Assembly: GCF_001580535.1 (NCBI RefSeq)
Contig: NZ_LHZA01000155.1
Location: forward strand, 62,001-126,000
Origin: Acetobacter cerevisiae
GTDB lineage: Bacteria > Pseudomonadota > Alphaproteobacteria > Acetobacterales > Acetobacteraceae
Reading direction: 5' to 3'
Length of the DNA stretch: 64,000 nucleotides
Position numbers and translations under genes: made by a program
In this document: positions 1-64,000 of the stretch, in pieces
How the letters are laid out: every line of letters begins with the position of its first letter
Numbering within the stretch: the first letter of the stretch is position 1
Notes under the pieces: model-generated
The model's input: only the letters and a program-made list of their open reading frames with translations
Told to the model about the DNA's origin: nothing
Database searches by the model: none

Positions 1-1
1 C

Positions 2-769
2 AGCACCCGCCTGACGCATCCGGGCCAGCTGCGCGCCATTCCCAACAATGCGATTCTCCAGCAGCTCGGCTGGTGCGCCAACACGCTGCAAGGACTGGGA
101 GCTGCCGCGCGCCGACACCCGGAAACGTTTGAAAGTTTCAACACCTCCAGCCCGCGCTTCCACCGCGCTCTGGATTTTGCGCGGCATGCCTTAACCAGTT
201 CGGATGACCGGGTTCTGCAATCCGTCATCAATCTGCTGGACCCCAGCTACTGGCTGGACCGCGCCACGGCAGAACCCAAAGCCCCACGCCGGGCGGCTTT
301 TCTCACCGTGATGCAGGATCTGGAAAAACTGAACCTTTCAGCAGACCTGCGCACCATGTTCCGCCGCATTCAGGCAGACCATCTGGCCCTTCGGGAAGCG
401 TGGGAGGATGCCCCGCATGGCGCACCGCTCAACCGCGCCTTGCATGCCATTCGGGTGGCGTTGATTGAGCGCATCTGGATTCTGGCCTGCCGCATTCCCT
501 TCTTCATGCCGCGCGGGGGCTTTAACCGCGATGTCATGATGCAGCAGATCCTGCGTCTGGAAATTCCGGCTGTGCTTAAGGAAATGGTGCATATTTTCCC
601 ATCCGGCACCGTCGCCTCCAACCTTGATTTCTATGAACCCCGCGGCCCGCGGGAGCAGGGCATCTATGAACGCGAGCATCGGGAAATTTTTCTGCCCATG
701 CAGCAGATGTTCGCCCTACTCCGTGAGATCAGCGTTGGCGTCATGCATGACATTGGCGCATTTGGCTAA
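2..769 (+). CDS. ppc: phosphoenolpyruvate carboxylase, C-terminal part (5' end outside window)
   Basis: The reading frame is open from base 2, so this is the last 255 residues of a longer gene. PEP carboxylase adds bicarbonate to PEP to give oxaloacetate, an anaplerotic reaction in the cytoplasm. The segment begins with STRLTHPGQLRAIPNNAILQ, which resembles the conserved LRAIP region of the family, followed by DPSYWLDRA and a helical C-terminus ending in GAFG. This pattern fits the divergent PEP carboxylases of Methylobacterium-type alphaproteobacteria better than the E. coli enzyme, which ends differently. The first methionine, at 308, is internal. The identification rests on recalled family patterns and only one third of the protein is visible, so it is probable rather than certain. 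Confidence 0.62.
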   Translation, partial: STRLTHPGQLRAIPNNAILQQLGWCANTLQGLGAAARRHPETFESFNTSSPRFHRALDFARHALTSSDDRVLQSVINLLDPSYWLDRATAEPKAPRRAAFLTVMQDLEKLNLSADLRTMFRRIQADHLALREAWEDAPHGAPLNRALHAIRVALIERIWILACRIPFFMPRGGFNRDVMMQQILRLEIPAVLKEMVHIFPSGTVASNLDFYEPRGPREQGIYEREHREIFLPMQQMFALLREISVGVMHDIGAFG

Positions 770-910
770 ACAGGGGCACAACCCCACCATGAATGCTTAG
801 CCCGGAACCAAACTCTTCGGGCTGACGTTCAGGCTTGCAGGGCTGACACAGGCTGCGAAGCGTTTTATGCCCCGATTTTTACTGAACCCAGAACAACGGA
901 GTGTGTCCTC

Positions 911-3070
911 ATGACCACCACGACCCCGGACACACAACGAGCCAGGCATCCCGTCCTGAAAATTCTCGGGGGCATCGCGCTCGCACTCCTGCTTCTGATT
1001 CTCTTCTGGTCGTGGGACTGGTTTGTGCCTCTGGTCAATTCCAAAGCCACAGCCCTGCTGCACCGCAAAACCACCATTGCGCATCTGCATGTGCATCTTG
1101 GCCGTGTCACCACAATCAAGGTGGATGACCTGCGGATTGAACAGCCAAAAACCTTCGAAAAAGAAAAAGAGCAGTTTGCGCAGGCCAAAAGCGTGACGGT
1201 TTCGGTCGATGCCTGGTCCTACCTCTGGCACCGTACGCTGCACCTGCCGCTTATTGCACTAGAGCAGCCCACGGCAGACATTATCGCGCTGAAAAACAGC
1301 CTGAACAATTACACTTTTACCGAGGATGGTAAGCCGGCGAAGACACCCACAAAGCAGGATGCTTCCTCCTCAACCAGCCTGCCGGACATCGGGGAGCTGC
1401 GGATTACCGATGGCAACCTGCATGTAAAGTATGACCCGCTGCAGGCCGATATGCAGGTCGCTGTGCAGACCACGCCACCCCAGGGGAATGATCGCGGCAC
1501 TCTACATCTGCAAGCCAAGGGCCGTTACGCGCAGCAGCCTATTACTGCCCGCTTTATTGGCGGAGCCCTGCTGTCCTTTGTTGCCGACAAAGAGCCTTAC
1601 CCTGTTGACCTCACCGTGCAGAACGGCCCCACCACTGCCACGCTGAAAGGCGATGTGGTTCACCCGATGAGCTTTGCAGGGGCGCATCTGAAGCTGCATT
1701 TTGCCGGGCCGGATATGTCCCTGCTCTACCCGCTGACCGGCGTGCCCATTCCGCGCACCCCGGCCTACACCATTACCGGCAATCTGGATTACAGCCAGAA
1801 CCACATCCTCTTTAAAGAGTTTGAGGGCAAAATGGGCACCAGTGACATTGGTGGCACCATTGAACTGGACCCGCATCAGAAGCCCATGAACGTTCAGGCC
1901 GATCTCCATTCCCGTCAGGTTAATCTGGTGGATCTGGGGGGCTTTATTGGTGCCAAGCCAACCGAGACAGCGGCTGAGAAAAAGCAGGATGCCAAAAGCA
2001 AGACTGTCCTGCCGGATACGCCCATCAATATTCCGCGTCTGAACGCCATCAACGCCCACGTCACGTATCATGGGGCCCATATCGAAAATAAGCAGCTACC
2101 GCTTGATAATATCGACACCGAATTCTTCATCACCAATGGTGAAATTGATCTCAAACGCCTGAACTTTGCCGTTGGCCACGGCACGCTGGCCAGTTCCGCA
2201 ACGCTCAAGCCGGATGGCTCCCTGTTTGATACAACCGCCCGGATTGATTTTGCCCGGATTGATCTGGCTCGCGTCATGCAGGCGACAACCAATTCCAAAG
2301 CACGCGGCATTATTGGCGGCCATATGACACTGAAAGCCAAAGGGAATTCCATTGCCAGCCTGATGGCTGCGGGGAATGGTGGCCTTACGTTGGTGCTGGA
2401 TCAGGGTGGCGATATTACCGCCATCCTGCCGGACATTCTGGGCCTGCAGCTGGGCAACGCCATCCTGACGGCTCTCGGACTGCCCGCCCATACAGACATC
2501 AAGTGCTTTATTGCCGATATGCCGCTGAGAAACGGCATTGTTTCCACCAATACGCTCCTGCTGGAAACCGGCGAGGCCCGTACGCTGGGGCGGGGCACAA
2601 TCAACTTCAAGACCAATACGCTGGATTACTCTCTGACCACCCGTTCCCAGAACCCGACCATTGCGTCTCTGCCGGGGGCCTTCAACATTACCGGGGCGAT
2701 CAAATCTCCTACGGTGCTGCCGGGTGCTGAAATTCTGGGGCGTGCCGCTGCCGCCGCTGGCTTGGGGTTTGTCTTCCCACCACTGGCTCTTCTGCCAACC
2801 ATTCAGCTGGGTGTTGGGGATGATTCCCGATGCTCCCGCGCCGTGCAGGCCGTGAATAACAACCCGGCAGCAGGCATTGCGCCGGGCTCCCTTTCCCACG
2901 CCGTCGGCACCAAAGGCAGCGTTGCTCCGGCCAGCCCCCGTCACGCCAACGGCAACCACAAAAAAACGTCTGGCAAAGCACCAGCGACCAAACAGCATGA
3001 AGGCCGTATGACACCCGCTGAAGTCCGGGCTGCGTGGAATGCCAAACTGAAAAAACAGGGCAAGAACTAA
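911..3070 (+). CDS. AsmA family envelope protein
   Basis: A 719-residue protein with one N-terminal membrane anchor (about residues 17-38) followed by a long, beta-rich, Thr/Asn/Gly-rich body, the architecture of AsmA-family proteins. Members are anchored in the inner membrane and reach into the periplasm; they are linked to outer-membrane assembly and lipid transport. The middle (about 280-620) contains the AsmA-type repeats with alternating hydrophobic strands, and the last 60 residues are a basic, low-complexity Ala/Lys/His-rich tail. The ATG is preceded by GGAG about nine bases upstream. It follows the PEP carboxylase gene after 141 bases. A second AsmA protein lies at the other end of the window (63546-64000). 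Family assignment is good; the cargo is unknown. Confidence 0.8.
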   Translation: MTTTTPDTQRARHPVLKILGGIALALLLLILFWSWDWFVPLVNSKATALLHRKTTIAHLHVHLGRVTTIKVDDLRIEQPKTFEKEKEQFAQAKSVTVSVDAWSYLWHRTLHLPLIALEQPTADIIALKNSLNNYTFTEDGKPAKTPTKQDASSSTSLPDIGELRITDGNLHVKYDPLQADMQVAVQTTPPQGNDRGTLHLQAKGRYAQQPITARFIGGALLSFVADKEPYPVDLTVQNGPTTATLKGDVVHPMSFAGAHLKLHFAGPDMSLLYPLTGVPIPRTPAYTITGNLDYSQNHILFKEFEGKMGTSDIGGTIELDPHQKPMNVQADLHSRQVNLVDLGGFIGAKPTETAAEKKQDAKSKTVLPDTPINIPRLNAINAHVTYHGAHIENKQLPLDNIDTEFFITNGEIDLKRLNFAVGHGTLASSATLKPDGSLFDTTARIDFARIDLARVMQATTNSKARGIIGGHMTLKAKGNSIASLMAAGNGGLTLVLDQGGDITAILPDILGLQLGNAILTALGLPAHTDIKCFIADMPLRNGIVSTNTLLLETGEARTLGRGTINFKTNTLDYSLTTRSQNPTIASLPGAFNITGAIKSPTVLPGAEILGRAAAAAGLGFVFPPLALLPTIQLGVGDDSRCSRAVQAVNNNPAAGIAPGSLSHAVGTKGSVAPASPRHANGNHKKTSGKAPATKQHEGRMTPAEVRAAWNAKLKKQGKN

Positions 3071-3076
3071 CCGCAT

Positions 3077-3108
3077 CAGGCAATCGGGCACTCACGCCCG
3101 GTTGCCTG
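3077..3108 (+). terminator. possible terminator hairpin after the AsmA gene
   Basis: Arms 3077-3089 and 3096-3108 pair over 13 positions with one T-G wobble around a six-base loop, starting seven bases after the AsmA stop codon. No T-run follows, so it may be a Rho-dependent end or an mRNA-stabilising hairpin rather than an intrinsic terminator. Confidence 0.4.
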
Positions 3109-3322
3109 AGCCTGCTCTCCAGCCGCCTCTCAATGCGGCTTATATTTTCCCATTACAGAGATGATGTTCCGCAGGCGCTCAGATTGTTTTGAAACCCTGA
3201 GCGCTTAGCCTTCCCCACAGTCTGGTGCTGGCCGAACACGCCGTCTTATTCTGAGCAGGAAGCCTCCCCTGCTCGCTTCCGGGTCAGTCAGGGCTCAGGG
3301 GCTCACAACCCATTTCACATGT

Positions 3323-3385
3323 CAGTGCCAGTGCCAGTGCCAGTGCCAGTGCCAGTGCCAGTGCCAGTGCCAGTGCCAGTGCCAG
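3323..3385. repeat. tandem hexamer repeat (CAGTGC)10
   Basis: Ten perfect copies of CAGTGC run from 3323 to 3382, followed by a partial copy (CAG). It is non-coding and lies between the AsmA gene and the convergent fusA terminator. Perfect short repeats of this length usually vary in copy number by replication slippage. Confidence 0.95.
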
Positions 3386-3417
3386 ATCGGGCCACGTCTC
3401 TCCTGCCCTGTAAACAC

Positions 3418-3447
3418 AAAAAAGCCGCCTCGTGATGAGGCGGCTTT
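3418..3447 (-). terminator. intrinsic terminator of fusA (probably bidirectional)
   Basis: An 11-bp stem (3421-3431 with 3437-3447) around a five-base loop is followed on the minus strand by six T residues (A-run 3418-3423 on the plus strand). It lies 33 bases downstream of the fusA stop. The T-run on the plus strand means it may also stop transcription arriving from the AsmA side. Confidence 0.88.
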
Positions 3448-3480
3448 TCTGTATCCGAAGATAATCCCGGAGAGGATGGC

Positions 3481-5568
3481 TTATTTGGACTGAGCCATGA
3501 TCTCTTCTGCCACGTTGCGCGGCACGGGGTCGTAGTGATGGAACTGCATGGTGAAGGACGCACGGCCCTTCGTCATGGAGCGCAGGTGAGAAATGTAACC
3601 GAACATTTCTTTCAGCGGCACATGAGAGCGAACCATAACCGTGGAACCGGAGGTTTCCTGGCTCTGGATCATACCACGACGACGGTTGATATCACCCACA
3701 ACGTCACCAACGTGATCGTTCGGGGTGGTCACTTCCACGTCCATGATCGGTTCCAGAATAACCGGACCAGCCTGTTTCATACCTTCACGGAAGCAAGCCT
3801 TAGCCGCGATTTCGAACGCCAGAGCGGACGAGTCAACGTCATGGTACTTACCGTCAAGCAGCGTGAACTTGAAGTCGACGGTCGGGAAGCCTGCCAGCAC
3901 GCCGGTAGAGGCCTGCATACGGATGCCTTTTTCGACCGCAGGAATGTATTCCTTCGGCACGGTGCCGCCAACGACCTTGTTCTCGAAGTGAATGTCTTCG
4001 TTCCGCTCAAGCGGCTCGAAAGCAATTTTCACTTCTGCGAACTGACCGGAACCACCAGACTGCTTTTTATGCGTGTAGGTTTCGGTGTGCGGCTTGGAGA
4101 TGGTTTCACGATAGGCCACCTGCGGTGCACCGACGTTTGCATCCACACCATATTCACGACGCAGACGGTCGATGATGATGTCGAGGTGCAGTTCGCCCAT
4201 GCCGGACAGAATGGTCTGACCCGTTTCCTGATCCGTCTTCAGCTGCAGGGAAGGATCTTCACTGGCCAGCTTCTGCAGAGCCAGCGTCATCTTTTCCACG
4301 CCGTCTTTGGTTTTCGGCTCAACGGAGATGTCGATAACCGGGATCGGGAAGCTCATACGTTCCAGAACAACCGGATCAGCCGGATCAGCCAGCGTATCAC
4401 CCGTCTGAGAGTCTTTCAGACCCACGAACGCAGCAATATCACCAGCATGAACTTCCGTCAGTTCTTCACGCTTGTCAGCATGCATCTGGTAGATACGGCC
4501 GATACGTTCCTTGTGGCCCTTCGTGGTGTTCAGAACGGTATCACCGGTCTTCAGCACACCACGATAGACGCGCACGAAGGTCAGCGTGCCGTATTTGTCG
4601 TTGATGATCTTAAAGGCCAGACCAGCGAACTTGCCATCGGGATCAACCGGGATGATGGGCTGAGCGGCTTCGTCTTCTTCTTCACCTTCCGGCGGAGCGC
4701 AACGGATGCCTTCAACGTCGTCAGGAGCCGGCAGGAAGTCGATCACTGCGTCGAGCAGCGGCTGAACGCCTTTGTTTTTGAAGGCCGTGCCACACAGAAC
4801 CGGGCGGAACTCACCAGAGATGGTGCCCTTCTTGATGCAGCGCTTCAGCGTCTCAATGGAGACTTCGCCCTTTTCGAAGTATTCTTCCATTGCTGCGTCA
4901 TCAACAGCCAGAGCTGTATCGAGCAGGTTCTGGCGTGCTTCAGCAGCCTTTTCCTTCAGGTCGGCCGGAATTTCCTCATCGTGGAACTTCGCACCCAGCT
5001 CACCACCTTCCCAGATGATGGCTTTCATCTCGATCAGATCGACAACGCCAACAAACTGGTCTTCAGCGCCAATCGGGAGCTGCAGCGGGATCGCAACGAT
5101 GTCCAGCTTTTCCTTCAGCGTGTCGAATGCACGGTAGAAGTTCGCGCCGGTACGGTCGAGCTTGTTGATGAAGATGATGCGCGGAACTTTGTAGCGGTCA
5201 GCCAGACGCCAGTTGGTTTCGGACTGCGGCTGAACACCGGCCACACCTTCAATGATGAACACGGCGCCATCGAGCACGCGCAGGGAGCGGTTCACTTCGA
5301 TGTTGAAGTCGATGTGTCCGGGGGTGTCGATGATGTTGATGCGGTGGTCGTTCCACACGCAGGTCACAGCAGCGGAGGTAATGGTAATACCACGCTCACG
5401 TTCCTGCGCCATGTAGTCGGTCGTGGTGTTACCGTCGTGCACTTCACCAATTTTGTGAGATACGCCGGTATAATACAGGATACGCTCGGTCGTGGTTGTC
5501 TTGCCCGCGTCAATATGCGCGGTGATCCCGATATTACGGATCTTCGAAAGTTCGGATTTGGCGGACAC
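3481..5568 (-). CDS. fusA: elongation factor G
   Basis: EF-G, 695 residues, the GTPase that drives ribosomal translocation and, with ribosome recycling factor, splits post-termination ribosomes. The G-domain motifs are plain: P-loop AHIDAGKT (17-24), DTPGH (81-85) and NKLD (135-138). The remaining length matches domains II-V of the standard single-chain factor. The ATG follows a strong Shine-Dalgarno (CTGGAGGT on the minus strand). It lies 215 bases after rpmB on the same strand and has its own terminator at 3418-3447. The usual neighbours rpsL, rpsG and tuf are not here, so this copy is separate from the str operon, at least within the window. Confidence 0.98.
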
Positions 5569-5783
5569 GAAAACCTCCAGAAAACAGGTCAGGCGCGACA
5601 GGAAACCCTTCGCGCCTGTGGCTACCGAACACCGTGCTGATCCTATTTAAATTCAGGAAGCCCGGCTGCCGGAAACCGGCCGATAGACGAAAGTGCCTGA
5701 CACCCTGCCAGACACCTGCACAGCAAATCCGGACCGTCAGTTTATGACCGGCCCGGATCCACCGCAGTTAGGAAACCCCTGAA

Positions 5784-6089
5784 TCAGGCGCCAGCGGCAG
5801 CCTGTTTTTTAGCCTGAGCGCGCAGAACGCGGCGCTTCACGACCTGGGCTTCTTCCGGCAGCTTGCGGTTAGGCGTGCTGATCAGGAAGGCATCGAGGCC
5901 ACCATTGTGTTCAATGGTGCGCAGGCCACGGGTGCTGACGCGCATGTGCACGGGAGCGCCCAGGATGTCGGACATCAGGGATGCTTCCTGCAGGTTGGGC
6001 AGGAAACGGCGACGGCTTTTGTTGTTGGCGTGACTGACGTTGTTTCCGGTCAGAACGCCTTTGCCGGTAATCTGGCAGCGACGGGACAT
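5784..6089 (-). CDS. rpmB: 50S ribosomal protein L28 (bL28)
   Basis: A 101-residue basic protein opening with [20 protein letters not shown], the hallmark start of bacterial L28, followed by the [11 protein letters not shown] segment and [15 protein letters not shown]. Its length is typical of alphaproteobacterial L28. It lacks the full set of zinc-binding cysteines found in some L28 proteins; only one Cys (position 5) is visible. The ATG is preceded by a purine-rich AAGGATGA element. It lies 114 bases after a small conserved gene (6204-6515) on the same strand, with fusA downstream. Confidence 0.97.
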
Positions 6090-6203
6090 TGTCTCATCCT
6101 TGTCTTAGGTATCAAACAGAGGGCCGAGACAATTTGCCCGGCGACCACATTCAGGATTGGCGCGGCTTATGGCTGAGCAAGCGCCTTCCGTCAAGGGTTG
6201 ACC

Positions 6204-6515
6204 TCAGGCTTTCTCACTTTCCGGGTCGGTCTGTGCCTGTGTTGCAGCATGAATCTCGCCCGTACGCACGCTGTTTGCTGCGGAGTCGAGAATATGCAGG
6301 ATGGTCTCCTTATCCATGCTGCGGGCCAGCAGACCCAGAGAACCGCCCAGCAGCGCTGAGGCAATGGCCAGCGGCGGGTGATTCTCCTTGAGCAGATGCT
6401 CCATGGCGCTTTCAATCACCATGGCGCAGCGGGCCAGATCTTCCGGCACGCCCGGCATCTCTTCCGATGTGGTTTCTGCGGGCGTGTTTCCAGCTGTATC
6501 CGTCATGCGTTTCAT
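6204..6515 (-). CDS. conserved small protein of unknown function
   Basis: A 103-residue acidic protein that I do not recognise. The central part (about 25-80) is predicted helical, with a Gly/Ala/Leu-rich segment (ALLGGSLGLLARSMDK) that could be a packed helix rather than a membrane span. The ends are Thr/Glu-rich and probably disordered. The ATG at 6515 has AAGGAAG just upstream; a second ATG three codons in is possible. It lies 83 bases after the ABC exporter and 114 bases before rpmB, all on the minus strand, so co-transcription is likely. No function can be assigned. Confidence 0.65.
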   Translation of the reverse strand: MKRMTDTAGNTPAETTSEEMPGVPEDLARCAMVIESAMEHLLKENHPPLAIASALLGGSLGLLARSMDKETILHILDSAANSVRTGEIHAATQAQTDPESEKA

Positions 6516-6598
6516 CTTCCTTCAGTTTCTCAGGCACCGGCTGGAAGGCCGATGCTGTATCCGATTCGCCAGAACAGCCTGACAGGCGGGGTGCTCCC

Positions 6599-8425
6599 CT
6601 ACCCGGCAATCCGTTCTGCAATTCCTTCCGCCCCCTGGGCTGCCCACATGGCGGCATACTGGCCGCCAGACGCCAGCAGAGCCTCATGCGTGCCGCGTTC
6701 CAGCACACGCCCCTGACCCATCACCAGAATTTCGTCCGCATCCACAATGGTGGACAGGCGGTGTGCAATCACCAGCGTCGTGCGGGAGGCAGAGACAGCT
6801 TTCAAAGCCGCCTGAATCTCTTGTTCCGTATGTGTGTCCAACGCACTCGTAGCCTCGTCAAGCACAAGAACGCGAGGGTCTTTTAAAAGTGTTCGGGCAA
6901 TCGCAACGCGCTGCTTTTCCCCGCCCGACAACTTCAGGCCACGTTCCCCCACCTGCGTCTGGTATCCGTCTGGCAGAGACATGATGAAATCATGAATCTG
7001 CGCCAGCCGCGCCGCCTGCTCCACATCGGCCAGAGAGGCCCCCAGACGCCCGTAGGCGATGTTGTAGCCAATCGTCTCGTTAAACAGCACGGTATCCTGC
7101 GGGACCACGCCAATAGCGGCCCGCAGGTCCTCCTGCCGGTAGTCCCGCACGTTATGCCCATCCACCAGCACTGCACCGGACCAGACATCATAAAACCGGA
7201 ACAGCAGTCGGCTGATGGTGGACTTCCCGGCCCCGGTGGACCCGACAATAGCGACCTTCTTGCCGGGAGCCGCCACAAAGCTGACGCCGTGCAGAATTTC
7301 ACGATCAGGCCCGTACCCAAACCGGACATCCCGGAACTCAACCTGAGCCGGAGCGGAGTCCGCAAGGCGGGTGGCAATCGGTAGCGGATTTTCCGGGTCC
7401 GCCACTTCCACATTCTCTTCAATCAGGCCGAACATCTGCTCCAGATCCACCATGGCCGTCCGGATGGCGGAATAGACAGAGCCCAAAAAGTTCAACGGCC
7501 CATACAGCTGAAGCAGGTAGGTGTTGATCATGACAAACTGACCAACGCTGATGCGTCCGGCCTCAACATCACGCCCGGCAAGCAGCATGATCAGCGTGAG
7601 CGCCACCGCGATAATGGCGGCCTGCCCGAAGTTGAGCAGCCCAAGAGAATACTGGGTTTTCCGGGCGGCCTGCTCATAACGGGCCTGGGCATTGTCATAG
7701 CGTTCGGCCTCATGGGCCTCGTTACCGAAATATTTGACGGTCTCGTAATTCAGCAGGCTATCCAGCGCCTTGCCGCTTGCCTCGGTATTGGTCTCATTCA
7801 TCCGCCGCCGGATGCCCAGCCTCCACGAGGTAAACATCACGGTAAAGCCGATATAGGCGGCGATCATCAGCACCATCAGGCTGACATACCGCCAGTCAAA
7901 CACCCGCCAGATCACCACAACCACCAGCAGAGCCTGCAGAATGGTGGGGGAGATGGACATGCCCATCCGCAGCAGGGTTTCAACCCCCTCCGTGCCGCGT
8001 TCTATGGCCCGCGTGACGCCCCCTGTGCGCCGGTCCAGATGGAACCGCAGAGAGAGCTTGTGCATGTGCTGAAAGCTGCGGAACGCCGCCTGCCGTGCCA
8101 CCCGGAACCTGACCGGAGCAAACAGGGAATCCCTCAGGTTGGTCAGGGCAGCGGAGATCAGCCTGATCAGCCCGTAGCCCAGGATAAGGGCAACCGGAGC
8201 CATAGCCAGACTGCCGGGGTGCGAGAGCCGATCCACCACCCGGCTGTAGGCCATCGGCACAGCCAGTGTTGCGAGTTCTCCCCCCACCAGCACCAGAAGT
8301 ACCAGCACGACGCGCCACCTCAGCCCGCTGTTTTCACGCGGCCAGAGATACGGGAGAAGACGGGAAAGCGTGACCGAAGCCGGCTGTTTCAGCTGCCCCG
8401 ACGGAGAACGATTACGTGGAGACAT
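6599..8425 (-). CDS. Atm1-type ABC transporter, fused membrane and ATPase domains
   Basis: A 608-residue half-transporter of the ABCB/Atm1 class. Six membrane helices occupy about residues 37-325, and the ATPase domain holds Walker A GSTGAGKST (395-403), the signature LSGGEKQR (499-506) and Walker B VLVLDEATSALD. Atm1-type exporters move glutathione-linked cargo, such as glutathione persulfide or metal conjugates, from cytoplasm to periplasm and confer metal tolerance in alphaproteobacteria; the mitochondrial relatives serve Fe-S export. The segment YFGNEAHEAERYDNA is typical of this subfamily. I place the start at the ATG at 8425 because the 27 codons upstream look non-coding. A divergent Nudix gene starts at 8554. 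Confidence 0.86.
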   Translation of the reverse strand: MSPRNRSPSGQLKQPASVTLSRLLPYLWPRENSGLRWRVVLVLLVLVGGELATLAVPMAYSRVVDRLSHPGSLAMAPVALILGYGLIRLISAALTNLRDSLFAPVRFRVARQAAFRSFQHMHKLSLRFHLDRRTGGVTRAIERGTEGVETLLRMGMSISPTILQALLVVVVIWRVFDWRYVSLMVLMIAAYIGFTVMFTSWRLGIRRRMNETNTEASGKALDSLLNYETVKYFGNEAHEAERYDNAQARYEQAARKTQYSLGLLNFGQAAIIAVALTLIMLLAGRDVEAGRISVGQFVMINTYLLQLYGPLNFLGSVYSAIRTAMVDLEQMFGLIEENVEVADPENPLPIATRLADSAPAQVEFRDVRFGYGPDREILHGVSFVAAPGKKVAIVGSTGAGKSTISRLLFRFYDVWSGAVLVDGHNVRDYRQEDLRAAIGVVPQDTVLFNETIGYNIAYGRLGASLADVEQAARLAQIHDFIMSLPDGYQTQVGERGLKLSGGEKQRVAIARTLLKDPRVLVLDEATSALDTHTEQEIQAALKAVSASRTTLVIAHRLSTIVDADEILVMGQGRVLERGTHEALLASGGQYAAMWAAQGAEGIAERIAG

Positions 8426-8553
8426 ACCGTCGCATGTGACACGCCTCCACAATTTTGCAACCCCGAGACATCTTGCCTCTCCCCTGCATACGCCGGATAA
8501 ACACATACGCCTTGTGCGTTTATGGTCTCATTCAAGCACGACTGGATTTTCCG

Positions 8554-9438
8554 ATGCCTTCGGACGATACGCCCTTCCTTCGTCATCTCAGGCAATGCAA
8601 CACCGCCGTCGTGCCCGGTGCGCGCTTTCCGTTTTCTCTGGGCGGTAAGGCCGCAGGGTGGATTGCCCCAGGCCTGACCGACGCGCTGGAGCAGCGTGGC
8701 CTTGGCTCCCGCGTGCAGGGTTTTGCCTTACCCAACCCGGCGGATCTGGAACCGTTGGGAGAAGCGCTGGCACGGGAAGGCGTTTATCGCTCCCACCATG
8801 AACTGTTTGATGTAATGGCCGATGTGGACCAGCCCGTGCTGGCCCGCATTGACCGTGGCGCCCTGCCCCTGTTCGGGCTGGTAGCGGCTGGCGTGCATCT
8901 GAATGGCTTAGTGCGGAAGGCAGACGGTCTTTACCTGTGGACAGGCCGCAGAGCCGCCAACAAACGGCTGGATCCGAGCAAGCTGGACCATCTGGTTGCT
9001 GGTGGCGTTCCAGCTGGTCATACGCCGTCGGAAGCGCTGTTAAAGGAAGCAGCGGAAGAAGCCAGTATTCAGGAAGACTTGGCATCGCAGGCGCAGCAGG
9101 TCGGTCGTATTGTCTATGCGCTGGACCGGCCAGAAGGGCTGCGGCGCGACATTCTGTATTGCTACGACCTGTTCCTGCCCGAAAGCTTCTCACCCGTTGC
9201 AGCGGACGGTGAAGTGGAATCCTTCCATCTGATGCCGCTGGCCGAAGTTTACAAACTGGTGCGGGATACGGACGAGTTCAAATTCAACGTTAATCTTGTG
9301 CTGATCGACCTGTTCCTGCGCAACGGCCTGATTGACCCGCAATCAGCCGAAGGCCGCCAGCTGCGGGATGGACTGACACACGGCCTCTCGCCCGCCAGCC
9401 CGGGCCATAAAGCCGCTCTGGCACCTGCCGCCCCCTGA
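8554..9438 (+). CDS. Nudix hydrolase with DUF4743-type N-terminal domain
   Basis: A 294-residue protein. The first half (about 10-115) resembles the DUF4743 domain found before a Nudix domain in Tnr3-like proteins, and the second half is a Nudix fold with its box at about 150-172 (AGGVPAGHTPSE...LLKEAAEEASI). The box is divergent: the Glu of GX5E is a His, the Arg of REUXEE is a Lys and the last Gly is a Ser, while the EE pair is kept. Plant and yeast relatives hydrolyse damaged (oxidised) thiamine diphosphate, so a metabolite clean-up role is plausible. The ATG at 8554 is chosen because the 33 upstream codons look unlike the family. It converges on glnD with a 27-base gap. Confidence 0.82.
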   Translation: MPSDDTPFLRHLRQCNTAVVPGARFPFSLGGKAAGWIAPGLTDALEQRGLGSRVQGFALPNPADLEPLGEALAREGVYRSHHELFDVMADVDQPVLARIDRGALPLFGLVAAGVHLNGLVRKADGLYLWTGRRAANKRLDPSKLDHLVAGGVPAGHTPSEALLKEAAEEASIQEDLASQAQQVGRIVYALDRPEGLRRDILYCYDLFLPESFSPVAADGEVESFHLMPLAEVYKLVRDTDEFKFNVNLVLIDLFLRNGLIDPQSAEGRQLRDGLTHGLSPASPGHKAALAPAAP

Positions 9439-9465
9439 GGGCATGGCAGGCCCCGCATTCCGGCC

Positions 9466-12400
9466 TCAGGCTGAAATGCGGGCGTCCAGCAGGGCTTTGG
9501 CTTCCGCCTCGGCTTCCTTCATGCCGGTCAGCAGGCGTTCCCGGATTTCTTCCAGACGCTTCTTATCGGTAATTTTCAGGCCGAAGAGATCCTTCACGTA
9601 GAACACGTCCACCGCCCGCACCCCGTAGGTGGTGATGTGGGCGGAGGCGATCTGAAGGTTTTCCTCGCTCATGGCCGCTGTCACGTCATGCAGCAGGCCG
9701 GGCCGGTCACGCCCGTTAATTTCAATGACCGTGTAGGTATTGGACGCGCCGTTATCAATCACCACACGCGGCGGCACATGAATGGCCCGCATCCGCATGG
9801 GCATATGCCCGAACCCGGCCTGCGCAATTTCCGCCCCGATATCAATCTGGCCGCTTAACGACTGCTCAATCAGCGAACACAACCGCGCCAGACGATGCGT
9901 TTCTTCATAGGCACTCCCAGCGGTGTCCTGAATCCAGAACGTATCCAGCGCCATGCCGTGCATCATGGTGTGAATCCGGGCATCGACAATGGAGGCCCCG
10001 GCCAACGCCAGTGCCCCGGCGATTTTGGAAAACAGGCCCGGCACGTCGACCGTATAAACGGTGACTTCCGTCACCCCACGGGCCGGCAGCGGCAGCACTT
10101 CCACCGTCAGCGGAGCGTCCCGCCCATCCGCATCCCGAATCAGGCGAGCATGGCGTTTGTGGGTTTCATGATCGAAGGAGAGCCAGTAGCCCGCGTAACC
10201 CAGCCCCAGAAAGCGGTCGATATCCTGCGGCGCAACACCATCTTCGGCCAGAATTTCGGCCGTGATTTCCTTAGCGTGCCGCACACGCACGTCACGCTCA
10301 GTGGTGGCAAGACCACCTGCCAGCACTTCCGCTACGCGCACATAAAGCTCACGCAGCAGCGTGGCCTTCCATGCGTTCCACACGCGGGAACTGACAGCGC
10401 GCATATCAACAATGGTCAGCAGCAGCAGCAGACGCAGGCGTTCCGGGGACTGAACGATGTCAGCAACATCCAGAATGGTTTTGGGGTCATCAATATCGCG
10501 CTGAAAGGCCGTGTGGCTCAGCAGCAGATGATGCAGCACCAGCCAGGAAACCGTTTCCGTCTCCTCGCCCGACATGCCCAGTCTGGGGCACAGGTCGGCG
10601 GCAATTTCAGACCCGATTTCCGAGTGATCCCCCCCGCGCCCTTTGGCGACATCGTGCAGCAGCACGGCCATGTAGAGCGCCCGGCGGGAATGCAGCCCTT
10701 TAACCAGTTCATAGGCCACCGGAATTTCATCCGCCATGCGACCGGACGTGACCTCATCCATGATGCGGATGGCTTCTATCGTATGCTCATCAACCGTGAA
10801 CACGTGATAGGTATCAAACTGCATCTGGCCGACAATCCGCGCCCAGTCCGGGATCAGCCGCCCGAAAATGCCCGTCTCGTTCAGAATATGCAGCCAGTGC
10901 GCATGGCCGGGAGGGGTTTGCTGTTCGTAAGTAGCATCCCGCAGAAGAGGCGTTCCTGCCTCATCCCCCGCCGCGTGGGTCTCACGCCGACGACGCGGCG
11001 GGAGGTCCTTCGGTTCTGTTTCACCACACAGCAGATCCAGAAAAATACGGGCGGCTTCCGGGTTATCACGCAGGGCCATGGCCCGACGTTCCCACCGGAT
11101 AAGCTGATGCCGCCCCAGCGGATGCAATGGCCGGCGACGCATCCGCGCCCAGTCCAGATACTGCATCATCTTGATGGGTTCCTGATCGAACGAAATCCCG
11201 CGTTCCGGCAGAATCTGCCCGTCAACCAGCGTAAAACCTGCTTCCCGCATGGCCTCGTCCGGCTTGGCGGCGATCGCCACCGGCCCTTGCGCCTGCCGCA
11301 GCACCGCAGGTTCCAGCACGTGGGTCAGCCGCATGACTTCACGCGCCGTTAGGAAGTAGTGACGCATGAAGCGTTCCACACCATTCTGGCGGCCATGCCG
11401 GGTGTAGCCCATACGCGCGCCAATAACGGGCTGCATATCGAACGTCAGCCGTTCTTCCGCGCGCCCTGCGACGTAATGCAGGTGCAGGCGCACCGTCCAC
11501 AGGAAGTCCCATGACCGGCGGGCACGTGCCGCTTCCTGCTCGGTCAGCAGGCCCATCCAGATAAATTCAGGCGCCAGAAGGTCCATGACGTGACGGGTGC
11601 CGAAGGTGTTGCGGCACATCCAGTACAGCGTCTGCAAATCCCGCAGGCCGCCGCGGCCTTCTTTTATATTCGGTTCCACCAGATAAGGGCTGTCCCCAAA
11701 CCGGCGATGCCGTTCCAGACGCTCCCGCCGCTTGTCCTGAATAAAGCCCGCAGCCCCGGCTTCCACGCAGGCCACAATGTAGCGGGCCTCGAACATGGCA
11801 AACAGGGCGGCATCCCCAGCCAGCAAGCGGGCATCAAGCAGCGCCGTGCGGACTGTGGTGTCCTTCCGTGCTTCCTCAATACATTCGTTGATCGTGCGGG
11901 TCGCGTGCCCGACCTTCAGGCCCAGATCCCAGAGGAAATAGAGCACATATTCCACCAGACGGTGGGCACTCTGGACGTTTTCTTCCTCGGTCAGGAACAG
12001 CAGATCAATATCGCTGAACGGGGCCAGCAGGCCGCGCCCGTAACCGCCCGTTGCCGCCACAACCAGCCGGCCGACGGCAGGAGCGCCCTCCCCGATCTGC
12101 CCGACACCCTCCGCCGTGCCCGTGGCGCGCAATGCCAGATCGATAATGCCGCGCAGCATAACATCCGTGAACGCCGCAATCTGCTTGGCAGCCTTGGCGC
12201 CTTTGAGCACATGCGTTTCAAACCGACTGCGGATATCCGCCTGATACCGGCCAAGATGGCGGCGGAAGATGGCCACGGCCTCGTCCCGCTCCGGGATGGT
12301 GGCATCTGCCGGCGTGGCGTCCCTCAGTTCCCGCGCAAGGCAGGCGGCAAGCCCCTCCGGGGTGAGAGATGCAAGGGCGGAAACATCGGGCTGCTCGGAG

Positions 12401-12492
12401 GCAGCATGTGCGGGGGAAATCGACATTGCGGTCGGAATCTGCTCCTGAGGGTCGTCTGATAAAGAACCCGGTTTCAACTCTGGGCCGGACAT
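9466..12492 (-). CDS. glnD: [protein-PII] uridylyltransferase / uridylyl-removing enzyme
   Basis: GlnD, 1008 residues, is the glutamine sensor that adds UMP to PII proteins when nitrogen is scarce and removes it when glutamine is plentiful. The nucleotidyltransferase motif GGYGRGLLAPFSDIDLLFL lies at 149-167 with catalytic D161 and D163. An HD hydrolase domain follows (LLHDVAKGRGGDH near 610), and two ACT domains close the protein (about 825-905 and 940-1000) and bind glutamine. It is somewhat longer than E. coli GlnD because of an N-terminal extension. Its ATG lies inside the end of mutS (19-base overlap), so the two genes are probably translationally coupled; a second ATG at 12426 is the alternative start. 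Confidence 0.96.
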   Translation of the reverse strand: MSGPELKPGSLSDDPQEQIPTAMSISPAHAASEQPDVSALASLTPEGLAACLARELRDATPADATIPERDEAVAIFRRHLGRYQADIRSRFETHVLKGAKAAKQIAAFTDVMLRGIIDLALRATGTAEGVGQIGEGAPAVGRLVVAATGGYGRGLLAPFSDIDLLFLTEEENVQSAHRLVEYVLYFLWDLGLKVGHATRTINECIEEARKDTTVRTALLDARLLAGDAALFAMFEARYIVACVEAGAAGFIQDKRRERLERHRRFGDSPYLVEPNIKEGRGGLRDLQTLYWMCRNTFGTRHVMDLLAPEFIWMGLLTEQEAARARRSWDFLWTVRLHLHYVAGRAEERLTFDMQPVIGARMGYTRHGRQNGVERFMRHYFLTAREVMRLTHVLEPAVLRQAQGPVAIAAKPDEAMREAGFTLVDGQILPERGISFDQEPIKMMQYLDWARMRRRPLHPLGRHQLIRWERRAMALRDNPEAARIFLDLLCGETEPKDLPPRRRRETHAAGDEAGTPLLRDATYEQQTPPGHAHWLHILNETGIFGRLIPDWARIVGQMQFDTYHVFTVDEHTIEAIRIMDEVTSGRMADEIPVAYELVKGLHSRRALYMAVLLHDVAKGRGGDHSEIGSEIAADLCPRLGMSGEETETVSWLVLHHLLLSHTAFQRDIDDPKTILDVADIVQSPERLRLLLLLTIVDMRAVSSRVWNAWKATLLRELYVRVAEVLAGGLATTERDVRVRHAKEITAEILAEDGVAPQDIDRFLGLGYAGYWLSFDHETHKRHARLIRDADGRDAPLTVEVLPLPARGVTEVTVYTVDVPGLFSKIAGALALAGASIVDARIHTMMHGMALDTFWIQDTAGSAYEETHRLARLCSLIEQSLSGQIDIGAEIAQAGFGHMPMRMRAIHVPPRVVIDNGASNTYTVIEINGRDRPGLLHDVTAAMSEENLQIASAHITTYGVRAVDVFYVKDLFGLKITDKKRLEEIRERLLTGMKEAEAEAKALLDARISA

Positions 12493-15122
12493 TCGTCTTC
12501 CCGCACTGCTTCCTTATGAAGCTCATACAGAATGTCCAGCGCGGCACGCGGTGTCAGGGCATCCGGATCTACCTCTAACAGTCGCTTTCTTAACGTATTT
12601 TCGTCTTCTTGCGGTAATATCTTCTGCGTGTCGAACAGCGGCAGAGGCTTCGGCCCGGTCGCATGGTCACGCTCCAGTTCACGCAACAAACGCCCTGCCC
12701 GATCTACGACTGAAGGCGGCACCCCAGCCAGCTTGGCCACATGCACACCCCAGCTTTTCTTGGCGGAACCGGCCAGCACTTCATGCAAAAAGACAATCTG
12801 GCCCCGCCATTCCCGCACCGCCATAGTGTGCGGAGAAAGGCGCGGCAGAGTATCCACCAGACCGGCCAGTTCATGGAAGTGCGTTGCAAAAATTGCACGG
12901 CAGCGCACCGTTGAATGCAACGCCTCCAGCACCGCCCAGGCAATGGCCAGACCATCCAGCGTTGCCGTGCCACGCCCGATTTCATCCACCACCACTAGAG
13001 AGCGCGGACCGGCCTGATTGAGAATAGCAGCCGTTTCCGTCATTTCCACCATGAAGGTGGACCGACCGCGCGCCAGATCATCCGACGCCCCGACGCGGGA
13101 AAAGAGCTGATCCACAATCCCGATATGCGCTTTATCCGCTGAGACAGGAAAGCCACCCTGCGCCAGCAGCACGGCCAGCGCCGTCTGCCGCAGGAAGGTG
13201 GATTTACCGGCCATGTTCGGCCCGGTGAGCAGCATCACCCGCCGGTTGGCTGAAAGGTCACACCCGTTTGGCGTAAAGCGCGTGCCTTTGGGAAGGGCTG
13301 CTTCAACCACCGGATGGCGACAGCCTTCCAGCACAAAAGCAGCATCATCCGTCACCACAGGGCGACACCAGCTTCCGCCAGCGACCAGCAGGGCGCAGGA
13401 CTGCAACACATCCAGAACCGCCAGAGCCCGTGCCAGAACCGGCAGTGTTTCTTCCGCCAGAATCCGCTCAACCAGGACATTAAACACCGCTTTTTCACGG
13501 GCAGCGGCACGTTCCGCTGCCTCGGCAATCCGGGCGTCCAGTGAGGAAAGTTCTTCCGTCGAGAACCGGGCATTGCTGGCCGTGCCCTGCCGGAACATCA
13601 GGTCATCCCGATCCTTGATGCGGGCGCTGGCGGCAACCGGCACTTCAATCACGTAGCCCAGTTGGGCGTGGTGTTTGATCTTCAGGCTCGCCACGCCGAA
13701 TCGGCTGGCATATTCGGTCTGCAATCCGGCCACGATGCGCCGGGAATTGTCCCGCAGGCCACGATAGCCATCCAGCTCACCATCGTAGCCAGCAGCAATC
13801 ACGCCGCCATCATCCAGACGTGCGGGCAGATCGTCCGCTACAGCCCGCACCAGTTCGGCTTCCAGTTCCGGCGCAGCGCCAAGGCTGGCAGCGGCACGCG
13901 CCAGATAAGGCGGTAAGGCTGTGTGATCGTCCCCCAAAGCAGCCGCAGCGGCACGAGCGGCATGCAGGCCGTCGCGCACAGCGGCGAGATCGCGCGGCTG
14001 CCCACGCCCCAGAGAAAGACGGCCCAGCGCACGGGCAATATCCGGAGCACGTTTCAGCGCATCGCGCAGAGCGGCACTGCAACTCGGCGATTCGCGCAGC
14101 CAGCACCAGCCATCCTGCCGGGCGGCAATGCGTGCCGGGTCCGTCAGCGGTGCGGCCAGCCATTCGGCTACCATGCGCGCCCCGGCGGAGGTTACGGTCT
14201 GGTTCATGGCGGAGAACAGGGTGTGTTCCGTCCCGCCGTCCCGCGCGCGCAGAATGTCCAGACTGGCGCGGGTGGCGGGGTCAATCCCCAGAATACCGCC
14301 TTCCATTTGCGGGCTGGGGTGCGCCAGACGCGGCAGCTTTCCGGCCTGACTGCGCTGCACGTAGTCTACCGCGACAGACGCCGCGACGGCTTCTTCATCC
14401 GTAAAGGTGCCGAACGCATCCACACTGGCGACGTCAAACGCTGCCGCCAGACGCTGGCGCGCCGTCTCCACATTGGGGAACAGCACCTCCGGCGCACGCG
14501 CGGACTCATGCTCACCTAGTGCCATACCAGCCGGAGCCAGAATTTCCGCAGGGTCCAGACGCCCGAGCAATGCGGCCAGCGCGGCCTGTGTGACGCGGGC
14601 TGTTTCAAACAGGCCGGTGGAGACATCAATCCACGCCGCCCCGATCATGCTCGCGGCTTCTGCCTGTTTGCTTTTCCGGCCACGGGCCCCGGCCGCTTCT
14701 TCTGCCAAAGCGAGCAGCAGGTTGGAGCGTCCCGGCTCCAGCAATTCATCTTCTGTCAGGGTTCCCGGTGTCACCACCCGCACCACGGCACGCGCCAGGG
14801 GACCTTTGGCAGCCCCCTTCCCTTTACGCGGCGCTTCGGTCTGCTCCGCGACTGCTACCCGAAACCCCCGGCGGATCAGCCGGGCCAGATAAGCGGAGGC
14901 CGCCCCCACCGGCACGCCGCACATGGGAATGGGGTCACCCGCGTGGCTGCCGCGCGCTGTCAGCGCAATATCCAGCGCTGCGGCGGCCGCCGTGGCATCG
15001 TCAAAAAACAGCTCGTAAAAATCGCCCATGCGGAAAAACAGCAGGGCTTCAGGATTTTCGGCCTTCAGCGCAAACCATTGCGCCATGGCGGGGGTGGCAC
15101 CCTCAGGAGAATAACGCGTCAT
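12474..15122 (-). CDS. mutS: DNA mismatch repair protein MutS
   Basis: MutS, 882 residues, recognises mispaired and looped bases and recruits MutL. The N-terminal mismatch-binding domain has the diagnostic FFRMGDFYELFFDDA (Phe-X-Glu motif FYE). The ATPase domain carries Walker A GPNMAGKST (about 632-640), followed by VDEIGRGTATLDG and ATHFHEL, all canonical for MutS1. Length is normal for the family. A weak Shine-Dalgarno (AAGGA) lies close to the ATG. Its 3' end overlaps glnD, and the TPR glycosyltransferase gene ends 46 bases upstream, so the three minus-strand genes may share a transcript. Confidence 0.98.
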   Translation of the reverse strand: MTRYSPEGATPAMAQWFALKAENPEALLFFRMGDFYELFFDDATAAAAALDIALTARGSHAGDPIPMCGVPVGAASAYLARLIRRGFRVAVAEQTEAPRKGKGAAKGPLARAVVRVVTPGTLTEDELLEPGRSNLLLALAEEAAGARGRKSKQAEAASMIGAAWIDVSTGLFETARVTQAALAALLGRLDPAEILAPAGMALGEHESARAPEVLFPNVETARQRLAAAFDVASVDAFGTFTDEEAVAASVAVDYVQRSQAGKLPRLAHPSPQMEGGILGIDPATRASLDILRARDGGTEHTLFSAMNQTVTSAGARMVAEWLAAPLTDPARIAARQDGWCWLRESPSCSAALRDALKRAPDIARALGRLSLGRGQPRDLAAVRDGLHAARAAAAALGDDHTALPPYLARAAASLGAAPELEAELVRAVADDLPARLDDGGVIAAGYDGELDGYRGLRDNSRRIVAGLQTEYASRFGVASLKIKHHAQLGYVIEVPVAASARIKDRDDLMFRQGTASNARFSTEELSSLDARIAEAAERAAAREKAVFNVLVERILAEETLPVLARALAVLDVLQSCALLVAGGSWCRPVVTDDAAFVLEGCRHPVVEAALPKGTRFTPNGCDLSANRRVMLLTGPNMAGKSTFLRQTALAVLLAQGGFPVSADKAHIGIVDQLFSRVGASDDLARGRSTFMVEMTETAAILNQAGPRSLVVVDEIGRGTATLDGLAIAWAVLEALHSTVRCRAIFATHFHELAGLVDTLPRLSPHTMAVREWRGQIVFLHEVLAGSAKKSWGVHVAKLAGVPPSVVDRAGRLLRELERDHATGPKPLPLFDTQKILPQEDENTLRKRLLEVDPDALTPRAALDILYELHKEAVREDECPAQS

Positions 15123-15168
15123 TTCCTTATCATACGGGCGTCACCCGGCGGGGCAACAGGCGTTCCGG

Positions 15169-17112
15169 TTACATCTTAACAAGTTTGTGCAAAGCCTCAG
15201 CCACAGCCTTCACAGGTTTTTCCCACGGACCATTGCCCTCACCGGGGGCAGACTGAGAAAACAGGCGGAGACTCGGATACCACAGGTTCTCTGCCCCTCC
15301 GTCCGGCAGAACGCGCGTTGAGCCTTCCGCCCAGCGCCAGTCTCCCCCAAAGCGGTTGAGCAACCAGACCGGTTTCCCCAGCACGCCCGCCAGATGCGCA
15401 ATGACGGTATCAACCGTAATCACCACATCCAGCTCGGCCACCAGACGGGCGGTGCTGAGCATGTCCCCCTCCGGTAACGGGGCTACAGAAAAGGGCAGAT
15501 CCTCACCCGTATGGCCGCGTTGAAGCGACTGAAACACCACGCCCGGTACATCAGCCAGCGGCGCAAGACAGGCGGATGCCATGGAGCGCCGGCGGTCAAA
15601 CCGATAACTCGGGTTCCCCGCCCAGCAGAGGCCGACCCGAAGAGGCTTTACGGCTGACTGAAGCGCAATCCCGTCACCCGACCCACGCAGCGGGATGCGG
15701 ACCACCCCGTCTGAAAGGCCTCCAGCGTCCGCATTCTTAAATACCTGCGCCCATGGATACGGCGTATCCAACCCGAGCCGGGCGGGCAGACTGAGCAAAG
15801 AACAACACGCCACAGCTCCGGCAGAACGGGCCGCCTGTCCTTTTTCCAGAAGCGTGACACGCCCGACCTGCACGCTCTCCATCTGCGCCACCAAAGAACG
15901 CAGCCCTTCCGGCACAGCCAGAAGGATGGACGCACGCTCCAGAGCCGGTTCCACATACCGCAGAAACTGGAGCGTATCGCCCAGCCCCTGCTCGGCGTAC
16001 AACAGAACCGGAGCGCCACCGGTGTCCGCCCCATCCCATTGCGGCAACTCTTCCGTAGGGCGCGCAGGCAGCAAACTCTGGCGAGCCTCGAAGGCCTGCC
16101 AGCCTTCATGAAAGCGACCTTCCGCCAGCAAGAGTGTCCCCAGATTGAACCGGGCGCGCGCCCGATCCTGCTCTGAAGCCTCCCAATTCTCCACTTGCCG
16201 AAAGAGCGCTTCTGCCTCCTGCCGCCGTCCGAGGTCAGACAGCACCGTGCCATAATTCACCACAAGCCGGGCATCGTGTTTGCGGAGGGCAAGGGCTGCG
16301 CCCAGTTCCTGCTCGGCCTCATCAAGCGCCCCCAGCGCCATCTGCACCAATCCCAGATTGGTGCGGGTTTCCGGTGCGTCTGGGGCACGACGCGCCGAGT
16401 CCTGCAACAGACTTCTGGCCTGTTCAAAGTCGCCTTTGGCAAACAGGGCCGCGCCATAATTGGCGAGAGCGACGGCATCCTGCGGGAAAGCCGTCGCCAC
16501 GACGGCAAAGAACGGCTCAGCCTCCCGCATCCGCCCCGCCCGCTCCAGCAACACCGCGTGCTGGTTGTGGGCAAAAACATTCTCAGGAGCCAGACGCAGC
16601 GCTTTTTCTGATGTCTGCACAGCCTCGGCCACCTGCCCATGCCGCGCGAGAAAGGCTGCGAGACTGAGATGTTTTTCACAGTCCAGAGGCCGCAAGCGCA
16701 ACGCGGTGCGCAACGCCACCTCAGCCTCCTGCACGCGGTTTTCCGCTTCCAGAATGGCGGCCATGGCCTCATGTGCCCGAGGGTCACGCGGCGTTGTCAT
16801 TACCGCGACATTAGCTGCCGCCCGTGCTGGTTCCGCATGGCCTTGTTCAAGCAACGCATGCGCCAATGTGATGTGAAAATGACCTTCAGGCCGCAGGCCA
16901 ATCGCCCGCCCGGCCAGAGCAATAGCGGACTGCGCATCGCCCCCGGCTCGGGCTACGCAGGCCATGGCGTGCCAGGCCTCCGCGTCCGATGAATCCTCTC
17001 GCAGCAGGGCGCGCAACAGGGTCGCGGCCCGCTCTGCATCCCCGACAGAAAGAAGGGCCAGCGCCTGTTCAACCGATGGCTCCTGTGTCGCCATCCCGTT
17101 TTTCTGAGGCAT
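15169..17112 (-). CDS. TPR-repeat protein with C-terminal glycosyltransferase (GT9/GT41-like) domain
   Basis: A 647-residue protein. The first 340 residues are tandem tetratricopeptide repeats with the A-X-A-L-R-P/A-P spacing. The C-terminal 280 residues resemble the glycosyltransferase-B domain often fused to TPRs in alphaproteobacteria, including LYAEQGLGDTLQFLRYV, GLCWAGNPSYRFDRRRSM and ITVDTVIAHLAGVLGKPVW. This arrangement recalls O-linked transferases and heptosyltransferase-like proteins, but neither donor nor acceptor can be read from the sequence. No signal peptide is visible, so it should be cytoplasmic. The ATG follows GAAGGAAAG. It diverges from the M32 carboxypeptidase gene, which starts 109 bases away. 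Confidence 0.85.
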   Translation of the reverse strand: MPQKNGMATQEPSVEQALALLSVGDAERAATLLRALLREDSSDAEAWHAMACVARAGGDAQSAIALAGRAIGLRPEGHFHITLAHALLEQGHAEPARAAANVAVMTTPRDPRAHEAMAAILEAENRVQEAEVALRTALRLRPLDCEKHLSLAAFLARHGQVAEAVQTSEKALRLAPENVFAHNQHAVLLERAGRMREAEPFFAVVATAFPQDAVALANYGAALFAKGDFEQARSLLQDSARRAPDAPETRTNLGLVQMALGALDEAEQELGAALALRKHDARLVVNYGTVLSDLGRRQEAEALFRQVENWEASEQDRARARFNLGTLLLAEGRFHEGWQAFEARQSLLPARPTEELPQWDGADTGGAPVLLYAEQGLGDTLQFLRYVEPALERASILLAVPEGLRSLVAQMESVQVGRVTLLEKGQAARSAGAVACCSLLSLPARLGLDTPYPWAQVFKNADAGGLSDGVVRIPLRGSGDGIALQSAVKPLRVGLCWAGNPSYRFDRRRSMASACLAPLADVPGVVFQSLQRGHTGEDLPFSVAPLPEGDMLSTARLVAELDVVITVDTVIAHLAGVLGKPVWLLNRFGGDWRWAEGSTRVLPDGGAENLWYPSLRLFSQSAPGEGNGPWEKPVKAVAEALHKLVKM

Positions 17113-17221
17113 GTGCTTTCCTTCGTTCTTTCAAGTCGTCTTCGCAGAGAGTTCCGTCCCGCGAAGGGATGCTCTACCCTACAGGCCAGCATTGCCACCC
17201 TACAGGATCAGATCTCAGCTG

Positions 17222-18727
17222 ATGAATAAAGCCTACCAGAGCCTTGAGCGCCATTTTGCCCGCCTGTCCTCCCTGAATGATGCCATCGGCATTCTGTGCT
17301 GGGACAAGGAAGTGATCATGCCCCACGGCGCAGCAGAGCGCCGGGCGGAAAATCTGGCCATGCTGGAAGGGCTGCGGCACGAAATTCTGACCGCCCCTGA
17401 AATGGCAGACCTGCTGGCCACGGCAGACTCGGGAGATGATGTCTGGCGCCGCGCCAACCTTGCGGAAATGCGCCGCCTGCACACGCACGCCACCGCGCTG
17501 CCGGGGGATCTGGTGGAAGCCAGCGCACAGGCCACGGCCCGCAGTGAAATGGTGTGGCGTGAAGCCCGCCAGAACAGCGACTTCAAAACCTTTCTGCCCT
17601 ACCAGCAGGAAGTGCTGAACCTCACACAGCAGATTGCCAAAGCTAAAGGTGAAGCACTGGGGCTTTCTCCGTATGATGCCCTGCTGGACTCGTTTGATCC
17701 CGGCACGCGCCAGACGGATATTGATCCGATTTTCAGCCGCCTGAGCACCGAACTGCCCGGCCTGATTGCCGCCGTGCTGGAAAAGCAGAACAGCCTCCCT
17801 GCCCCCACCCCGCTGCAAGGCCCGTTTCTGGTGCCACAGCAGGAAGCACTGGGCCGCAAGCTGATGCAGCAGCTTGGCTTTGACATGACACGAGGTCGAC
17901 TGGACGTCAGCCTGCACCCCTTCTGCGGCGGGGCCACGCATGACGTGCGGCTGACCACCCGCTATGAGGAAGCAGACTTCCTCCCCGCCATGATGGGCGT
18001 GCTGCATGAAACCGGCCATGCACTGTATGACATGGGGCTGCCGGCAGACTGGTTCTCTCAGCCCGTTGGGCAGGCTGGCGGCATGACGCTGCATGAAAGC
18101 CAGTCCCTGACGATGGAAATGCAGGTTTGCCGCTCCCGCGCGTTTGTGGAATGGGTCACGCCGCACCTGCGGACAGAATTCAACATCCCGGAGGGCGCCC
18201 CCGGCTGGCAGGCGGACAATCTGCATCGTCTTGTCACACATGTAGCCCCCGGCTTTATCCGCGTGGATGCCGATGAGGTGACCTACCCCGCCCATATTCT
18301 CGTCCGGTATGAGCTGGAAACCGCGATGATTAGCGGGGATCTCGCCCTCAAAGACCTGCCCGCCGCGTTCAATGACCGACTCCACGCCCTGCTCGGCCTG
18401 ACGGTTCCCGATGACCGCCGCGGCTGTTTGCAGGATATCCACTGGCCGGAGGGGCTGTTTGGCTATTTCCCCTGCTACGCCATGGGTGCGCTGGCAGCTG
18501 CCCAGATTCGGACAGCCGCCTTCCAGCAAGACAGCCAGATTGCCCCGGCTCTGGCGCAGGGGAATTTTGCTCCACTGTTGAAATGGCTGCGCACCAACAT
18601 CCATAGCCGCGCCAGCAGCGCCTCCATGCCCGACATTATTAAGGATGCCACTGGAGCCCCTCTGGCGGCGGATGCCTGGCAGGCCCATATCCGCAGTCGT
18701 TATCTGGACCGCGCGCCGGACGCCTGA
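17222..18727 (+). CDS. carboxypeptidase of the M32 family (thermostable carboxypeptidase 1 type)
   Basis: A 501-residue zinc metallocarboxypeptidase that removes C-terminal residues from peptides, probably in cytoplasmic peptide turnover since no signal peptide is present. The M32 hallmarks are all visible: HPF (232-234), DVRLTTRY (241-248), the zinc motif HETGH (262-266) with catalytic E263, and HESQS (291-295) supplying the third ligand E292. Length equals the family's usual 500. The frame extends upstream, but the ATG at 17222 gives MNKAYQSLERHF, which aligns with family starts, so I use it. It runs away from the TPR glycosyltransferase gene. Confidence 0.95.
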   Translation: MNKAYQSLERHFARLSSLNDAIGILCWDKEVIMPHGAAERRAENLAMLEGLRHEILTAPEMADLLATADSGDDVWRRANLAEMRRLHTHATALPGDLVEASAQATARSEMVWREARQNSDFKTFLPYQQEVLNLTQQIAKAKGEALGLSPYDALLDSFDPGTRQTDIDPIFSRLSTELPGLIAAVLEKQNSLPAPTPLQGPFLVPQQEALGRKLMQQLGFDMTRGRLDVSLHPFCGGATHDVRLTTRYEEADFLPAMMGVLHETGHALYDMGLPADWFSQPVGQAGGMTLHESQSLTMEMQVCRSRAFVEWVTPHLRTEFNIPEGAPGWQADNLHRLVTHVAPGFIRVDADEVTYPAHILVRYELETAMISGDLALKDLPAAFNDRLHALLGLTVPDDRRGCLQDIHWPEGLFGYFPCYAMGALAAAQIRTAAFQQDSQIAPALAQGNFAPLLKWLRTNIHSRASSASMPDIIKDATGAPLAADAWQAHIRSRYLDRAPDA

Positions 18728-18819
18728 GCCCTTTACACTTCCGCCTCTTCGCAGGGTTCTGGCGGGCCATGCGAAGAATGCGGTTGTCGGGGTGGGGCAA
18801 AACGGGGGAGACTGGCCGC

Positions 18820-20016
18820 ATGTTTTCGCCGCACACGCATAGCAAGGCTGCCAGAAATTTCATGATGATCAGACGCACCCGGCCTTTTTCGGGGTTCCGC
18901 CGCGCCCTCGCTTTGACAACTCTGACAGCAAGCCTTGCCGTCGCCCTGCCCACGCCGTCCGCATGGGCGGTGCATATGCCGAAAGTGCCAGAACTCTCGG
19001 CTTCTGCCCTCACGCCCTTTACCCAGTCTGACAAACAGGTCTGGGACGCCGTGATCCCGCTGCCCGATGGCCGGATTCTGTTTGAGGCCCCGGCATGGAT
19101 CGGCAACCCCGGCTCGCAGCTTTCCGTCCGCAACACGGATGGCAGCTTTGCCCCTTACCCGGATGCCGACTGGAACGCCGCAGAAGGCGATGCCGCAAAA
19201 CGGATTGTGGCTGCTGCGGGTTTAACACTTCTGCCGGATGGTACGCTGTGGGTGCTGGATAGCGGCGTGCCCAACCGCAAGGCCCCGGCTGTTGCGCAGC
19301 CCAAGCTGATCCATATCGACACCCAGAAAAATACCGTGCTGGGCACCGTCGCAATCGAGAAAACAGCGCTCCACCCGGACAGCATTCTCTCCGGCGTGGC
19401 CGTGCATGAGAACACGGCCTATGTGACGGATTCCGGCGTGGCCGGGGTGCTGGTGGTGGATATTCCGTCCGCCTCCACCCGTCGTTTTCTGGACCGTCAC
19501 CCGTCTCTGACAGCCACGCGCCCCATTCAGATCCCCGGCGGCACGCTCAACTGGGGCGACGGTCGTGCCGCGGCCATTGATTCCAGCATGATCGCCGTCA
19601 GCCCGGATGGCCGCTGGATTGTCATGCAGGCACCCGGCAACTACCTCTCCCGCGTGGAAACCAGCACCTTTTCGGACCCGGACATTACCCCGGCAGCCAT
19701 GGAAGAAATTGTCACCCAGTGGTACAAAACACCTTCACTGGGCGGCATGACCATTGGCCCGGATGGCACGCTCTATTGGTCTGACGTCAGCACCAACAGC
19801 ATCCTCAGCTACAGCACGGGCCGTATCCCGCGCAGGCTGATTACGGACCCGCGCCTGAACTTCCCCGGCACACCGGGGCTGGATGCACACGGACACTTGT
19901 TCGTGCCTGCCATGCAGCTTAACCATGCTGCGGCGTTCCAGAACGGGAAAGCAACTGTAACATGGCCTGTTACGGTCTATCAGCTCACGCTGCCCACCAC
20001 CCCGCCTCCAACCTAA
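18820..20016 (+). CDS. secreted protein of the major royal jelly / yellow family
   Basis: A 398-residue protein with a signal peptide (hydrophobic core ALALTTLTASLAVALP, cleavage near the AWA motif). The mature part has the spaced strand motifs of the MRJP/yellow six-bladed propeller, such as LPDGTLWVLDSG, GVAVHENTAYVTDSG, MIAVSPDGRWIVMQ and GPDGTLYWSDV. Bacterial members are periplasmic or secreted beta-propellers of unknown substrate; lactonase-like activity is only a guess. I choose the ATG at 18820 because GGGGGAG lies nine bases upstream; the ATG pair at 18862/18865 would give a shorter, more usual signal peptide and cannot be excluded. It lies between the M32 gene and thrC on the same strand. 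Confidence 0.8.
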   Translation: MFSPHTHSKAARNFMMIRRTRPFSGFRRALALTTLTASLAVALPTPSAWAVHMPKVPELSASALTPFTQSDKQVWDAVIPLPDGRILFEAPAWIGNPGSQLSVRNTDGSFAPYPDADWNAAEGDAAKRIVAAAGLTLLPDGTLWVLDSGVPNRKAPAVAQPKLIHIDTQKNTVLGTVAIEKTALHPDSILSGVAVHENTAYVTDSGVAGVLVVDIPSASTRRFLDRHPSLTATRPIQIPGGTLNWGDGRAAAIDSSMIAVSPDGRWIVMQAPGNYLSRVETSTFSDPDITPAAMEEIVTQWYKTPSLGGMTIGPDGTLYWSDVSTNSILSYSTGRIPRRLITDPRLNFPGTPGLDAHGHLFVPAMQLNHAAAFQNGKATVTWPVTVYQLTLPTTPPPT

Positions 20017-20074
20017 GCATACGGATGCAGAAGGCTACTTCGCGCCGTCTCGCATTCAGGGTATAAGTCTGGCC

Positions 20075-21472
20075 ATGCGCTATATCTCGACCCGGGGGAA
20101 GGCTCCCGCTCTCTCGTTCTCTGATGTCCTGCTGACGGGCCTTGCCGAAGATGGCGGCCTGTATCTGCCGGAAACATGGCCCAGCTTTTCACTCTCCGAG
20201 TGGCAAGCCATGCGGGGTCTGCCGTATCCGGAGCTTGCTGCCCGGATTATGCGGCCGTTTGTCGGGGAAGATATTGACCCGGGCACGCTGCGCAGCCTGT
20301 GTGAGAAAGCCTATGCCGGCTTTGACCACCCGGCCATTGTCCCGCTGACACAGGTGGAAGATGGCCTGTTTGTGCAGGAACTGTTCCACGGCCCGACGCT
20401 GGCCTTCAAAGATATGGCCATGCAGCTGCTTGGTCAGCTGTTTGAACATGTGCTGACCGAGCGCAACAGCCATGTCACCATTGTGGGGGCAACCTCTGGC
20501 GACACCGGGTCTGCCGCCATTGAGGCCTGCCGTGGGCGGGACCGCCTCTCCGTTGTCATTCTGCACCCCAAGGACCGCACGTCCGAAGTGCAGCGCCGCC
20601 AGATGACGACGGTGCTGGAAGCCAACGTGACCAATCTGGCCATTGAGGGCACGTTTGACGACTGTCAGGATCTGGTCAAAGCCCTGTTTGCGGATATGCC
20701 GTTCCGGAAGGACATGCATCTCTCTGCCGTCAATTCCATCAACTGGGCCCGCATTGCCGCGCAGATTCCTTACTACGTCTATGCCGCGCTCAACTTTGGC
20801 GCACCGGAGCAGGAAGTCTCCTTCGCGGTGCCGACGGGCAACTTCGGCAACATTCTGGCCGCGTGGGCTGCCCGTAAAATGGGTCTGCCCATCCGCCATC
20901 TGTGCGTCGGCTCCAACCGTAACGATATTCTGACCCGCTTCCTGAACGCGAATGACATGACGATGAAGTCCGTTATGCCCAGCCTTTCACCGTCCATGGA
21001 TATTCAGGTCTCTTCCAACTTTGAGCGCCTGCTGTTTGAACTGCTGGGGCGTGATGCCGAGGCCTGCGCCCGCATCATGACCAGCTTCCGCGCGACCGGC
21101 CACATGGATGTGCCGGCGGAAGCGTGGGAGACGGCCCGCAGCCTCTTCTCCGGTCTGGCGCTGGACGATGCGGAGACGGAAGCGGAAATCAAAGGCCTGC
21201 ATGACCGTTCCGGTTATCTGGCTGACCCGCACAGTGCCATTGGCATTGCCGCAGGCCGCCGCTTCCGGGAAGCCGGTGTACCCATGGTCGCCATGGCAAC
21301 AGCTCATCCGGCCAAGTTCCCGGATGCCATGGTGGCGGCGACCGGCATTCGCCCGGCCCTGCCCGTGCATCTGGCAGACCTCTATTCGCGTGAAGAGCGC
21401 TACCGCACCGTTCCGGCCACGGCTGACGCCGTGAAAGATGCCGTGCGTGCGGCGGTACTTTCCAACGCCTGA
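20075..21472 (+). CDS. thrC: threonine synthase
   Basis: Threonine synthase, 465 residues, is the PLP enzyme that converts O-phosphohomoserine to threonine, the last step of threonine synthesis. The N-terminus MRYISTRG is typical of the proteobacterial (group II) enzyme. The PLP lysine is in the motif GPTLAFKDMAMQ (K112), and the phosphate-binding glycine loop is GATSGDTGSAA. The family's SNFERLLFELLGRDA segment is also present. The gene is followed by an intrinsic terminator (21497-21521) just before the MPP-like peptidase. In many alphaproteobacteria thrC sits directly before this peptidase gene, as here. Confidence 0.97.
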   Translation: MRYISTRGKAPALSFSDVLLTGLAEDGGLYLPETWPSFSLSEWQAMRGLPYPELAARIMRPFVGEDIDPGTLRSLCEKAYAGFDHPAIVPLTQVEDGLFVQELFHGPTLAFKDMAMQLLGQLFEHVLTERNSHVTIVGATSGDTGSAAIEACRGRDRLSVVILHPKDRTSEVQRRQMTTVLEANVTNLAIEGTFDDCQDLVKALFADMPFRKDMHLSAVNSINWARIAAQIPYYVYAALNFGAPEQEVSFAVPTGNFGNILAAWAARKMGLPIRHLCVGSNRNDILTRFLNANDMTMKSVMPSLSPSMDIQVSSNFERLLFELLGRDAEACARIMTSFRATGHMDVPAEAWETARSLFSGLALDDAETEAEIKGLHDRSGYLADPHSAIGIAAGRRFREAGVPMVAMATAHPAKFPDAMVAATGIRPALPVHLADLYSREERYRTVPATADAVKDAVRAAVLSNA

Positions 21473-21496
21473 TACGTTTTAACCTTCCTTCTCTTC

Positions 21497-21521
21497 AGGC
21501 CGCGCTTGCGGCCTTTCTTTT
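21497..21521 (+). terminator. intrinsic terminator after thrC
   Basis: Arms 21497-21503 (AGGCCGC) and 21508-21514 pair perfectly around GCTT and are followed by TTCTTTT. It ends only ten bases before the next start codon, so it must be leaky, or the MPP-like gene must have its own promoter inside thrC. Confidence 0.65.
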
Positions 21522-21531
21522 CAGGACAAGA

Positions 21532-22797
21532 ATGACCGATCCGATCCAGCTGACCCGTCTGCCCTCGGGCCTGATTGTTGTGACAGAACGTATGGAGCGC
21601 GTCGAAACCGTTTCCTTCGGAGCCTATGTCTCCACCGGCACACGGGATGAAACCGCAGAAGAAAACGGTGTTTCTCACTTCCTCGAGCACATGGCCTTTA
21701 AAGGCACGGAGCGCCGCTCTGCCCTGCAGATTGCCGAGGAAATTGAAAATGTGGGCGGCCATATCAATGCCTACACCGCGCGGGAACAGACCGCCTATTA
21801 CGTCAAGCTGCTGAAGGAAAATCTGGATCTGGGCATTGATATCATTGGCGATATCCTGACCCATTCCACGTTTGACCCGACGGAAATTGAACGCGAACGC
21901 GGCGTGATCCTGCAGGAAATCGGGCAGGCGAATGATACGCCGGATGATGTGGTGTTCGACCATTTTCAGGCAACGGCTTACCCCAACCAGCCCATGGGCC
22001 GCCCCACGCTCGGCACGGAAGACCTTATCCGCACCATGAGCCGTGAGACGCTGATGCGTTACATGAGCGCACATTACACCACCGGCAACATGGTTGTGGC
22101 GGCGGCTGGCAACCTGCACCATGAGGACGTTGTGCGGCAGGTTGAGCGGCACTTTGCCGACCTCGGTACCAGCGCGCTCATCCCCGGCACGCCCTCCATT
22201 TATGGTGGCGGTGAATTCCGGCAGGAGAAGGATCTGGATCAGGCCCATGTGGTTCTGGGCTTCCCCTCCGTGGGGTATAATGACCCGGATTACTACGCTG
22301 CTCTGATGCTGTCCCTGCTGCTGGGCGGTGGCATGTCCTCCCGCCTGTTCCAGGAAATCCGGGAAAAACGCGGTCTGGTTTATTCCGTCTATTCTTTCAA
22401 CGCGCCGTTCCTCGATGGCGGTGTGTTCGGCATTTATGCCGGCACGGGTGAGAAAGAATGCGCGGAACTGGTGCCCGTCACGCTGGAAGAACTGAAAAAG
22501 GTTCAGAAAAGCGTCGGGAAAGATGAACTGGCCCGCGCCTGTGCGCAGCTCAAGGCCTCCCTGCTGATGTCTCTGGAAAGCACTGGCAGCCGCTGCGAGC
22601 AGATTGCCCGCCAGCTCCAGCTGTTTGGTCGTCTGATCCCGGTGGCAGAAACAGTGGCACGCGTGGAAGCTGTGACGACGGATGATATCCGCCGCGTTGC
22701 AACCCGCATTTTCACCCAGAAGCCCACGCTGGCAGCACTGGGGCCTGTTAAACACGTCCTGTCTCTGGACACGATTACGGAGAACCTCGCGGCATGA
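21532..22797 (+). CDS. M16 zinc peptidase resembling mitochondrial processing peptidase
   Basis: A 421-residue single-domain-pair M16B peptidase. The inverted zinc motif HFLEH (49-53) has catalytic E52, and the third ligand E129 lies exactly 76 residues after the second His, as in beta-MPP. The flexible glycine-rich loop is at LLGGGMSSRLFQEIREKRGL, so active-site and loop functions typical of alpha- and beta-MPP reside in one chain. No signal peptide is seen, so it acts in the cytoplasm, where relatives degrade peptides. The ATG has AGGA upstream, and the stop overlaps the next gene by ATGA. Confidence 0.93.
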   Translation: MTDPIQLTRLPSGLIVVTERMERVETVSFGAYVSTGTRDETAEENGVSHFLEHMAFKGTERRSALQIAEEIENVGGHINAYTAREQTAYYVKLLKENLDLGIDIIGDILTHSTFDPTEIERERGVILQEIGQANDTPDDVVFDHFQATAYPNQPMGRPTLGTEDLIRTMSRETLMRYMSAHYTTGNMVVAAAGNLHHEDVVRQVERHFADLGTSALIPGTPSIYGGGEFRQEKDLDQAHVVLGFPSVGYNDPDYYAALMLSLLLGGGMSSRLFQEIREKRGLVYSVYSFNAPFLDGGVFGIYAGTGEKECAELVPVTLEELKKVQKSVGKDELARACAQLKASLLMSLESTGSRCEQIARQLQLFGRLIPVAETVARVEAVTTDDIRRVATRIFTQKPTLAALGPVKHVLSLDTITENLAA

Positions 22798-24134
22798 GCG
22801 AACAAACCCTCGAAAAGATCTCTGATCTTGTCCGCCGCGCGCGCAATGCCGGAGCGGATGCCGCAGATGCGGTTTTTGTCTCCAGCACCGCACTGGGCGC
22901 GGGGGTTCGTAACGGCGTGACGGAAGAGCTGGAACGCTCGGAAACCACAGACCTTGGCCTGCGGGTGTTTGCAGGCCAGAAAACCGCCATTGTCTCCACC
23001 ACCACGCTGGACCCGGTCCGGTTTGACGGGCTTATCGAGCAGGCGCTGGCTATGGCCCGCATGCTGCCGGATGACAAATATGCCGGCCTGGCATCGCAGG
23101 CGCTGACCGGCACTCTCACCCGGAATGCACTGGACCTGACGGACACCGCAGAACCAGACGCTAACGCCCTTCTGGCCCGCGCCCGTGAGGGTGAAGAAGC
23201 CGCTCTGGCCATTGAGGGTGTGACCAACAGCGCAGGCAGCAGTGCCTCTTTTGGCCGCACTGAGGTCATTCTCGTGACCTCGCAGGATTTTGCCGGCACC
23301 TATGCCCGCACGCGCCACTCCACCTCTGTCTGCGTTCTGGCAGGCAAAGGGGACCGTATGCAGCGCGATTATGACTATCACGGCACGGTCCATCTGGCCG
23401 ATCTGGATGATGCAGCCACTCTGGGCCGCAGCGCAGGCCGCAATGCCGTGGCACGCCTGAACCCCACCCGTCCGCGCACCGGCAAATATCCGGTTGTCTT
23501 CCACCCCCGCGTGGCCAACAGCTTTCTTGGGCATCTAATAGGGGCCATCAGCGGCTCTTCCATTGCGCGCGGCACGTCTTTTTTGAAGGACAAGCTCGGC
23601 CAGCAGATTTTTGCCAAAGACATCACCATCACGGATAACCCGACGCGCCTGCGCGGCCTGCGGTCCCGCCCGTTTGATGGTGAGGCTGTGCAGGGCAAGC
23701 CGCTGACGCTGGTTGAAAACGGCGTTCTGCAAAGCTGGATTCTGGATACCCGCAGCGCCCGCCACCTTGGCCTGACCAGCAATGGCCGCGCAGCACGCGG
23801 GGCCTCCAGCCAGCCCGCGCCGGCGCCTAGCAATCTGGCCTTCCTGCCCGGCAGCGTCACCCCGGCCGCTCTGATGGCGGACATCAAGGAAGGCGTGTTC
23901 ATCACAGAGATGATGGGCTCGTCCATCAATGGCCTGACGGGTGATTACAGCCGAGGTGCCTCGGGCTTTATGATCCGTGATGGTCAGATTGCAGAAGCCG
24001 CGGAAGAATTCACGCTGGCAGGCAACCTGCTGGAAATTTTCGCGTCGATGACATTAGCGGACGATTTGCAGTTCCGTTTTGGCAGTGACGCCCCCACATT
24101 AAGGGTAGATGCCCTGAGCCTTGCCGGGGCCTAA
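22794..24134 (+). CDS. pmbA: TldD/PmbA family protein (TldE subunit)
   Basis: A 446-residue protein of the PmbA/TldE type. With TldD, the E. coli relative forms a metalloprotease that matures microcin B17 and removes CcdA antitoxin; TldE itself lacks the metal site. Typical features are the N-terminal VRRARNAGADAADAV segment, LGLRVFAGQKTAIVSTTTLD and the C-terminal EMMGSSINGLTGDYSRGASGF stretch. No HExxxH zinc motif is visible, which favours TldE over TldD. The start ATG overlaps the peptidase stop (ATGA), so the two are translationally coupled. A TldD partner is not in the window. Confidence 0.9.
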   Translation: MSEQTLEKISDLVRRARNAGADAADAVFVSSTALGAGVRNGVTEELERSETTDLGLRVFAGQKTAIVSTTTLDPVRFDGLIEQALAMARMLPDDKYAGLASQALTGTLTRNALDLTDTAEPDANALLARAREGEEAALAIEGVTNSAGSSASFGRTEVILVTSQDFAGTYARTRHSTSVCVLAGKGDRMQRDYDYHGTVHLADLDDAATLGRSAGRNAVARLNPTRPRTGKYPVVFHPRVANSFLGHLIGAISGSSIARGTSFLKDKLGQQIFAKDITITDNPTRLRGLRSRPFDGEAVQGKPLTLVENGVLQSWILDTRSARHLGLTSNGRAARGASSQPAPAPSNLAFLPGSVTPAALMADIKEGVFITEMMGSSINGLTGDYSRGASGFMIRDGQIAEAAEEFTLAGNLLEIFASMTLADDLQFRFGSDAPTLRVDALSLAGA

Positions 24135-24158
24135 CATCGTCCGGAGAGACCAGACACC

Positions 24159-25139
24159 GTGAAAAAGCGTTTTCTTACGCCTGTTTTAACCGCTTTTCTG
24201 ACCATCAGCATGCTTGGTGGCCCGCTGGCGCAGCATGCCGATGCCCGCCCCGGTCAGGGCAGCTCCATGGGCAGCCGTGGCAGCCGGACATGGAGCGCGC
24301 CACCATCCACCAACACCACGCCTTACGGCGCGGCCCCTATGGACCGCTCTATTACGCCGCGTTCCCCGGCTCCGGGGTATAATGGCTACCCCGGCCAGAG
24401 TAATTACGGCGCACCGTTTAACCGGGGCATGGGCACGGCATCACGCCACCCGTTCCTGACAGGCTTTGCCGGGGGCATGCTCGGCGCCGGGTTGTTCGGG
24501 CTGCTGAGCGGGCACGGCTTTATGGGCGGTGTGCATGGTCTGTTCAGCTTTATCGGGCTGATGATCCAGATCGGGCTGATTGTCATGATCGTGATGTGGC
24601 TGGTCCGTCGCTTTAGCGGCAACAGCTCTTCCCGCCGAGGCAATTCCGGCTTCCCGCTGAATCAGGGTGCCTCCGGGCCTGCTCCGTCCACCACACCCGC
24701 AGGCTTCCCGGCTGGCGGCGGTTCTTCTCTGGCTATCACCAGTGCAGACTATCAGGCCTTCCAGCAGACCCTGCTGGATATCCAGACCGCGTGGAACCAG
24801 CAGAACATTCCGGCCCTCCAGCAGATGGCCACGCCGGAAATGGTCTCCTACTTCAACCAGCAGCTTGCCACTCTGGCGAGCCAGGGTGCGCGCAATATGG
24901 TGTCTGATGTGCACTTCATTCAGGGTGATCTGGCTGAATCCTGGCAGGAAGCGGGTATGGATTACGCCACAGTCGCCATGCGCTACAGCCTGATTGACCT
25001 GACAACTAATGCCACCGGGCAGGTGATTGAAGGGAGTTCGACAGAGCCTGTGACGGTTACAGAACTCTGGACCTTCACCCGGCCTTCCCGCGGGGGCCGC
25101 TGGTTGCTCTCCGCCATTCAGCAGGGGCGTGGCGCGTAA
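24159..25139 (+). CDS. Tim44-like domain membrane protein
   Basis: A 326-residue protein. An N-terminal hydrophobic segment (about 7-24) looks like a signal sequence. A Gly/Ser/Pro/Tyr-rich, probably disordered region (28-100) follows, then two hydrophobic stretches (about 100-118 and 125-150) ending in VMWLVRRF. The C-terminal domain (about 190-326) has the Tim44/MRP-L45 pattern, ADYQAFQQTLLDIQTAWNQQ to the ELWTFTRPSRGGRWLLSAIQQ end. Bacterial Tim44-like proteins are inner-membrane proteins of poorly known role. It starts 24 bases after pmbA and is closed by a strong terminator, so it is the last gene of that transcript. Confidence 0.85.
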   Translation: MKKRFLTPVLTAFLTISMLGGPLAQHADARPGQGSSMGSRGSRTWSAPPSTNTTPYGAAPMDRSITPRSPAPGYNGYPGQSNYGAPFNRGMGTASRHPFLTGFAGGMLGAGLFGLLSGHGFMGGVHGLFSFIGLMIQIGLIVMIVMWLVRRFSGNSSSRRGNSGFPLNQGASGPAPSTTPAGFPAGGGSSLAITSADYQAFQQTLLDIQTAWNQQNIPALQQMATPEMVSYFNQQLATLASQGARNMVSDVHFIQGDLAESWQEAGMDYATVAMRYSLIDLTTNATGQVIEGSSTEPVTVTELWTFTRPSRGGRWLLSAIQQGRGA

Positions 25140-25158
25140 CGCCTCGCCTTTTCCTCAG

Positions 25159-25197
25159 GCCTGCACGGCTCCCCCAAGAGCGTGCAGGCTTTTTTTT
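25159..25197 (+). terminator. intrinsic terminator after the Tim44-like gene
   Basis: Arms 25159-25167 (GCCTGCACG) and 25181-25189 pair perfectly around a 13-base loop and are followed by eight T residues. Confidence 0.9.
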
Positions 25198-25223
25198 AAG
25201 CATTTTCTCGCGAGATTAAAGAC

Positions 25224-25418
25224 ATGCTGTTTCTGGAAATTGCCGTCGTGCTGCTGGCCATCTCAGCCTCAGCTTTTGGCGTATTCCTGCACTTCTGGAG
25301 CAAGCGCAAAATTGCGGATCTGGAAGCCGATATCCTCAAGCTTCAGGAAAAAGGCGTGAATGTTCAGATGGATAGTCTGCTGAAAACAGCTAAAACGCCC
25401 GAGCAGAAAGAAGCCTGA
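25224..25418 (+). CDS. small membrane protein with coiled-coil tail
   Basis: A 64-residue protein. One membrane helix (residues 2-24, LFLEIAVVLLAISASAFGVF) is followed by KRK and a heptad-like stretch (IADLEADILKLQEKG) that could form a short coiled coil, then a charged tail. It lies between the Tim44-like terminator and the convergent ctaB operon. I do not recognise the family. The clean membrane-plus-charged-tail layout supports a real gene, although the start region has only a weak GAGATTAAAG ribosome-binding element. A promoter within the 26 bases after the terminator would be unusually close, so read-through may supply its mRNA. Confidence 0.6.
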   Translation: MLFLEIAVVLLAISASAFGVFLHFWSKRKIADLEADILKLQEKGVNVQMDSLLKTAKTPEQKEA

Positions 25419-25513
25419 GCGGAGTAATCTGTTTTTTCGGAGAGCAAATACGCTCTGCCACTGCGGATATCACAGAGACTTAAGCAGTCAGCACAACAGA
25501 GCGCTGACTAACC

Positions 25514-25535
25514 GGGCAGGATAAGATCCCTGCCC
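25514..25535 (-). terminator. possible hairpin end of the ctaD-ctaB transcript
   Basis: Arms 25514-25520 (GGGCAGG) and 25529-25535 pair over seven bases, 12 bases beyond the stop codon at 25548 on the minus strand. No T-run follows, so it is only a candidate. Confidence 0.35.
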
Positions 25536-25547
25536 AAAAGCCACCTT

Positions 25548-25685
25548 TTAAAAGTGCGTAAACGTCAGGCCATACATGACGCCGGCAATCAGCACCATGA
25601 AGCCCAGCATGGCACGCAGACGCTCTTTCTGCCGGCGCTGCTTTTCCGCGACTTCCTGCGGGTTCAGAACGTTTAGATTTTCCAT
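25548..25685 (-). CDS. CoxF-like 45-residue membrane protein
   Basis: A 45-codon gene that starts on the last base of ctaB (TGATG overlap). The product begins MENLNVLNPQEVAEKQRRQK, continues with basic residues and ends in one hydrophobic helix (MLGFMVLIAGVMYGLTF). In many alphaproteobacterial cytochrome c oxidase loci the order is ctaD-ctaB-coxF-ctaG-ctaE, and the coxF product is a similarly tiny single-span protein with a basic N-terminus. Position, size and layout match, so I read it as the coxF relic. Its function is unknown even in the intact loci. In this genome ctaG and ctaE do not follow; the next gene is the unrelated, convergent one at 25224-25418. Confidence 0.7.
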   Translation of the reverse strand: MENLNVLNPQEVAEKQRRQKERLRAMLGFMVLIAGVMYGLTFTHF

Positions 25686-26644
25686 CAGCCTATCCACCCC
25701 ATCAGCATATGGTCGGCCAGCAGCCCGCAGAACAGCAGGAACAGATAGGCCAGAGAAAAGCGGAACGACAGACGCGCCGCTTTGTCACCCTTAAGACTAA
25801 TCCCGCTCTCATCCTGCGGTTCACGCAGCACGCGCACCGCGCAGGCTATAAAGCCCAGCCCCAGCACCAGAGCCGTGCCCGTATAGAGCCAGCCGCACAG
25901 ATGCAGGAAAGATGGCACCAGAGAAACCGCCAGCAACACCAGCGTATAAACAAAGATGTTCCACCGCGTATGCCGGGCACCTTTAACAACCGGCAGCATC
26001 GGAATGCCCGCCCGGCCGTAATCCTTGCAGGCATACAGAGAGAGCGACCAGAAGTGCGGCGGCGTCCAGAAGAACACGATGCCGAACATCACCACCGGCA
26101 GCACAGCCATATGGCCTGTTGCTGCGGCCCAGCCGATCATGGGCGGAAAAGCCCCGGCGGCTCCGCCAATCACGATATTCTGTGGCGTAGAGCGCTTGAG
26201 CCACATCGTGTAAATGACGGAATAGAAGAAAATCGAGAACGCCAGAATACCGGCGGCCAGTGCATTGGTGGCCATCCACATCAGGCAGACGGACAGGCAG
26301 GACAGGCCAACGCCATAGGCCAGCGCTTCCTGCGGCGGAATGCGGCCACCCGGAATAGGCCGGGTAATGGTGCGCTGCATCACGGCATCAATATCGCGGT
26401 CGTACCACATATTGATCGCCCCGGCGGCACCTGAAGCCAGACAGATGCACAGAATAGCCACAGCCGCCACAAACGGGTTCAAATGCCCCGGCGCCATAAT
26501 CATCCCGGCAGCGCCCGTAAACACCACCAGTGAAATCACGCGTGGCTTGAGAAGCTGCACCCAGTCTTTAGCCGTCGTGCCAACCCGGTCTGCCTTGAAG
26601 CGAATGCGGCCGGCCGGAACGTCCGTTGCTACTGTATCGCTCAT
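25685..26644 (-). CDS. ctaB: protoheme IX farnesyltransferase (haem O synthase)
   Basis: Haem O synthase, 319 residues, an inner-membrane UbiA-family prenyltransferase that attaches a farnesyl group to haem B. About nine membrane helices are visible. The first Asp-rich motif is NMWYDRDID (N78, D82, D86), followed by RTITRPIPGG, and the second loop contains YACKDYGRAGIPMLPVVKG. The protein is complete and no ligand looks damaged. It overlaps the decayed ctaD by ATGA and is followed by the CoxF-like gene. In acetic acid bacteria this enzyme is known to serve the ubiquinol oxidase, since their cyo operon lacks cyoE; that knowledge explains why it survives beside a dead oxidase subunit. Confidence 0.97.
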   Translation of the reverse strand: MSDTVATDVPAGRIRFKADRVGTTAKDWVQLLKPRVISLVVFTGAAGMIMAPGHLNPFVAAVAILCICLASGAAGAINMWYDRDIDAVMQRTITRPIPGGRIPPQEALAYGVGLSCLSVCLMWMATNALAAGILAFSIFFYSVIYTMWLKRSTPQNIVIGGAAGAFPPMIGWAAATGHMAVLPVVMFGIVFFWTPPHFWSLSLYACKDYGRAGIPMLPVVKGARHTRWNIFVYTLVLLAVSLVPSFLHLCGWLYTGTALVLGLGFIACAVRVLREPQDESGISLKGDKAARLSFRFSLAYLFLLFCGLLADHMLMGWIG

Positions 26645-27900
26645 GACTGCACCGTTCCTTCAGAAGAGGACGCCAGCACTGGCTGCGCCGAAGCCGCGCT
26701 GCCTTCCGTCACTTTCCGGTTCTGCATGAAGCTTATGCCCATGGTCGCCACAAAGCACAGAAGAGACGCACCCAGCAGCCCCCCGCTCCAGATCTGCGCA
26801 GCGGCAGAGAGCGGCGAAAAAGACAGTCCGGTTGCAGCCGCCATCAAGACAAACTGTAAAACAGCCAGAGAACGGGGATACCAGTATCCGCCATTTTCTC
26901 CGCGCCACAGATAGAGGCCGCAGAAGGCCGCATACACAGCACCAAGCTGAAGGGCTGAATGCAGCCCTTCACCCTGCATCAGCTGCGCCACCCACCCCGT
27001 GGAAACAACAGCCAGAAAACCAAGCCCCCACAGCATGGGAACACGCAGGGAGAGACGGCTGCGCCATGTACCTGCCATCCACAGGCCCGCCAGCAGGACG
27101 GAGGCCAGAGTGGACGCAAAAAGCACAGCGTTTTCAGGAGAGGTCAGAGTGCCGGGCTGCTGCACACTGGCAGCCAGTCCATGCGCAAAAACGCCGCGCG
27201 TCCAGATAATGACAGAGGCGGCAGTCGTCGCTGTCATGATGGCAATCACGGGTTTTTCAGAAAAACGGCTGGCCCGCGCTCCGGCCTCAAACACAAGACC
27301 AAAACCAGCCAGCAGCGTGACAAGGGTTACGGGCTCGGCAAAACCATCCAGCAGCGGCAGAATATCGCCCTGAGCACCGGAGAGCAGCTGATGCGTCATC
27401 ACGGCAGCCAGAACCGGCACTGTCAGAAGCAGCACGGCAGACGCCAGCATTTCACCCCAGACAAACGGAGAAAACGGCAGCTTTTGTTCTGTATCAGCGC
27501 GGCTATCAAAAATGGTCGCCAGCACGGTCATGACGGCACACAGCAGCCCCGCGCACCAGAGCAGAATAGCCGGGGCCTGCGCCCCATTCACCACAGCCAG
27601 AATGCCGGACACGCCCACCAGCCCAAGGCCAGCAACGTTCAACGCCGGTAAAACCATCCCCGCACGCCCAAGAGCCCGCGGCAGCCAAAGGTTACTGAAG
27701 CCGCACACCAGCGCGGGGATCACAACAAACAGAAGCATCAGGGGTGCATGGATATGTTCCAGAACAGGCCAGATGCCATGGTCGGGCATCAGACCCGCCT
27801 GACGCAGCACGGAAGCTCCGCCACCAAGCAGTCCCGCCACCGCAGCGACAAGCAGATATCCTGCTCCCACACCTGTGCCCGATGCAGCCTGCTTGTTCAT
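26641..27900 (-). CDS. ctaD: decayed cytochrome c oxidase subunit I (CtaD-derived), open frame
   Basis: A 419-residue, roughly 11- to 12-helix membrane protein that aligns by eye with CtaD (about 550 residues). Anchors are HAPLMLLFVVIPALVCGFSN (helix II), PFVWGEMLASAVLLLTVPVL (helix V), RVPMLWGLGFL and LGAVYAAFCGLYLW (helix X). Catalytic residues (Paracoccus numbering) are changed: H276 to E189, E278 to V191, Y280 to L193, H325/H326 to R235/G236, K354 to L270 and H411 to G312. The two low-spin haem ligands remain, H94 as H51 and H413 as H314. The loop with the haem-propionate Arg pair is deleted. It therefore cannot reduce oxygen. Starts at 27975 and 27942 are possible, but 27900 has GGAAGAAG upstream. 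Acetobacter has been reported to carry a non-functional ctaD next to ctaB. Confidence 0.85.
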   Translation of the reverse strand: MNKQAASGTGVGAGYLLVAAVAGLLGGGASVLRQAGLMPDHGIWPVLEHIHAPLMLLFVVIPALVCGFSNLWLPRALGRAGMVLPALNVAGLGLVGVSGILAVVNGAQAPAILLWCAGLLCAVMTVLATIFDSRADTEQKLPFSPFVWGEMLASAVLLLTVPVLAAVMTHQLLSGAQGDILPLLDGFAEPVTLVTLLAGFGLVFEAGARASRFSEKPVIAIMTATTAASVIIWTRGVFAHGLAASVQQPGTLTSPENAVLFASTLASVLLAGLWMAGTWRSRLSLRVPMLWGLGFLAVVSTGWVAQLMQGEGLHSALQLGAVYAAFCGLYLWRGENGGYWYPRSLAVLQFVLMAAATGLSFSPLSAAAQIWSGGLLGASLLCFVATMGISFMQNRKVTEGSAASAQPVLASSSEGTVQS

Positions 27901-28113
27901 GCTCTTCTTCCCGTTCCGGCTTTTTTGCCCGGCAAAGGCCATTTTCCGTAACCTGTACCTTAATTCAGACCCCATAACGCCAAGCGCTCTGCGGACTCTG
28001 TAAAAAAGGTATAATAACGGTTTTTATACAGACCGACGACCCGTTAAGTCCCGCGCCGCGGTCTGCTCTGCCTTGTTCAGAAAGAGAGACAGAAGCAGCG
28101 GGAGAAGGCGATT

Positions 28114-28803
28114 TTACGTCCGGTCGAGCGTCACAAGTGTAAACAGACCCAGCGGCGGTACAGGCTGAATGCGTGCACGGGCCAGATCTTCCGGCGGCAG
28201 CAGAGATTCCATGGCGAAATCAGGATGCCAGCCCAGAGAGCGGGACGCCCGCGCCATGCCACGTTCCACAGCACCGCGAACACCCGTCGGCGCCAGAAAG
28301 TGGTTTACGAAGAGAATATGGCCACCGGGGCGCACAACGCGCTTGAGTTCACGCAGCAATTTGCGCGGATGCGGCACCACAGAGGCCACGAACATGGCCA
28401 CCGCGATATCAAAAGAGGCATCAGCAAAGCTGGTCTCTTCCGCATCCATTTCCAGCAGACCTTCAACGTTGGTCAGATGCTCTCTCTGCACGCGTTCACG
28501 CGCACGAGCCAGCATGTCACCAGACAGGTCAATACCAGTAATCTGTTTGTCCTGAGTGTAACAGGGCAACGCAAGCCCCGTCCCCACGCCGACTTCCAGC
28601 ACTTTGGTGCCAGAGAGCGCGTTGACAGCTTCAACCGCACGCCGGCGGCCAACGCCTGAAATACCGCCAAAGACAGTATCATAGCAGGCGGCCCACCGAC
28701 GGTAAGCAACTTTTACAGCCTCTGCATCCAGCGCCGAGCGTGAAGGAGGAGGCACCGGATCTTCACCCTGACCGGGCGGGCATTCGTGGAGAACGTCACT
28801 CAT
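28114..28803 (-). CDS. pmtA: SAM-dependent methyltransferase, probable phosphatidylethanolamine N-methyltransferase
   Basis: A 229-residue class I methyltransferase. The motif VLEVGVGTGLALPCY (motif I) binds SAM, ITGIDLSGDMLARAR is motif II, and FDIAVAMFVASVVPHPRKLL is motif IV. The N-terminal AYRRWAACYDTVFGG is characteristic of Rhodobacter-type PmtA, which methylates phosphatidylethanolamine three times to phosphatidylcholine at the membrane. Acetobacter is known to make phosphatidylcholine through such an enzyme. I choose the ATG at 28803 over a GTG at 28845. It precedes the decayed ctaD on the same strand with a gap of 213 bases, and a small plus-strand gene diverges from it. Confidence 0.78.
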   Translation of the reverse strand: MSDVLHECPPGQGEDPVPPPSRSALDAEAVKVAYRRWAACYDTVFGGISGVGRRRAVEAVNALSGTKVLEVGVGTGLALPCYTQDKQITGIDLSGDMLARARERVQREHLTNVEGLLEMDAEETSFADASFDIAVAMFVASVVPHPRKLLRELKRVVRPGGHILFVNHFLAPTGVRGAVERGMARASRSLGWHPDFAMESLLPPEDLARARIQPVPPLGLFTLVTLDRT

Positions 28804-28956
28804 GTTCTCTCTCTGCCTGCTTGCTGTAATTTCTTCAAGAGCCACAACGCATCTTCCCTGTATTAAATAACGCCCGCCATAAAAGCGCCCTTGTCTTCGG
28901 CCCCATTGTGCCCTTACCTTCCGCTCCGAAAGAACGGGTTGAAAAGAAAAACTGCC

Positions 28957-29160
28957 ATGCTGAATCTGGTTATTGCCATCCTTTCGCTAATCATCTGGTC
29001 GTCCGTTGTAATTTACTACTTCCGGACTCCTCTGATGCGCTGGTTTGACAATCGTTTTGGGAAAGACCCCGTCCTGCCTGACCTGGACAGTGATCCGGAG
29101 CAGCCCCCCGCAGAGAGCCACCCCACATCAGCCGCCCCTCCGGCCGACAAAGCGTCCTGA
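28957..29160 (+). CDS. small single-span membrane protein
   Basis: A 67-residue protein with one N-terminal membrane helix (LVIAILSLIIWSSVVIYYF, about 4-22), a short basic and aromatic segment (RTPLMRWFDNRFGKDP) and a Pro/Asp/Glu/Ala-rich, probably disordered tail. I do not recognise it. The ATG at 28957 is preferred because the helix follows directly; upstream codons in the same frame look non-coding. It converges on gshB with a three-base gap, which argues that both stop codons are real gene ends. Confidence 0.55.
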   Translation: MLNLVIAILSLIIWSSVVIYYFRTPLMRWFDNRFGKDPVLPDLDSDPEQPPAESHPTSAAPPADKAS

Positions 29161-29163
29161 ACG

Positions 29164-30165
29164 TCAGGACGCCTTCCCTGCCAGCTTTGCTTCAATACAA
29201 TCCCAGATCAGCCCTGCGGCGTTAATCCCGTCAAAACGTTCCAGTTCCTGAAGTCCCGTCGGAGATGTCACGTTGATTTCCGTCAGGTAATCCCCGATCA
29301 CATCAATCCCGACGAAAATCAGGCCATGTTCTTTCAGGAACGGCCCAATTGCGGCACAGATTTCCTCATCACGCGCCGTCAGCCCGACTTTGCGGGCCAC
29401 ACCGCCCACATGCATGTTCGAGCGATGATCCTCACCAGAAGGCACCCGATTAATCGCCCCCACCGGCTTGCCATCCACCAGAATAATGCGCTTGTCGCCG
29501 GACTTTACCGCAGGCTCATAACGCTGGATCATCAGCGGCTCGCGGGAGCGGGCAAAATGCATTTCCAGCAGCGCGTTCAGATTCTGGTCATCCTCACGGA
29601 TACGAAAAATCCCGCTGCCACCATTCCCGAAGAGCGGCTTGACGATAATATCGCGCCACTTCCGACGGAACGCGCGAATTTCTTCCACATCCCATGTCAC
29701 CAGCGTTGGCGGCATCAGACCAGGGAAGTGCGTTACCAGAAGTTTTTCCGGAGAATCCCGCACCCAGCGCGGATCATTCACCACCAGCGCCTTGCCCGGA
29801 CCAATGCCATGCACATGGTCCAGCAGATGCGTTGCCGTAATATAGGCCATGTCGAACGGCGGGTCCTGACGCATCAGCACCACGTCCATCTCCCCCAGTG
29901 AGCGCCGGGCTACGGGGCCAAAGGTGGCATGCCGTCCCTGCTCGCGCTGCACCGTCACGGGCCGAACCGCAGCACTCACGCTCGTTCTGACGACGCCACC
30001 GGGTTCGGTCACGCCCTCACCCAGCGCCATGGAGCCAACTTCATACACAAACAGTGCATGCCCCCGGGCCTGCGCTTCCAGCATCATGGCGAATGTGGAA
30101 TCACCATCAATATTGATGTGCTCCAGAGGATCCATCTGGACGGCCACATTCAGTGGAGATGACAT
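29164..30165 (-). CDS. gshB: glutathione synthetase
   Basis: Glutathione synthetase, 333 residues, joins gamma-glutamylcysteine and glycine with ATP in the cytoplasm. The N-terminal domain has [20 protein letters not shown], the typical bacterial GshB start. The ATP-grasp region shows [17 protein letters not shown] and [21 protein letters not shown], and the C-terminus has [21 protein letters not shown], where Glu and Asn bind magnesium. The ATG at 30165 is used instead of an upstream one because it matches family starts. It follows the GT39 gene on the same strand after 114 bases. Confidence 0.96.
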
Positions 30166-30279
30166 ACGCCCCCGCTTTCCTTTTTCATTACTCTTCGTGC
30201 ACCGTAATCCTGTTCCGCCCCTCCGTCCAAACGCACTGAGCATTCATCAGGGTGGAACGCGTTCTTTACTGATCTTTTT

Positions 30280-31800
30280 TCAAGGCAGCATCACGGCATC
30301 CAGACTATGGCCTGCTGCATCACACCGCATCCGCACATGAAAAACCGAGTACGTATCAGCCACGGCCCCATGCCGCTGGCGGACCTGCTGTTCGGCCTCA
30401 TCCAGCACGATAAAGTGAGCCGCATCCGGCTGATCATGCCGCCTGTGGCTGCGAATCAGATACCCTTCCGCACACGCAGTGCGTGGCAGATCAAACAGCA
30501 TCCAGCGCGGCTCAACTGCCATGACCTTCCGGTCTTTTGGCCCATAAAAGGACAACTCAGCCGCCAGCCCATATTCATCCGCAATTAGCAAGGAAGAGGC
30601 CGGCGTGCGGGCGGCAATGGTCTGCGCAAAATTCTGCCAGCCCCCCATCATTCGCAACGTCATGTCAAAATGTGGGGAGAGTGTCACGGGTGAGAAGACA
30701 GCCTGCATCACAATCACCCCGACCAGCGCCATCCCCACCAGACTGGATGTCACCCATCCGCGCCAGACAGGCAAAACGGCTGCAACGGCAAGAGCCGGAT
30801 ACAGCACCACGGGCCAGTTGGCCTGCACCCGCGCACCAAACGCATGTTGCACAAATACAGCGGCGGGCAGCAGGATCATCAGCAGAAGAAGACGGGAAAA
30901 GCTGTCTTTCTGCCGCCACAGCAGCCAGACGCCACCAAGAAAAAACACAAACACACCCGGCGAGGCCAGACCGACCTGCCCACCCAGCAATTCACCAAAA
31001 TAGGTGAACATTTTTGCCGGATGCCAGTCGCCCGTGCGGCCACCCTGCTTGAGAAAGCTCACCCAGCCATGCGTAGCATTCCACCAGATGACCGGCCCGG
31101 CACACAGCGCGGCAACAGCCCCGCCAGCCCACGGCCAGGGTGTTTTTAACCAGCTCCGCCCGGCGCGGGTCAGGAACAGCCAGACTACCACCCCGAAAAC
31201 AGGCAGCACTGCGGTATATTTGCTTTCAAACCCAAGTCCGGCAGCCAGCCCCACCAGAAGCCAGCCCGATCCCTGCCCGGCCAGACAGACACGCCCGAGG
31301 CTCCAGACCAGGAACGCCATAAAAAACAGGAGGGGTGTATCGGGCGTCATAATCAGCGTGCCGACACCCAGCGCCACTGTTCCGTTCAGCAACAGGCCGG
31401 TCCGCACCATTCCCGCATCAGGCGTCAGCGACTTACCAGACTGCACTGCCGCTCCTCGCGCCCGCAGCCAGTCGCGTGCTGTAAGGGCAAGAAAAACCGT
31501 GCCCGCCAGAGCGGAAAGCGGCCCCATGGCCCGCACACCCAAAGCGGTATCGCCGAAAAGTGCCATCCCGGCCCGGATCCAGACGGCCACCAGAGGCGGA
31601 TGATCCAGATACCCGGCAGCAGGGGCTAAGGCCCAGATGCGATAATAGGCTTCATCAGGCGTAAGAGGCACCCATGCCGCCATAAGCAGGCGGCACACCG
31701 TCAGCAGGCCGAGCGCTGCGCTCCACATCCATACTTCGGGGCGTGGCACGCGAAGGCTCACAGCCGCCAGACAATGGTGGCGGACATGGCGTAATTCCAC
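30280..31800 (-). CDS. GT39/ArnT-like membrane glycosyltransferase
   Basis: A 506-residue polytopic protein with about ten to twelve helices. The first periplasmic loop carries LTPDEAYYRIWAL and YLDHPPLVAVWIR, the DE-plus-DHPP pattern of the GT39/ArnT/PMT superfamily, which uses a polyprenyl-phosphate sugar donor on the periplasmic side. The C-terminal third is soluble and probably periplasmic. The acceptor, lipid A, protein or another lipid, cannot be read. The start at 31800 overlaps the GT2/GtrA gene by 43 bases; an ATG at 31728 avoids the overlap and would start just before the first helix, so the start is uncertain. Adjacent to a polyprenyl-sugar synthase, it likely uses that product. 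Confidence 0.82.
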   Translation of the reverse strand: MELRHVRHHCLAAVSLRVPRPEVWMWSAALGLLTVCRLLMAAWVPLTPDEAYYRIWALAPAAGYLDHPPLVAVWIRAGMALFGDTALGVRAMGPLSALAGTVFLALTARDWLRARGAAVQSGKSLTPDAGMVRTGLLLNGTVALGVGTLIMTPDTPLLFFMAFLVWSLGRVCLAGQGSGWLLVGLAAGLGFESKYTAVLPVFGVVVWLFLTRAGRSWLKTPWPWAGGAVAALCAGPVIWWNATHGWVSFLKQGGRTGDWHPAKMFTYFGELLGGQVGLASPGVFVFFLGGVWLLWRQKDSFSRLLLLMILLPAAVFVQHAFGARVQANWPVVLYPALAVAAVLPVWRGWVTSSLVGMALVGVIVMQAVFSPVTLSPHFDMTLRMMGGWQNFAQTIAARTPASSLLIADEYGLAAELSFYGPKDRKVMAVEPRWMLFDLPRTACAEGYLIRSHRRHDQPDAAHFIVLDEAEQQVRQRHGAVADTYSVFHVRMRCDAAGHSLDAVMLP

Positions 31801-32876
31801 ACAACCGCAATCAAAGCTCCGGCCACGCTGGCCTCATTAAACTCCCGGTGCTGATGATAAACCATATCTGCGACGCCAACGTTGGCCAGTGCGCCAACGG
31901 AGCAGACCAGCATGAACAGCAGCAGCCCCCAGACACAGCGCACGCCGCGCAAACGTCTGTCACGGTAGGTGAAATTATTATCCAGCTGGAAATTGACGAC
32001 CATGGCCACAAGCGTGCCAATCCCCTGCGCCATGGAAAAATTCACTCCCAGTGCCCTTACGCACTGCATGACCAGCAGATTGGTACCGACCCCGATCAGC
32101 CCAACAAGCGCAAATGCTACAAAACGCAGGGGCAGCCAGCCGCGACAGAGCTTGTCCAGCAGCAAGGCGACAAACTGCAGCATGACCACTGCATCCAGCT
32201 TGCTTTCCCCAGCCAGCCGCTCCCGAAACCCGCATGCAATTTCCTGCACCCGCAAGGGCTGAGGAGAAGACAGCAACAGATCGACGAGAATTTTAAAACC
32301 GGTGCCAGACAGATGCGGCGCAATCCGCGCAAACGTATCTTGCCGCAGAGCAAAAAACCCGCTCATCGGGTCACCCAGCCTGACGGGCAGGATCAGCTGC
32401 GCGAGTTTGATCCCGCCATCAGACAACGCATGGCGCCAGGCATTGGCCAGACCGGAATTATCGCCGCCTTCCACATGGCGGCTCCCCACAGCAACGTCAC
32501 ATGCGCCACTCTGCACGGCATCCACCAGTGCGCCGAGGCGGCTTTCATCGTGCTGCATGTCACCATCCATCACGGCGACAACCTGTGCGGAGGAGGACAA
32601 AGCGCCCTCGATCACCGCAGAGGACAACCCGCGACGACCGATGCGACACAGGCCGCGCACCCGGGAATCTCTTTGCGCAATGGCGTTTACTGCGGCAGTT
32701 GTGCCGTCAGGGGAGTTGTCATCCACAAAAATGACTTCCCACCGACACCCCTCCAGCGCGCGCTCCAGGGCTGCGACAAGCGGGCCGACATTTCCGACCT
32801 CATTATAGCATGGCACCACAACGCTGATCTCGGGGCCTGCCTGCACGCCAGCGGCAACCACTGCCGCTTCACTCAC
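31758..32876 (-). CDS. GT2 polyprenyl-phosphate sugar synthase fused to GtrA-like membrane domain
   Basis: A 372-residue protein. Residues 1-235 are a GT2 (DPM1-like) domain with ISVVVPCYNEVGNV, FVDDNSPDGT, VAVMDGDMQHD and GDPMSGFFALRQDTF; this type transfers a sugar from a nucleotide to polyprenyl phosphate on the cytoplasmic face. Residues 245-372 form a four-helix GtrA-like domain (FVAFALVGLIGVGTNLLV, VVNFQLDNNFTYRDR), thought to help flip the lipid-linked sugar. The sugar is not readable; mannose or glucose are the usual ones. Its ATG overlaps the Lrp gene stop (ATGA), and its end overlaps the GT39 gene, giving a coupled three-gene run. Confidence 0.88.
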   Translation of the reverse strand: MSEAAVVAAGVQAGPEISVVVPCYNEVGNVGPLVAALERALEGCRWEVIFVDDNSPDGTTAAVNAIAQRDSRVRGLCRIGRRGLSSAVIEGALSSSAQVVAVMDGDMQHDESRLGALVDAVQSGACDVAVGSRHVEGGDNSGLANAWRHALSDGGIKLAQLILPVRLGDPMSGFFALRQDTFARIAPHLSGTGFKILVDLLLSSPQPLRVQEIACGFRERLAGESKLDAVVMLQFVALLLDKLCRGWLPLRFVAFALVGLIGVGTNLLVMQCVRALGVNFSMAQGIGTLVAMVVNFQLDNNFTYRDRRLRGVRCVWGLLLFMLVCSVGALANVGVADMVYHQHREFNEASVAGALIAVVWNYAMSATIVWRL

Positions 32877-33358
32877 GCTCCACCGCCCTCGCTAACCGGA
32901 AAAATCGGCACGCCTGTACGGTCCAGACTTGTGCGGATCGTCTGCAGGGTCTGCACACGGATCACGTGTGGGCCCTCTGTCAGCCGGCGGGTCAGAGAAT
33001 TTTCATGAGCAGCATCGCGGGCAATGAGGCGAACAAGAAAGTCCCCTCCTCCGCGAATCATGTGGCATTCCCGCACCTCGGGCCAGCGGGCCAGTTCTTC
33101 CTCAAATGCGGACAGAACAGCCTCTTTCTGACTATCCAGACCAATCAACGCAAAAAAGGTGATCGGCCAGCCCAGCGCCCCGGCATCCGGGTCCGCATGA
33201 TAGCCGTGGATTACCCCAAGCTCTTCCAGCCGCCGCACACGCCGCAGGCAGGGTGGGGCAGAAATTCCAACGCGGCGGGCCAGCTCGACGTTGGTCATGC
33301 GCCCGTCTTCCTGAAGTTCCGCCACAATACGAAGGTCAACAGCGTCCAGTTCCGTCAC
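32873..33358 (-). CDS. Lrp/AsnC family transcription regulator
   Basis: A 161-residue regulator. The N-terminal helix-turn-helix is LDAVDLRIVAELQEDGRMTN...ELARRVGIS, followed by CLRRVRRLEELGVIHGY, and the C-terminal RAM domain (about 70-150) binds small ligands, usually amino acids, and drives octamer formation. The start is a GTG at 33358; the long upstream extension is Cys- and Ala-rich and unlike the family. It is transcribed away from trxB, 184 bases distant, a common arrangement. The translation-coupled GT2 gene directly downstream is less usual for an Lrp relative and may mean that it controls surface glycosylation or its own operon. Confidence 0.92.
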   Translation of the reverse strand: MTELDAVDLRIVAELQEDGRMTNVELARRVGISAPPCLRRVRRLEELGVIHGYHADPDAGALGWPITFFALIGLDSQKEAVLSAFEEELARWPEVRECHMIRGGGDFLVRLIARDAAHENSLTRRLTEGPHVIRVQTLQTIRTSLDRTGVPIFPVSEGGGA

Positions 33359-33542
33359 CTTGCCTGATCCATTTCTCGCCGCAGCCTTTTTCAAAACAAT
33401 CTGGGGTGTATATGCCACGCACACGCAGACGCCGCAAACCGGTTCCGCTCTTGCTCTCCATGCGCGCACCCGCCATATCGCAAGGCAAGAGAGTGCGTCT
33501 CAACGCATCATGGCTCCCAGCACGTAAAGGTCTGCCTTACTC

Positions 33543-34496
33543 ATGAGTGAAACCATCACCACCGATCTGCTTGTTATTGGCGCGGGGCCTGCCGGCTATA
33601 CCGCCGCCATTTATGCCGCACGCGCCAATCTGGCCCCCGTGCTGGTGGCGGGGCTTCAGCCCGGTGGTCAGCTGACCATCACAACGGATGTAGAAAACTA
33701 TCCCGGCTTTGCCGAGGCCGTTCAGGGCCCCTGGCTGATGGAACAGATGGCCGCGCAGGCACAGAATGTCGGCACGCGGATTGAATATGACATCATCACC
33801 TCCGTGGATTTCAAATCCGGCCCCCCCTTCCGTCTGGTAGGTGATTCCGGCACGGTGTATGTCGCAAAGTCCGTCATCATCGCGACGGGGGCTCAGGCCA
33901 AATGGCTCGGCCTGCCCAGCGAGAAAACTTTGCAGGGTGCTGGTGTCTCCGCCTGCGCGACCTGTGATGGCTTCTTTTATCGCGGCAAGAACGTCGTTGT
34001 TGTGGGTGGCGGCAATACTGCGGTGGAAGAGGCTCTGTATCTGACGCATCACGCAGCCCACGTCACGCTGGTGCATCGACGGGACACGTTGCGGGCTGAA
34101 AAAATCCTGCAGGATCGTTTTTTCAAGAACCCGAAAACCTCCATCCTGTGGAACACAACGGTAGAAGACATTCTGGCCACCGGCACCCCGCCGACCGTCA
34201 GTGCTATTCGTGTGCGCAACACGCAGGACGACACAACACAGGATCTGCCAGCGGACGGGATTTTCATCGCCATTGGCCACGCGCCCACCACCGAAATTTT
34301 CAAGGGGCAGGTCACGCTGGATGCTGAGGGCTATATTGAGACAACCCCCGGCACCACCCGCACCTCCATCCCCGGTGTGTTTGCCGCAGGTGATGTGCAG
34401 GACAAGATTTACCGTCAAGCCGTAACCGCTGCCGGCACAGGCTGCATGGCCGCTCTGGATGCTGAACGCTATCTGGCAGAACTGGGGGCTGAATAA
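33543..34496 (+). CDS. trxB: thioredoxin-disulfide reductase
   Basis: Thioredoxin reductase, 317 residues, passes electrons from NADPH through FAD to thioredoxin. FAD-binding GAGPAG lies at 13-18, the redox-active pair at C138-A-T-C141 in the ACATCDGFF motif, the NADPH-binding GGGNTA at 155-160, and the second FAD motif GVFAAGDVQD near the C-terminus. All motifs are intact and the length is standard for the low-molecular-weight type. The LysR regulator follows after 101 bases. Confidence 0.98.
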   Translation: MSETITTDLLVIGAGPAGYTAAIYAARANLAPVLVAGLQPGGQLTITTDVENYPGFAEAVQGPWLMEQMAAQAQNVGTRIEYDIITSVDFKSGPPFRLVGDSGTVYVAKSVIIATGAQAKWLGLPSEKTLQGAGVSACATCDGFFYRGKNVVVVGGGNTAVEEALYLTHHAAHVTLVHRRDTLRAEKILQDRFFKNPKTSILWNTTVEDILATGTPPTVSAIRVRNTQDDTTQDLPADGIFIAIGHAPTTEIFKGQVTLDAEGYIETTPGTTRTSIPGVFAAGDVQDKIYRQAVTAAGTGCMAALDAERYLAELGAE

Positions 34497-34597
34497 CAGG
34501 TCATCCCTTGACCCATCCCGGCAATTACTGCACGTAATGAAACTCGAAGCATGATAATTATGCTCTGATAACTTCATTCAATTTGCAGGAGGCGTGC

Positions 34598-35479
34598 GTG
34601 GACTGGGACAAACTCCGGGTATTCCATGCTGTGGCGGAAGCCGGTTCCTTTACCCACGCGGGAGATGTGCTTAACCTAAGCCAGTCTGCTGTTTCACGGC
34701 AGATTTCCGCGCTGGAGGACGTCCTTCAGGTTCCTCTTTTTCATCGCCACGCCCGAGGACTGATCCTCACTGAACAGGGCGAGACGCTGCACAAGACGGT
34801 GCGCGAGGTCTTTTCAAAACTTGAAATGACTCAAACGCTTTTGACCGAAAGTAAGGAAAAAGCTGCAGGACGTCTGCGGGTTACGACAACCACAGGCTTT
34901 GGCAACTGCTGGCTTATGCCGCGGCTGCACAAGTTTATGGCTGCCAATCCAGACATTGATATCTGTCTTATTCTTGAAGACAGCGATCTTGATCTGGGGA
35001 TGAGAGAAGCTGACGTTGCCGTGCGTATGCATGCGCCCCGCCAGCCTGACCTTATCCAGCGGCATCTGGCAGACTTCCATCTGCCGATTTTTGCCGCTCC
35101 GCTCTACATCGAAAAATACGGGATGCCGCGCAGCATTGAGGAAATCTCAGCGCATCAGCTCGTCTTATTCGGAGAGCATCATCCGCCGGTTGCCCATATC
35201 AACTGGCTTGCTGAAAGCACACGGCAGGGCACAACCAGACAGAACGCCCGTCTGGAAGTGAACAGCATGGCCGCCATGGCGTCTGCCATTACAGCCGGGC
35301 TGGGTATTGGGTCCATTCCGACCTATGCGGCCGCGCAGTTCCCTGATCTTATTCAGATTCTGCCTGACCTGACGACCCCGACAGTCGATGCCTATTTTGT
35401 CTATCCGGAAGAGCTGCGCAGCTCCAAACGCGTTGCTGTTTTCCGGGACTTCCTGATGAGCGAGCTCGGTATTCGCTAA
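34598..35479 (+). CDS. LysR family transcription regulator
   Basis: A 293-residue regulator. The winged helix-turn-helix (residues 1-60) contains DKLRVFHAVAEAGSFTHAGD and LNLSQSAVSRQISALE, and the effector domain (about 90-290) is of the periplasmic-binding-protein fold. A GTG at 34598 is the start, six bases after a perfect AGGAGG; the family usually begins in MDWDKLR style, which fits. Many alphaproteobacteria carry this LysR gene directly after trxB, but its ligand and targets are not established in the sequence. A bidirectional terminator closes the gene. Confidence 0.92.
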   Translation: MDWDKLRVFHAVAEAGSFTHAGDVLNLSQSAVSRQISALEDVLQVPLFHRHARGLILTEQGETLHKTVREVFSKLEMTQTLLTESKEKAAGRLRVTTTTGFGNCWLMPRLHKFMAANPDIDICLILEDSDLDLGMREADVAVRMHAPRQPDLIQRHLADFHLPIFAAPLYIEKYGMPRSIEEISAHQLVLFGEHHPPVAHINWLAESTRQGTTRQNARLEVNSMAAMASAITAGLGIGSIPTYAAAQFPDLIQILPDLTTPTVDAYFVYPEELRSSKRVAVFRDFLMSELGIR

Positions 35480-35540
35480 AATCAGGCTTTTCAGACTCGG
35501 TTGTCTGCCGACGCTTCGAAACGAGTCGGACGGATGACAT

Positions 35541-35571
35541 AAAAAAAGCTCCCCTTTCGGGAGCTTTTTTT
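35541..35571. terminator. bidirectional intrinsic terminator between the LysR and manC-like genes
   Basis: Arms 35548-35553 (GCTCCC) and 35559-35564 pair around CTTTC and are flanked by A7 on the left and T7 on the right, so both convergent genes get a T-run after the stem. Confidence 0.92.
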
Positions 35572-35595
35572 ATGCCTTTACTCAGTCTTTATTTA

Positions 35596-37035
35596 TCAAT
35601 TTCTATTATAACTGTCTTCCAATCTTATAATATCGTCTTCCCCCAGATAGGCCCCCGACTGAACCTCAATCAGGGTCAGCGGAATTTTTCCGGGATTTTC
35701 CAACCGGTGCACACAGCCCTGCGGCAGATAGACGCTCTCATTTTCGCGCACCAGCAACTCAGCATCGCCCTTCGTAACCAGCGCCACGCCCTCCACAACA
35801 ACCCAGTGCTCCGCCCGATGGAAATGCTTCTGGAGAGACAGCTTACCGCCCGGATTGACCACAATCCGTTTCACCTGGAAACGCTCATTGCGGGTCAGCC
35901 CTTCATAGAACCCCCAGGGACGATAATTCCTCTGATGCGTAGAAGCCTCTGGCCGCCCGTCTTTCTTGAGGCGATCCACCACCTTCTTTACGTCCTGCGC
36001 GCGGTCTTTATGCGTCACCAGCACAGCGTCACCAGTCACCACAACAACCACATCATCCAGACCGGTCACAGCCGTCAGCGGCCCTTCCGAGCGCACGTAA
36101 CATCCATGCGCATCTTCCGCTAAAACATCGCCCAGCAGCACATTGCCTTCCGCCGTCTTGGGGCTGATCTCCCACAACGCATCCCAGCTCCCGACATCCG
36201 ACCACCCCAGATCCGCAGGGATCACGGCGGAAACCTGTGTGTGCTCAGCTACGGCATAATCGATGGAAATATCGGGGGCCTGCGCAAACGCCTCTTTATC
36301 GAGCCGGATAAAATCGAGATCTGTCTTCCGTTTTTCAAAAGCCTCCTGCACGCTTTGCAAAACCTGCGGTGCGTAACGATGCATTTCAGCCAGCAACACA
36401 TCCGCCCGAAAGACAAACATGCCGGAATTCCAGAAGTAATTGCCGTCTTTTACAAAGTCTTCCGCAACAGCCTGCAGAGGCTTTTCCCGGAAAGAACGGA
36501 TTGTAAAAGCCCCGTCTACACCCGGAAGCGGGTCGCCTTTTTCAATATAGCCATACCCGGTTTCCGGACAGGTGGGCGTCATTCCGAAGGTGACCACCCG
36601 CCCCTGTTCCGCAGCCTGCACAGCTTTTTCCATAGCCTGCGTTAGCGCGTCAGACTTCTTGATGTCCGCATCGGCCGCCATCATCCACAACACAGCATCC
36701 GGATGCGTCTGGGCCACGAGCAAAGCCGCTGCCGTAATAGCTGGCGCTGAATTCCGGCCGACCGGCTCAAGCATAATACTGGGATTTGCGACCGAGACTT
36801 CCCGCAGTTGCTCGGCAATCAAAAAGCGGTGCTCTTCATTACAAACAATAACAGGCGGCGCAAAACCTGCGGCATTCCCACGCAGTACTGTTTCCTGCAG
36901 CATGCTGCGCTCACTTACGAGCGACCAGAGCTGTTTAGGGAAACTGGCGCGCGACATGGGCCAGAGCCGACTCCCCGTGCCACCAGACAGCACAACCGGC
37001 ACGATCATTTTGCTGCCAGCAGGGCGTGACGTCAT
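35596..37035 (-). CDS. manC: mannose-1-phosphate guanylyltransferase / mannose-6-phosphate isomerase
   Basis: A 479-residue bifunctional enzyme. The nucleotidyltransferase domain (about 10-300) has the pyrophosphorylase signature LSGGTGSRLWPMSR (17-30), with FPKQ following, and FWNSGMFVF. The C-terminal cupin (about 320-479) has the type II phosphomannose isomerase motif, LSLQKHFHRAEHWVVVEG, where histidines bind the metal. Together they convert fructose-6-phosphate via mannose-6-phosphate and mannose-1-phosphate to GDP-mannose (a separate phosphomannomutase is needed), for exopolysaccharide or lipopolysaccharide. The ATG follows AAGGA. It diverges from the AT-rich mucR leader. The symbols xanB, algA and aceM are used for relatives. 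Confidence 0.94.
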   Translation of the reverse strand: MTSRPAGSKMIVPVVLSGGTGSRLWPMSRASFPKQLWSLVSERSMLQETVLRGNAAGFAPPVIVCNEEHRFLIAEQLREVSVANPSIMLEPVGRNSAPAITAAALLVAQTHPDAVLWMMAADADIKKSDALTQAMEKAVQAAEQGRVVTFGMTPTCPETGYGYIEKGDPLPGVDGAFTIRSFREKPLQAVAEDFVKDGNYFWNSGMFVFRADVLLAEMHRYAPQVLQSVQEAFEKRKTDLDFIRLDKEAFAQAPDISIDYAVAEHTQVSAVIPADLGWSDVGSWDALWEISPKTAEGNVLLGDVLAEDAHGCYVRSEGPLTAVTGLDDVVVVVTGDAVLVTHKDRAQDVKKVVDRLKKDGRPEASTHQRNYRPWGFYEGLTRNERFQVKRIVVNPGGKLSLQKHFHRAEHWVVVEGVALVTKGDAELLVRENESVYLPQGCVHRLENPGKIPLTLIEVQSGAYLGEDDIIRLEDSYNRN

Positions 37036-37434
37036 TTTGAACAGTCCTTATTCCGGGATCTTACAAATATTAAAGAGTTATCGCAGCCAATCCGTGCCAA
37101 TTAAGAGGACTGCCCGCACGCAGCAGGGTCGTTTTGGATAGTAGGCCAAACCGTAAAGTCAATTATGCCATTTGCAAATACCAGTGTCTCAAAAACAAAC
37201 TCCACCTATTACCCAGCCCTGGTGCGCAGACCGAGCGAACAAAACAATTTATCCTTAAAATAGATTACCAAATATTTATTTTACTTGCATACATCTCCTC
37301 TTTCACTCTCTTCGGGAGATGTTTTTCATGACACATTCAATTTTATTCAATCACATTGCTATATTCTGTATTCACAAACAAGAATTGTAATAGTATGGGT
37401 GACTCATTCAGCCCAACAAATAAACGGAATTATC
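37036..37434. other. AT-rich intergenic region upstream of mucR
   Basis: No credible gene lies in these 399 bases. From about 37140 the composition turns AT-rich, with many A/T runs and the repeated word ATTCAAT (37334-37352), unlike the GC-rich surroundings. MucR/Ros proteins bind AT-rich sites and often repress their own gene, so this is a candidate autoregulatory region (inference). A hairpin with T-run lies inside at 37291-37326. Confidence 0.6.
37291..37326 (+). terminator. hairpin plus T-run in the mucR leader
   Basis: Arms 37291-37298 (ACATCTCC) and 37315-37322 pair over eight bases around a 16-base loop and run into TTTTT. It sits about 110 bases upstream of the mucR start with no plus-strand gene before it, so it would act as an attenuator or end a short leader or small RNA. 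Confidence 0.5.
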
Positions 37435-37896
37435 ATGACAGAGAACCAGAGCTATCCCAACATTCTTGATCTGGCGGCAGAAATCGTTTCGGCACACGTT
37501 TCCAACAACCAGACCGATCCTGCTCTGATCCCCACCCTGATCCGTGATGTGTATCAGGCTCTGAAAACGGCTGACCAGCCGCAGAACGAACCGGAAAAGC
37601 TGCAGCCTGCCGTTCCGGTCAAGCGCTCTGTGTTCCCTGACTACATCGTCTGTCTGGAAGACGGTAAGAAACTGAAAATGCTCAAGCGCCACCTGCAGAG
37701 CGCCTATGGCATTACGCCGGAACAGTACCGTGAGCGTTGGGGCCTGCCGGCTGACTACCCCATGGTTGCGCCGAACTATGCAGAACGTCGCTCCACTCTG
37801 GCGCGTGAGATTGGTCTGGGCCGCAAAATCCATGCAACGCCGGAAGGTGAAGAAGCTGGCGCACGTGGCCGCCGCGGCAAAAAAACCACAGCCTGA
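37435..37896 (+). CDS. mucR: MucR/Ros family transcription regulator
   Basis: A 153-residue regulator. The N-terminal part (about 1-45, NILDLAAEIVSAHVSNN) forms the oligomerisation region, and the DNA-binding domain (about 62-135) contains FPDYIVCLEDGKKLKMLKRH and PADYPMVAPNYAERRSTLA, plain MucR hallmarks. In Ros/MucR zinc fingers the metal is held by Cys, Asp and two His; here Cys, Asp and the KRH histidine are present, but the usual HH or HY pair is AY (LQSAYGITPE). MucR proteins act like nucleoid proteins and control surface polysaccharide, motility and cell-cycle genes. The ATG at 37435 is used since upstream codons are AT-rich and non-coding. A terminator follows at 37982. Confidence 0.94.
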   Translation: MTENQSYPNILDLAAEIVSAHVSNNQTDPALIPTLIRDVYQALKTADQPQNEPEKLQPAVPVKRSVFPDYIVCLEDGKKLKMLKRHLQSAYGITPEQYRERWGLPADYPMVAPNYAERRSTLAREIGLGRKIHATPEGEEAGARGRRGKKTTA

Positions 37897-37981
37897 TCGT
37901 TCAGGGTCTGACAGTATTCCTCTGGTTCGTGCTGTCAGACTATTTATGTATTGACGGATCACTCCGGCTTAGTGAATTTTG

Positions 37982-38020
37982 AAGTGCGCACCGGCTTTAT
38001 GGCTGGTAGCGCACTTTTTT
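37982..38020 (+). terminator. intrinsic terminator after mucR
   Basis: Arms 37982-37989 (AAGTGCGC) and 38009-38016 pair perfectly and the stem runs into six T residues. A second, weaker inverted repeat (37906-37914 with 37932-37940) lies closer to the mucR stop. Confidence 0.82.
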
Positions 38021-38104
38021 ATTTGGCGTCCCTTTTTGTCACGCAGATCCGCTGGCCCCCTGATTGTCCGGCAGATTGATATTCCAGAATTTGGAAGGTG
38101 GACC

Positions 38105-38395
38105 ATGACCAAGTCTGAGCTTATTGCCGCACTCATGCAGAAACATCCGCATCTGCAGCTCAAGGACATCAATCTGATCGTCAATACTGTCTTCGACTCT
38201 ATTTCCAGCAGTCTGGCAGACAATAACCGCGTCGAATTACGCGGCTTCGGGGCGTTTTCCATCAAGGAACGAGACCCGCGCATTGGCCGCAATCCGAAAA
38301 CAGGCGAGCAGGTTCAGGTTTCTAAAAAATACATCCCGTTCTTTAAAACAGGAAAAGACCTGCACGCCCGCATCAATAAAGCGCGTAAAGCCTGA
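38105..38395 (+). CDS. ihfB: integration host factor, beta subunit
   Basis: A 96-residue DNA-bending protein of the HU/IHF fold. MTKSELIAALMQKHPHL is a typical IHF-beta N-terminus, and the DNA-binding arm contains the signature RGFGAFSIKERDPRIGRNPK. It pairs with the alpha subunit, whose gene is also in this window (43619-43939), to make sharp bends at promoters and recombination sites. The frame extends upstream, but the ATG at 38105 has GGAAGG ahead and matches family length. It has its own space after the mucR terminator. Confidence 0.95.
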   Translation: MTKSELIAALMQKHPHLQLKDINLIVNTVFDSISSSLADNNRVELRGFGAFSIKERDPRIGRNPKTGEQVQVSKKYIPFFKTGKDLHARINKARKA

Positions 38396-38439
38396 CATCA
38401 CCCTCAGGCGCGCCTTTGCGCCTGCACTGACCCAATTCG

Positions 38440-39708
38440 TCAGGCCAGACTATCCATAAACGCTTTCACCTGCCGAAGATCTTCGACAAACCGGGCATAT
38501 TCCCGCTGCTTATCGGCCTCACTGGGCAAGCGGAGCAGATAGGAAGGGTGGACTGTCACCAGCCCCTGACTTCCCTCCCCTAACGGAAAAATGCGGGATC
38601 GCTCACGAGAAATCGTGACCGGGCGATGCAGCAGACTTTGCGCCGCCGTCACCCCCATCATGACAATCAAGGCCGGCTGAATCAGCCGTCGTTCTGCATC
38701 CAGCCACATCTGGCAGGCCTGCACAGAGTCCTGCTCCGGCTTTTGATGCAGGCGGCGACCATTCCGCCAGGTAAAGCGGAAATGCTTGACCGCATTCGTG
38801 ACATAGACCGTGCTGCGGCTCAGCCCCGCCTCTTCCAGCGCCCGCTCCAGCACCTGACCAGCAGGCCCCACAAACGGACGCCCGGCCTGATCTTCCTGAT
38901 CCCCCGGCTGCTCACCCACCAGCATGACGCGCGCGGTAGCGGCCCCTTCCCCAAACACCGTGCGCGCGGCCGGACGCCAGAGCGTGCACGACCGGCAATC
39001 CATTGCCTCTGCGGCCAGAGCGTCAAGCGATGTCGTCGTTTCCACTTCTGCACTATCGGGCACCAGAACTGTACGCGGCCAATCCTGCCACATCCCCTGC
39101 CCGGCCTGCTGCCAGCCGCCCTGCGGTTCCGCTGTCGCCTCAGCACCGCCCGCGCCAAACCACAGGGCTTTGCCATCCCACTTCATGCTGCGATAAGCCG
39201 TGCGGATTTCCCATGGTCGTGCATAACGCGCCATACAATAAGCCGCGTTGCCTTCCACCACATAAGCAGTTGGCGTGGCAGACCAGACGGTCTGGGCCGG
39301 GTCCGCAAAAACACGAGCGAACTCCAGCCGGAAGCGCTCCGTTTCGGCTTTAACGGCCTCCACAAGCGCCACCACACTGCGCACATCCGGGTCATCAAGC
39401 GCCGTTGTCAGATCCAGATGGTCCTGCACGACGCGAAAAACCAGACGATAAAGCGCATCAAATCGCTCGGGCGATGACGCCTGAAGCCCCAGAAGAATCC
39501 ACTCCACCAGCCGTCGCGGCAGATGAAGCACGGCATTGGGATCGGTTTGCTCGGAGGAGGCAACCTGAAAAACCCGCTGTGCGTCTTCAGCCGACTGCGC
39601 CACCCGCCAGGACAACGCCTCAGGCGGCGTGCCTGCCAGAGCATAGTGCCGCGCAGCCTGTCGCCATGTTTTCAGATCAACCTGATGCGCCAGAACAATT
39701 TCTGTCAC
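38440..39708 (-). CDS. UdgX-type uracil-DNA binding protein fused to DUF4130 domain
   Basis: A 422-residue two-domain protein. The first 200 residues match the DUF4130 layout (HLPRRLVEWILLGLQASSPE, MARYARPWEIR). Residues 235-420 are a family 4/5-like uracil-DNA glycosylase domain with Fe-S cysteines C238 and C241, motif GEQPGDQEDQAGRPFVGPAG (265-284) and HPSYLLR (387-393). The loop NGRRLHQ (317-322) matches the KRRIH insertion of mycobacterial UdgX, whose histidine forms a covalent bond with the abasic sugar after uracil removal; H321 is the equivalent. A radical-SAM gene often accompanies this fusion but is not seen here. The gene follows murJ on the opposite side with an 80-base gap. Confidence 0.88.
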   Translation of the reverse strand: MTEIVLAHQVDLKTWRQAARHYALAGTPPEALSWRVAQSAEDAQRVFQVASSEQTDPNAVLHLPRRLVEWILLGLQASSPERFDALYRLVFRVVQDHLDLTTALDDPDVRSVVALVEAVKAETERFRLEFARVFADPAQTVWSATPTAYVVEGNAAYCMARYARPWEIRTAYRSMKWDGKALWFGAGGAEATAEPQGGWQQAGQGMWQDWPRTVLVPDSAEVETTTSLDALAAEAMDCRSCTLWRPAARTVFGEGAATARVMLVGEQPGDQEDQAGRPFVGPAGQVLERALEEAGLSRSTVYVTNAVKHFRFTWRNGRRLHQKPEQDSVQACQMWLDAERRLIQPALIVMMGVTAAQSLLHRPVTISRERSRIFPLGEGSQGLVTVHPSYLLRLPSEADKQREYARFVEDLRQVKAFMDSLA

Positions 39709-39787
39709 GGTTTTCCTCTCTTTCCGTCAGCGACACAGCACGATGCACAAAGCACGTCCGCAGAACGCAGATGCCAGCCTTAACGCC

Positions 39788-41338
39788 TCAGGCGCGACGC
39801 TTGCGCAAACGCCGCTGAAAGCGCGCCAGAATATCTGCCGCATTCATGATGCCAAACACATGCAGCAGTGCACCATACAGAACGGCCCCCAGACCAACCA
39901 TGCTGCCAAGCCAGAGAATCCGGACGCCCAACCCGGACGGGAAGGCCAGAAGAGCCTGCGCCCCGAGCAACAGTCCCCCCATAAGGAGCGCGGCACAGGC
40001 CGTCTTGAACATTCTGAACTGCTCCGTCCCGGAAACCTGCAAAGCCTTACGCCGCATGAGCAGAATGGCCAGACAGGCCACATTGGCACAGGCCGCCAGA
40101 CTACTGGCCAGCGGCGGCCCCATATGGGCCAGCGGCTTCATGAACAGCAGGTTCAGAAGAAAGTTCAGCACCAGAATGCCAATCCCGACATAAACCGGCG
40201 TGCGTGTGTCACCACGTGCAAAAAAGGCCGGGGAAAAGACTTTGACCAGCACAAAAGCCGGAAGCCCGATGGCGTAGGTCCGCAGAGCCTGAGCTGACAG
40301 AAGTGCGTCATGCTCGGTAAAGGAGCCATGGCCGAACAGGACAATCATGATCGGGCCAGCCAGCACCAGCAACCCCGCCACGGCGGGAAGCGTGAGGATG
40401 AGCACGTAACTCATGGCCCGGTTCTGGGCGGAATGCGCTGCATCATGCTCGCCCGCTGCCAGATGGCGGGTCAACACCGGCAGCAAGGTTGTCCCGGCCG
40501 CAGCGCCCAGCACACCGAGCGGTAGCTGATTGATGCGGTCCGCAAAATACATCAGCGAGACACTGCCGGAAGGCAGCAGCGTTCCGATGATGGTATCAAC
40601 GGTAAGGTTGATCTGCCCGACACCACTCCCCACCAGCCCCGGCACCATGCGGCGCACCAGCAGACGGATGCGCGGCGTCAAAGCGGGCCAAAGCGGCATC
40701 AGTCCAAAGTGCGCCCGATGCGCGGCCCACAGCAGCAGGCCAAGCTGCGCCACGCCAGAGGCCGTCACACCCCATGCTGCCGCATACGCCACATTCGGCA
40801 AAAACGGCGAGGCGAACAGAATGGCGGCAATCCCCACCACATTGAATGCCAGATAAGCGGCGGCGGCCATGCCAAAGCGGTGCAAGCCGTTGAGAACGCC
40901 CGCGACCAGAGCCGCCGCGCAGATCAGCACCAGATAGGGAAAGGTAATGCGACTAAGGCTGACACCCAGCGCATAGCGTTCACCTGTCTGCAAAAAGCCG
41001 GGCGCAATCAGCCGCAGCACCTGCGGCATGAAGATTTCCCCCAGCACGCACAGGAACAGCAGCCAGAGCAGCATGACGCCCAGCGCCCGCCGCGCAAATG
41101 TCCGGGCTTCCTCTTCCCCTTCTTTTGTCAGGACAGAAGAAAACAGCGGGACAAAGGCTGCGTTAAATGCACCCTCGCCAAACAGCCGCCGAAACATGTT
41201 CGGCAACCGGAACGCCACCTGATAGGCATCCTGCAAAGCCCCAGCACCCATGAAGGCCGCCAGAAGCTGATCCCGCACCAGACCAAGGATACGGCTGAGC
41301 ATGGTCCAGCCGCCAACAGTAAGAAAATTTTTGAGCAT
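39788..41338 (-). CDS. murJ: lipid II flippase MurJ
   Basis: MurJ (MviN), 516 residues, an inner-membrane protein that moves lipid II to the periplasmic side for peptidoglycan synthesis. About 14 helices are visible. Family marks include the start MLKNFLTVGGWTMLSRILGLVRD, AFMGAGALQDAYQVAFRLPN, LFGEGAFNAAFVP and the conserved Arg in FFARGDTRTPV. Length is standard. It reads away from the AI-2E-family gene (gap 183 bases) and precedes the UdgX gene on the same strand. Confidence 0.96.
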   Translation of the reverse strand: MLKNFLTVGGWTMLSRILGLVRDQLLAAFMGAGALQDAYQVAFRLPNMFRRLFGEGAFNAAFVPLFSSVLTKEGEEEARTFARRALGVMLLWLLFLCVLGEIFMPQVLRLIAPGFLQTGERYALGVSLSRITFPYLVLICAAALVAGVLNGLHRFGMAAAAYLAFNVVGIAAILFASPFLPNVAYAAAWGVTASGVAQLGLLLWAAHRAHFGLMPLWPALTPRIRLLVRRMVPGLVGSGVGQINLTVDTIIGTLLPSGSVSLMYFADRINQLPLGVLGAAAGTTLLPVLTRHLAAGEHDAAHSAQNRAMSYVLILTLPAVAGLLVLAGPIMIVLFGHGSFTEHDALLSAQALRTYAIGLPAFVLVKVFSPAFFARGDTRTPVYVGIGILVLNFLLNLLFMKPLAHMGPPLASSLAACANVACLAILLMRRKALQVSGTEQFRMFKTACAALLMGGLLLGAQALLAFPSGLGVRILWLGSMVGLGAVLYGALLHVFGIMNAADILARFQRRLRKRRA

Positions 41339-41521
41339 GATAGACTGCTTATACGAGCAGCCTTCCCTTTAGAGATAGGGGGATAAGCTTTCAAACCTCA
41401 AATAAAAGCCGCCCCTGTGCAGAGCCCCTATGCCTCTATATTTTGCTCGACCGAAAGCGCTTGAACGCGCAAACTTGTCAATAATGATATTTTTCACTGG
41501 GTAAGAGGAGAGACGCCCCAT

Positions 41522-42643
41522 ATGCCAGACACGACAAGCCAGCCCACAAGTTCCGGGCATCCACGCTGTATTCTGGTCAAACCGAGCCAGCGCTCCAGAA
41601 AAGGGCAGGAAACAGCGCGTAACGTTCTGGCATTTTTTATCTTCGCCGTTGCTCTTTACACAATCCATGGATTTTTGCCGGCGCTGGTATGGGGCGGCGT
41701 GTTCGCCATTGCCACATGGCCGCTCTATACGCGCGCTCAGGCCGCGTGGCCTAAAGCTGCACAGGGTACGGTTTTGCCGTTTCTCTTTACCGCAGCCATG
41801 GCACTGATTTTTGTTATTCCCTTAATGCTCATCACGCTGGAAGCTGTAGGCGAGGCCCAAAGCGCGTTAAGCTGGCTGGAACACGCCCGACAAAACGGTG
41901 TGCCTGTGCCAGACGCCCTTAGCCGCCTGCCCATTGGCAGCCAGACGCTCACGCACTGGTGGCAGGCCCACCTGTCCAACCCGGAAGATGTTTCCAACCT
42001 GACAGGCGCGCTGGACAGCAAGGGCATGGCGATAACCAAGGCGCTTGGATCTCAGATTGCGCACCGTGGCACGCTGTTCTGCTTCTCAATCATCACCCTG
42101 TTTTTTCTTTATAAGGATGGCACGTCCGTCATCCGCCAGTGCCGCATTGCCTCCCGGCGCGCCTTTGGCAAACGCGGGGAAACCATTGCCCGCCAGATTG
42201 TCGCCTCTGTCCACGGCACCGTGCTGGGTCTGGTGCTGGTTGGTATTGGCGAAGGCCTGCTGATGGGTATTGTCTATACCATTGCCGGCGCGCCGCACCC
42301 TGCCCTGTTTGGTGTCATCACGGCTGTCGCCGCCATGATCCCTTTCTGCGCCATGATAGCTGTGGGCCTTGTGTCTTTACTGATCCTCGTCAAGGGCGCG
42401 TCCCTTGCCGGTATCGTGACCTTCTGCATTGGTGCTGTGGTGATTTTTGTGGCTGACCACTTTATCCGCCCCGTTCTTATTGGCGGCAGCACGCAGCTCC
42501 CCTTCCTGTGGGTTCTGCTGGGTATTCTGGGTGGTGCGGAAACATGGGGCCTGCTGGGCCTGTTTGTCGGCCCTGCGGCCATGGCGGCCCTTAACCTGCT
42601 GTGGCGCCGCTGGACTGCGGGCAACAACGCCATAAAGGCCTGA
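41522..42643 (+). CDS. AI-2E family transporter
   Basis: A 373-residue membrane protein with seven or eight helices. The TM pairs near the start (VLAFFIFAVALYTIHGFLPALVWGGVFAIATWPLY) and the C-terminal GGAETWGLLGLFVGPAAMAAL are typical of the AI-2 exporter (TqsA/PerM/YdiK) family, whose members export autoinducer-2 or act as Na+/H+ antiporters. Substrate cannot be told from sequence. The N-terminal 35 residues are polar, without a signal sequence. The frame starts at 41522 with GAGGAGA a few bases upstream. Confidence 0.85.
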   Translation: MPDTTSQPTSSGHPRCILVKPSQRSRKGQETARNVLAFFIFAVALYTIHGFLPALVWGGVFAIATWPLYTRAQAAWPKAAQGTVLPFLFTAAMALIFVIPLMLITLEAVGEAQSALSWLEHARQNGVPVPDALSRLPIGSQTLTHWWQAHLSNPEDVSNLTGALDSKGMAITKALGSQIAHRGTLFCFSIITLFFLYKDGTSVIRQCRIASRRAFGKRGETIARQIVASVHGTVLGLVLVGIGEGLLMGIVYTIAGAPHPALFGVITAVAAMIPFCAMIAVGLVSLLILVKGASLAGIVTFCIGAVVIFVADHFIRPVLIGGSTQLPFLWVLLGILGGAETWGLLGLFVGPAAMAALNLLWRRWTAGNNAIKA

Positions 42644-42647
42644 ACAG

Positions 42648-42676
42648 CAAAAAGGGTGTTCAAGTTCTGAACACCC
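42648..42676 (-). terminator. intrinsic terminator of the tRNA-Pro gene
   Basis: Arms 42654-42662 (GGGTGTTCA) and 42668-42676 pair over nine bases around AGTTC. On the minus strand the stem runs into five T residues, 45 bases after the tRNA. It lacks a T-run on the plus strand. Confidence 0.85.
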
Positions 42677-42720
42677 ACTAAACTGCTCTGAAATTTTTCA
42701 GAAAACCAAGTGGACAAATA

Positions 42721-42794
42721 TCGGGCAGGCGGGATTCGAACCCACGACCCCCAGTCCCCCAGACTGATGCGCTACCAGACTGCGCTACTGCCCG
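42721..42794 (-). tRNA. tRNA-Pro, anticodon GGG
   Basis: Reading the minus strand from 42794 gives a 74-base cloverleaf: acceptor stem CGGGCAG/CTGCCCG, D-arm GCGC/GCGC, anticodon stem TCAGT/ACTGG with loop CTGGGGG (anticodon GGG), a five-base variable loop, T-arm with TTCGAAT, and discriminator A. The 3' CCA is not encoded. It reads codons CCC and CCU. Confidence 0.96.
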
Positions 42795-42858
42795 TCCATT
42801 TGGTGAAAGGGTCTTTAGCAGGCCCCTTCACAACACACAAGCCACCTTGCTGTTTTTT

Positions 42859-43626
42859 TCACGCCGTCAGGCGATTACGGAATGCTTCCAGCTCAACCAG
42901 AATGTCAGCCAGATCATTTTTCAGCTGCACATTCTGCTTTTCCAGCCGACGCATCAACTCGCCAGAAACAGCGTTCGCCTCCGGTGCAGCAGGTGCAGGT
43001 GCAGGTGCAGGTGCAGGTGCAGCCTCAACAGTATTTTCAGGCTCGAAAGCAACCTCATGAGGCTGCTCTTCCGCGTGTTGCGGCTCCTGAACTTCTGAAG
43101 GCTGCGTAAGAACCGAATTTTCAGTCGTCTCTTCATGCTCTTCAGGATTCGCAAGAGAAACGGGTTCAGCTACAGGCGACTGGTCCGTATCCGTAACCGC
43201 AGACTCAGCATCCCCCTGCGCCTCATCAGGCAAAGACACAGCCGGCTCCGGCGCAATCTCTTCAGGGATAGACGCCGTCACTGCGGAGCTTTGCTGAGCC
43301 GCTTCGGCTTCCCCTTCACGCAAAAGACGCTGCACACCTTTTACGGTGTAGCCTTTGGCATATAGAAGATCGGAAATATGGCGGAGCAGTTCGACATCAG
43401 CCGGACGATAATACCGGCGACCACCGCCTCTTTTCAGCGGGCGAACCTGCTCGAAGCGCGTTTCCCAGAATCGCAGCACATGCTGAGGCACATGCAACTC
43501 GTCAGCCACTTCACTAATGGTGCGAAACGCAAGCGGCCCTTTTTCTGTGCGGGCCAGCGCACCGTTCTCCTCGTCCGGCAGGCCGGAGAGATCTGTTATG
43601 GAAGAAGGATGGTCGGTGTCACTCAT
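42859..43626 (-). CDS. MerR family transcription regulator with Ala-Pro linker and C-terminal coiled coil
   Basis: A 255-residue regulator. The MerR-type helix-turn-helix (about 30-100) contains [20 protein letters not shown] and the [15 protein letters not shown] wing. An acidic, Glu/Ala/Ser-rich linker (about 110-205) follows, then an (Ala-Pro)n stretch encoded by a hexamer repeat, and finally a helical segment ([20 protein letters not shown]) likely to form a dimerising coiled coil. No metal-binding Cys set is seen. The ATG at 43626 overlaps the ihfA end by eight bases. In alphaproteobacteria this gene is regularly found downstream of plsX-fabH-ihfA; its effector is unknown. Confidence 0.88.
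42991..43020. repeat. in-frame hexamer repeat (AGGTGC)5 in the merR gene
   Basis: Five perfect AGGTGC copies on the plus strand encode the Ala-Pro stretch of the linker. Copy-number changes would stay in frame and alter only linker length. Confidence 0.9.
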
Positions 43627-43939
43627 CGTCATACGCCTCGCCACCTTCAAGCGGCTCGTGATTAATGGCTGCACGCAGCAGCTGACTGGGGCGGAAAACC
43701 AGAACGGAACGCGGGAGAATCGGAACTTCCTCACCCGTTTTCGGGTTGCGTCCGCAGCGCTGGCCTTTTTGCCTTACGGAAAAAGTCCCAAAACCACTGA
43801 TCTTGACGCTTTCACCACGCTCAAGCGCAAGCATGACTGTTTCCAGAATATCTTCCAGAAGCACAGCCGATTCTTTACGGGACAGCCCAACCTGCTGATA
43901 AATCCGCTCGACCAGAGAGGCACGCGTGACAGTTTCCAT
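43619..43939 (-). CDS. ihfA: integration host factor, alpha subunit
   Basis: A 106-residue HU/IHF-fold protein. The start [21 protein letters not shown] and the arm signature [25 protein letters not shown] mark IHF-alpha rather than HU. It lies between fabH and merR, the standard alphaproteobacterial position, whereas gammaproteobacteria have it after pheT. Its stop overlaps merR by eight bases. The beta subunit gene is at 38105-38395. Confidence 0.95.
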
Positions 43940-44025
43940 ACTGATGAAAGTAACACGTTGGGCGACCTCGTCAATTCTCTCGTGAGGTCACCCAACATCA
44001 TGTCATCAGAATTTTGAAAACGCCG

Positions 44026-44991
44026 TTAAAAACGGGCGAGCGCAGAGCCCCAGGTGAGGCCACCGCCCAGTGCTTCCATCAGCACCAGATCACCTTTCTG
44101 GATACGGCCATCCCGCACGGCTTCATCAAGCGCCAGCGGAATCGAAGCCGCAGAGGTATTGGCGTGTCGATCAACCGTTATCACCACCTGCTCGGCAGGC
44201 AGGTTCAGCTTTTTGGCCACACCTTCAATAATGCGGATATTCGCCTGATGCGGCACCAGCCAGGCAACGTCTGAATATTCCAGACCTTCAGCCTTCAGGG
44301 CTTCATCCACGGAAGAGGACAGCTTGGCGACGGCATGCCGGAACACATCACGCCCGCTCATTTTCAGGAAACCGCTTTTGTCCCGGCGGCCGACGGCTCC
44401 ATCGACATACAGCAGATCACCCGCTGTGCCGTCGGAATGCAGGTGGGTAGACAGCAACCCCTGCTCACCCGGCGCATCTGAGCCGGAGAGCACAACCGCC
44501 CCTGCGCCATCACCAAACAGCACACAGGTGCCACGGTCAGACCAGTCAACAATGCGGGAATAGACTTCACTGCCAATGACCAGAATATTCCGCGCCTGCC
44601 CGGCCCGAATAAACGCATCAGCTGTGGAGAGGCCATAGATAAACCCGGAGCACGCGGCCGCCAGATCGAATCCAAAACCCTGCCTCATCCCCAGTTCGGC
44701 CTGAATGCGCACGGCTGTTGCCGGGAAAGCCTGATCGGGGGTGGATGTCGCAACAATCACGGCATCAATGTCATCAGCACTCAGGCCCGCATAATCCAGC
44801 GCCTTGCGCGCTGCGGCGGCTCCCATGCTGGTCGCCGTATCGTTCTCACCTGCAATATGGCGCTGGGTGATGCCGGTACGGGTTTTTATCCATTCATCGG
44901 AGGTTTCAAGCCGGGCTGCCAGTTCATCGTTAGACACGACCCGATCCGGCAGGAACCCGCCAAACCCTACCAGAAGCGAACGTCTCGCCAT
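44026..44991 (-). CDS. fabH: 3-oxoacyl-[acyl-carrier-protein] synthase III
   Basis: FabH, 321 residues, condenses acetyl-CoA with malonyl-ACP to start fatty acid synthesis. The catalytic triad is complete: C114 in AAACSGF, H248 in VPHQANIRI and N278 in RHANTSAAS. The glycine-rich GDGAGAVVL and C-terminal GGGLTWGSALARF are canonical. I use the ATG at 44991 (MARRSLLVGFGG); ten upstream codons in frame are not typical. It follows plsX after 70 bases and precedes ihfA. Confidence 0.97.
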   Translation of the reverse strand: MARRSLLVGFGGFLPDRVVSNDELAARLETSDEWIKTRTGITQRHIAGENDTATSMGAAAARKALDYAGLSADDIDAVIVATSTPDQAFPATAVRIQAELGMRQGFGFDLAAACSGFIYGLSTADAFIRAGQARNILVIGSEVYSRIVDWSDRGTCVLFGDGAGAVVLSGSDAPGEQGLLSTHLHSDGTAGDLLYVDGAVGRRDKSGFLKMSGRDVFRHAVAKLSSSVDEALKAEGLEYSDVAWLVPHQANIRIIEGVAKKLNLPAEQVVITVDRHANTSAASIPLALDEAVRDGRIQKGDLVLMEALGGGLTWGSALARF

Positions 44992-45061
44992 TACCGTTCT
45001 TTCATTATCAAACACCGGCATTCAGGACTGCCTGACGGCCAGTGCCCCGAACCTTGTCTGA

Positions 45062-46168
45062 TCAGGAAGCCGTCGCCTCAGGCTCACGCTCCAGCGAGGC
45101 CTGCTGACGGGAAAGAAGCGCCCCCATATGGGTCAGACGCTCACGAATACCATCATTAAATCCATGCGTGACCATATCCATGGCCACATCCACAGCCGCA
45201 GCAAATCCTTCGGCGTCGGTCCCGCCGTGGGACTTCACCACCACGCCATTCAGGCCGACAAAAACCGCACCGTTACGACGGCGCGGATCAAGCCATTCCT
45301 TCATGCGCTCAAGGCCGGGCCGAACGAGCAGATAGCCAATTTTGGAAATAATGCCGCGATTGAAGACCTGCCGCAGCAGAGAGGTGGCCATTTTCAGCAC
45401 ACCTTCACCCGTCTTGAGGGCCACGTTCCCTGTGAAGCCGTCCGTCACCACTACGTCGGTTGTGCCCGCCGTAATGTCATGACCTTCGATAAACCCGTGG
45501 AACTGGTCCGCAAGCGGACTTTCACGCAGGGCTTCATACGCGATCCGCAGCTTCTCATCACCCTTCAGTTCTTCCGAGCCGATGTTGAGAAGCCCGATAC
45601 GCGGTGCAGGAAGCCCCAGCACTGCCTTGGCGAAGGCCTCGCCCATCACGGCAAATTCAACCAGATTGCGCCAGTCACACGCCACGTTGGCCCCAAGGTC
45701 CAGCATGACCACATCGCCCTTGATGGTGGGGCTGATGGCTGCCATGGCGGGCCGGGAAATACCGGGCATGGTTTTAACGACAATTTTGGCCAGAGCCAGC
45801 ATGGCACCGCTATTGCCAGCGGACACAACACCCCTGGCGCGGCCACTTGCAACGGCATCCATCCCCAGACGCATAGAAGACCGACGCACGCGCAGGGCGG
45901 CTGTAGGCTTCATGTCCATGGGGACTGAGGCATCTGTATGCCAGATGGTGCAGATTGCTTCCGCCTTAGGATGCTGCGCCAGAAGAGGGCGCAGACGGGC
46001 TTCGTCACCCGTCAGAAGCACACGCATCCCGGGATGGCGATCAGCTGCAATGGCAAGCCCGGCCACGACCACATCGGGAGCTCCGTCTCCCCCCATCCCA
46101 TCAACCGCAAGGCTGAAAACCTCACTCTGTTCAGCGGGGGAATTCTCGGAAATCTCTCTATCGCTCAT
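45062..46168 (-). CDS. plsX: phosphate acyltransferase PlsX
   Basis: PlsX, 368 residues, makes acyl-phosphate from acyl-ACP, the acyl donor for glycerol-3-phosphate acyltransferase PlsY in phospholipid synthesis; it is a peripheral membrane protein. Family marks are the start LAVDGMGGDGAPDVVVAGL, the central SAGNSGAMLALAKIVVKTMPG and the C-terminal LLVRPGLERMKEWLDPRRRNGA with GLNGVVVKSHGG. The first 18 residues are an ordinary variable extension. It lies between rpmF and fabH in the conserved lipid operon. Confidence 0.97.
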   Translation of the reverse strand: MSDREISENSPAEQSEVFSLAVDGMGGDGAPDVVVAGLAIAADRHPGMRVLLTGDEARLRPLLAQHPKAEAICTIWHTDASVPMDMKPTAALRVRRSSMRLGMDAVASGRARGVVSAGNSGAMLALAKIVVKTMPGISRPAMAAISPTIKGDVVMLDLGANVACDWRNLVEFAVMGEAFAKAVLGLPAPRIGLLNIGSEELKGDEKLRIAYEALRESPLADQFHGFIEGHDITAGTTDVVVTDGFTGNVALKTGEGVLKMATSLLRQVFNRGIISKIGYLLVRPGLERMKEWLDPRRRNGAVFVGLNGVVVKSHGGTDAEGFAAAVDVAMDMVTHGFNDGIRERLTHMGALLSRQQASLEREPEATAS

Positions 46169-46246
46169 GCCTGCTTCTCTGCCATGCCGCAGATGCCTTA
46201 CTCCCGTACAACCACATTACCTCATGGCAATGTGAGCCGCCTGCCC

Positions 46247-46450
46247 TCAGGCGCGAACAGCGACTTTCAGTGCCTTACCAGCGGCAATCACTTCACGACC
46301 ATCGTAGTGGCCGCAGTGGCTGCAGATGTTGTGCGGGCGCTTCAGCTCACCACAGTTGGAGCATTCAGCATGAGCCTCCACACGCAGAGCCTGATGGCTG
46401 CGACGCATGCCACGACGTGAAGGCGAAGTTTTTCTTTTGGGTACAGCCAT
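46247..46450 (-). CDS. rpmF: 50S ribosomal protein L32 (bL32)
   Basis: A 67-residue ribosomal protein. It begins [20 protein letters not shown], the standard L32 start, and has the zinc ribbon CSNC...CSHC. The ATG at 46450 is used over an upstream one nine codons away because it matches the family. It sits between yceD and plsX, an order conserved across proteobacteria that couples ribosome and membrane lipid synthesis. Confidence 0.97.
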
Positions 46451-46607
46451 GGGACCGAGCCCCTCCAAACAGATCAAAGACTACCGGCACCGTGGACAAT
46501 CCACACCACCGAAAGACAAAACAGGTTAATCACCAGATTGAGGGCGGCCTCTAGCAGAGAGCCGCCACTTTCGCAAGCAAGAGCGCAATAAAACCTACTG
46601 CCACACG

Positions 46608-47162
46608 TCAGCTATCTTTGCGACGCAACCGTGCGAGATCGGCAAACGGATTAACTTTTTTCTCCGCTGCGTCCTTCTCAGCCAGCTTTTCCGCCTCTTC
46701 CTCACTTATCACAAGCCCTTCGGGCAGGCTGGCGTCCGGAGCATGCGGATAAGGCTCCAGATCCAGAGCAAACTGCTCAACAGCGGCTTCCCCAAGGTCT
46801 ATCGATTCCCCTTCATAGGGAATCTCATCGACGGCTTCCAGATCAGGGGCCGCACTTTCCTCAAAATGTTCTGCTGGCACAAACTGCACAGCAAAGGAGC
46901 CTGCAAGCATATCCTCAAACGGCTCCAGCGTGCGAACACATGTCTGTTTAAACCGCACGGCCAGCGCCCCGTGGGCGGACACAAGATCCCGCCGGCCCAG
47001 AGTGAGCGTATATTTGCAGCGGAACATGCTGATTTCAGGCAGACCAAGCCTTCTGGCAATCTGCCCACACTCCGCAGGCGTTGCCTCGACCGTGAGATCC
47101 AGTCCGGACGCGCCGATTCGACGCACGGCAACGGGACGGGAAAATTCCGGCTTATGGGGCAT
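46608..47162 (-). CDS. yceD: DUF177 (YceD) family protein
   Basis: A 184-residue acidic protein of the DUF177/YceD family, linked to 23S rRNA accumulation in E. coli and plants. The pattern FRCKYTLTLGRRDLVSAHGAL, VRFKQTCVRTLEPFE and the acidic EIPYEGESIDLGEAAVEQFAL are typical; the cysteines at C83 and C110 replace the more usual pair in related proteins. The ATG at 47162 has a perfect CAGGAGGT ahead, deciding the start. It heads the rpmF-plsX-fabH-ihfA-merR group and diverges from bamE. Confidence 0.88.
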   Translation of the reverse strand: MPHKPEFSRPVAVRRIGASGLDLTVEATPAECGQIARRLGLPEISMFRCKYTLTLGRRDLVSAHGALAVRFKQTCVRTLEPFEDMLAGSFAVQFVPAEHFEESAAPDLEAVDEIPYEGESIDLGEAAVEQFALDLEPYPHAPDASLPEGLVISEEEAEKLAEKDAAEKKVNPFADLARLRRKDS

Positions 47163-47420
47163 GGAAACCTCCTGAAACTCTAGCTTCTTAAAAAACAGAC
47201 AGGCTTCCCGCTGCGGATTTGCAGGAGCACCTTTTTGCAGCCCTAACATAAAGTGCTCCAAGCGCAATGATCAGCCTGAAAACCCACCCCTGCCGCAATT
47301 CAGGAATTGACGCACAGAGCCCGTTGGGGCATCCGACAGAGTAGGTCTTCCTGCATGCCGCAGCCTGAGAGATCAGGCCTTCTCAGAGTGACCGCACAGA
47401 TTTAGGGATGCCTTACCGCC

Positions 47421-47981
47421 ATGACACCGCACCGCAAGAACAGTATGACGCGCTTCAGCACCGCCTGCGGTGCCCTTGCTGCGGTGTTTGTTATCTCCGG
47501 CTGTTCCGTGTTTGCCCCAAGCCCCATTCCGCGCGGCTCACTGGTTGAAGCGGATGATTACAACCAGCTGACACCGGGCACCAGCACACGCGCTGATGCG
47601 GTGGATCTTCTGGGCTCCCCCACCACCAAGGGAGCCTTTGACGATAATACGTGGATTTACATTTCCATGACCACCTACATGAAGCCGCTGGATTTTCCGG
47701 GGATCGACAAGCAGCAGGTGGTGGTTCTGAAATTTGATAACGCAGGCATGCTGCAAAGCCTGCGGACGCTGAACCGTAAAGACAGCCGCCCCGTAGGCAT
47801 GATCAGCAAGGTCACCCCCACACCGGGCACCAGCATCAACATCCTGCAGCAGATTCTGGGCAATGTGGGCCGCTACAACCCGATGCAGAACATGATGAGC
47901 TCCAGCGGCAGCGGCACGGGTACCGGCATGATGGGCGGCAACAGCGGCCCGGGTCACTTCGGCGCAGGCAACTCGCTCTAA
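47421..47981 (+). CDS. bamE: outer-membrane assembly lipoprotein BamE
   Basis: A 186-residue lipoprotein. The signal peptide ends in a lipobox VISGC (C28), so it is lipidated and sent to the outer membrane, where BamE stabilises the BamA-BamD complex. The SmpA/OmlA domain is visible (YNQLTPGTSTRADAVDLLGS, PTTKGAFDDNTWIYIS). The C-terminal 30 residues are Gly/Ser/Met-rich and unusual in length. It converges on the histidine kinase gene with a 14-base gap and diverges from yceD. Confidence 0.92.
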   Translation: MTPHRKNSMTRFSTACGALAAVFVISGCSVFAPSPIPRGSLVEADDYNQLTPGTSTRADAVDLLGSPTTKGAFDDNTWIYISMTTYMKPLDFPGIDKQQVVVLKFDNAGMLQSLRTLNRKDSRPVGMISKVTPTPGTSINILQQILGNVGRYNPMQNMMSSSGSGTGTGMMGGNSGPGHFGAGNSL

Positions 47982-47995
47982 CCTGCTTCCTGCCC

Positions 47996-49375
47996 TCAGG
48001 GCAGGATCAGTTTGACGCGTAACCCTCCGGCGGGCGAGACATCCAGTTCCATGTCTCCCCCATGCGCCCGCACAATATCGCGCGAGATTGTCAGGCCGAG
48101 CCCTGTCCCGCCCCCACGGCCACTCTCAAATGCCCGAAAAACGGATTCGCGTCGTTCCGGGCGGATCCCCGGCCCGTCATCATCCACCAGAACACAGATC
48201 CCTTCCTGCATGGCGTAAGCTGTGATGGCTATCGCACCGCCATGCCTGCGGGCGTTGTCCAGCAGGTTCGTCAAGGCGCGCTTCATGGCATCAGGCCGCA
48301 TGTGGACACAAAGGCCGGGCTGCACCGTAACAGACTCAACCCGTGCCCCGGCCCGGCGCGCTGCTGTCACGACGTCCTCAATAAAGGGCACCATCTCGAC
48401 CTGCTCCGGGGTTTCCGCCCCCTCGCCGCGGGCAAACGCCAGATAGCTGCCGATCATGTGTTCCATCTCGACAACATCGCCGATCATGTCATCGACGTCC
48501 TGCCGCAGTTCTTCTCCCTTAATCGTCCCATTACGGGGCATCATGGCCAGAGAAAGACGCAGGCGCGTCAGAGGCGTCCGCAGATCATGCGAGACACCGG
48601 CCAGAACGCCCGTACGCTGTGAGACAAAGCGATAGATCCGGTCTTGCATGCGGTTAAACGCCACAGCAGCCTTCCGCACCTCCTGCGCACCCTCCGGCTT
48701 GATAGGCCCGATATCCCGCCCCAGACCGAACTGCTCAGCCGCCCGCGCCAGACGGCGGATGGCCCGCACCTGATTGCGCATGAATAGGCTAGCCACCACA
48801 AAAAGCAGAATGGAGCTGCTGAGCGCCCAGCCCACAAAGAGCCAGATCTGCCCCATATCCAACCGCTTACGCGGCGCATCCACATCCAGCACCCCATCAG
48901 GCAACTGGATGGCAATTTTCACGGTGTGTGGGTCACTCTTCCAGTTCACAAAAAACGGATAATCAATGGCGCTATCCAGCGCATGCGCCAGATCATCATC
49001 CATCGGGCCGGTGATGTGGTTAAACCCGAAGCGGCGCAGACGGGCACCGGGGTGCCATGTTTCCACCAGTTGCAGATGGTCCCGCGCCTGCGCGACGAAC
49101 CAGTCCTTGTCACTCCGCTTTTGCAGATGCTCCAGAGCATGGAGGGACAAGACAATATCGGCCGTCACACTGTCCGACAGACGGCGGGACACAACCTTGA
49201 GGAAGTTCCCGTAAAACAGTTCCAGCGAGATCGCCTGTGTGACCAGTAGCGGGATCAGCACGATCAGCAGAGAGCGCCCCAGCAGAGAGCGAGGCAGCAC
49301 CCGCCGCACAGATTTTTCCATGCTGCGGGATTTCAGCACGCCCGAGGGGAAAAGCTTGAGAGGTCGCCTTTTCAT
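47996..49375 (-). CDS. EnvZ-like sensor histidine kinase
   Basis: A 459-residue kinase. Two membrane helices (about 34-52 and 176-199) enclose a periplasmic sensor of about 120 residues. A HAMP domain (200-255), the phospho-acceptor H263 in GVSHDLRTPLTRLRLSL, the N-box NLLDNARRHG and the G-boxes DDDGPGI and GGGTGLGLT follow. The architecture and DHp box match the EnvZ/OmpR class. It is the last gene of a run with its response regulator 24 bases upstream. The stimulus is unknown. Confidence 0.92.
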   Translation of the reverse strand: MKRRPLKLFPSGVLKSRSMEKSVRRVLPRSLLGRSLLIVLIPLLVTQAISLELFYGNFLKVVSRRLSDSVTADIVLSLHALEHLQKRSDKDWFVAQARDHLQLVETWHPGARLRRFGFNHITGPMDDDLAHALDSAIDYPFFVNWKSDPHTVKIAIQLPDGVLDVDAPRKRLDMGQIWLFVGWALSSSILLFVVASLFMRNQVRAIRRLARAAEQFGLGRDIGPIKPEGAQEVRKAAVAFNRMQDRIYRFVSQRTGVLAGVSHDLRTPLTRLRLSLAMMPRNGTIKGEELRQDVDDMIGDVVEMEHMIGSYLAFARGEGAETPEQVEMVPFIEDVVTAARRAGARVESVTVQPGLCVHMRPDAMKRALTNLLDNARRHGGAIAITAYAMQEGICVLVDDDGPGIRPERRESVFRAFESGRGGGTGLGLTISRDIVRAHGGDMELDVSPAGGLRVKLILP

Positions 49376-49399
49376 ACCCGCAACACTAACGCCGCGCCC

Positions 49400-50131
49400 T
49401 TACTGCACACCGGGCTTGAGCACATAGCCGCGCCCACGGATGGTGTGCAGAAAGCGCGGTTCACGCGGGTCCGGCTCAATCCGACGCCGCAGGCGTGTCA
49501 CCTGCACATCCACAGCGCGCTCTCCAATTTCTGCCATATCCAGCGCACGGGCAATCTCTTCGCGAGAGAAGACCTCATTCGGACGCCGCGCCAGCACGGA
49601 CAGGAGCGCTGCCTCACCGCCTGTCAGATGCACATTCCCATCCGGCCCGGAGAGCAAGGCCCGCACAGGGTCAAACTCCTTCTCGCCAAGACGGATAATC
49701 CGTAAATTGTCCGCTGCGGGGGCCGGGGCCAGTCGCCGCAGATGCGCCTTGAGCCGCAGCAGCAGCTCCCGTGGTTCAAACGGCTTGCCCAGATAATCAT
49801 CCGCGCCAGCTTCCAGACCGGAAATGCGGTCCGCCGGCTCACCCCGAGCCGTTAGCAGCACAATCGGCAGGTCCTGCCCGGCATCACGCAGGGCACGGGT
49901 GAGTTCCAGCCCGTTTTCCCCCGGCATGGTCACATCCAGCACCATGGCGTCGGGCTGGATGCCCTGCAACGTCTGCCGGGCCTCCGCCGCGTTAGCTGCT
50001 ACGCTAATCCGAAAGCCCTGTTCAGACAGATACCGTTGCAGCAGACGCCGCAGACGCGGGTCGTCATCCACCACAATGACATGCGGTGCCATGCCTTCTT
50101 CCGGCACAAGATCGCGGGGGCTAAGTTCCAT
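49400..50131 (-). CDS. OmpR-family response regulator
   Basis: A 243-residue regulator. The receiver domain (about 16-130) has D66 as phosphorylation site in VLDVTMPGENG, acidic DDD (22-24) and K116 in YLGKPFEP. The winged helix (about 145-243) carries the OmpR motif VDVQVTRLRRRIEPDPREPR and the end TIRGRGYVLKPG. The ATG at 50131 has AGGGA upstream and overlaps the MarR gene by 11 bases; ATGs at 50161 and 50092 are alternatives. It pairs with the kinase directly downstream. Confidence 0.93.
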   Translation of the reverse strand: MELSPRDLVPEEGMAPHVIVVDDDPRLRRLLQRYLSEQGFRISVAANAAEARQTLQGIQPDAMVLDVTMPGENGLELTRALRDAGQDLPIVLLTARGEPADRISGLEAGADDYLGKPFEPRELLLRLKAHLRRLAPAPAADNLRIIRLGEKEFDPVRALLSGPDGNVHLTGGEAALLSVLARRPNEVFSREEIARALDMAEIGERAVDVQVTRLRRRIEPDPREPRFLHTIRGRGYVLKPGVQ

Positions 50132-50654
50132 TGCGTCCCTTTCTTCGTCCTGCGGCATCATCTGCCATCATGGCGCGACTGGTTTCAGAGAGCATCCCGT
50201 GCATCACGCGCCGGAAGCCCTCCACGGCCGCCCCGCCTGCTTCCCGATAGGCGGCACTCAGGCGCTGGCGCACAACGGCAAAAAGCCGGGCTTCCACAGC
50301 CTGCCCTTCTTTACTGAGTCGCAACAGGCGTTGTCGCCGGTCCCTCAGACTGGCCTCACTGTCCAGATAGCCGCGCTCCTGCAACTCCCCCAGTGTCCGC
50401 CCGAGGCTCTGCTTGGTCACACCCAGTGTGTCCTGCAGGCGGCTGACCGGAATACCGGGACTGAAGGCAAGCACCTGCAACACCCGGTAATGCGCGCTCC
50501 CCAGTTTTTCTTCCGTCAGAATCGGTTCCAGTGCTGCGGCCATGTCGCGCCCTGCCAGAAACATCATGGCCTGCGCCAGCCGGAGCTGCTCTTCCCGCAG
50601 GAACAGCAGGCCCGCCCCGGCTTCATCATGCGGGCGATATCCGGTTGTCATCAA
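50121..50654 (-). CDS. MarR family transcription regulator
   Basis: A 177-residue protein with a MarR-type winged helix-turn-helix: HYRVLQVLAFSPGIPVSRLQ, TLGVTKQSLGRTLGELQERG and the wing SEASLRDRRQRLLRLSKEG. Effector residues are not identifiable. It is coupled to the OmpR/EnvZ pair (11-base overlap) and follows the COQ9 gene by 30 bases, so three regulators and two enzymes share one transcript. In alphaproteobacteria this MarR gene is regularly seen beside the pair. The ATG at 50651 would be an equivalent start. Confidence 0.9.
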   Translation of the reverse strand: MMTTGYRPHDEAGAGLLFLREEQLRLAQAMMFLAGRDMAAALEPILTEEKLGSAHYRVLQVLAFSPGIPVSRLQDTLGVTKQSLGRTLGELQERGYLDSEASLRDRRQRLLRLSKEGQAVEARLFAVVRQRLSAAYREAGGAAVEGFRRVMHGMLSETSRAMMADDAAGRRKGRNGT

Positions 50655-50684
50655 CGCCTGCCCTTTTGCCGCATGGCGTAGCGC

Positions 50685-51350
50685 TCAGACCGCAGCCGCA
50701 CGTGCAACCGGTCGCCGCCCACTGAACCGGGCGCGCAGCTTGCCCAGACGCAGCACCCCGGCCAGACGACGGTCAATAAACGCGGCCAAAGCCGCTTCAT
50801 TCTGTCCGCGCGCCAGCCAATAGAGCAGAGTCGTACCATACACAGCCCCGAGCGTCAGACGTTTGGTGACGTAGGTCATGCCCGACGAGTCATCCTGCGC
50901 CGCCTGCCAGATCGCATTGATGGTCCGCATCAGAGACCGCCGTAACGCGCCGCGCGCACAGGGTGTCGCCAGCGTTGCAAATCCGGTTCTGGCCCCGGCG
51001 CGCATGGCCTGATCCACTGGCAGACGCAGCAGAAGAGCCTGCCGGACGCGCTGGCTCAGGCGCGGTTCGGTTGTCTCAAGCATGGTGGCCACCATCTCGC
51101 GATCACACAGGTCAGACCAGACCTCGACCATTTCCACTGCCCCACCCGGAAACAGCAAATCCGCCTGCGGCCCGGCTACGTCCCGCAGCACAGGCACGCT
51201 CCAGCCCCGCTCCCCAGCCACAGCAGCCAGCTTACGCAGGGCGTCATCCCGCACGGCGTCCCGTTCTATGGGCGCGGGCATGCTGCCTGTGGCCAGTCCT
51301 GCCACGGCAAGAGAAATTGCCTGCTCGACCTTGCCCCATCCTATGGTCAT
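50685..51350 (-). CDS. COQ9 family protein (ubiquinone biosynthesis)
   Basis: A 221-residue protein of the COQ9 family, a lipid-binding, TetR-like fold that presents ubiquinone precursors to COQ7 in eukaryotes. The motif RDDALRKLAAVAGERGWSV and the C-terminal YGTTLLYWLARGQNEAALAAFIDRRL fit. The start ATG overlaps the def stop (ATGA). Alphaproteobacteria keep COQ9 for ubiquinone synthesis; acetic acid bacteria depend on ubiquinone for their periplasmic dehydrogenases, so the function is probably important here. An alternative ATG lies at 51281. Confidence 0.85.
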   Translation of the reverse strand: MTIGWGKVEQAISLAVAGLATGSMPAPIERDAVRDDALRKLAAVAGERGWSVPVLRDVAGPQADLLFPGGAVEMVEVWSDLCDREMVATMLETTEPRLSQRVRQALLLRLPVDQAMRAGARTGFATLATPCARGALRRSLMRTINAIWQAAQDDSSGMTYVTKRLTLGAVYGTTLLYWLARGQNEAALAAFIDRRLAGVLRLGKLRARFSGRRPVARAAAV

Positions 51351-51877
51351 GTCCGCACTCCGTATCGCGTTATCTCGGTGTCAAATCCGAGCTTTCCCAG
51401 ATCATCCATTCGCATGGGATAGAGAATCCCGTCCAGATGATCCATTTCATGCTGCATGACATTGGCCCGGAACCCGGAGGCTACGCCTTCCACGGGCTGG
51501 CCCCTGTGGTCATATCCCGCATAGCGGACCCGTTTGTAACGCGGAACTTCGCCCCGCAGGCCGGGAATAGAGAGGCATCCTTCCAGACGCGGCACCTGCT
51601 CCTCCCCCACCGGCTCCAGAACCGGGTTGATGAGCACCTGCACACCGCACGGCGGATCCTCCTCGCCCTCGCTCCGGCTTTCCGGCACGGAATACAGGAA
51701 AAGCCTTTTTGAAACATAGACTTGCGGAGCCGCCAGCCCGACGCCTCCGGCATCTGCCAGCGTTTCCATCATGTCCTGAATCAGAAGCCCGATGTCCGGC
51801 GCACTGACGTCCGCCACATCTTCCGCCCGTTTGAGTAAAACCGGGTGCCCCATCCGTGCAATTTTTAAGATAGCCAT
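51347..51877 (-). CDS. def: peptide deformylase
   Basis: A 176-residue metal-dependent deformylase that removes the formyl group from new proteins. All three motifs are present: GVGLAAPQV, EGCLSIPG (metal-binding Cys) and QHEMDHLDG (two metal-binding His and catalytic Glu). The start is MAILKIARMGHPVL, typical of the family. It overlaps the COQ9 gene by ATGA and diverges from rpsU. This may be one of two paralogues, because a fmt-linked copy is expected elsewhere but is not in the window. Confidence 0.95.
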   Translation of the reverse strand: MAILKIARMGHPVLLKRAEDVADVSAPDIGLLIQDMMETLADAGGVGLAAPQVYVSKRLFLYSVPESRSEGEEDPPCGVQVLINPVLEPVGEEQVPRLEGCLSIPGLRGEVPRYKRVRYAGYDHRGQPVEGVASGFRANVMQHEMDHLDGILYPMRMDDLGKLGFDTEITRYGVRT

Positions 51878-51940
51878 ACCCGCCTCCTTATAGCTCTATC
51901 AAATAGTCACAAGAGTTTGTTGCTGAGAGGCAAGAACGAA

Positions 51941-51970
51941 TTGTGTCTTTCCGCAAGCCCGTGCTATAGA
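51941..51970 (+). promoter_or_regulatory. candidate sigma-70-like promoter of rpsU
   Basis: TTGTGT (51941-51946) and TATAGA (51965-51970) are spaced by 18 bases, a -35/-10 arrangement close to the consensus, and lie just before the leader hairpin. The predicted transcript start is near 51977. Low-to-moderate support because it is a by-eye match. Confidence 0.4.
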
Positions 51971-51984
51971 CGCCGCCAATAGAG

Positions 51985-52021
51985 GAATCGGTAGCACGCA
52001 GGTGCTTTACCGATTCTTTTT
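51985..52021 (+). terminator. hairpin plus U-run in the rpsU leader (attenuator-like)
   Basis: Arms 51985-51993 (GAATCGGTA) and 52008-52016 pair perfectly, with an inner stem GCAC/GTGC (51994-51997 with 52002-52005), and the structure runs straight into TTTTT. It lies between the candidate promoter and the rpsU start, with no plus-strand gene upstream to terminate. A second, weaker hairpin (arms 52033-52041 and 52047-52055) follows. Confidence 0.72.
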
Positions 52022-52079
52022 CCATATCACGTCAAAACCGGGATTATCCGGGTTTTCTGAAACAGGGGTTAGTGGCCAA

Positions 52080-52283
52080 GTGCACGTTCTCGTCCGTGAC
52101 AACAATGTCGATCAGGCTCTCAAAGCGCTCAAGAAAAAAATGCAGCGTGAAGGCATCTTCCGTGAAATGAAGCTGCGTCGTCATTTCGAAAAGCCTTCCG
52201 AGCGTAAAGCGCGTGAGTCTGCTGAGGCCGTGCGCCGCGCCCGTAAAATGGAACGCAAGCGTCTCGAGCGCGAAGGCTTCTAA
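52080..52283 (+). CDS. rpsU: 30S ribosomal protein S21 (bS21)
   Basis: A 67-residue basic protein. [20 protein letters not shown] is the standard bS21 start and the body ends in the typical [10 protein letters not shown]-like tail ([13 protein letters not shown]). The start is a GTG at 52080, with AGGGG ten bases ahead; an in-frame GTG at 52002 would add 26 residues not seen in S21 and falls inside the leader hairpin. Transcription ends at the strong hairpin 52307-52343. bS21 affects mRNA selection on the 30S subunit. Confidence 0.95.
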
Positions 52284-52306
52284 AGCTTCCGCACTCCATG
52301 CGCTAA

Positions 52307-52343
52307 AAAGGGCGGGACACAGCACGTGTCCCGCCCTTTTTTT
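52307..52343 (+). terminator. intrinsic terminator after rpsU
   Basis: Arms 52310-52320 (GGGCGGGACAC) and 52326-52336 pair over 11 bases around AGCAC and are followed by seven T residues; flanking A/T pairs extend the stem. Confidence 0.95.
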
Positions 52344-52563
52344 GTTTCGCGCCTGCATCATCTCAAGCACGTGCAGGATAACCCCGCTCAACCCAGAGCG
52401 CTTTCAGGCAGCACATCTCACTGCGGCCTATGCCGTTTTATCGCGTTCCTGAATGCCACACACCAGACACTCAACACGGCAAAACAGGCGACAGAACCGG
52501 AAGCAAGTTGCCCTGCCCCCGGCTCTCCCATCATCAGGCATTCCTTCTGCCTAACCAGAGCAC

Positions 52564-54747
52564 TCAGTTCACATCCATAAGGCGATGAGACAGATAGACG
52601 GCTTCCAATGCACGCTCATGCGCCACTTCCGGCGCGTTGACCGTGCCGGAATGACCGCCTTCAATATCTTCATAATAGAAGAACGGTTTACCGAGCGCTT
52701 CCAGCCGGGCTGCAAAGCGACGGGCATGCACCGGGCCGACGCGGTCATCACTGGTTGCTGTAAAAATGAACGGCTCCGGGTAGGACACATCTGCTTTCAG
52801 ATGCTGCACCGGAGAAATGGAACGCAGGAAATCCGCCTCTGCGGGCATAGACATGGAACCATATTCCGCAGCCCATGAGGCCCCGGCGGACATGGTTTCA
52901 AAATGCTCCATATCCAGCAGCGGCACGCCGATAATCACCGCGTTCCACAAATCCGGATGCTGCGTCATCTGCACGCCTGACAGCAGGCCACCATTGGAAC
53001 GCCCGCGAATACCCAGATGGCGCGGGGATGTAATCTTGCGATTAATCAGATCCCGCCCGACAGACGCAAAGTCATCATAGACTTTCTGCCGCCCGGACTT
53101 CCGCCCAGCCTCATGCCAGGCTGGACCGAATTCTCCGCCACCGCGGATATTGGCCACTACATACACGCCACCACGATCCAGCCAGAGCTGACCAATTTCC
53201 GGCGCATAAAGCGGGGTATAGGACACCTGAAAACCACCGTAAGCCGTCAGCAGCGTCGGGTTTGCGCCGTTCAGCTTCATGTCACGCCGATGCACGATAA
53301 AGTACGGAACACGCGTGCCGTCCGTGGAGGTCGCCCAGAACTGCTCTGTCACCAGCTTGTCTGTTTTGAACCGAGCCGGAGCAGATTTGACCTTACGCGG
53401 CTGCCCTTTGCCCTCCAGCAACCAAAGCTGAGACGGCTCCAGATAGCCTTCAACGCTGAGAAACGCCGTATCCGATGCATGATCGGTATCGACAATATGG
53501 ACCGACGTCATATCCGGCAGAGCAAGAGCCGTAGCCTGCCAGGATTTACCTGCCTGTGTGGGCGTAAAGCGCATGGCGCGGCCACGCACGTTATCAAACA
53601 GACTTACCAGAACGGTATTTTTAGTTACGCCAACCTGATCAATCGACTGAGAGGGGCCGGGCGTGAAAATCACCTGCCCACCCTGCTCCACCGCACCCGG
53701 ATCAACCGAAAGCAGGCTACCGGCAGGAATGGTCGTCTGCCCGGCCGGATGCCAGTCTTCCTCAATAGAAACAATCAGACGGCCTTTGAGCAGTCCCTGA
53801 ATTTCACTTTTAGCAGGCAGCGCCAGCCAGCGCAGGGCTTTGCCCCCGTCCACCACAGCATAACGCGTTTCAAAGAAGTTCACGCTCCGCTGGATCATTA
53901 CCAGCTGATGCCCATCGCCATCTGTCAGCACCAGAGGCATGACGGCCATATCGGACGCCTCACCGCGGAAGAGTTCTTTCTCCTCCCCCGCTGCCGCCCC
54001 GCGCACCATGGTTTTGACCACAAACGGATACCCGGAGGGTGTCAGCGTGGTGCCTTTTCCATCCCAGTCACGGGCCAGCAGAATCGTGTTTGCATCCAAC
54101 CAGGCGGCTGTCTGCTTGGAGCGTGAGAACACAAAGCCACCGGGCACAAACTGGCCGGTTTTACTGTTGAATTCCCGCAGCGTCTCGGCATCTTCTCCAC
54201 CGTTGGACAGTGCCACAAGACAATGCTCATCTGCCGGGGCAAGGCAGTTTGCACCTTTAAAGACCCAGTTCACACCGTCCTGTTTCGCCAGAGCATCCAC
54301 GTCCAGCCGCACGGCCCAATCGGGCGCTTTTTTCAGGTAAGAGGCCTGACTGGCTTCCCGCCAGATCCCATGCGGATGGGCGGCATCCTGCCAGAAATTC
54401 CAGATTGCCCCGCCCATAAGCGACGGCATAGCCAGACGGTCCGGAGCCTGAAGGCCAGTCAGCACGTCCTTATAAAACCCGGCATAGCGCGGGTCTTTTT
54501 CCAGCGTGCTGGTGGTGTGCAGGTTCTGGGCGCGCACCCACGCCATAGCCTGCTGCCCGTGGATCTCATCAAGAAACGTGGTATTTGTAGTCGCGGTGAT
54601 AACCGGTGCAGCGCCTGCCTGAGTATCGGCCGCCTGTGCCAGCCCACCGGGTGCCGCTGCTGCCATGGCAAGCGCGGAGGCCGCCCCTGCCCGAATCCAA
54701 TGTTTCAAACGCATTCTCACCGTTCCCGGAATTCTCTCATGTGTCAT
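52564..54747 (-). CDS. secreted prolyl oligopeptidase (S9A family)
   Basis: A 727-residue serine peptidase. An N-terminal signal peptide (AGAASALAMAAAAPGGLAQA) points to export, so it should act in the periplasm, cleaving short peptides after proline or related sites. The beta-propeller (about 90-430) precedes the alpha/beta-hydrolase part, with the triad S584 (IRGRSNGGLLSG), Asp in SDDRVGP (667/668) and H699 in EGGHSG. GGGEFGPAWHEAGRK and GAYGG-like GYGGFQVSY are family motifs. The start at 54747 gives a long n-region; the ATG at 54714 (MRLKHWIRAG) looks more typical. It follows leuB, separated by a terminator. Confidence 0.9.
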   Translation of the reverse strand: MTHERIPGTVRMRLKHWIRAGAASALAMAAAAPGGLAQAADTQAGAAPVITATTNTTFLDEIHGQQAMAWVRAQNLHTTSTLEKDPRYAGFYKDVLTGLQAPDRLAMPSLMGGAIWNFWQDAAHPHGIWREASQASYLKKAPDWAVRLDVDALAKQDGVNWVFKGANCLAPADEHCLVALSNGGEDAETLREFNSKTGQFVPGGFVFSRSKQTAAWLDANTILLARDWDGKGTTLTPSGYPFVVKTMVRGAAAGEEKELFRGEASDMAVMPLVLTDGDGHQLVMIQRSVNFFETRYAVVDGGKALRWLALPAKSEIQGLLKGRLIVSIEEDWHPAGQTTIPAGSLLSVDPGAVEQGGQVIFTPGPSQSIDQVGVTKNTVLVSLFDNVRGRAMRFTPTQAGKSWQATALALPDMTSVHIVDTDHASDTAFLSVEGYLEPSQLWLLEGKGQPRKVKSAPARFKTDKLVTEQFWATSTDGTRVPYFIVHRRDMKLNGANPTLLTAYGGFQVSYTPLYAPEIGQLWLDRGGVYVVANIRGGGEFGPAWHEAGRKSGRQKVYDDFASVGRDLINRKITSPRHLGIRGRSNGGLLSGVQMTQHPDLWNAVIIGVPLLDMEHFETMSAGASWAAEYGSMSMPAEADFLRSISPVQHLKADVSYPEPFIFTATSDDRVGPVHARRFAARLEALGKPFFYYEDIEGGHSGTVNAPEVAHERALEAVYLSHRLMDVN

Positions 54748-54785
54748 GCGGACTGTTTTTTCACCGTATTGAAAAACAGTCCACC

Positions 54786-54818
54786 AAAAGAAAAACCCCC
54801 GATGCGAGGCACCGGGGG
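54786..54818 (-). terminator. intrinsic terminator after leuB
   Basis: Arms 54796-54801 (CCCCCG) and 54813-54818 pair around an 11-base loop; on the minus strand the stem is followed by TTTTTCTTTT. It closes the leuCDB operon, 45 bases after the leuB stop. Confidence 0.85.
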
Positions 54819-54862
54819 CTTAATCTGCTCAGGCAGCCAAACAGCCGCCGAGACAGGCAGTC

Positions 54863-55978
54863 TTATTTCTGAAGCTTGTCCAGCTCACGAACAATGGCTT
54901 CACCCATGACGGACGTTCCGACACGAGCCATGCCTTCGCTCATAATATCCGCCGTGCGCAGGCCGCTTTCCAGCACGCGGGAGACGGCCTCTTCCACCAT
55001 CTTCGCTTCGTCCCGCAGATTGAGCGAGTAACGCAGCAGCATGGCAAAGGAGAGGATCTGTGCAATCGGGTTGGCAATGCCCTGCCCGGCAATATCCGGC
55101 GCACTCCCGTGGATCGGCTCATACAGCGCCGCACATTTCCCATCGGCCCGCACCGCACCCAGCGTGGCGGACGGCAGCATACCAAGGCTGCCCGTCAGCA
55201 TGGAGGCCAGATCGGACAGGATGTCACCAAACAGGTTGCCGGTCACAATCACATCAAACTGGCGCGGATTACGCACCAGCTGCATGGCGCAGTTATCAGC
55301 CAGCATGTGCGTGAGTTTCACATCAGAAAATTCACGCGCATGGAGGTCAGTCACAACCTCTTTCCACAGCAGGCCGCTTTCCATCACGTTGCATTTTTCA
55401 ACGGAACAGACATGGCCAGACCGCTTGCGGGCCATTTCAAACGCCACGCGGGCCACGCGCTCGATTTCCGGCGTCGTATAGACTTCGGTGTTAATGCCGC
55501 GACGGGTGCCATCTGGCAGGGTTTCAATTCCGCGCGGGTCACCAAAGTAAATGCCGCCCACTGTCTCGCGGACAATCATAATGTCCAGACCACGCACCAC
55601 GTCGGGCTTCAGCGTGCTGGCATCCACAAGCGCATCAAACACCTTGGCCGGGCGCAGGTTGGCAAACAGCTCGAGTTCCTGACGGAGCTTGAGAATGGCC
55701 ACTTCCGGGCGCTTCTCAAAACCGACATGGCCCCAGCGCGGGTCCCCCACGGAGCCAAACAGAACTGCATCCGCCGCACGGGCTTTTTCAATCACCTCAT
55801 TGCGGATTGGCTCGCCATATTCAGCCAGAGACGCGCCGCCGACCAGATCTTCCGTGATCTCAAACGCAATGCCACGGTTCTTTTCCAGCCAGCTGATAAC
55901 GCGGCCAACTTCCCGCATCACTTCCGGACCGATACCATCCCCCGGCAGAACAAGCAGTTTTGCAGGCTGAGCACTCAT
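54863..55978 (-). CDS. leuB: 3-isopropylmalate dehydrogenase
   Basis: LeuB, 371 residues, oxidises and decarboxylates 3-isopropylmalate to 2-ketoisocaproate with NAD+, the third dedicated step of leucine synthesis. [17 protein letters not shown] starts the protein; [18 protein letters not shown] includes substrate-binding residues, and [21 protein letters not shown] binds magnesium and substrate. [14 protein letters not shown] is the NAD-binding stretch. It starts 15 bases after leuD and ends at a strong terminator. Confidence 0.98.
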
Positions 55979-55993
55979 GACTTTTCCAATTCT

Positions 55994-56617
55994 TCAATCA
56001 AGGGTGATTGTCGGCATCCAGGGGCGTTCCCCGGCAACCTTGTGTTCAAAGGACTTAATTTCAGTCTCGTGCTGAAGCGTCTGGCCAATATCATCCAGCC
56101 CTTCAAGCAGCATGTGCTTGCGGAACGGATCAATCTCAAACGGCACTTCCTCACCATCCGGGCGGATCACCACCTGCCGGGGCAGGTCGATGGTCAGCCG
56201 GGCATTGCTGCCCATGGTGGAATCAGACATCAGCTGATCACACACTTCACGCGGCAGCTTGATGGGCAGAATGCCGTTCTTGAAGCAGTTATTGAAGAAG
56301 ATATCCGCAAAAGACGGGGCAATCACACAGCGAATGCCAAAATCCAGCAGCGCCCAGGGGGCATGTTCACGAGAAGAGCCGCACCCGAGATTGTCATAGG
56401 TGACCAGAATCTCAGCGTTCCGCCAGGGTGCCTTGTTCAGGATAAAATCCGGGTTTTCAGACCCGTCCGGGCGATAGCGCATGCTGTCAAACGCATATTT
56501 GCCCAGGCCCGTCCGCTGCGTGGTTTTCAGGAAGCGGGCCGGAATGATCTTATCCGTATCAATGTTGTCTTCCGGCAGAGCCGCAGCAACAGCGGACAGC
56601 GTGGTAAATTTTTCCAT
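55994..56617 (-). CDS. leuD: 3-isopropylmalate dehydratase, small subunit
   Basis: A 207-residue small subunit that pairs with LeuC. The start [20 protein letters not shown] is used, at the codon overlapping the leuC stop by one base (TGATG); an upstream in-frame ATG at 56647 lies inside leuC. The substrate-binding loop [15 protein letters not shown] is intact, as are [12 protein letters not shown] and the end segment. Coupling to leuC keeps subunits in equal amounts. Confidence 0.97.
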
Positions 56618-58020
56618 CAGACCAGCTCCCTCGAATCCGTCAGACACCCTGTGACAGCCGCCGCAGCCGCCATAGCGGGAGAGAGCAGATGTGTCCGCCC
56701 ACCGGGGCCCTGACGCCCTTCAAAATTACGGTTGGAGGTTGAGGCGCAACGCTGGCCCGGCGTCAGCTTGTCCGGGTTCATACCCAGACACATGGAGCAC
56801 CCGGCCTCACGCCATTCAAACCCTGCATCCAGAAAAATCTGGTCCAGACCTTCTTCTTCCGCCTGCATTTTCACCAGACCAGAGCCCGGCACGATCATGG
56901 CGCGCACGCCGTCCGCCACCTTGCGGCCTGCGGCCACCTGAGCCGCAGCGCGCAGATCTTCAATCCGGCTGTTGGTGCAGGAGCCAATGAACACGACATC
57001 CACCGGCGTTCCGGCAATTTTCTGCCCGGCTTCCAGCCCCATATAGTCCAGCATGCGCTGCATCTGCACCCGTTTGGACTCATCAGGCTCCTGCGCCGGG
57101 TCCGGCACTGTGCCCGTAATGGGCAGAACCGTTTCCGGGCTGGTGCCCCATGTCAGGCTCGGGGCAATATCTTCGGCCCGCAGAGAGACTTCTTTGTCAA
57201 AATGCGCGCCGTCATCCGTTGCCAGCGTGCGCCAGAAGGTCACAGCGTTTTCGAAATCTTCCCCTTTGGGAGCAAACGGACGGTTGCGCACATAGTCAAA
57301 CGTCGTGTCATCCGGGGCCACAAGCCCGGCACGTGCACCGGCCTCGATAGACATGTTGCAGATGGTCATACGCCCGGCCATGTCCAGCCCGCGAATGGCA
57401 GAGCCTGCGAACTCGATCACATGCCCGGTGCCGCCAGCGGTGCCGATATGCCCGATAATGGCCAGCATAACGTCCTTAGCAGACACACCCGGGGCAAGCT
57501 CACCTTCAACCGTCACGCGCATGTTTTTGGCAGGACGCTGCAGGATGGTCTGGGTCGCCATCACATGCTCGACTTCAGACGTGCCGATCCCGAACGCCAG
57601 AGAGCCCATCGCGCCATGCGTGGATGTATGTGAATCACCACACACAATGGTCATGCCCGGCAGGGAAATGCCCTGCTCCGGACCGACCACATGCACAATG
57701 CCCTGCGAGGCGGAAAGCAGCGGGAAATACGGAACCCCGAATTCCTTCACATTCCGTTCCAGCGTTTCAATCTGGTTCCGGCTTTCCGGTTCTTCGATGG
57801 GTTTGGTGCGGTCAGACGTGGGAACGTTATGGTCCACCACAGCCATGGTCATTTCAGGATGACGCAGCTTACGCCCGGCCAGACGCAGGCCTTCAAACGC
57901 CTGCGGGCTTGTCACTTCATGCAGAAGGTGACGGTCGATATAAAGGATAGAGGTGCCATCCGGCAAAGTTTCGACAACATGGTGGTCCCAGATCTTGTCG
58001 AATAACGTACGCGGCGCCAT
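56617..58020 (-). CDS. leuC: 3-isopropylmalate dehydratase, large subunit
   Basis: LeuC, 467 residues, an aconitase-fold 4Fe-4S enzyme that isomerises 2-isopropylmalate to 3-isopropylmalate. The cluster cysteines are in [11 protein letters not shown] and in the pair [27 protein letters not shown] and [12 protein letters not shown] are further landmarks. The start ATG at 58020 follows a GGGAGGG element. The gene lies 181 bases after rplS, separated by a probable terminator, and begins the leuC-leuD-leuB operon. No leader-peptide attenuator with Leu codons is evident. Confidence 0.98.
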
Positions 58021-58123
58021 GGCCCTCCCCTTTCATGGAACGGCACGGACTCGCGCAGATCAGCCTGAACTCAGCCCTGGTCTGACAGACGAAAAACCCG
58101 CGCCTTCATCTTCTCAGCACCCG

Positions 58124-58156
58124 AAAACCCGGCGAGCCGAAGCCCCACCGGGTTTT
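58124..58156 (-). terminator. probable terminator after rplS
   Basis: Arms 58124-58132 (AAAACCCGG) and 58148-58156 pair over nine bases around a 15-base GC-rich loop; the minus-strand 3' arm ends in TTTT. A competing GC-rich inverted repeat (58166-58171 with 58184-58189) lies nearer the rplS stop. Confidence 0.5.
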
Positions 58157-58201
58157 TGAGGTCAGGCAGGCCACCCAAAGGCAGCCTGCTTTAACGCGAT
58201 A

Positions 58202-58588
58202 TTAGCTGGCAGCTGCCGGAGCAACAATGTCACGCGGACGCTCAGCGATACGAGCGGATTTACCGCTACGGCCACGCAGATAGTACAGCTTTGCACGACG
58301 CACTTTACCGCGACGCACAACCTTGATTTCAGCAATGGTCGGAGCATACAGCGGGAACACACGCTCCACACCTTCACCATTGGAAATTTTACGCACGGTG
58401 AAGTTGCTGTTCAGGCCCTTGTTGGAACGGGCAATCACAACACCTTCAAATGCCTGAAGACGCTTACGCTCACCTTCAACAACCTGCACGGACACGCGCA
58501 CCGTATCACCGGCTGCGAATTCCGGCACGGCGCGTGCGGCGGTCAGACGTTCGATTTCTGCAGCTTCATACTGCTGAATAATGTTCAT
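58202..58588 (-). CDS. rplS: 50S ribosomal protein L19 (bL19)
   Basis: A 128-residue ribosomal protein at the 30S-50S interface. [15 protein letters not shown] is a typical L19 start, and [40 protein letters not shown] and the end [18 protein letters not shown] are conserved. The ATG at 58588 has AAGGA upstream; the in-frame extension is not used. It is the last gene of the rpsP-rimM-trmD-rplS operon. Confidence 0.97.
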
Positions 58589-58602
58589 TTCGGTATCCTT
58601 CC

Positions 58603-59355
58603 TCAAACCCCTGTTGGGTCTGTCTGCCCGTTTTTTCCGGTAGCAGCAGTCCCGTTTCTCTCCCTGCGAGCCAGCCAGGCAGACCACAGGTCCGGCCGTC
58701 TTTCCCGCGTGATTTCTTCCGCCTGCTTCTGGCGCCACGCAGCAATTGCCGCGTGGTTTCCTGACAGCAGGACTTCAGGCACGTTTTGACCTTCCCATAC
58801 AGCAGGACGGGTATAGTGAGGATATTCCAGCAGGCCTTCGGAAAAACTTTCCTCAACCCCGCTTTCCTCACAGCCCATCACGCCGGGCAGCAGTCGGACG
58901 CAGGCATCCAGCAGCACAAGGGCGGCCGTCTCTCCGCCGGACAGAACATAATCCCCTATAGAGATCTGTTCGATTTTCCGGCTTTCAAGAACCCGCTCGT
59001 CCACCCCTTCAAACCGGCCACACAGCAGCACGAGGCCCGGCCCCTGTGCGTAACGCTGCACGTCCTGCTGGCGCAGTGGCCGGCCACGTGGTGTTAAGAA
59101 CACCCGCGGCACATCCACCGGAGCCTGTGTGGCAGCCAGAGCGGCATCCACCACATCGGGGCGGATCACCATGCCTGCGCCACCACCAAACGGAGAATCA
59201 TCCACCGCCCGATGCCGGCCCAGACCCTGCTCACGCAGGTCCTCCGCAGCACAGGACCACACACCGTTTTCCAGCGCACGTCCTGCCAGAGACAATCCCA
59301 GCGGACCGGGAAACATCTCCGGGAACAACGTCAGCACCGTTGCCTGCCAGCTCAT
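58603..59355 (-). CDS. trmD: tRNA (guanine(37)-N1)-methyltransferase
   Basis: TrmD, 250 residues, a SPOUT-fold enzyme that methylates G37 next to the anticodon and prevents frameshifting. Family motifs are [12 protein letters not shown], the SAM-knot segments [13 protein letters not shown] and [21 protein letters not shown], and [11 protein letters not shown]. The start overlaps the rimM stop (ATGA). The C-terminal 40 residues are more Ala/Arg-rich than in E. coli. Substrates include tRNA-Pro(GGG), whose gene is in this window. Confidence 0.97.
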
Positions 59356-59894
59356 GCCGCAGGCCCCGCCGCTTTAGCCGTTCCCACACCACGCCCTTCT
59401 TCACCAGAGACCTCAGCAGGGCGCACGATGGTGACCACCCGCCCCTTCAGATCAATCTCCGGCACGCAGGCGCGTGTGAACGGAACAAGCACGCCACCGG
59501 TCAGCTCCAGACTGGCGCCACCCCCGTAATCATGCACCATGACAACCTGCCCTAAAGAGCAGTCGCCTTCCCGCGCCTCCATGCCAATCAGATCAGCATG
59601 GTAGAATTCTTCTTCCTCAGGCTCGGGCAGCACATCACGCGGCACAAAAAGACGGGTATTGACCAGCGCCTGCGCTGCGGTCCGGTCGGCCAGAGGCTTA
59701 CCCTGCGCATCGCGCAGTTCCGCCACACCGTCCGCCCCGCGCCAGCGCAGAGACCATTCCCGCCCCTTTTCATCCACCAGAACCTTATAGGCTTCCAGCG
59801 CGGCCGCATTGGCAGCGTAGCTGTGCACATGCACAAGCCCACGCACGCCATGCGGTCTGCCAACAACGCCTATCTGGATAAGGTCTGCGCGCAT
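59352..59894 (-). CDS. rimM: 16S rRNA processing protein RimM
   Basis: A 180-residue RimM, which helps mature the 30S head and binds uS19. [20 protein letters not shown] is the canonical N-terminal domain start, and [22 protein letters not shown] followed by [19 protein letters not shown] is the PRC-barrel. Its C-terminus is a short Gly/Ala/Glu extension. It lies 28 bases after rpsP and overlaps trmD by ATGA. Confidence 0.96.
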
Positions 59895-59922
59895 GATCGG
59901 GTCAGCTTAGCTCGCTCTGGCC

Positions 59923-60273
59923 TCAGGCTGCGGCTTCAGCAGCTGCAGCAGCGGCTTTTGCGCGTTCCTGGGCTTTCTTCTTCGGAGCAGATTTCTTGGG
60001 CTGCTCGTTATAAGCGGGCTTGGGAGCCAGACCAGCGTTACCCAGGAAGCGAGCAACACGGTCGGTTGCCTGCGCACCCTGAGACAGCCAGTGCGTGATG
60101 CGCTCATCAACCAGACGCACGCGTTCTGCATGGTCGGACGGCAGCATCGGGTTGTAAGACCCTACTTTTTCAATAAAGCGGCCATCACGCGGGGAACGGC
60201 TATCAGCCACCACGATGTGGTAGTAAGGACGCTTCTTGGCCCCTGCACGGGCAAGACGAATTTTAAGACTCAT
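59923..60273 (-). CDS. rpsP: 30S ribosomal protein S16 (bS16)
   Basis: A 116-residue ribosomal protein. [20 protein letters not shown] and [20 protein letters not shown] are diagnostic. The C-terminus is a Lys/Ala-rich extension (about 90-116) as in many alphaproteobacteria. It lies between ffh (48-base gap) and rimM. Confidence 0.97.
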
Positions 60274-60321
60274 TCAGACTTCTCCAAAACCCTGAAAAAC
60301 TTCGGATAGAAACAGGCCGCT

Positions 60322-61716
60322 TCAGCGGAAGGGAGAACCGCCACCCGGCGGCCCTCCACCCATTCCTTTAGGCATGAGCGCGGACATTCCCTGGCGCATG
60401 AGACCTTTCACGCCCAGCTTGTTAAAGCGCTTCATCATCGAGGACATCATATCAAACTGCTTGAGCAGCTTGTTGACCTCCTGAACACTCGTCCCTGACC
60501 CGGCTGCGATCCGCTTTTTGCGGGAAGCCTTGATAACGGCCGGCGCTTTACGCTCGCCCTTGGTCATGGAAGAAATAATGGCCAGATGCGTCTTCAGGAT
60601 GGAGGTATCAAGGTCCTTGTCGCCAATGGCTTCCTTGATTTTCCCCATACCCGGCAGCATGCCGACAATTCCGGAAATAGACCCCAGCTTGCTGATCTGT
60701 TTGATCTGCGATGCGTAATCATCAAGATCGAACTTGCCGGCCATCATCTTCTTGGCCAACCGTTCCCCTTCTTCATGATCAAGGGTATCAGCCGCTTTTT
60801 CCACCAGCCCGGCAATATCGCCCAGGCCCAGAATACGGCCGGCAACACGCTCGGGGTGGAATTCTTCAAGCGCATCCAGCTTTTCACCGGAACCGGTCAG
60901 CTTGATGGGTGCGCCGGTAATGGCCTTCATGGACAGGGCCGCGCCACCGCGTGCATCACCGTCCATACGGGTCATTACCACGCCGGTCACGCCCACGGCG
61001 TCATTAAACGCCTTGGCCGTGTTCACGGCGTCCTGCCCGGTCATGGCATCCACAACCAGCAGAGTTTCAGCAGGCTGGGTCACGGCACGAACCTGCCGGA
61101 CCTCTTCCATCAACGCTTCGTCAATAGACAGACGGCCCGCTGTATCGAGAATAACAACGTCGTAGCCTTCGCGCCGACCCACATCCATCGCACGCTGTGC
61201 GATTTCAACCGGGGTCTGGCCCGCTACGATCGGCAGAGAGGCGACATGCGCCTGCTCGGCCAGCTGCGCCAGCTGCAACTGAGCTGCCGGGCGCTGGGTA
61301 TCCAGAGACGCCAGCAGCACCTTCTTCCGCTCACGCGTAGAGAGGCGCAGGGCGATCTTGCCGGAGGTCGTGGTTTTACCAGACCCCTGCAAACCCACCA
61401 TCAGGACGAGCACAGGCGGCGTGGCGTTCAGGTTGAGGGGGACAGCGCCCGCCCCACCAAGGGCATCAATCAGCGCATCGTTAACAATTTTCGCAACGGC
61501 CTGACCGGGGGAAATGCTTTCCAGCACCTCCGCACCCACGGCGCGTTCCTTAACCTTGTTAACGAAGTCCTTGACCACAGGCAGCGCGACGTCTGCATCC
61601 AGCATAGCCAGACGAACTTCGCGCATTGCCTCCATAACGTCGGCTTCTGACAGCGCGCCACGTTTGGCGAGTCCATCAAAAACCCCGGAAAGCCTGCCTG
61701 AAAGAGCCTCGAACAA
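60322..61716 (-). CDS. ffh: signal recognition particle GTPase Ffh
   Basis: Ffh, 464 residues, binds signal sequences of nascent membrane proteins with 4.5S RNA and delivers them to FtsY. The N-domain, the G-domain P-loop GLQGSGKTT, DTAGRL and TRMDGDARGG, and the Met-rich M-domain (MMSSMMKRFNKLG, GLMRQGMSALMP) with a Gly/Pro-rich tail are all present. I place the start at a TTG (61716) since LFEALSGRLSGVFDGL then aligns with the usual MFESLSERL start; a GTG at 61758 would add 14 residues and lies in a stable hairpin. It precedes rpsP-rimM-trmD-rplS, the common alphaproteobacterial order. Confidence 0.96.
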   Translation of the reverse strand: MFEALSGRLSGVFDGLAKRGALSEADVMEAMREVRLAMLDADVALPVVKDFVNKVKERAVGAEVLESISPGQAVAKIVNDALIDALGGAGAVPLNLNATPPVLVLMVGLQGSGKTTTSGKIALRLSTRERKKVLLASLDTQRPAAQLQLAQLAEQAHVASLPIVAGQTPVEIAQRAMDVGRREGYDVVILDTAGRLSIDEALMEEVRQVRAVTQPAETLLVVDAMTGQDAVNTAKAFNDAVGVTGVVMTRMDGDARGGAALSMKAITGAPIKLTGSGEKLDALEEFHPERVAGRILGLGDIAGLVEKAADTLDHEEGERLAKKMMAGKFDLDDYASQIKQISKLGSISGIVGMLPGMGKIKEAIGDKDLDTSILKTHLAIISSMTKGERKAPAVIKASRKKRIAAGSGTSVQEVNKLLKQFDMMSSMMKRFNKLGVKGLMRQGMSALMPKGMGGGPPGGGSPFR

Positions 61717-61741
61717 AAGCGTAATACCCCAAAAGGAGACG

Positions 61742-61771
61742 CGCCACTGCGCGAACACTCGCGGAGTGGCG
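61742..61771 (-). promoter_or_regulatory. stable hairpin in the ffh leader
   Basis: Outer arms 61742-61748 and 61765-61771 (7 bp) and inner arms 61750-61754 and 61759-61763 (5 bp) are separated by one mismatch, with a four-base loop. It ends 25 bases upstream of the TTG start. No U-run follows it directly, so regulation of translation or mRNA stability is more likely than termination. A second hairpin (61782-61810) lies nearer the upstream gene. Confidence 0.5.
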
Positions 61772-61832
61772 GTCCTGATTTGTGAGAGGGAGTTACAACC
61801 CCACTCTCACCGAGTCAAGAAACGTCTGTTTT

Positions 61833-62363
61833 TTACTTGTCAGACGCCGGCGGGGCCGGGTGCTCAACTTCGCGCAGCTGTTCCATCAGATCATGGATTT
61901 TAGTCTGACGTGCCTTGACCTGAGCCAGCTGGTCGGCCGTCAGCACATCATGGATGCGGGACGCGACTTCCAGATGGCGCGCCTCAGCCTGCGCACGCAG
62001 AGTTGCCTGCTGCTGCTGCAGAGTCGCGATCTTGTCTTTATCGACCGGACCCGGCGTCGTCAGGATATCCTGAATCTGCTGATGAATTTTGGAGGATTCA
62101 TCACGCATATCGTCAGCATGGTCCTGATCGTGGGCTTCACGCAGGATGGTGTCGATCTTCTTGCGCTGCTGCTTCGTCAGGTCCAGCCCTTCCAGCATGC
62201 TCATGCCGCCACCATGGCCACCCGGCATGCAGGCACCCGGACCACCGGGGCCGCCCGGCGGCGGGAAGCCACCACCCTTACCGGGGTGGGCGTGGGCAGG
62301 CAGAGCTGCAACAGACAGGCCAATAACCGCTGCTGCGGCAAGGAAACCGTTTCTGTAATTCAT
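61833..62363 (-). CDS. Spy/CpxP-like LTXXQ-motif periplasmic protein
   Basis: A 176-residue exported protein. A signal peptide (FLAAAAVIGLSVAALPAHA) is followed by a Gly/Pro/His/Met-rich segment (24-55, GGGFPPPGGPGGPG) and a helical body with two LTXXQ motifs, LTKQQ (61-65) and LTADQ (138-142). Spy and CpxP relatives are periplasmic chaperones, or metal-responsive in CnrX-like members; the His/Met-rich segment could bind metal, which is inference. It lies upstream of ffh on the same strand with a 116-base gap and probably has a separate transcript. Confidence 0.82.
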   Translation of the reverse strand: MNYRNGFLAAAAVIGLSVAALPAHAHPGKGGGFPPPGGPGGPGACMPGGHGGGMSMLEGLDLTKQQRKKIDTILREAHDQDHADDMRDESSKIHQQIQDILTTPGPVDKDKIATLQQQQATLRAQAEARHLEVASRIHDVLTADQLAQVKARQTKIHDLMEQLREVEHPAPPASDK

Positions 62364-62468
62364 GGGCTCTTACAACTCCTGAAAAAATTCTATGTCCTGA
62401 GAGATACTTGGCGATCATTTCTGCACACGCAAGGTGCGTCACCACAGTGTCATCAGGGAGCTTTTGTC

Positions 62469-62639
62469 TCAGCTCATGGAATAGATGATGACCAGAACCG
62501 GAATCAGTCCCAGCAAAAACCATGATCCCATGGCACAGGTCGCAACAGCATGGGCAACACGCCCCTGCAACCGTGCCCGTGAACCGGGACCAGACAGAAC
62601 CTGACGCCGAGGTTCTCCACCTTTGGATTCATATCGCAT
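62469..62639 (-). CDS. small membrane protein
   Basis: A 56-residue protein with a basic, Gly/Arg-rich N-terminal half and one C-terminal membrane helix (WFLLGLIPVLVIIYSMS). The ATG at 62639 has GAGGAG seven bases upstream, which supports the start; an in-frame ATG at 62654 is less likely. I do not recognise it. The hydrophobic helix at the very end and good ribosome-binding site make it plausible but short enough for doubt. It lies between the ATP12 and Spy-like genes. Confidence 0.5.
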   Translation of the reverse strand: MRYESKGGEPRRQVLSGPGSRARLQGRVAHAVATCAMGSWFLLGLIPVLVIIYSMS

Positions 62640-62799
62640 CTGAATGCTCCTCATCCGGTGACATGACCTTCTTTTTCAGGCTGAGAGAACGCGCTCGTCC
62701 ATCAGTCTGTAAGGTCATATCTGGAAGCAGACCGGGGCAAATTCATGGCATGTCGGTGTCGATCAACACACAAAACACGGCCCCGTGTAGCAAACAGGC

Positions 62800-63549
62800 T
62801 CAGCCCTTATGCAAAAGCTCTAAAAAATGAGCTGCATCCGTCACATCGCGCAGTCGGGTAGCTATGCGGTCCGTCACGTCCGTATCCTCGCCCCAGATCG
62901 CCATCTGTTCGCGCTCATCCAGTGTGGCGCAGGCCACCAGCTCTTCCGGCGTGCCCTGCCCTTTGACCAGAACCAGCCCCAGATACAGGCTCCCCAGCGC
63001 AGGCACGGCCACACCCAGCACCGCCAGCTCTGCATCGGAAAGAGACTCGAGCAGAGCGCGCAGAGTTTTCATCGTGGTGTCCGGCTGGGTGATGGGCATC
63101 ACCCCTTCCGTCGTGCACAGCTCCATACCGAAGGTGTCCTGACACCAGTCCAGCCAGGGGCTCCATAGTTCACGCTGGCGTCGCGCCAGTCTGGAATTTC
63201 CGGCCTCGCGGTAACACAGCAGGTCACTGCCCGCGTACGCCAGCAGGCTGTCAATCACGCCCGCCCGTGCACCGGGAATCCGCTCCAGCATGGAGCCCGC
63301 AATGCGAGTCAGCGGCAGATCTTCCGGGCGGAAATGCCCGCCCACAGTCAGGCCAGCCGCATGCCATTCCGCAGCCAGCGCATCAGCCAGAGCGCGGGAG
63401 GACACAGAGAGCATGGTCTTTTCCGGCAACCGGACAGGCCTGCCGTCCAGCTGCACGGCAAAGCCCTCCTGCTCCGGCACAACCGTCGCCTGTTTCCAGA
63501 ACCGTTTACGTGCGCCGGCCGGGGCTGGTTTTTTTTCCAGATCGCTCAT
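62800..63549 (-). CDS. ATP12-family chaperone
   Basis: A 249-residue protein of the ATP12 family. Mitochondrial ATP12 binds the F1 alpha subunit during ATP synthase assembly, and alphaproteobacteria carry homologues. Visible marks are KRFWKQATVVPEQEGFAVQL, LDGRPVRLPEK near the start, LAYAGSDLLCYRE and WSPWLDWCQDTFGMEL in the middle, and FLELLHKG at the end. The start overlaps the AsmA stop (ATGA). No membrane segment is predicted. The real bacterial role of this protein is not well established. Confidence 0.88.
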   Translation of the reverse strand: MSDLEKKPAPAGARKRFWKQATVVPEQEGFAVQLDGRPVRLPEKTMLSVSSRALADALAAEWHAAGLTVGGHFRPEDLPLTRIAGSMLERIPGARAGVIDSLLAYAGSDLLCYREAGNSRLARRQRELWSPWLDWCQDTFGMELCTTEGVMPITQPDTTMKTLRALLESLSDAELAVLGVAVPALGSLYLGLVLVKGQGTPEELVACATLDEREQMAIWGEDTDVTDRIATRLRDVTDAAHFLELLHKG

Positions 63550-64000
63550 TTAAACAGCCCCAGTCCGCGCAGCATGTTCATCACCTTTCCATCTTTTCCA
63601 GCTTTGGGGGCAGACGGTGCAGGACCAGCGCCCCCTTCCCGCGCGGCAGAGAGCAACGTGGGGCAATTATCATTCCCGCCATCATCGCCGCCGATATTCA
63701 GGCCGTAGCGCCCGCCATAAGACGGCTCCATTTTCGGCACGGGAGCCGCAAAGGTGCCCGTCACCCGCAGGTCAGACGCGGCTGATGCCCCGCCCAGCAA
63801 CACGCGTGGCGAAAGATGCAGGTCCAGCGCATGCGTCCCCAGACCAACCGTGCCGTGGCCATGCAGGGACAGGAAGGGGGCTTCCATAGCCAGCAGATCA
63901 ATCTGCGCAGCCCCGTCAGCAATCTGCATGTGCGTACCAAAGCACCGCACGGGCATTTTGCCTTTCAGCGGAATATCCGGCCCGAGCAAATTACGGAGCG
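63546..64000 (-). CDS. AsmA family protein, C-terminal part (start outside window)
   Basis: The last 151 residues of a protein running off the right edge; the frame is open to base 64000, and the first codon ahead of the visible LGPDIPLKGK is a TTG, not a real start. The sequence MQIADGAAQIDLLAMEAPFL, GTVGLGTHALDLHLSP and DLRVTGTFAAPVPKMEP is the C-terminal AsmA domain, which in AsmA proteins ends with a conserved predicted beta-structure. A Gly/Lys-rich tail finishes the protein. It overlaps the ATP12 start by ATGA. A second AsmA gene is at 911-3070. Confidence 0.85.
   Translation of the reverse strand, partial: LRNLLGPDIPLKGKMPVRCFGTHMQIADGAAQIDLLAMEAPFLSLHGHGTVGLGTHALDLHLSPRVLLGGASAASDLRVTGTFAAPVPKMEPSYGGRYGLNIGGDDGGNDNCPTLLSAAREGGAGPAPSAPKAGKDGKVMNMLRGLGLFK

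Follow-up and report, generated by a model that had tools for sequence, protein, structure and literature searches.

A ctaD-derived gene of Acetobacter cerevisiae, which has lost the oxygen-reducing site of cytochrome c oxidase subunit I, is kept under purifying selection directly upstream of the haem O synthase gene ctaB, and its product retains, throughout the homologues read, the two histidines that lie at the low-spin haem positions of CtaD. The gene, referred to here as the dead ctaD, is found in a 64,000-nucleotide stretch of contig NZ_LHZA01000155.1 (positions 62,001 to 126,000), hereafter the window. Judged from its sequence, the gene is far more likely to encode a retained protein with a single haem site than to be eroding; this had been proposed in the first-pass annotation of the window, and both the invariance of the two histidines (H51 and H314) and the low dN/dS values support it. 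The best explanation as a whole would be a bis-histidine haem protein that handles haem for CtaB, to which we assign a probability of around 0.5. The gene itself was already known; the apparent novelty is that the protein is conserved around a single untouched haem site, occurs over around 20 genera, and is joined to ctaB and seemingly not tied to haem A. It would be an example of a dead enzyme kept for one of its cofactors.

The frame is open over 419 codons with no internal stop (Table 1). The annotation had described it as coupled through an ATGA to an intact haem O synthase, and the open frame, the overlap and the NCBIfam match of the downstream protein (335.7 bits) bear this out. The closest named homologue of the window protein is from Acetobacter malorum LMG 1746 (98% identity), and phmmer searches against solved structures matched it to the CtaD of Paracoccus (1ar1_A, E 1.3e-16) as well as that of Rhodobacter (around 1e-16). 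By fold it is a member of the COX1 superfamily, with PF00115 (COX1) at 50.5 bits against the Pfam cut-off of 34.8, no other Pfam domain, and 12 helices in the structural model. It does not belong among functional A1-type CtaD proteins, as it lacks the active-site residues and scores 50.1 bits on the CtaD equivalog TIGR02891, far below the 670.75 required.

Table 1. Features of the dead ctaD locus, in window coordinates.
Feature	Position	Strand	Basis or remark
Dead CtaD homologue, 419 aa, 12 predicted membrane helices	26641..27900	(-)	Proposed single-haem partner of CtaB
ctaB, haem O synthase	25685..26644	(-)	NCBIfam PRK04375, 335.7 bits, cut-off 246
ATGA overlap of ctaB start and dead ctaD stop	26641..26644	(-)	NTGA junction in 72/81 dead loci
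Methyltransferase gene, conserved upstream neighbour	28114..28845	(-)	Pfam Methyltransf_11; beside dead ctaD in 24/24 loci tested
H51 codon = CtaD H94, low-spin haem axial ligand	27748..27750	(-)	His in 105/105 homologues; phmmer
H314 codon = CtaD H413, low-spin haem axial ligand	26959..26961	(-)	His in 104/104 homologues reaching the position; phmmer
W148 codon, helix V, invariant	27457..27459	(-)	W in 105/105
W233 codon = CtaD W323, invariant; adjacent CuB ligands H325/H326 lost in window protein	27202..27204	(-)	W in 105/105
W115 codon, Trp gained in dead family	27556..27558	(-)	W in 100/105 dead; A, S or G in 14/14 intact CtaDs

Cofactor ligands are numbered after Paracoccus CtaD, in which H94 and H413 are the ligands of the low-spin haem, H276, H325 and H326 those of CuB, H411 that of haem a3, Y280 the cross-linked tyrosine, K354 a residue of the K channel, R54 the arginine anchoring the formyl group, and R473 and R474 the haem-propionate pair. 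Alignment of this protein with the window protein by phmmer placed H94 opposite H51 and H413 opposite H314, and the same placement was obtained from the family alignments and from a separate 24-row alignment, so that the hand alignment reported in the annotation holds for both histidines. The replacements it had claimed at the active site were likewise recovered in the family alignment, namely H276 by E189, E278 by V191, Y280 by L193, H325 by R235, H326 by G236, K354 by L270 and H411 by G312. The last of these comes from the family alignment only, since H411 faces a 15-residue deletion in the phmmer alignment; the glycine opposite it is a matter of gap placement, and the haem a3 ligand is gone either way.

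The same losses extend through the dead family, with H276, Y280 and K354 kept in none of the 86 rows, H326 in one and H411 in two. The CuB ligand H325 is kept in 36 rows, but a remnant CuB site was rejected given the near absence of its two partners. Other CtaD residues survive in part (E278 in 33 of the 86 rows, D124 in 21, N131 in 45 and R54 in 12). R473 and R474 are each kept in 0/86 rows, as is the W164-like tryptophan, which was lost together with its loop, as were the propionate arginines; a haem, if bound, would thus be held differently than in CtaD. The dead protein resembles CtaD, the A1-type aa3 subunit I, in its fold, its 12 helices, its low-spin histidine pair and its place upstream of ctaB, and differs from it in lacking the CuB site, the haem a3 ligand, the cross-linked tyrosine, the K channel and the propionate arginine pair, and in being around 120 residues shorter.

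Conservation was assessed across 397 Acetobacteraceae genomes, 368 of which gave matches, whole CtaDs included. Among the matches listed, 85 genomes held a dead-type match, judged by coverage: 84 of these matches start before residue 13 or span nearly the whole length, and that of G037 covers residues 50-358. Partial frames matching only residues ~118-364 were classed as whole CtaD by coverage, and of the intact proteins only controls were read. All 85 dead-type genomes were read, together with 22 named Acetobacter loci and five more divergent copies beside ctaB, and 105 distinct sequences were left after dropping identical ORFs, one broken copy (L054) and two loci (L003 and L004) that are copies of the window.

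H51 is histidine in all 105 of these sequences and H314 in all 104 that have a letter at the position (the contig of L145 ends before it), over around 20 genera. The only other invariant columns are W148 and W233, with P190 proline in 104 of 105, and the separate 24-row alignment returned the invariant set H51, W148, P190, W233 and H314. Mean pairwise identity is 26.5% among 33 representatives at <60% identity (chosen from the 81 rows of an earlier set), and the positions flanking H51 and H314 are variable across the family; the annotation had asked whether the two histidines are more conserved than their neighbours, and they are. Of 240 columns that are invariant in five intact CtaDs and occupied in >=90% of the 86 dead sequences, four are invariant in the dead sequences and H51 and H314 are two of the four, for which the chance would be 2e-4 if columns were independent, which is not quite true. 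Both histidines are encoded by CAT and CAC, with all four combinations occurring among the 86 rows, so silent changes have built up while the amino acid stayed unchanged. The dead family has also gained W115, which is tryptophan in 81 of 86 rows in the earlier set and in all but five of the full set, the exceptions being four members of genus g56 (L063, L070, L077 and L087) and L072. The two axial histidines that a bis-histidine membrane protein would need are thus conserved at the low-spin haem positions of CtaD.

With this pattern of ligands, the dead CtaD very probably binds haem. We propose that, in an ancestral A1-type cytochrome c oxidase operon, the gene would have encoded subunit I, and that oxygen reduction would have been lost with CuB, haem a3 and the K channel, the protein being kept as a helical-bundle haem protein. 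H51 in helix II and H314 at the start of helix X would be the ligands of a single haem, more likely b or O than A. The protein would sit beside CtaB, either presenting haem b to it or receiving haem O from it; haem O could then be passed on to CtaA or to the bo3/ba3 quinol oxidase, and CtaB would be stabilised at the same time. That haem handling for CtaB is the main role of the protein is, in our estimate, an even chance. A more specific version remains tentative: a lost oxidase subunit I might have been turned once, in the acetous Acetobacteraceae, into a dedicated haem chaperone of haem O synthase, shuttling haem b or O at the old low-spin site. No sequence feature separates a chaperone from a sensor or a carrier.

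A deranged COX1-like protein beside ctaB was reportedly described in Acetobacter by Matsutani et al. in 2014, a study known to us through later papers. In the available text of Degli Esposti et al. 2023 (PMC10715153) the protein is described as being without all metal-binding residues, and a structural role in stabilising CtaB is suggested. In the accessible part of PMC5158111 the locus tags of ctaB and ctaD are neighbours, and in that of PMC6915089 ctaB and ctaA are regarded as what is left, still functional, of an oxidase cluster. The gene studied here is the same as that published: CtaD-derived, beside ctaB, not expected to have oxidase activity and, in the available text, given a suggested role with CtaB. 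Unlike that description, as far as its available text goes, the low-spin ligands are invariant, the gene occurs in around 20 genera, and it persists in genomes without CtaA. By alignment, the published absence of metal-binding residues, as worded in the available text, does not hold for the low-spin haem ligands, and the printed view of a protein without cofactor ligands would be corrected in this respect. No report of the invariant histidines was found among the titles, abstracts and passages, mostly of open-access papers, that the literature search covered. The annotation had likewise placed the dead ctaD beside ctaB in Acetobacter; the locus is indeed the same there, but the genus is too narrow a range.

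The tie to ctaB is constant. At all 108 dead-type loci (several places counted twice) and all five intact loci ctaB is the next gene downstream, on the same strand, and it directly follows the dead gene in five further loci; at the nine of 81 dead-locus junctions without NTGA, ctaB starts within 16 bases. The methyltransferase gene and ctaB flank the dead gene in 24 of 24 loci, a chosen part of the set, in which GshB, Tim44-like and PmbA-like genes are nearby in 23 loci each and an M16 peptidase gene in 17, several of the stretches not reaching far enough to include it. The Tim44-like, PmbA-like and M16 peptidase genes are on the opposite strand to the dead ctaD. From this neighbourhood a role with CtaB is favoured.

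The converse is less strict. Twenty of the listed genomes gave no match to the window protein; ten of these have no ctaB over the cut-off (two of them <90% complete), and no dead-type match was found in these ten, family profile included; this co-loss could be plain deletion of neighbours. G210, an Acetobacter with a reduced genome of 1.7 Mb, has no ctaB over the cut-off, no CtaA and no CtaD/CyoB-type match. In G001 (L122) the gene order is the same and ctaB and the neighbours are kept with the dead ctaD missing, a natural loss that offers a ready comparison for the role of the dead CtaD. The methyltransferase gene and ctaB also occur without the dead gene in G053, ctaB is present without it alongside in G077 and G050, and G179 has ctaB and no dead-type match in the genome; in G007 and G031 the contig ends at ctaB, and pieces of a whole CtaD adjoin ctaB in G064 and G110. 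A strict dependence of CtaB on the dead CtaD was therefore rejected, as several genomes keep ctaB alone and CtaB does not require the dead CtaD everywhere.

These genomes also weigh on the suggestion that the protein is a structural scaffold, which only stabilises CtaB in the membrane, with haem, if present, a folding aid. This is close to the CtaB-stabilising role suggested in the available text of PMC10715153, and it agrees with the constant coupling to ctaB and with the loss of the catalytic residues. However, that text has the protein without metal-binding residues, yet both low-spin ligands are invariant; a scaffold would have no need for two histidines to be among its most strictly kept positions, and ctaB occurs without the dead ctaD in several genomes. 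We consider a pure scaffold unlikely.

AlphaFold2, run with 22 Acetobacter sequences, returned 12 long helices with a pTM of 0.77 and a mean pLDDT of 73.4 in the best of five models (the other four had means from 70.9 to 52.6); residues 310-314 have pLDDT <50, and H314 is thus in a low-confidence stretch just before helix X. Foldseek matched the model to 40 PDB entries at E <=0.001, each of them a cytochrome oxidase or a respiratory complex containing one, the best being 3dtu_C with a TM of 0.70. One kept haem site beside a haem-modifying enzyme would suit a haem sensor or regulator, whose bis-histidine occupancy reports the haem supply to CtaB or its turnover, but no sensory or effector domain was found and Pfam gives the oxidase fold alone, which leaves such a role improbable.

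As to which haem might be bound, CtaA (haem A synthase) is present in 30 of 51 dead-ctaD genomes and absent from 21, over 12 of 20 genera. Haem b or O is therefore likelier as the cofactor, and haem A disfavoured, given these 21 genomes and the survival of R54 in only 12 of 86 rows. All 51 genomes have a match of the size of the CyoB oxidase subunit I at 546-590 bits (that of G307 is cut, at 530 bits), which we infer from size to be CyoB. CyoB/CyaA, subunit I of the bo3/ba3 quinol oxidases, shares a superfamily with the dead protein, and the copy in the window genome (L001) has its active-site motifs in place by eye, whereas the dead protein does not. The low-spin site of CyoB/CyaA can hold haem b, and a CyoB-type oxidase is a likely user of haem O. 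The window's genome also encodes, on contig C6 (L002 652-2994 (+)), a PF00115 protein of 780 aa that we take to resemble a quinol-dependent nitric oxide reductase. Ten of the 51 carriers (G251, G071, G132, G215, G042, G340, G337, G073, G189 and G388) have a separate whole CtaD-like protein, which scores 643-682 bits; the dead gene thus persists in genomes with a possible further oxidase. This second protein is perhaps the A2-type oxidase mentioned in the available text of PMC10715153.

The distribution of CtaA bears equally on the idea of an electron carrier, a membrane cytochrome with a single low-spin haem that passes electrons, for example, to CtaA or a quinol pathway. Such a carrier would keep its ligands invariant among homologues, as seen here, and in CtaD the bis-histidine low-spin haem is the electron-transfer haem; however, CtaA is absent from those 21 carriers, there is no redox partner among the conserved neighbours (ctaB, methyltransferase, GshB, Tim44-like, PmbA-like and M16 peptidase genes), and the CtaB reaction needs no electrons. 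We rate it marginally below the sensor, as a poor candidate.

Haem handling for CtaB, the reading we prefer, invites comparison with Surf1, although we know of no homology between the two proteins. In the available part of a review (PMC9145763), Surf1 is a membrane protein that binds haem, probably via histidine, and is thought to aid insertion of the haem into the oxidase. The haem bound by Surf1 is haem A, whereas the dead CtaD is also found in genomes that lack CtaA and has its gene linked to ctaB. How haem A enters oxidase subunit I is not known, according to the same part of that review. A simple test system for haem insertion would be provided by a natural subunit I that has a single haem site left and is locked to CtaB.

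The dead ctaD is under purifying selection. Its tree-wide omega is 0.070 for 19 Acetobacter sequences (401 codons; iqtree), a rough value as branch lengths are long, and that of ctaB is 0.014 (200 codons), so the dead ctaD evolves faster than its neighbour. Comparing the window with six relatives (80-98% identity) gave pairwise NG86 dN/dS values of 0.058-0.119; against A. tropicalis and A. senegalensis (62-64% identity) the values were 0.215 and 0.277. Other pairs gave 0.123 (L035 vs L036), 0.146 (L035 vs L037) and 0.077 (L039 vs L040), and YN00 values reached 0.286, such that dN/dS was well below 1 in every pair computed. The frames read whole except for L054, an A. papayae draft, in which the gene is split over three frames, through either a genuine break or an assembly error, with both histidine motifs readable. 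Relaxed selection and broken frames, the marks of a pseudogene that the annotation had wished to see checked, were thus not found among the loci read beyond this single draft copy. An eroding gene that survives solely because ctaB translation depends on its 3' end, for which speak the overlap in 72 of 81 loci (which could protect the reading frame), the broken L054, the gene missing in G001 and the higher omega than ctaB, is very improbable and, at the amino-acid level, is refuted by the invariance of H51 and H314, by dN/dS far below 1 in close pairs, by whole frames over around 20 genera with one broken copy and by consistent placement, and coupling alone would not fix H51, around 370 codons before the overlap.

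Spread of the dead family outside the Acetobacteraceae was not supported among the matches listed from 241 genomes of the class. At 346-386 bits, the three dead copies among them top all other listed matches (<=309 bits), and the other frames listed are at least 486 aa, as for whole or edge-cut CtaD; as the list reaches to ~253 bits, an odd copy scoring lower could have escaped it. According to the available text of PMC10715153, the distribution of the A1-type subtype b operon stops at the acetous clade. In a 78-row tree, from which 15 near-copies had been dropped for this purpose only, a 100/100 branch sets the seven intact CtaDs apart from all other rows; the dead family therefore fits a single loss, and more than one origin is not needed. 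Rooted on the intact CtaDs, among which the root was assumed to lie, g71 and g56 branch first, with many long branches and the inner order unsure. The locus is taken as a probable remnant of an ancestral oxidase operon. The same methyltransferase gene is found beyond the CtaD-ctaB pair in two of the five intact loci (L092 and L130), and was not found in the stretch covered at the other three; the gene order, with methyltransferase and ctaB as flanks, agrees with a single-loss origin.
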